A stretch of 15,214 bases of DNA from Syntrophomonadaceae bacterium. Its GTDB lineage: Bacteria > Bacillota_D > Dethiobacteria > DTU022. The notes beneath the pieces were generated by a model that saw only the letters and a program-made list of their open reading frames with translations, was not told the origin of the DNA and did no database searches. Shown piece by piece: positions 1 to 15,214 of the stretch. The stretch spans positions 1-15,214 of the forward strand of contig PXFD01000160.1 in the NCBI GenBank assembly GCA_003564505.1. Reading direction: 5' to 3'. Every line of letters starts with the position of its first letter. Positions within the stretch are counted from its first letter, which is position 1. The position numbers and the translations under genes are program-made.

Positions 1-16
1 CACCGTTAAACCTCCC
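1..16 (-). promoter_or_regulatory. RBS and GTG start of the next gene (runs off the left edge)
   Basis: Reading the minus strand after the trkA stop codon there is a strong Shine-Dalgarno, GGGAGG, at 16-11. Seven bases later a GTG occupies the last three bases of the window (3-1). This is the expected layout for a downstream operon partner starting 34 bases after trkA. trkH, the membrane subunit, is the obvious guess from gene-order habit, but no coding sequence is visible and the identity is inference only. Confidence 0.5.
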
Positions 17-37
17 TGAATTATAAAATCTAACAGG

Positions 38-1444
38 TTAATCTTCTTCGATATGTATTAACTTATTACGCAGGTATTCCCTGTCTTCTTTACCGGATGC
101 AGGTGCAAAATAACGATCAAGTGTAGCACTGACTTTGGGAATGGAGAATACAACAAGGTGATCTTCAGGCAGGAGCACAGTGCCGCCATTAGGGATAATC
201 ACCTCTTCACCACGGACAATTGACCCGATCAGCATTCCCCGGGGGAACTTAGCCTGGGCAATTGTCTTATTTACAACCCTGGCAGACTGCGGAAGGATTA
301 TTTCAACAATCTCAGCCTTTTCATCCTGCAGAATCGATAAGGCAACGATGTCTTCTTTGCGAGTAAACCTCAGGATCTGGGAAGCTGCCAGCAGGCGGGG
401 GTTGATTACACTGTCGATACCCAGGGCCCCGTAAACCGGCACATATTGCGGTTTCATTATCTCGCAGATTATTTTTTTAACTCCAAACTGGCGTGACAGG
501 AGGGCAGCTACAATATTATTGCGATCATCACCAGTAGCAGCAATAACGGCATCGGCCCAGTCTGTGTCTTCTTCTTTAAGCATGGCAATTTCTGTTGCAT
601 CTCCCTGAACTACGAGGGTTTTGTTTAAATCCCTGCAGAGTTCTTCACAGCGTTCTTCATTCTTTTCTATTAACTTAACAGTAAAATCCTGTTTGCTCTT
701 TTCAAGTAAGAGTGCCAGCTGGCGGCCAATCAACCCCCCACCCATAATCGTCACATTATGAACCCTGGTTTTTTTGTGATGTAAGAGAGAGCTGATATCT
801 TTTAGGGCACTCGTTCTGCCTAACATGTATATTTTATTGCCCGGATAAACGATATCGTCTCCACCGGGAACGATGAATTTGCCATCAGGGTCACTTATGC
901 CAACAATTATTGCATCGTGATGAAGGGGCAGCTTTCTCAGGGGAACCCCCGTTATATCAGCTTCGGAACCGACTACAACGCCTAACATCATTACCCGGCC
1001 CCGGTTAAAATATTCTACCTCTGAAGCATCGGGGAAGTGCAGCATTTTTGATATTTCCATTGCGGCGACTCGCTCCGGGTTAATGACAATGTCAATTCCC
1101 AGCTGTTTCGGGGTTAAAACCGATTCATCTTCAGCATAACCGGAGTTTCTAATTCTGCAAACGGTGATCGGAACGTCATACTGCTTGGCCAGCATACAGG
1201 CTATAATATTTACTTCGTCAACCTGGGTGACGGCAATCATCATATCTGCATTTTTTATATTAGCCTTTTCAAGAACCGCTGCGTTGGCACCGTTATCTTC
1301 AATAACCATAACATCGAGTGCTTCCTTAAAACGCCTGGCCTTTACTTCATTTTTTTCTATAACAATAACATCCTGGGCTTTTTCTGAAAGATTTCGGGCC
1401 AGCTCATAGCCGACTCCACCGCCACCGACAATTATAATCTGCAT
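38..1444 (-). CDS. trkA: Trk potassium uptake system NAD-binding regulatory subunit TrkA
   Basis: TrkA is a peripheral cytoplasmic protein that binds nucleotides and gates the membrane K+ channel subunit TrkH/TrkG. The 468 residues fit the family length (about 450-460) and the duplicated layout RCK_N-RCK_C-RCK_N-RCK_C. The first Rossmann motif is GGGGVG at residues 7-12, followed by an acidic residue at the end of beta 2 (VIVIEK). The second Rossmann motif, GGGLIG, lies near residue 235. Each half also has the conserved INPE/INPR-type segment that precedes the C-terminal RCK lobe. The ATG at 1444 is preceded by GAGG at 1459-1456. The gene lies directly behind a cyclic di-GMP-I riboswitch with a terminator, so its transcription is probably controlled by that second messenger. 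The next gene starts about 34 bases after the stop. Confidence 0.96.
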   Translation of the reverse strand: MQIIIVGGGGVGYELARNLSEKAQDVIVIEKNEVKARRFKEALDVMVIEDNGANAAVLEKANIKNADMMIAVTQVDEVNIIACMLAKQYDVPITVCRIRNSGYAEDESVLTPKQLGIDIVINPERVAAMEISKMLHFPDASEVEYFNRGRVMMLGVVVGSEADITGVPLRKLPLHHDAIIVGISDPDGKFIVPGGDDIVYPGNKIYMLGRTSALKDISSLLHHKKTRVHNVTIMGGGLIGRQLALLLEKSKQDFTVKLIEKNEERCEELCRDLNKTLVVQGDATEIAMLKEEDTDWADAVIAATGDDRNNIVAALLSRQFGVKKIICEIMKPQYVPVYGALGIDSVINPRLLAASQILRFTRKEDIVALSILQDEKAEIVEIILPQSARVVNKTIAQAKFPRGMLIGSIVRGEEVIIPNGGTVLLPEDHLVVFSIPKVSATLDRYFAPASGKEDREYLRNKLIHIEED

Positions 1445-1467
1445 TTTGCAAACAACCTCGCTTTCAG

Positions 1468-1497
1468 AAAAAAAAGAGACAGCGGCTACGCTGCCTC
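1468..1497 (-). terminator. Riboswitch-controlled intrinsic terminator before trkA
   Basis: On the minus strand GAGGCAGCG (1497-1489) pairs over nine base pairs, one of them G-U, with CGCTGTCTC (1484-1476) across a four-base loop. Eight T residues follow (1475-1468). It stands between the aptamer and the trkA start, so it is the expression platform rather than the end of a gene. Its 5' arm contains GGCAGC (1495-1490), which is perfectly complementary to GCTGCC (1543-1538) inside the aptamer. That would provide an antiterminator pairing. Confidence 0.9.
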
Positions 1498-1532
1498 ATC
1501 AGGGAGAAAAATTGAAAAACAAATTTATTTCC

Positions 1533-1617
1533 TGACCGGCAGCCCGGCAGTCTCTCCTGCTCAGAGGATCCATGGCTTTGCGCCCCTGCCTTGCAGCAGG
1601 TTTGCCTTGAACGGTCT
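1533..1617 (-). promoter_or_regulatory. Cyclic di-GMP-I (GEMM-I) riboswitch aptamer
   Basis: The transcript carries the GEMM-I hallmarks in order. GGCAAACC (1606-1599) is followed by a six-pair stem CCTGCT/GGCAGG capped by a GCAA (GNRA) tetraloop at 1594-1591. Then come GGGGCGCAAAGCC (1586-1574), a second hairpin closed by TCCT/AGGA, and the 3' conserved block GCCGGGCTGCCG (1548-1537). The closing stem P1 is GACCG (1616-1612) with CGGTC (1538-1534). At the base that separates cyclic di-GMP from cGAMP recognition I read G (second of two G before CAAAC), favouring cyclic di-GMP, though this depends on numbering from memory. The aptamer starts about ten bases after the predicted transcription start. 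It is followed by a terminator and then trkA. Confidence 0.9.
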
Positions 1618-1631
1618 AATAAACTACTCAT

Positions 1632-1660
1632 ATTATATACTATCATTTCTTTGATGACAA
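1632..1660 (-). promoter_or_regulatory. Sigma-A type promoter for the riboswitch-trkA transcript
   Basis: The minus strand has TTGTCA (1660-1655), a 17-base spacer and a perfect TATAAT (1637-1632). Transcription would start near 1625, just ahead of the riboswitch P1 stem at 1616. This supports the aptamer being the 5' end of the trkA mRNA. Confidence 0.8.
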
Positions 1661-1675
1661 CACCATTTTTCATTT

Positions 1676-1697
1676 AAAATCAAGTATTTTTTACTTG
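1676..1697 (-). terminator. Weak terminator-like hairpin after the FAH-family gene
   Basis: The minus strand reads CAAGTA-AAAAA-TACTTG (1697-1681), a six-pair AT-rich stem followed by ATTTT. It lies 13 bases after the stop of the fumarylacetoacetate-hydrolase-family gene and just ahead of the trkA promoter. The stem is weak, so the call is tentative. Confidence 0.4.
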
Positions 1698-1709
1698 GCT
1701 ATCTGAGAC

Positions 1710-2483
1710 TTAACTTCCTGAGATTAGCAAATTCTCGAGAGTTCCAATCCCTTCTATTACAACTTCAAACTTATCACCCGGTTTTAGCTGGCCAATTCCT
1801 GACGGTGTGCCGGTTAAAATAACATCCCCGGGCAACAAAGTCATACAGCCGGATACAAATTCAATTATCTCGGCTACGGTAAAATAGTGGTCGGATGTAG
1901 GCGCTTCCTGGACTTTTTTTCCGTTCAAAAAACCCTGGACGACAAGACCTTCAGGATTATCAATATCCGTTTCTATAACCGGCCCCAGGGGGCAAAAGGT
2001 ATCGAAACTCTTGGCATAAGTCCACTGCCCTTCTTTAGGTTGCTTGTCCCTGGCGGTAACATCATTGGCACAGGTATAGCCGGCAACATAGTCCAGTGCG
2101 TTTTCAGCGCTTACGCTAAAAGCTTTTCTGCCGATCACCACCCCGAGTTCTGCTTCATAATCAACCCTTTTACTCTGGGGCGGGGCAATTATATCAGCGC
2201 CAGGACCAATAACAGAAGTCGAAGGTTTTATAAAAATAATTGGTTTTTTTGGCAAAGGTATATTCATTTCCTCGGCATGAGAGCGATAGTTCAGGCCGAG
2301 ACAAATAACCTTTGACGGCAGGCAGGGAGAAATAAGCTGCACCTCACTGCTCTTAAACTGTCTTCCTGTCTCATCATGCTTGCTGAACCAATCATTTCCG
2401 GGCTCCCTGGTTTCAATAATAGTATCTTCTTCCATCCTGCCGCATCTTACAGTTCCGCTGTCTAAAAAGCGAACCAGCTTCAA
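1710..2483 (-). CDS. Fumarylacetoacetate hydrolase (FAH) family protein
   Basis: FAH-fold enzymes hydrolyse, decarboxylate or isomerise beta-keto acids such as acylpyruvates, oxaloacetate and homoprotocatechuate-pathway diacids, using a divalent metal. With a TTG start the protein has 257 residues, close to single-domain FAHD1/HpcE relatives. The visible active-site set is the lid HxxE (H69, E72 in YRSHAEEM), metal ligands E110 and E112 in DYEAELG, D141 in CANDVTARD, K158 in YAKSFD, and the C-terminal TGTPSGIG loop. I chose the TTG at 2483 because AGGAGG (2496-2491) lies seven bases upstream. The longer ATG frame from 2534 would translate through the rubrerythrin terminator hairpin. The exact substrate cannot be read from sequence; acylpyruvase or oxaloacetate decarboxylase activity is plausible. 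Expression seems to depend on readthrough from the rubrerythrin gene. Confidence 0.9.
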   Translation of the reverse strand: MKLVRFLDSGTVRCGRMEEDTIIETREPGNDWFSKHDETGRQFKSSEVQLISPCLPSKVICLGLNYRSHAEEMNIPLPKKPIIFIKPSTSVIGPGADIIAPPQSKRVDYEAELGVVIGRKAFSVSAENALDYVAGYTCANDVTARDKQPKEGQWTYAKSFDTFCPLGPVIETDIDNPEGLVVQGFLNGKKVQEAPTSDHYFTVAEIIEFVSGCMTLLPGDVILTGTPSGIGQLKPGDKFEVVIEGIGTLENLLISGS

Positions 2484-2500
2484 GTTAACTCCTCCTAAAG

Positions 2501-2530
2501 AAAAAGAAGCCCGGCTTGTAGGCCCGGGCT
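2501..2530 (-). terminator. Intrinsic terminator between rubrerythrin and the FAH-family gene
   Basis: On the minus strand AGCCCGG (2530-2524) pairs with CCGGGCT (2514-2508) across a nine-base loop, followed by TCTTTTT (2507-2501). It begins 14 bases after the rubrerythrin stop. Only about 17 bases separate its T-tract from the TTG start of the next gene, so there is no room for a separate promoter after it. Confidence 0.85.
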
Positions 2531-2543
2531 CCATTTGTTATCT

Positions 2544-3116
2544 TTACCAGTTTTCACATACTACTTCAAAGTGGGCCTGCGGATGGTTGCATGATGGGCA
2601 AAGGTCAGGAGCTTCCTCTCCTTCGTGAACATAACCACAGTTGCGACAGAACCACTTTTCAACCTGGTCTTTTTTAAATACATTACCATTCTTAATGTTT
2701 TCCATTAAGCCCAGGTAGCGTTTTTCATGCTGCTTTTCCGCAACGGCAATGGACTCAAATATATCTGCGATATCATTAAAGCCTTCTTCCCTGGCTACTT
2801 TGGCGAAACCGGGATACATGTCGGTCCACTCGTAGTGTTCTCCTCCGGCAGCTTCCTTTAAATTTTCCATGGTACTGCCGATAACCCCGGCCGGAAATGA
2901 AGCCTGTATTTCAACTTCGCCACCTTCCAGCAGCTTGAACAGCCTTTTGGCATGCTCCTTTTCCTGGTTTGCAGTTTCCTCAAATATTGCAGATATCTGC
3001 ACGTAGCCATCTTTTTTGGCCTGGCTGGCGAAGTAAGTGTACCTGTTTCGTGCCTGAGACTCACCGGCAAATGCAGTTAAAATGTTTTTTTCGGTTTGTG
3101 TTCCCTTTAAGCTCAT
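2544..3116 (-). CDS. Rubrerythrin
   Basis: Rubrerythrin is a cytoplasmic non-haem di-iron peroxidase that reduces hydrogen peroxide in anaerobes using electrons from rubredoxin. The 190 residues have the standard two-part layout. The N-terminal four-helix ferritin-like domain contains E19 in FAGES, E52xxH55 in NQEKEH, and a second ExxH in AVAEKQH. The last 35 or so residues form a rubredoxin-like [Fe(SCys)4] centre with CRNC and CPSC. The start is the ATG at 3116, because AGGAGA at 3130-3125 sits eight bases before it. The in-frame ATG six codons upstream overlaps that Shine-Dalgarno and is unlikely to be used. The gene has its own promoter and a terminator at the end. It points to an anaerobe exposed to oxygen stress. 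Confidence 0.96.
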   Translation of the reverse strand: MSLKGTQTEKNILTAFAGESQARNRYTYFASQAKKDGYVQISAIFEETANQEKEHAKRLFKLLEGGEVEIQASFPAGVIGSTMENLKEAAGGEHYEWTDMYPGFAKVAREEGFNDIADIFESIAVAEKQHEKRYLGLMENIKNGNVFKKDQVEKWFCRNCGYVHEGEEAPDLCPSCNHPQAHFEVVCENW

Positions 3117-3163
3117 TAATTGTCTCTCCTTCATTTTTAAATTGATATAAACAACATAAGCTT

Positions 3164-3191
3164 ATTATACTATTATTCACTCGCTTATCAA
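3164..3191 (-). promoter_or_regulatory. Promoter of the rubrerythrin gene
   Basis: The minus strand has TTGATA (3191-3186), a 16-base spacer and TATAAT (3169-3164), about 48 bases before the ATG. A ten-base direct repeat, TATTATTCAC on the plus strand, occurs in the spacer (3171-3180) and again upstream of the -35 (3209-3218), suggesting operator sites. No clear PerR box was found. Confidence 0.7.
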
Positions 3192-3251
3192 ACCCTGCAC
3201 CTGATTATTATTATTCACAATTATCACGCAGCTAACAGCTTTAATAATTCC

Positions 3252-4232
3252 TCACATCTTCCGGGCAAGGCCAATCTTCACGAATAACAGCGGGGCCAAA
3301 AAAGTTACCCAGAAAGTGGATAAAGCAAAACAGGTAAATGTCAGTAGCCCTGCTGCCCGGGGCAAGATCGGTTCGAGCTCCAGCAATACAACAGCAATAA
3401 CGATTAAGCCAATAATGATTCTTAGCAAATGCTGCCAAAGATTGCCCCGGGGATCGTAGTTAAGCACTTTGCCCTCAAGTAAAAACCCGAGAGCTGCACC
3501 GGCAACATAACCCATCAGGTTGGGAGCATACACTGCCGGTATGAATGATAGTACCAGCGGTATTAAAACTGCAGCTGCTAGCAGGGTTGGGAAAGAATAC
3601 TTTTTCAGAATGCCCGGTTCAAGTTTGCTGCCTAAGCCAAAAAGTATGACCAGCAAAACACTGCCTGCTATAATCCCACCTAAAACATCTCCGGGAAAAT
3701 GATAGCCCAGCATTACCCTGGAAAGCCCTACCAGGACAATAATCATTATCGATAAAGCCCAGAGCCAGCGTTTTTTAAAATTAATCGCCAGAAATCCCCA
3801 TACGCTGACTGCCCCGGAAGTATGCCCGCTGGGGAAAGTGTAGGTGGGCACTGTTACACCCCTGACGTCTGGGCGGGGAAGCCTGATCATATCTTTCGGG
3901 ATTTCGCTGGTAATAAATATTGCCATTGGCATAAATACCAGGCCGAAAAAGCCAAGCGCTTTATTATAAGACCAGAAAATAATCGAAAACATAACCAGGA
4001 AAAACCCTTCACTGCCGAGGATCGTAACCGCCCTGAAGAAATAAAGCACAACCGGACTGGTAACGGTAAAAGAAACCAGGGCGTAGGCTGACCGGGTATC
4101 ACGCAGGGGAGTCCAGAAAAGCATTAAAATAACAGCTATCACTAAGATGGCTATACTAAAAGTTATTCGCATTGTCTTTTCTGTTTTAAGATTTTCAGAA
4201 AAATACTTGCCTGTAAGAGGGACTAAATTCAT
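3252..4232 (-). CDS. PAP2-family membrane phosphatase
   Basis: PAP2 enzymes dephosphorylate lipid phosphates such as phosphatidic acid, phosphatidylglycerol phosphate or undecaprenyl pyrophosphate at the membrane. All three signature motifs of the superfamily are present: K113xxxxxxRP (KDMIRLPRP), PSGH at 134-137, and SRxxxxxHxxxD at 171-182 (SRVMLGYHFPGD). Hydrophobic segments run through the whole 326 residues, with several extra C-terminal membrane spans after the catalytic core. This makes it longer than the roughly 200-residue minimal type. The ATG at 4232 lies two bases after the stop of the preceding gene, with AGGAGA at 4247-4242, so translation is probably coupled. It is the last gene of an operon whose first gene is a lipid-kinase-like protein, which suggests opposing reactions on the same lipid pool. 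The substrate is not determinable here. Confidence 0.93.
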   Translation of the reverse strand: MNLVPLTGKYFSENLKTEKTMRITFSIAILVIAVILMLFWTPLRDTRSAYALVSFTVTSPVVLYFFRAVTILGSEGFFLVMFSIIFWSYNKALGFFGLVFMPMAIFITSEIPKDMIRLPRPDVRGVTVPTYTFPSGHTSGAVSVWGFLAINFKKRWLWALSIMIIVLVGLSRVMLGYHFPGDVLGGIIAGSVLLVILFGLGSKLEPGILKKYSFPTLLAAAVLIPLVLSFIPAVYAPNLMGYVAGAALGFLLEGKVLNYDPRGNLWQHLLRIIIGLIVIAVVLLELEPILPRAAGLLTFTCFALSTFWVTFLAPLLFVKIGLARKM

Positions 4233-4234
4233 CC

Positions 4235-5197
4235 TTAGAAATCTCCTGCCTGAACCTGCCTGACCCAGTCAGCCAGGTCGCTGATAGTTACTATTTCCAG
4301 GGCTTCAGCCTGTTCCCGAATCATCATCACCGTGTAAGTTTTATTTGATGGCGCATAATCAAGCCAGACCAGTCCATGCTCCATATCCTTTTCTAAAATC
4401 AGTTCGTAAACCAGGTCAGAGTCAGTTATTACTCTTTCCTGATCATAGATAGTATTCCAGGCTACACCGGTATACTCCCAGTAAAGATCTATGGTGCCAA
4501 TCATCAGAGCTGAGCGAATCTGCTCAGTTCCGGCAATCTGCTCCATATCCACTACAGGCACCCCGGCATTTTCCAGGATCAGAAGGGTGATATGCCTTAA
4601 AATATGCTGTTCGGTAAATTCTTTTGAACTTACCTTAACCGGTATCACCGCATCCGTCTCCGGAGCCAATTCATCAATCAACTCATTATCCAGGAGCCAC
4701 TCCTTTGCAACATGGGCAGGCTCTTTTTCTTCAATATCAACAAGGTAGTTCAGGTGAGTCATTGTTATATTATCCAGCAGGGGTGCCACTTGTTCTAAAA
4801 GAGGCTTAATCTCCGGGTACATCTCCAACACTTCAGACCGTATTACCGGCGCAGGATTGCGGGCTGGAAAGGCATTTCGATCATCCTCCAGTTTAATCAA
4901 GCCTATTTCTTCTATTTTTCCATCTGTTGCATAACCGATTGCCGCATCAACATCACCGCTGCGCAGGGCTTCGTGGGTAAAACCGATCGCCATCTCGTAG
5001 ATCAGGTCGAACTGAAAATCATAAGTTTCTTCCAGGCTGTTTAGCCCTTCCGGTTCATGGATGAATTCAGGGCTGGCCGCCAGTTTAACTTCCTTAATCG
5101 GCTCATCATGTTCTATGGCAGGACAACCGATTACCAATGCTGCAAACAGCACCGCTGTTAAAACCACTAAATATATTTGTTTTCCCTGTTTAATCAT
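4235..5197 (-). CDS. Glycine betaine/choline-binding-like lipoprotein with circularly permuted domain order
   Basis: This is a lipoprotein: signal peptide with lipobox VIGC, acylated Cys25. The rest matches the OpuAC-type substrate-binding domain of osmoprotectant ABC transporters (YehZ/OsmF, OpuCC), but with the two halves swapped. Residues 37-174 resemble the usual C-terminal half: KLAASPEF, then SGDVDAAIGYATDG, PAPVIRSEVL, and MTHLNYLVD. After a short linker (175-186), residues 187-320 resemble the usual N-terminal half: KVSSKEFTEQ, GTIDLYWEYTG, LVWLDYAPSNKTYTV, and TISDLADW at the end. In E. coli YehZ, as I recall it, the TSLADL segment runs straight into KLAAS; here that joint is cut, forming the two termini. 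No ABC permease or ATPase is adjacent. GGAGG at 5211-5207 supports the ATG. A solute-binding or sensing role is likely; ligand unknown. Confidence 0.88.
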   Translation of the reverse strand: MIKQGKQIYLVVLTAVLFAALVIGCPAIEHDEPIKEVKLAASPEFIHEPEGLNSLEETYDFQFDLIYEMAIGFTHEALRSGDVDAAIGYATDGKIEEIGLIKLEDDRNAFPARNPAPVIRSEVLEMYPEIKPLLEQVAPLLDNITMTHLNYLVDIEEKEPAHVAKEWLLDNELIDELAPETDAVIPVKVSSKEFTEQHILRHITLLILENAGVPVVDMEQIAGTEQIRSALMIGTIDLYWEYTGVAWNTIYDQERVITDSDLVYELILEKDMEHGLVWLDYAPSNKTYTVMMIREQAEALEIVTISDLADWVRQVQAGDF

Positions 5198-5249
5198 TAA
5201 AACCAGCCTCCAGGGTAATCAGACTTTCTTTATATTTCGGAAACACTTA

Positions 5250-5999
5250 TCAAATCATTCTAATGCCGTAAAGTGCTAAAAACCCGGCCAGGAAAAGGGT
5301 AGGAGCATCCCAGGTGTGGGGTGAGACAGCTTCTACCAGGGTCATTACTACCGGCACGGTAATTAAAGCAACAAAAAACTGGGTTGGGGTAAAATAGTTG
5401 TAATATGCGGCTACTACAATTAGGCTGGTCAAGAAGACTACCGAGCTGCCTTCAAGCGTTCTGTAGTATTCCCGCCTGGTAAATAAAGCCGGAGTACGGT
5501 ATTTATGTTTGCCAAAACGCACACCTACCGGTTCAGCCAGGCCGTCACCTATACCGTAAATCAAAATCGGAATTATGGCAAGGTCTAAATACCCTATGTG
5601 GGCAAACAGGGCGCTCATCGGAATCAGGACACAATACCCTGCCGCTGTCTGCGTTACAAGCCATAACAGGGTATAAGGACGATCTTCCGGACGATCAAAT
5701 GACCGAAACATTACTTTAATAAAGGGCACCCTGTCCCTGATTGGTTTAATGTAAAATATAAACTTGACTACTGCCAAAAAAGCTCCTATAACAAAGAGGC
5801 TGATTGATTCTTCATGAACATAGCCACGATTTAAAAATATCGGTACAAAAAAAAGCATGAAATGGTTTATCTTGCGGGTATAATTTACCTTAACATTTTT
5901 ATGAATGACAAGAAGGCCGGTAATGTACTGCGTTCCGATTAATGTAATAATATTTAAGCTTTGAGTAAATAAAAATACAGGTTCAAGTAATTTTTCCAT
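5250..5999 (-). CDS. Dolichol/phytol/diacylglycerol kinase-like integral membrane protein
   Basis: This 249-residue protein has about seven hydrophobic segments and the motif set of the CTP-dependent lipid-alcohol kinase superfamily (SEC59 dolichol kinase, VTE5 phytol kinase, yeast DGK1). It contains an early RKINH motif (42-46), then GDGLAEPVGVRFGKHKY (151-167). Next is RTLEGSS (180-186), corresponding to the family K/R-T-x-E-G-S, and near the C-terminus EAVSP...WDAPT (223-234), matching the family E-x-x-SP...D-N. It would phosphorylate a polyprenol, isoprenoid alcohol or diacylglycerol in the membrane. It is the first gene of a minus-strand operon with the permuted lipoprotein (52 bases later) and the PAP2 phosphatase. 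The ATG at 5999 follows AAAGGAAA at short spacing. The superfamily call is good, but the substrate is unknown. Confidence 0.8.
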   Translation of the reverse strand: MEKLLEPVFLFTQSLNIITLIGTQYITGLLVIHKNVKVNYTRKINHFMLFFVPIFLNRGYVHEESISLFVIGAFLAVVKFIFYIKPIRDRVPFIKVMFRSFDRPEDRPYTLLWLVTQTAAGYCVLIPMSALFAHIGYLDLAIIPILIYGIGDGLAEPVGVRFGKHKYRTPALFTRREYYRTLEGSSVVFLTSLIVVAAYYNYFTPTQFFVALITVPVVMTLVEAVSPHTWDAPTLFLAGFLALYGIRMI

Positions 6000-6095
6000 C
6001 TATTTCCTTTCTTATCTGCTATTGTATAATTTAATGGCAAATTATCATCTATTTTAACATATCCCTTTGCTTTTTGCTTATTCCTGCCTTTTTTA

Positions 6096-6126
6096 TTGAG
6101 CATCCGGCAGGAGTTTGGCTTATAAT
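6096..6126 (+). promoter_or_regulatory. Candidate ilvC promoter
   Basis: A perfect -10 TATAAT at 6121-6126 has a possible -35 TTGAGC at 6096-6101, but the spacer is 19 bases, so the -35 may be weak. The inverted repeat CCTGCC (6083-6088) / GGCAGG (6106-6111) encloses the -35 and could be an operator. No T-box, leader peptide or attenuator is visible in the roughly 45-base leader. Confidence 0.55.
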
Positions 6127-6170
6127 AGCTAATATGTAATGTTATCAAAATTGCAGGGAGGAATCACCAG

Positions 6171-7166
6171 ATGGCAGTAATGTACTACGACCAGGATGCA
6201 GACTTAAACATCCTGAAAAACAAAAAAATTGCTGTATTAGGTTACGGCAGCCAGGGACATTCCCAGGCCCAGAATCTTAAGGACAGCGGACTTGACGTAA
6301 TTGTCGGGTTGCACGCAGAAAGCAAAAGCAGGGGCCAGGTTAAAAAGGACGGCCTGGAAGTAGCAACTGTAAAAGATGCAGCAAAGGAAGCAGATTTAAT
6401 CCAAATTCTGATCGGTGATAATTACCAGCCTGCTGTTTACAGGGAATCAGTTTTACCCCATCTTACTGAAGGAAAAGCCCTGGTTGTATCACACGGGTTC
6501 AATGTTATTTATAACCAGGTCATCCCTCCGGAAAATGTTGATGTTTTCATGATTGCCCCTAAAAGCCCTGGCCACCTGTTAAGAAGGCTATACAAGGAAG
6601 GCGCCGGCGTGCCTGCCCTAATGGCAGTTCACCAGGATTACACAGGAAAAGCCAAGCAGCTGGCCCTGGCTTATGCAAAAGGGATTGGCTGTACCCGTTC
6701 GGGAGTAATAGAAACAACTTTCCAGGAAGAAACGGAAACGGACTTGTTCGGGGAACAGGTTATTCTCTGCGGGGGAGTCTCCGCACTGGTTAAAGCCAGT
6801 TTTGAAACCCTGGTTGATGCCGGATATCAACCCGAAGTGGCCTATTTTGAATGCCTGCACGAGCTCAAACTGATCGTTGATCTGATCTATGAAGGCGGGC
6901 TGGAAAGGATGCGCTATTCGGTCAGTGATACCGCTGAATACGGCGACCTGACCAGAGGCCCCAGGATTATTGATGACCGGGTCCGCAGCGAGATGAAAGA
7001 TATTTTAGGCGAAATCCAAAACGGTCAATTCGCCCTGGAATGGGTAACAGAAAACCAGGCTAACCAGCCCCAGTTTAAAGCCCTGAGAAAAATCGAAGAG
7101 AAGCACCAGATAGTTGAGGTAGGAAACAAGCTGCGTAAAATGATGAAGTATATAGATCCTTCATAG
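6171..7166 (+). CDS. ilvC: Ketol-acid reductoisomerase with atypical cofactor loop
   Basis: IlvC carries out the Mg2+-dependent alkyl migration and NAD(P)H reduction of 2-acetolactate (or acetohydroxybutyrate), the second common step of valine, leucine and isoleucine synthesis. The 331 residues fit the short class I form. Visible features are the Rossmann motif [10 protein letters not shown] (24-33), catalytic H108 in SHGFN, metal ligands D191 and E195 (DLFGEQ), E227 and E231 (ECLHE), and S252 in SDTAEYGD. Departures from the usual consensus are H48, E50 and R54 in the beta2-alphaB loop (GLHAESKSR against the common GLRxGSxSW), S132 in PKSPGH, and GDNYQ where PDExQ is usual. The loop change may affect NADPH versus NADH preference. 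GGGAGG at 6155-6160 precedes the ATG. It stands alone, without other branched-chain genes in the window. Confidence 0.95.
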
Positions 7167-7183
7167 ATAACAACCATTTAGCC

Positions 7184-7951
7184 TCAGTTTAGTGAAGCGG
7201 CAATAGTTTTCAGTTTTTCTTTAGCTTCCTGACCGGACAAAACTAAAAGGGCCTGGTTACGGCCGGCATCCTGCCAGGCCAGGCCCAGTTTTTCACCTGC
7301 TGTAAAGCGAATAAAGCCGTTAACTCTCTTAATATCCTGCACGTCTAATTGGATGTGCCCACCTAGATGATCTATAAACCCAAAAATATCTTTTTCAAAG
7401 GGATCTTTTTTTACCAGCAAAAGATCAGCGCTGCCGTTATGATAAAGCGCAGCGCTGTAAACCGGATCCCCCGCCTCCGATAAAAGCACTGTAGTGCTTA
7501 AATAGTAATCACCAGGCAAGCTCTCCGGCCAGGCAGGTGGATTCGGGTCTATTTCACCTACCGGCGGCATGCCTTCATAAGTTGCCCGGGCAGTATCTTC
7601 TTCCATAATTTCTATATCTACAGGTTCTTCGTCCATGTGGAATATTTCTACTTCATCAGCAGCCTCCGGTACAGCAGCATCATCGGCAAGAGGAGTAATC
7701 GTAATATTAAGATTCCTAACCAGCCCTATTCCGCTAACAACCAAAACCAGGCAGGCCGCCGCCGCAACAGCAACCCTGCTCCATTTAAACCGATTTACGT
7801 AGGAAGAAGGAATATCCTTTTCTTTTTCAAGGGCAGCTGCTATCCTTTCCCACTTACCGGGTTCAGGAGGGGCTTCAAGAGCTTCCATTTCGAGTTCCAG
7901 AGCTTTACAGATTAATTCATTGTTTAATTCTGACTTCCTATCTTCTGTCAT
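7184..7951 (-). CDS. Probable anti-sigma factor, single-pass membrane protein
   Basis: The gene directly follows an ECF sigma factor and its ATG overlaps the sigma stop by one base (TGATG), the usual layout for a sigma/anti-sigma pair. The 255 residues show an N-terminal cytoplasmic region of about 58 residues, one clear membrane span (59-78), and a large extracytoplasmic part. The latter starts with a very acidic, low-complexity stretch (about 88-125), followed by a globular domain with proline-rich and beta-strand-like segments. The N-terminus lacks the HxxxCxxC zinc motif of ZAS-type anti-sigma factors, so sigma binding would use another fold. I do not recognise the outer domain. The function is inferred from position and topology. 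It converges with ilvC, with only 17 bases between the two stop codons. Confidence 0.72.
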   Translation of the reverse strand: MTEDRKSELNNELICKALELEMEALEAPPEPGKWERIAAALEKEKDIPSSYVNRFKWSRVAVAAAACLVLVVSGIGLVRNLNITITPLADDAAVPEAADEVEIFHMDEEPVDIEIMEEDTARATYEGMPPVGEIDPNPPAWPESLPGDYYLSTTVLLSEAGDPVYSAALYHNGSADLLLVKKDPFEKDIFGFIDHLGGHIQLDVQDIKRVNGFIRFTAGEKLGLAWQDAGRNQALLVLSGQEAKEKLKTIAASLN

Positions 7952-8535
7952 CAGTCAGAGCCACCTCCTTTGTTAGTATGACAAGTTGAACCCTGTTCAA
8001 GTTCCAGTTCACCGGCAAGTTTTTCCCGGGCCCTGAAAAGGCGTGACTTGACTGTTCCGGCACGAATGCCTAGCATTGAAGCAATTTCTTCCACTTTTAA
8101 ATCATGATAGTACTGCAGAACAACAACCTGGTACTGCTCGGTTGGCAGTGTCCTGATCGCCTTTCTGACCCTGTCAATTTCAAGACCGCGCAGGGCTTCT
8201 TCTTCAGTATCATTTGAAAATGAACCCGTTGATATTTCAGGCAGTTCGTCAGTAAGAATTATTTTCTTTTCGCGCTTCAGGTAGTTACGGGCTAAATTCG
8301 AAGCAATCACTGTTAACCAGGCCCCAAATTTTGATTGATCCTGCAGCTGGTCTATATTCTGGAAAGCCTTGATGAAAGCATCCTGGGTGATATCTTCAGC
8401 ATTTTCACGCCGGCGCAAAATATTATAAACAACAGCAAAAGTACGCCCGTAAAAAGCTTCAAAGAGCGCACGCCGGGCTTCATTGTCGTTCTGACTGACT
8501 AATTTTTTAACCTCTGACTGCTCCATAACAACCAT
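7951..8535 (-). CDS. ECF-family RNA polymerase sigma factor
   Basis: Extracytoplasmic-function sigma factors direct RNA polymerase to a small regulon after release from a membrane anti-sigma factor. The 194 residues contain region 2 (about 22-90), including the core-binding stretch AEDITQDAFIKAF (46-58). Region 4 (about 128-178) has the helix-turn-helix VEEIASMLGIRAGTVKSRL followed by FRAREKL. Regions 1.1 and 3 are absent, as expected. The ATG at 8535 follows AGGTG with five-base spacing, and an in-frame stop lies immediately upstream of it. The probable anti-sigma gene overlaps its end. Upstream, in the 208-base gap to comEC, there is a perfect palindrome GGAATATTCC (8570-8579). The signal sensed is unknown. 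Confidence 0.94.
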   Translation of the reverse strand: MVVMEQSEVKKLVSQNDNEARRALFEAFYGRTFAVVYNILRRRENAEDITQDAFIKAFQNIDQLQDQSKFGAWLTVIASNLARNYLKREKKIILTDELPEISTGSFSNDTEEEALRGLEIDRVRKAIRTLPTEQYQVVVLQYYHDLKVEEIASMLGIRAGTVKSRLFRAREKLAGELELEQGSTCHTNKGGGSD

Positions 8536-8743
8536 TTAATCACCTGATAGATAATGTTCTGCAAAACAGGGAATATTCCTTTCAGCCTCCAATAACCGAA
8601 TGAAATATTAGTGCCTGAACAGGCGAAGAGCTAAAGTTAAAGCACTGCAGTTGCAGCTAATAGGATCAAAGAACACTATTCCCCAGGCAGGCTTAGTCGC
8701 TATCTTTTTGATAATAGCTTGCTTTTCTCATCCTGCTAGTGTA
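8536..8743 (-). other. Intergenic region between comEC and the sigma factor gene
   Basis: No gene was found here. It holds a perfect ten-base palindrome GGAATATTCC at 8570-8579 and a short inverted repeat GCCTG-AA-CAGGC at 8613-8624. A second GGAATA-like word lies in minus-strand GGGGAATAGTG near 8674-8684. No convincing sigma-A promoter and no hairpin-plus-T-tract terminator after comEC was seen, so the sigma gene could be read from comEC or from an ECF-type promoter. Confidence 0.4.
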
Positions 8744-11254
8744 TTAATTAACAGGAAGTGCAGGTTGCTCCATTGTAGTAATGATTAATTCAGTACCGTC
8801 TGTCTCTATAATTACAGCACCGTGTTGATCATTGCGATATACCGGAATACCTTTCTCTTCCAGGGTTCTTATAACATAAGGGTGAGGGTGGCCAAAAGAA
8901 TTAACACCAACCTGAATAACTGCCGCTAAAGGGTCAACAGCTTCTAAAAAAAGGGGCATACTTTCCATATAGCCGCCATGGTGGGGTATTAAGAGGAAGT
9001 CAGATTCGAGACATTGATTATTCCTAAATAGAAGGTTAACCCCTTCTTCTTCAATATCCCCTGTAAATAATATGGAGACATCCTTGTAGTGCATTTTAAA
9101 AACTATCGAATTGTTATTCAGGTCGCTGCCTGTTCCTGTTAAAAGCCTTTCCCGGGGGTGAATCACTTCAAGCACCAGGTTATCGCAGCATAACCAGGTC
9201 TGCCCTGCTTTTACTTCGTATACCTGTGCACCGGTTGTAAATATATTCTCAATTAATGCTGTATAGTGCTCAGTTCCCCCGTGAAGTTGAGATACAAAAA
9301 CCATATCAATAGGGATGCTATCAACAATAGGAATAAACCCGCCAAAGTGATCTTCATGCGGATGGGTAATCACGGCCAGGTCCAGTCTTTTAATACCCTG
9401 GCGGCGCAGCAAAGGAAGGACCACCTTTTCTCCCACCTCCCCCGGACAGCCCAGGTAGGCAGGTCTACCCCCGGCATCAACCATGAATGCCATTCCACAT
9501 GGCGCTTCAATTAAAGCTGCAGCTCCCTGCCCTACATCAATAAATGTAACCTTTAATTCTTTTTGGCCAGGATAAAGAATAGATGCCCAGCTTATAATAA
9601 CAGCCAGCGTCAAACCAAGAATAACCAGGCTAGCTGGCCTGAACCAGGAAATCTTTGAGCGAATATATGGCCCGTGACTGCTAAACCTTTTAGCCAGGCT
9701 CTCTTTTACAACATCTTGTTTGAAATAACCCTGGTAATAACACCTTAATATTAGGAAAAGAAAAAGATAGTAGAAAGCAAGCAATGTTATGCTAGGAGGA
9801 AAGACCGCCTGGTATAAAAAATCCTGCCTGGCCAGGGCAGTTATGAAAATCATCACTTCCAGCAGGGGATAGACAGCCCAGAGCATTATTTCGCTAAGAG
9901 CAGTAAATAACAATCCGGTCACCGCTCCAGCCAATCCCAGCCCTACAATAAAAGCAATTAGGGGTAACAAAATAACATTAAATAATAGGGCCGCTACCGG
10001 AAAATGATGAAAATAGTAAAGACAAAGGGGCAAGACTCCTAGCTGTGCCGCTATAGTTACTGCAAGAGGGCCTGTTAAGATTCCCGGTACATAAAGACGA
10101 TTTAGCAAACGTTCTACCGGTTTATAACCGTAAACTATTACTAAAGTAGCTGCATAAGAAAGCTGAAAACCAATTGAAAAGAGCAGTAAAGGGTTGATAA
10201 ATAAAGTCATGAGGGCGGCAAATGAAACTGCCGTGGGCAGATCATGTTCCCGATCCAGCAGCATTGCACCCAGGGCCAGCGACACCATGATTGCCGCCCG
10301 CAAAGCAGAAGGGCGAAGCCCTGTCAGGTAAGCGTATGCAAAAACCAGGATTATCGCCAAAACCAGGGGCAAACGCCCACGCAGGTTCAGGCGACTCCAT
10401 AACCCTAACACCAGGGCAGCTACCAGGCCGACATGCAAGCCCGAAACAGCCATCAGGTGACCAGCTCCGGCCCGGCGAAAATTATCTTCAAGCTCTTCAG
10501 GCAGGTAGTGCCGCTGGCCAAATAAAATTGCTACCAGCAGTTCTGCTGACGGGGATGGCAAAGCAGTTATAATTGTCTCAGCCATATCATTGCGCAGGCT
10601 GATTGCCGATGCTGCCAGAAAGTTAGTGTGGCCTGTTCCATGGGCAGAAACCCGGGAAGAATTTGTATAAACCAGGGCATCTATACCCTGGCTGCGCAAA
10701 TAAAACTGATAATCAAAACCACCCGGGTTGCGCATGCCCCGCGGTTCAATTATTGTCCCCCTTATACCCAACCGCTCTCCATACCAGTATCTTTCTTCCT
10801 GCTCACCATATACTCTTGCCTGGACAACACCATTTACAGGATAACGCTCTCCACCGGTTTCAATCACTTCAATCTCAAGGTTATAGACACTATATTCATC
10901 ATGATAAAGCGGTTCTTCAATGATGGTTCCTTCGAGATAGACCGGTGATCCGGAAAAAGTAGTTATACCCTGATTTGAAGGCAGGTAAGCATAGTAAAAA
11001 GCAGTTCCCCCCGCTGCTACAGTCACCAGCAGAAGAACTGCTTTATCCAGGGTAAATAAATTGTAATAATATGCCAGCAAAGATAAAGCCAAAACCGTCA
11101 AAAGTGGCCATACAGGAACTGTAGATCTAACCACCCATAAATATGCGATCACAATACCTGTACAGTAATACAGAGTCAGGGTTAACAGGAAACGGTTAGA
11201 GATTGCCTCGACTAATGAAATGCTGCGATTAAATGGTCCATTTAAGTTATTCAT
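8744..11254 (-). CDS. comEC: DNA internalization channel protein ComEC/Rec2
   Basis: ComEC forms the inner-membrane channel through which single-stranded DNA enters the cytoplasm during natural transformation. The 836 residues show the complete family layout. An N-terminal membrane segment and OB-like DUF4131 region come first, then the polytopic Competence domain with the family motif HLMAVSGLHVG (near 265). The C-terminal metallo-beta-lactamase-like domain has DVGQGAA, the metal motif THPHEDHFGG, FTGDIEEE and PHHGG. That domain is thought to act as a nuclease on the non-transported strand. The ATG at 11254 lacks a good Shine-Dalgarno; an AAGGAG further upstream is too distant and is separated from it by in-frame stops. 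No other competence genes are in the window. Many Clostridia keep comEC without known natural transformation. Confidence 0.95.
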   Translation of the reverse strand: MNNLNGPFNRSISLVEAISNRFLLTLTLYYCTGIVIAYLWVVRSTVPVWPLLTVLALSLLAYYYNLFTLDKAVLLLVTVAAGGTAFYYAYLPSNQGITTFSGSPVYLEGTIIEEPLYHDEYSVYNLEIEVIETGGERYPVNGVVQARVYGEQEERYWYGERLGIRGTIIEPRGMRNPGGFDYQFYLRSQGIDALVYTNSSRVSAHGTGHTNFLAASAISLRNDMAETIITALPSPSAELLVAILFGQRHYLPEELEDNFRRAGAGHLMAVSGLHVGLVAALVLGLWSRLNLRGRLPLVLAIILVFAYAYLTGLRPSALRAAIMVSLALGAMLLDREHDLPTAVSFAALMTLFINPLLLFSIGFQLSYAATLVIVYGYKPVERLLNRLYVPGILTGPLAVTIAAQLGVLPLCLYYFHHFPVAALLFNVILLPLIAFIVGLGLAGAVTGLLFTALSEIMLWAVYPLLEVMIFITALARQDFLYQAVFPPSITLLAFYYLFLFLILRCYYQGYFKQDVVKESLAKRFSSHGPYIRSKISWFRPASLVILGLTLAVIISWASILYPGQKELKVTFIDVGQGAAALIEAPCGMAFMVDAGGRPAYLGCPGEVGEKVVLPLLRRQGIKRLDLAVITHPHEDHFGGFIPIVDSIPIDMVFVSQLHGGTEHYTALIENIFTTGAQVYEVKAGQTWLCCDNLVLEVIHPRERLLTGTGSDLNNNSIVFKMHYKDVSILFTGDIEEEGVNLLFRNNQCLESDFLLIPHHGGYMESMPLFLEAVDPLAAVIQVGVNSFGHPHPYVIRTLEEKGIPVYRNDQHGAVIIETDGTELIITTMEQPALPVN

Positions 11255-11358
11255 TATTTTGTTGTTGATAAACTAACTAATGACTTGCTCCTTTTTATTA
11301 TTAACTGATAAATTTCAGCCTGCTGATAAAGCTGTATCTGAGTAATAGCTTTGAGATT

Positions 11359-12858
11359 TCAATTCATGGCCTGGTCATCATATTTAAAGACCCGTTTAAA
11401 AATACCGAACGTTTTCTCCTGCTGCTCAGGGGATGGCGGTTCAGTCAGTAAGGATACAACCACCAAAGTTATAGCAGCCAGGATAAATGAAGGAAATACC
11501 GGCATAAAGCCAAACGTGGTCCATCCCGGTAAAATTTCAAGATACCACAGATGCAGCATCACAGCAGGGAAAACCAGGGCCGCACAGGCGCCATACTTAT
11601 TAGCCCTGGGCCAGTACAGCCCACCAATCATAACCGGCAGAATAACCGAGAAACCGGAAAAAGCAAAAGCAGCAATGCTCAGAATGGCAGCCGGGCGAAC
11701 CAGGGCAATGTAAAAAGCGATTATGGCAAATATAATCAGTAGAATCCTGCCCCAAAATACGGCCTGCCCTGAACTAAGCCTTTTAAACCAGGGCAGGAAG
11801 TCATCGGTCACCAGGTGAGTGATGGAAAGCAGCTGAGAATCGATAGATGATTTAACTACGGCCAGTATAACCACCAACCCCAAAATCATCCAGGCTGGTG
11901 AAAGAAATTGATGAATTAACATGGGGACAATATTATCAGAATCGATCCCGCTTAGTCCCGGGATGGCCACTGAGCCCCACACTCCAAGCAAAGTAGAAAC
12001 TCCAAAAATACCGGCCATAGCCAGGGGATAATAAAGGCTGACCCTTTTCAGATTGCTGCTCTGACGAGCAGCCAGGATCCTGGTAAACATCTGGGGAAAT
12101 ACAATCACAGCAATTGAATTGATAAAAGAGAAACTAAACCAGTTAATCGGGGCAATTGTTTCTGAAAGTTCCCTCCGCAGCATGGCAGGGTTCCGCTCAA
12201 CAATCTGCTCAGTAATTGCAGAAAATCCTCCCAGGGCCTGGGCAACGGCCCCCAGAAGCAGTACTGCCACTACCAGGAATAAAATTCCCTGGAATACATC
12301 AGTCCACACTGTGCCGCGCAAGCCGGCAGGTATCGTGTAGACCAGGGAAATGCCAATTATGATTATAGAGGCTAACCAGTAAGGCACAGCTCCATCCGTT
12401 ATGGTAGAAAAGGCCAGGCTGCCTCCGATAATACTTACAACAAGATAGGGAACAGTATAGTAAAGCAGCAGGATTAAAAAAAGAAGACCGACAAGTTTGC
12501 TGTTAAATATCCCGCCAAATACCTGGGGCTGTGTGGCGTAACCGTAACGTTTCCCTAATAACCATGAACGATAGCCAACCAGGTAATAGGTGAAAGGAGT
12601 GATAAAAATACTCCATCCGATTACATAGCCATAAGCCCCGTAACCAATTTCATAGGCAAAACCGGCATGACCAATGATGGTAAAGGCAGTAATATTGCTG
12701 GCAAAAAGAGCCATAAAAATAGCCAGGCTACCAAGCCCTCGTCCAGCCAGAAAGTAATCTTCCCTGGTCTTCAGGCTAACCCTGGCCCCGTAAATTCCAA
12801 TACCGATTAGAACAGAAAAATAAAGGGCAATCAATGCTATGCTGACAGTGGCAGTCAT
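11359..12858 (-). CDS. Sodium:solute symporter (SSS) family transporter
   Basis: SSS proteins couple inward Na+ flow to uptake of a solute such as proline, pantothenate, acetate, short-chain monocarboxylates or sugars. The 499 residues have about 13 hydrophobic spans. The family signature near the start (TREDYFLAGRGLG, then ALFASNITAF) is present, as is a conserved R-rich loop after the middle spans (RILAARQSSNLKR). The start codon overlaps the stop of the upstream DUF3311 gene by four bases (ATGA), so the two are translationally coupled. A DUF3311 plus SSS pair also occurs elsewhere, for example B. subtilis yhjC-yhjB from memory, where the substrate is unclear. The substrate cannot be assigned here. 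The last 20 or so residues form a charged cytoplasmic tail. Confidence 0.92.
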   Translation of the reverse strand: MTATVSIALIALYFSVLIGIGIYGARVSLKTREDYFLAGRGLGSLAIFMALFASNITAFTIIGHAGFAYEIGYGAYGYVIGWSIFITPFTYYLVGYRSWLLGKRYGYATQPQVFGGIFNSKLVGLLFLILLLYYTVPYLVVSIIGGSLAFSTITDGAVPYWLASIIIIGISLVYTIPAGLRGTVWTDVFQGILFLVVAVLLLGAVAQALGGFSAITEQIVERNPAMLRRELSETIAPINWFSFSFINSIAVIVFPQMFTRILAARQSSNLKRVSLYYPLAMAGIFGVSTLLGVWGSVAIPGLSGIDSDNIVPMLIHQFLSPAWMILGLVVILAVVKSSIDSQLLSITHLVTDDFLPWFKRLSSGQAVFWGRILLIIFAIIAFYIALVRPAAILSIAAFAFSGFSVILPVMIGGLYWPRANKYGACAALVFPAVMLHLWYLEILPGWTTFGFMPVFPSFILAAITLVVVSLLTEPPSPEQQEKTFGIFKRVFKYDDQAMN

Positions 12859-13112
12859 CCTCTGGTGGCTCCTTCCTCTTTTTCGGCATCAAACAGGTCT
12901 TCAGGAGGATCAGGCCAGGCCAATGCGATTATAAGCCTCATGGCTACCAGGGCCAAAAAAGTATAGCCAACATAGTAGGAAAAGGCAAAAGGCATAAAGC
13001 CGAAGAGAAGAGGAACCTTATCATCAAGTCCCCATAACCAGAAGCTGTTATGTAATATAAACATAATTAAGACGATCAGGCAGACAAGGGCAAAGCGCAC
13101 CTTGAAATTCAT
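12855..13112 (-). CDS. Small DUF3311-like membrane protein, partner of the SSS symporter
   Basis: This 85-residue protein has two membrane spans (about 6-27 and 45-67), separated by a loop containing VPLLFGFMPFAF. That resembles the P-x-L-x-x-G-x-P-F-x-x-Y pattern of DUF3311. The C-terminus is short and acidic. The ATGA overlap with the symporter start and the known habit of such proteins to sit before SSS permeases suggest it is an accessory or stabilising subunit of that transporter. The ATG at 13112 is preceded by GGGGG at eight-base spacing, a modest Shine-Dalgarno. Confidence 0.8.
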   Translation of the reverse strand: MNFKVRFALVCLIVLIMFILHNSFWLWGLDDKVPLLFGFMPFAFSYYVGYTFLALVAMRLIIALAWPDPPEDLFDAEKEEGATRG

Positions 13113-13136
13113 TAATAAAACCCCCAGAACTTATTT

Positions 13137-13153
13137 CCCGGCAAATTACCGGG
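13137..13153. repeat. Inverted repeat in the DUF3311-symporter promoter region
   Basis: CCCGG (13137-13141), seven bases, then CCGGG (13149-13153). On the minus strand it lies between a possible -35 TTGACC and a weak -10 AATAAG (16-base spacer), 25 bases before the DUF3311 start. The placement fits a repressor operator, but a hairpin in the leader is also possible. Confidence 0.4.
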
Positions 13154-13203
13154 TCAATATCTTCCTGCATATTCGACGGGGTTGCTATTATTCCTGCCTG
13201 GAA

Positions 13204-13238
13204 AAGCAAAATAATAAACTGGGCAAAGTGCCCAGTTT
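13204..13238 (-). terminator. Strong hairpin terminator after the small lipoprotein gene
   Basis: AAACTGGGCA (13216-13225) pairs perfectly over ten base pairs with TGCCCAGTTT (13229-13238) around a three-base loop. Read on the minus strand it begins 36 bases after the lipoprotein stop and is followed by a T-rich run (TTTATTATTTTG). It separates that gene from the DUF3311-symporter pair. The T-tract is interrupted, so termination may be imperfect. Confidence 0.72.
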
Positions 13239-13273
13239 ATATATAAGATCAAAAACCCGCGCTGGAATCAATG

Positions 13274-13696
13274 CTATTCAATAAGAACTTCCCTGGTGGC
13301 TCTTATTTCTTCATCAACTAAAGCCTTTATTGTATACATCCCTTCTTTTCCAAACCATACCATGTCAACAAGTACTTTTTCTTCCGGGTCGACTGCAAAG
13401 ACGTTTTCTGCCAGTATTTCTTCATCCCTATTATCAATTAGCTGGATTGTTACCTGCTCGGTATCAAAGGTCAGGTTATTGTGAAAATAAAAATAAAATT
13501 CTTCATTGGCTGAAAAGTAAACCTGTGGTTCTACTATTTGCCATTCGTCATCAATCTCCGAACCAGTTAAAATAACAGCACCACCAACGGATGTGCTGCC
13601 CGGTGTTCGCATCTGCTCTTCTTCATTGTTACAGGAAGTCATCATTAATAACACAGCTATCATTGCTGTTAGGATTATAACTATTTTTTTGATCAT
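13274..13696 (-). CDS. Small acidic lipoprotein of unknown function
   Basis: The 140 residues begin with a lysine-containing signal peptide and a lipobox-like MTSC, making Cys22 the likely acylated residue. The mature part is strongly acidic and rich in alternating hydrophobic residues, as expected for a beta-sandwich (Ig-like) fold. Segments such as EEFYFYFHNN and EGMYTIKALVD look like paired strands. I do not recognise a family. AAAGGAG seven bases before the ATG is a strong ribosome site. The gene stands alone between a strong hairpin and a divergent vitamin-transporter operon. Confidence 0.78.
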   Translation of the reverse strand: MIKKIVIILTAMIAVLLMMTSCNNEEEQMRTPGSTSVGGAVILTGSEIDDEWQIVEPQVYFSANEEFYFYFHNNLTFDTEQVTIQLIDNRDEEILAENVFAVDPEEKVLVDMVWFGKEGMYTIKALVDEEIRATREVLIE

Positions 13697-13794
13697 CTTT
13701 TAACTCCTTTAAGCTGCTTACGTTTATATAGCTCATGACATAATTTCGCTGCCAGACACGATTATTCCTTCTGCCTTAAACATTAGACTAACCA

Positions 13795-13886
13795 TATAAT
13801 CCAGATTTTTTGTAATAATGAAGGATTCCCCTCCAATTATGTAGAACCTACAGTTGGTTAATTTCAGTACTGGGAGGAACAATAAA
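13795..13886 (+). promoter_or_regulatory. Candidate -10 element and structured leader of the ECF-transporter operon
   Basis: TATAAT at 13795-13800 could be a -10 box, although no good -35 is seen. The roughly 80-base leader that would follow has a hairpin TGTAG-AAC-CTACA (13840-13852) within AATTA/TAATT flanks. It also has CCTCC (13831-13835), complementary to GGAGG of the Shine-Dalgarno (13873-13877). It matches no riboswitch class I recognise. Confidence 0.35.
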
Positions 13887-14429
13887 TTGAACTTATCAGT
13901 CCGTAAAATTGTAATATCAGGAATTCTCGGTGCCATCTCTATTCTTCTGGGGGTAACCCGACTTGGTTTTATCCCTGTTCCTACACCTGCCGGGCATGCA
14001 ACTATTATGCATATTCCCGTAATTTTGGGTGCTATCCTTGAAGGGCCGGTTGTCGGTCTGATTACCGGAGCTATATTTGGGCTTTTCAGCTTTCTGCAAC
14101 CCGGCGCTCCTTTTTTTGCCGACCCCCTTGTATCGATACTACCCCGTCTTTTCATTGGCCCGGTAGCATACCTGGTTTACTTTTTAACTAAAAGAATTAA
14201 CATCATCCTGGCTTACGCCCTGGCCGGGGCTTTTGGCGCTGCAACTAATACTGTTCTCGTCATGACCATGGCTACCTGGAGAGGCTACCTGCCTGCTGAA
14301 GTTTCTATATCAATCGGGGTCCTGCATGGTATCCCAGAGCTTATTGTTGCAGCAATCCTTACGGTAGTCCTGGTAAAGGGCATACAACGGGTCAGACCGG
14401 TTGAAGAGCATAATTCTTTGAAGAAATAA
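13887..14429 (+). CDS. ECF transporter S component (substrate-specific subunit)
   Basis: S components are small membrane proteins that bind a vitamin or related micronutrient and dock onto the shared EcfA-A'-T energy module. With the TTG start at 13887 the protein has 180 residues and about six membrane spans, as usual. The segment MHIPVILGAILEGPVVGL followed by GAIFGLFSFLQ is typical of the group whose substrate loop contains HIPV-x-x-G and G-x-x-F-G-x-x-S. The TTG was chosen because GGGAGG (13872-13877) lies nine bases before it; the longer ATG frame from 13854 reads through this ribosome site. An ECF-type ATPase starts 22 bases after the stop. The substrate cannot be named from sequence; no recognised riboswitch precedes it. 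Confidence 0.88.
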   Translation: MNLSVRKIVISGILGAISILLGVTRLGFIPVPTPAGHATIMHIPVILGAILEGPVVGLITGAIFGLFSFLQPGAPFFADPLVSILPRLFIGPVAYLVYFLTKRINIILAYALAGAFGAATNTVLVMTMATWRGYLPAEVSISIGVLHGIPELIVAAILTVVLVKGIQRVRPVEEHNSLKK

Positions 14430-14451
14430 AATACTTTAGGTGATGTATATT

Positions 14452-15214
14452 TTGAATCCTTTAATAGAAACATTTAACCTGTCGTATGCATATCAAACCG
14501 GCAGCGTTAGGCAAGTGCAAGCCTTAAGAGAAGTAAACATGCATGTCAGGCAGGGAGAAATACTGGCCATTACTGGTCAAAATGGATCCGGAAAATCTAC
14601 CCTGGCCCGCCACTTCAACGGCTTGCTAACACCAGATGAGGGTAAAGTTCTGGTTGACGGCCTTTCTACTTCAAACCGTGAAAATATCCCTTCTATCCGC
14701 AAAATGGTGGGGATGGTTTTCCAAAACCCGGATAATCAACTGGTTAGCAGCATTGTTGAGGAAGATATTGCTTTCGGGCCGGAAAACCTGGGACTGCCTC
14801 CTGATCTGATCAGGGAGCGGGTCGACCATGCCCTGATAACCCTAAAACTGGAACCTTTAAGGCAGGAGTCTCCCAACCAGCTATCTGAAGGGCAAAAACA
14901 GCTGGTCGCTATTGCAGGGGTCCTTGCCATGCGACCAAAATGTATTGTGATGGATGAACCTACCGCCCACCTTGATCCGCGCAGCAGGCGAGAAGTGATT
15001 GACAACATCCTGCGCCTTAACCGTGAAGAAGGAATTACGATCATATTACTTACGCATTATATGAACGAAGTTGTTCATTGCGACAGAATGATCGTGATGG
15101 ACCAGGGTTGTATTATGATGGAAGGAACTCCCGCAGAAATTTTTTACCAGGACGGCAAAATTCTTGACTATGGTCTTGATTTCCCGGTTGCCACCAGGCT
15201 GACCAGAAACTTAA
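14452..15214 (+). CDS. ecfA1: ECF transporter ATPase, EcfA1-like (partial, runs off right edge)
   Basis: This is an ABC ATPase that powers vitamin uptake with a second ATPase and the EcfT scaffold. At least 254 residues are present with no stop before the window end. Motifs in order are Walker A GQNGSGKST, Q-loop VFQNPDNQ followed by the EcfA-typical EEDIAFGPENL, signature LSEGQKQ (the common form is LSGGQ), Walker B CIVMDEPTAHLD, and the switch histidine in LLTHYMNEV. The TTG at 14452 is preferred because AGGTGA lies at normal spacing. The in-frame ATG at 14443 would directly abut that site and would add three residues. It follows the S component by 22 bases; a second ATPase and EcfT probably follow outside the window. 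Confidence 0.92.
   Translation, partial: MNPLIETFNLSYAYQTGSVRQVQALREVNMHVRQGEILAITGQNGSGKSTLARHFNGLLTPDEGKVLVDGLSTSNRENIPSIRKMVGMVFQNPDNQLVSSIVEEDIAFGPENLGLPPDLIRERVDHALITLKLEPLRQESPNQLSEGQKQLVAIAGVLAMRPKCIVMDEPTAHLDPRSRREVIDNILRLNREEGITIILLTHYMNEVVHCDRMIVMDQGCIMMEGTPAEIFYQDGKILDYGLDFPVATRLTRNL

Follow-up and report, generated by a model that had tools for sequence, protein, structure and literature searches.

The window, by which we mean the whole stretch of 15,214 nt that was analysed, carries on its reverse strand a short regulatory leader followed by trkA. In the direction of transcription, the features are:

1632..1660 (-): sigma-70-type promoter, TTGTCA-17-TATAAT, hexamers read in the sequence
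1612..1616 (-): 5' strand of P1, GACCG, whose partner CGGUC lies at 1538-1534; covariation in 30 sequences
1534..1615 (-): c-di-GMP-I-type aptamer, the 5' sensor domain of the RNA; Rfam RF03167 and classical pocket bases
1531..1543 (-): predicted antiterminator or anti-seed strand (Vienna minimum-energy fold), with predicted pairing of GCUGCC (1543-1538) to GGCAGC (1495-1490) and of UCAGG (1535-1531) to CCUGA (1503-1499)
1510..1530 (-): A/U-rich, unconserved linker; 44% mean pairwise identity
1476..1509 (-): conserved 3' module, comprising the predicted seed UUUCUCCCUGAUGA (1509-1496) and the hairpin GAGGCAGC-loop-GCUGUCUC
1468..1475 (-): eight-T run closing the intrinsic terminator, the expected 3' end of the RNA; read in the sequence
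38..1444 (-): trkA, 468 aa, the next gene, reached via read-through; ORF and domains

The first-pass annotation had described a TTGTCA-17-TATAAT promoter, a nine-pair terminator with eight T and a downstream trkA, in the correct order, and all of these are present: the promoter at 1660-1632 (-), the nine pairs at 1497-1476 (-) with the T run behind them, and trkA at 1444-38 (-). The trkA product has two TrkA_N and two TrkA_C stretches. The T run ends 23 nt before the trkA ATG, which leaves no room for a separate trkA promoter. At the level of sequence, the aptamer and terminator lie directly 5' of trkA in one transcription unit, and the RNA is noncoding and bounded by its own promoter and intrinsic terminator. 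The 153-nt RNA has a folding z-score of -2.26 relative to shuffles, and the Rfam scan of the window returned no family at its cut-off beyond the aptamer.

The aptamer had been assigned to GEMM-I. A c-di-GMP-I-type aptamer is indeed found above gathering, but the best Rfam model is RF03167 (c-di-GMP-I-GGC; 61.4 bits, E 1.1e-12, gathering 59) and not RF01051. At the corresponding position of the leader in sister genome G007, RF01051 scored 59.5 bits (locus L008) and RF03167 58.8 bits (L045). Eight copies of the leader, the window included, have an intact ligand pocket (see below), and in seven of them RF03167 is the best model and reaches gathering, L045 falling just below. By contrast, RF01051 is the best model for 21 of the 25 other c-di-GMP-I-type matches, which come from 20 of 30 loci fetched in the same genomes. 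In many of these other aptamers, P3 shows by eye a UCUAAAG..UAUGA-like receptor, which is missing from the sRNA-linked ones; its absence may explain their preference for RF03167 and might also mean weaker binding. The preference would also suit an aptamer that binds c-AMP-GMP or some further ligand of the GGC variant, and no ligand for RF03167 was found stated in the sources searched. The pocket speaks against such a ligand. Positions G20/G21/C46/A47/C92, in what we take to be Vc2 numbering with the roles we assume for them, read G, G, C, A, C in 8/8 intact copies. The printed RF03167 consensus has a G at the A47 place, presumably the defining base of this variant, and that G is replaced by A in all eight; nor is there an A at position 20, which we take to mark c-AMP-GMP riboswitches. 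Another ligand is thus distinctly improbable, and the pocket bases argue for c-di-GMP. Tandem c-di-GMP-I aptamers, spaced within about 200 nt, were seen at four loci (L018, L020, L021 and L023).

A scan with the TrkA of the window as query and one genome per species gave 10 loci, all in MAGs titled Syntrophomonadaceae. The closest TrkA (L008) is 96% identical to that of the window, and L008 alone among the 10 has an Rfam c-di-GMP-I match. Seven other orthologues (74-87% identical to the window's) share the leader: the promoter, the P1 strands and TTTTTCTCCCTGATGAGGCAGCGTAGCCGCTGTCTC are kept, the last unchanged, while the interior has diverged. A further trkA copy, L007, lacks this leader. A pattern search found the 31-nt core of the module in 26 of the 71 genomes of the order, as a single copy each and exact in 23, and a looser pattern found the 34-nt module (unpaired UUUCUCCCUGAUGA plus terminator hairpin) once each in 30 of 97 class genomes, compared with 0/97 for a reversed-pattern control. 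When the window is counted, 24 of the 31 copies are identical over 34 nt, and a promoter-like hexamer pair precedes 28 of them.

The conservation is concentrated in the module. Across 30 aligned copies (L062, which is without the 5' domain, was left out), mean pairwise identity is 0.455 in the 5' domain, 0.443 in the linker and 0.948 in the module. All eight pairs of the module stem, one of them G-U, are invariant in 30/30 sequences. P1 is paired in 98% of cells of the same 30 sequences, with three of five pairs changed on both sides; covariation as high was reached in 4/500 shuffles, and P1 is kept also where the aptamer core is missing. To judge from these identities, the terminator half is conserved as sequence far beyond a terminator's needs. 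In L062, where the 5' domain and aptamer are absent, the -10 box lies 20 nt from the module, and the immediate product of this promoter would be the module itself.

Could the module be a generic terminator of c-di-GMP-I riboswitches? This was ruled out, as it occurs once per genome, against 1 to 10 RF01051 matches in each of G001-G009. A widespread module was rejected as well: among 398 phylum genomes sampled, TCTCCCTGATGAGGCAGC with at most one mismatch occurred in only 6 (reversed control, 2), five from the same order plus G463, where the site (L097) is not followed by a T run. There was no exact CTGATGAGGCAGCGTAGCCGCTG in viral_contigs. When 30 module-negative genomes were searched with relaxed criteria, 15 of them yielded 31 rows, but in no row did the matched string contain the module's stem. 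The Rfam families that the module weakly resembles are sRNAs ending in a terminator, namely the streptococcal csRNAs (RF02379; 22.6 bits, gathering 57) and PinT (19.0 bits, gathering 60). With the csRNAs the module shares a terminator hairpin preceded by unpaired UCUCC, but its score excludes it from the family; for both families the layout is similar and membership is not given. We know of no aptamer in the csRNA family. We take the isolate labels to refer to particular soda lakes, in part as an assumption. Labels and literature (the available portion of PMC6295475, on soda-lake Syntrophomonadaceae) point to an origin in hypersaline soda-lake sediment.

The gene that follows the module varies. 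It is trkA in 19 of the 31 copies (the window and 18 others), a convergent GH57-type gene in six, a holA-like gene in three and a Na/H-exchanger-like gene in two, while in one (L054) the contig ends after the module. In L055, L058, L077, L078, L079 and L080 the closest long ORF runs convergently and resembles a GH57 branching enzyme; in L049 and L053 the antiporter-type (Na/H-exchanger) gene begins about 160 nt downstream; and in L060, L061 and L062 the holA-like gene is next and the locus as fetched shows no trkA. One member per neighbour type was examined with Pfam, which gave GH57 (L055), DNA polymerase III delta (L060), Na_H_Exchanger (L049) and TrkH after trkA (L001), and the other members were assigned by eye. 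Since the order in L001, L002 and L009 is FAH, leader, trkA, trkH, holA-like, the leader holds its place before holA where trkAH is missing. The module thus behaves as an sRNA gene: its neighbours vary, loci without trkA keep it, and the L062 promoter adjoins it. On this evidence, the element in the window is probably an sRNA gene made of a 5' c-di-GMP-I-type aptamer and a 3' conserved seed-plus-terminator module. A ketol-acid reductoisomerase-like gene occupies 6171-7166 of the window and is found near the leader in several relatives, including L001 and L009; in L060 no ORF upstream of the leader exceeds it in length.

We then asked which copies keep the sensor. An Rfam scan of all 31 (E-value limits 1 or 0.5) gave c-di-GMP-I-type scores of 72.1 bits for L058, 70.5 for L055, 69.4 for L080, 68.9 for L077, 64.8 for L079, 61.4 for the window, 60.4 for L078 and 58.8 for L045. 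L059 scored 24.1 bits, below the cut-off, and the remaining copies had no such match within the E-value limits used. The eight highest-scoring copies are also the eight of 31 with an intact pocket, which the other 22 aligned copies lack. All six copies with a convergent neighbour belong to the eight (60.4-72.1 bits); because their next gene is convergent, 6/8 pocket-bearing copies have no co-directional gene to control. The pocket is kept in 6/12 copies without trkA next and has been lost from 17/19 trkA-linked copies, the window and L045 being the two that retain it, so the pairing of aptamer and trkA is not conserved across relatives (2/19). A tree of TrkA groups the window with L045 (100/100) and nests this clade beside pocket-less copies (86/96, branch not starred), which implies several losses of the aptamer or, as the less simple alternative, a regain. 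The sensor has decayed in most relatives, where the sRNA is predicted to be constitutive.

Folding predictions suggest how the sensor and the module could be coupled. In the Vienna fold, GCUGCC..UCAGG on the 3' side of the aptamer pairs with CCUGA..GGCAGC of the module, forming an antiterminator that also buries the seed. The energy of the no-terminator state minus that of the terminator state ranges from -4.0 to 3.9 kcal/mol in the eight intact copies and from 0.2 to 10.0 in the 22 others (rank test p 5e-5, on rows that are not independent), in a comparison that ignores tertiary structure and ligand and uses 5' ends picked by script. L047 is an exception, pocket-less yet bistable, with a gap of 0.2 or -1.2 in two computations. 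The Vienna folds of the terminator state differ from the textbook aptamer fold. Aptamer-bearing copies are thus predicted to be bistable and most aptamer-less ones to be locked in the terminator form, and from the energy gaps by pocket state, sensor loss accompanies loss of the competing fold.

The layout of the window, with promoter, aptamer, terminator and trkA in order, 23 nt to the ATG and a predicted antiterminator, is also what an ordinary c-di-GMP-I OFF switch of trkAH would present, the module being a mere expression platform conserved by descent. Cd1, which precedes C. difficile flgB, operates in this way: in the accessible text of PMC9262584, its aptamer forms together with the terminator and the two compete with an antiterminator, a scheme that the predicted one here matches, and its terminated transcript is of about 160 nt (PMC9262584, PMC3649979). 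Cd1 differs in being a case of classical cis regulation, with no trans module reported in the accessible parts of those two papers. We consider such a switch unlikely, since the module sequence persists though the aptamer has decayed in 17/19 trkA-linked copies, persists at loci that lack trkA or have a convergent gene next, and shows no compensatory change in eight stem pairs over 30 sequences, a kind of change that terminators tolerate.

It follows that the proposed control of trkA by c-di-GMP needs to be recast. Cis control is plausible in this genome, where read-through must feed trkA(H), but it does not appear to be the element's purpose, and the trkA upstream regions of relatives do not bear it out: the pocket is gone from 17 of 19 and 12/31 module loci have no trkA next. 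Because loci without trkA keep the module and trkA-linked ones lost the pocket, a link from c-di-GMP to potassium would hold at most locally, in the window and the sister genome G007. An aptamer, a terminator and a gene in a single genome do not pinpoint the regulated gene. In the portions of the literature that our searches covered, neither this RNA nor c-di-GMP control of trkA is described.

The best reading of the window copy is an aptamer-sRNA fusion that doubles as the trkA leader. We infer its transcription, ligand, switching direction and base-pairing function as follows. Binding of c-di-GMP would fold the aptamer, so that P1 holds the GCUGCC..UCAGG strand and the terminator can form; transcription would then stop and an RNA of roughly 155 nt be released, in which the C-rich, anti-Shine-Dalgarno-like seed UUUCUCCCUGAUGA would be free to pair with mRNAs in trans. 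With no ligand, GCUGCC..UCAGG would pair with CCUGA..GGCAGC, burying the seed and removing the terminator, and RNA polymerase would continue, in the window into trkA-trkH. The sRNA output of the window copy would thus be coupled inversely to trkA.

Candidate targets were sought by complementarity to the seed. In 30 genomes, TCATCAGGGAGAAA matches at 53 non-self sites when up to one mismatch is allowed and its reversed control at 17, an excess that ribosome-binding-site bias alone could produce. The four sites of TCATCAGGGAGGAA all fall at ribosome-binding sites of exported-protein ORFs. The pattern ATCAGGGAGG-N2-11-ATG gave 72 rows in 30 genomes and its reversed control 2, but a permuted control (TACAGGGAGG, TAC) gave 59, with orthologous recurrence there too. 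TC precedes the site in 5/70 cases, a chance level, and all five are in two unrelated exported-protein families that have 11-12 nt perfect complements to the seed at their ribosome-binding sites. The permuted control makes the target evidence weak, and we regard these candidates as leads.

The best candidate is the gene after ftsX, whose product Pfam identifies as an M23 peptidase that has a PcsB coiled coil; its perfect complement to the seed is up to 12 nt long (CTCATCAGGGAG in G035). Its site CAGGGAGG is present in 24/25 placed module-bearing genomes and in G021, and is absent from the module-bearing G026 and G031. Of the close relatives in which no module was detected, eight have the site and three lack it, and one of the 32 remaining genomes has it. 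Among the module-negative relatives, G024, G033 and G034 carry complementary sites of 11-12 nt. The comparison with and without the module (25 vs 6 rows) was not significant (p 0.73-0.89); the site therefore tracks the clade and not demonstrably the sRNA. In eight module-bearing genomes, ATCAGGGAGG lies at the M23/PcsB-type ribosome-binding site (L208, L240, L222, L236, L211, L246, L250 and L258), and in G010 and G019 an ftsX-like coding sequence is seen, by eye, directly 5' of the M23/PcsB-type gene. The second candidate is an exported family with the motif YDKYYDLDGKILLKI and the same ATCAGGGAGG site (L156, L210, L212, L230 and L244), two members of which had no Pfam match when tested. A histidine-kinase gene (Pfam) recurs among the candidates in seven genomes.

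Given the weak target statistics, the module might instead be a real conserved RNA element that binds a protein or another partner while the aptamer still gates it. Its conservation covers paired bases and the G-U pair, exceeding what a base-pairing seed needs, and riboswitch RNAs that sequester a protein are known in Rli55 and EutX (PMC8383071, in the text available). However, the unpaired CUCCC stretch resembles anti-Shine-Dalgarno seeds, and the 11-12 nt perfect complements lie at ribosome-binding sites in two unrelated exported-protein families; we regard a protein partner as quite unlikely. A dedicated, c-di-GMP-gated, trans-acting sRNA, in which the messenger sets both termination and seed exposure, the likely targets are envelope genes (the M23/PcsB gene and an exported protein), and repeated loss of the sensor leaves a constitutive sRNA, is our tentative reading, somewhat short of an even chance as a whole.

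Known systems share parts of this design. According to the accessible text of PMC8383071, the ligand-bound, terminated transcripts of the Listeria S-adenosylmethionine riboswitch RNAs SreA and SreB act in trans as sRNAs, with an antiterminator in the absence of ligand, as in the scheme proposed here; their ligand is another one, and SreA is the leader of a downstream gene. Unlike SreA, the present element lacks a co-directional gene in 6/31 copies, and its sRNA part persists after the sensor is lost. The same text has the B12-riboswitch sRNAs Rli55 and EutX join a riboswitch to a trans-acting noncoding RNA, as we propose, but both sequester the protein EutV (PMC8383071). The merRNA of Bdellovibrio bacteriovorus resembles the RNA here in being noncoding, in carrying a c-di-GMP riboswitch and in having no conserved ORF after it; it differs in being 445 nt long, a proposed ligand reservoir and reported only in the Bdellovibrio lineage, and the available part of PMC3627812 describes no conserved seed-terminator module. 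Rfam gave no SreA or merRNA match for the window RNA or the module. The merRNA precedent, the six copies that face a convergent gene and the antisense-acting c-di-GMP-I riboswitches proposed in PMC9943018 (in its available text) would suit a c-di-GMP reservoir or an RNA antisense to the convergent neighbour, but an invariant 3' module is required by neither, and in most copies the module survives without the pocket, which makes both scarcely credible.

Trans-acting riboswitches are few. If our reading of a gated sRNA is true, nature would here offer an instance of a sensor that was attached to an sRNA and then lost again, and one that ties c-di-GMP directly to sRNA control. A single RNA that exists with the sensor, without it and without the whole domain would provide a comparative system for riboswitch-sRNA origins.

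Two genomes in which the leader is absent, G037 and G038, show another arrangement upstream of trkA. A perfect inverted repeat surrounds AAGGGACGAT / ATCGTCCCTT in L104 and L110 (also with TGAAAGGGAC in L110), possibly another regulatory RNA or attenuator. The trkA relative of L110 (G038:C44) lies in two frames with stops reported, and may be a decaying or mis-assembled copy.
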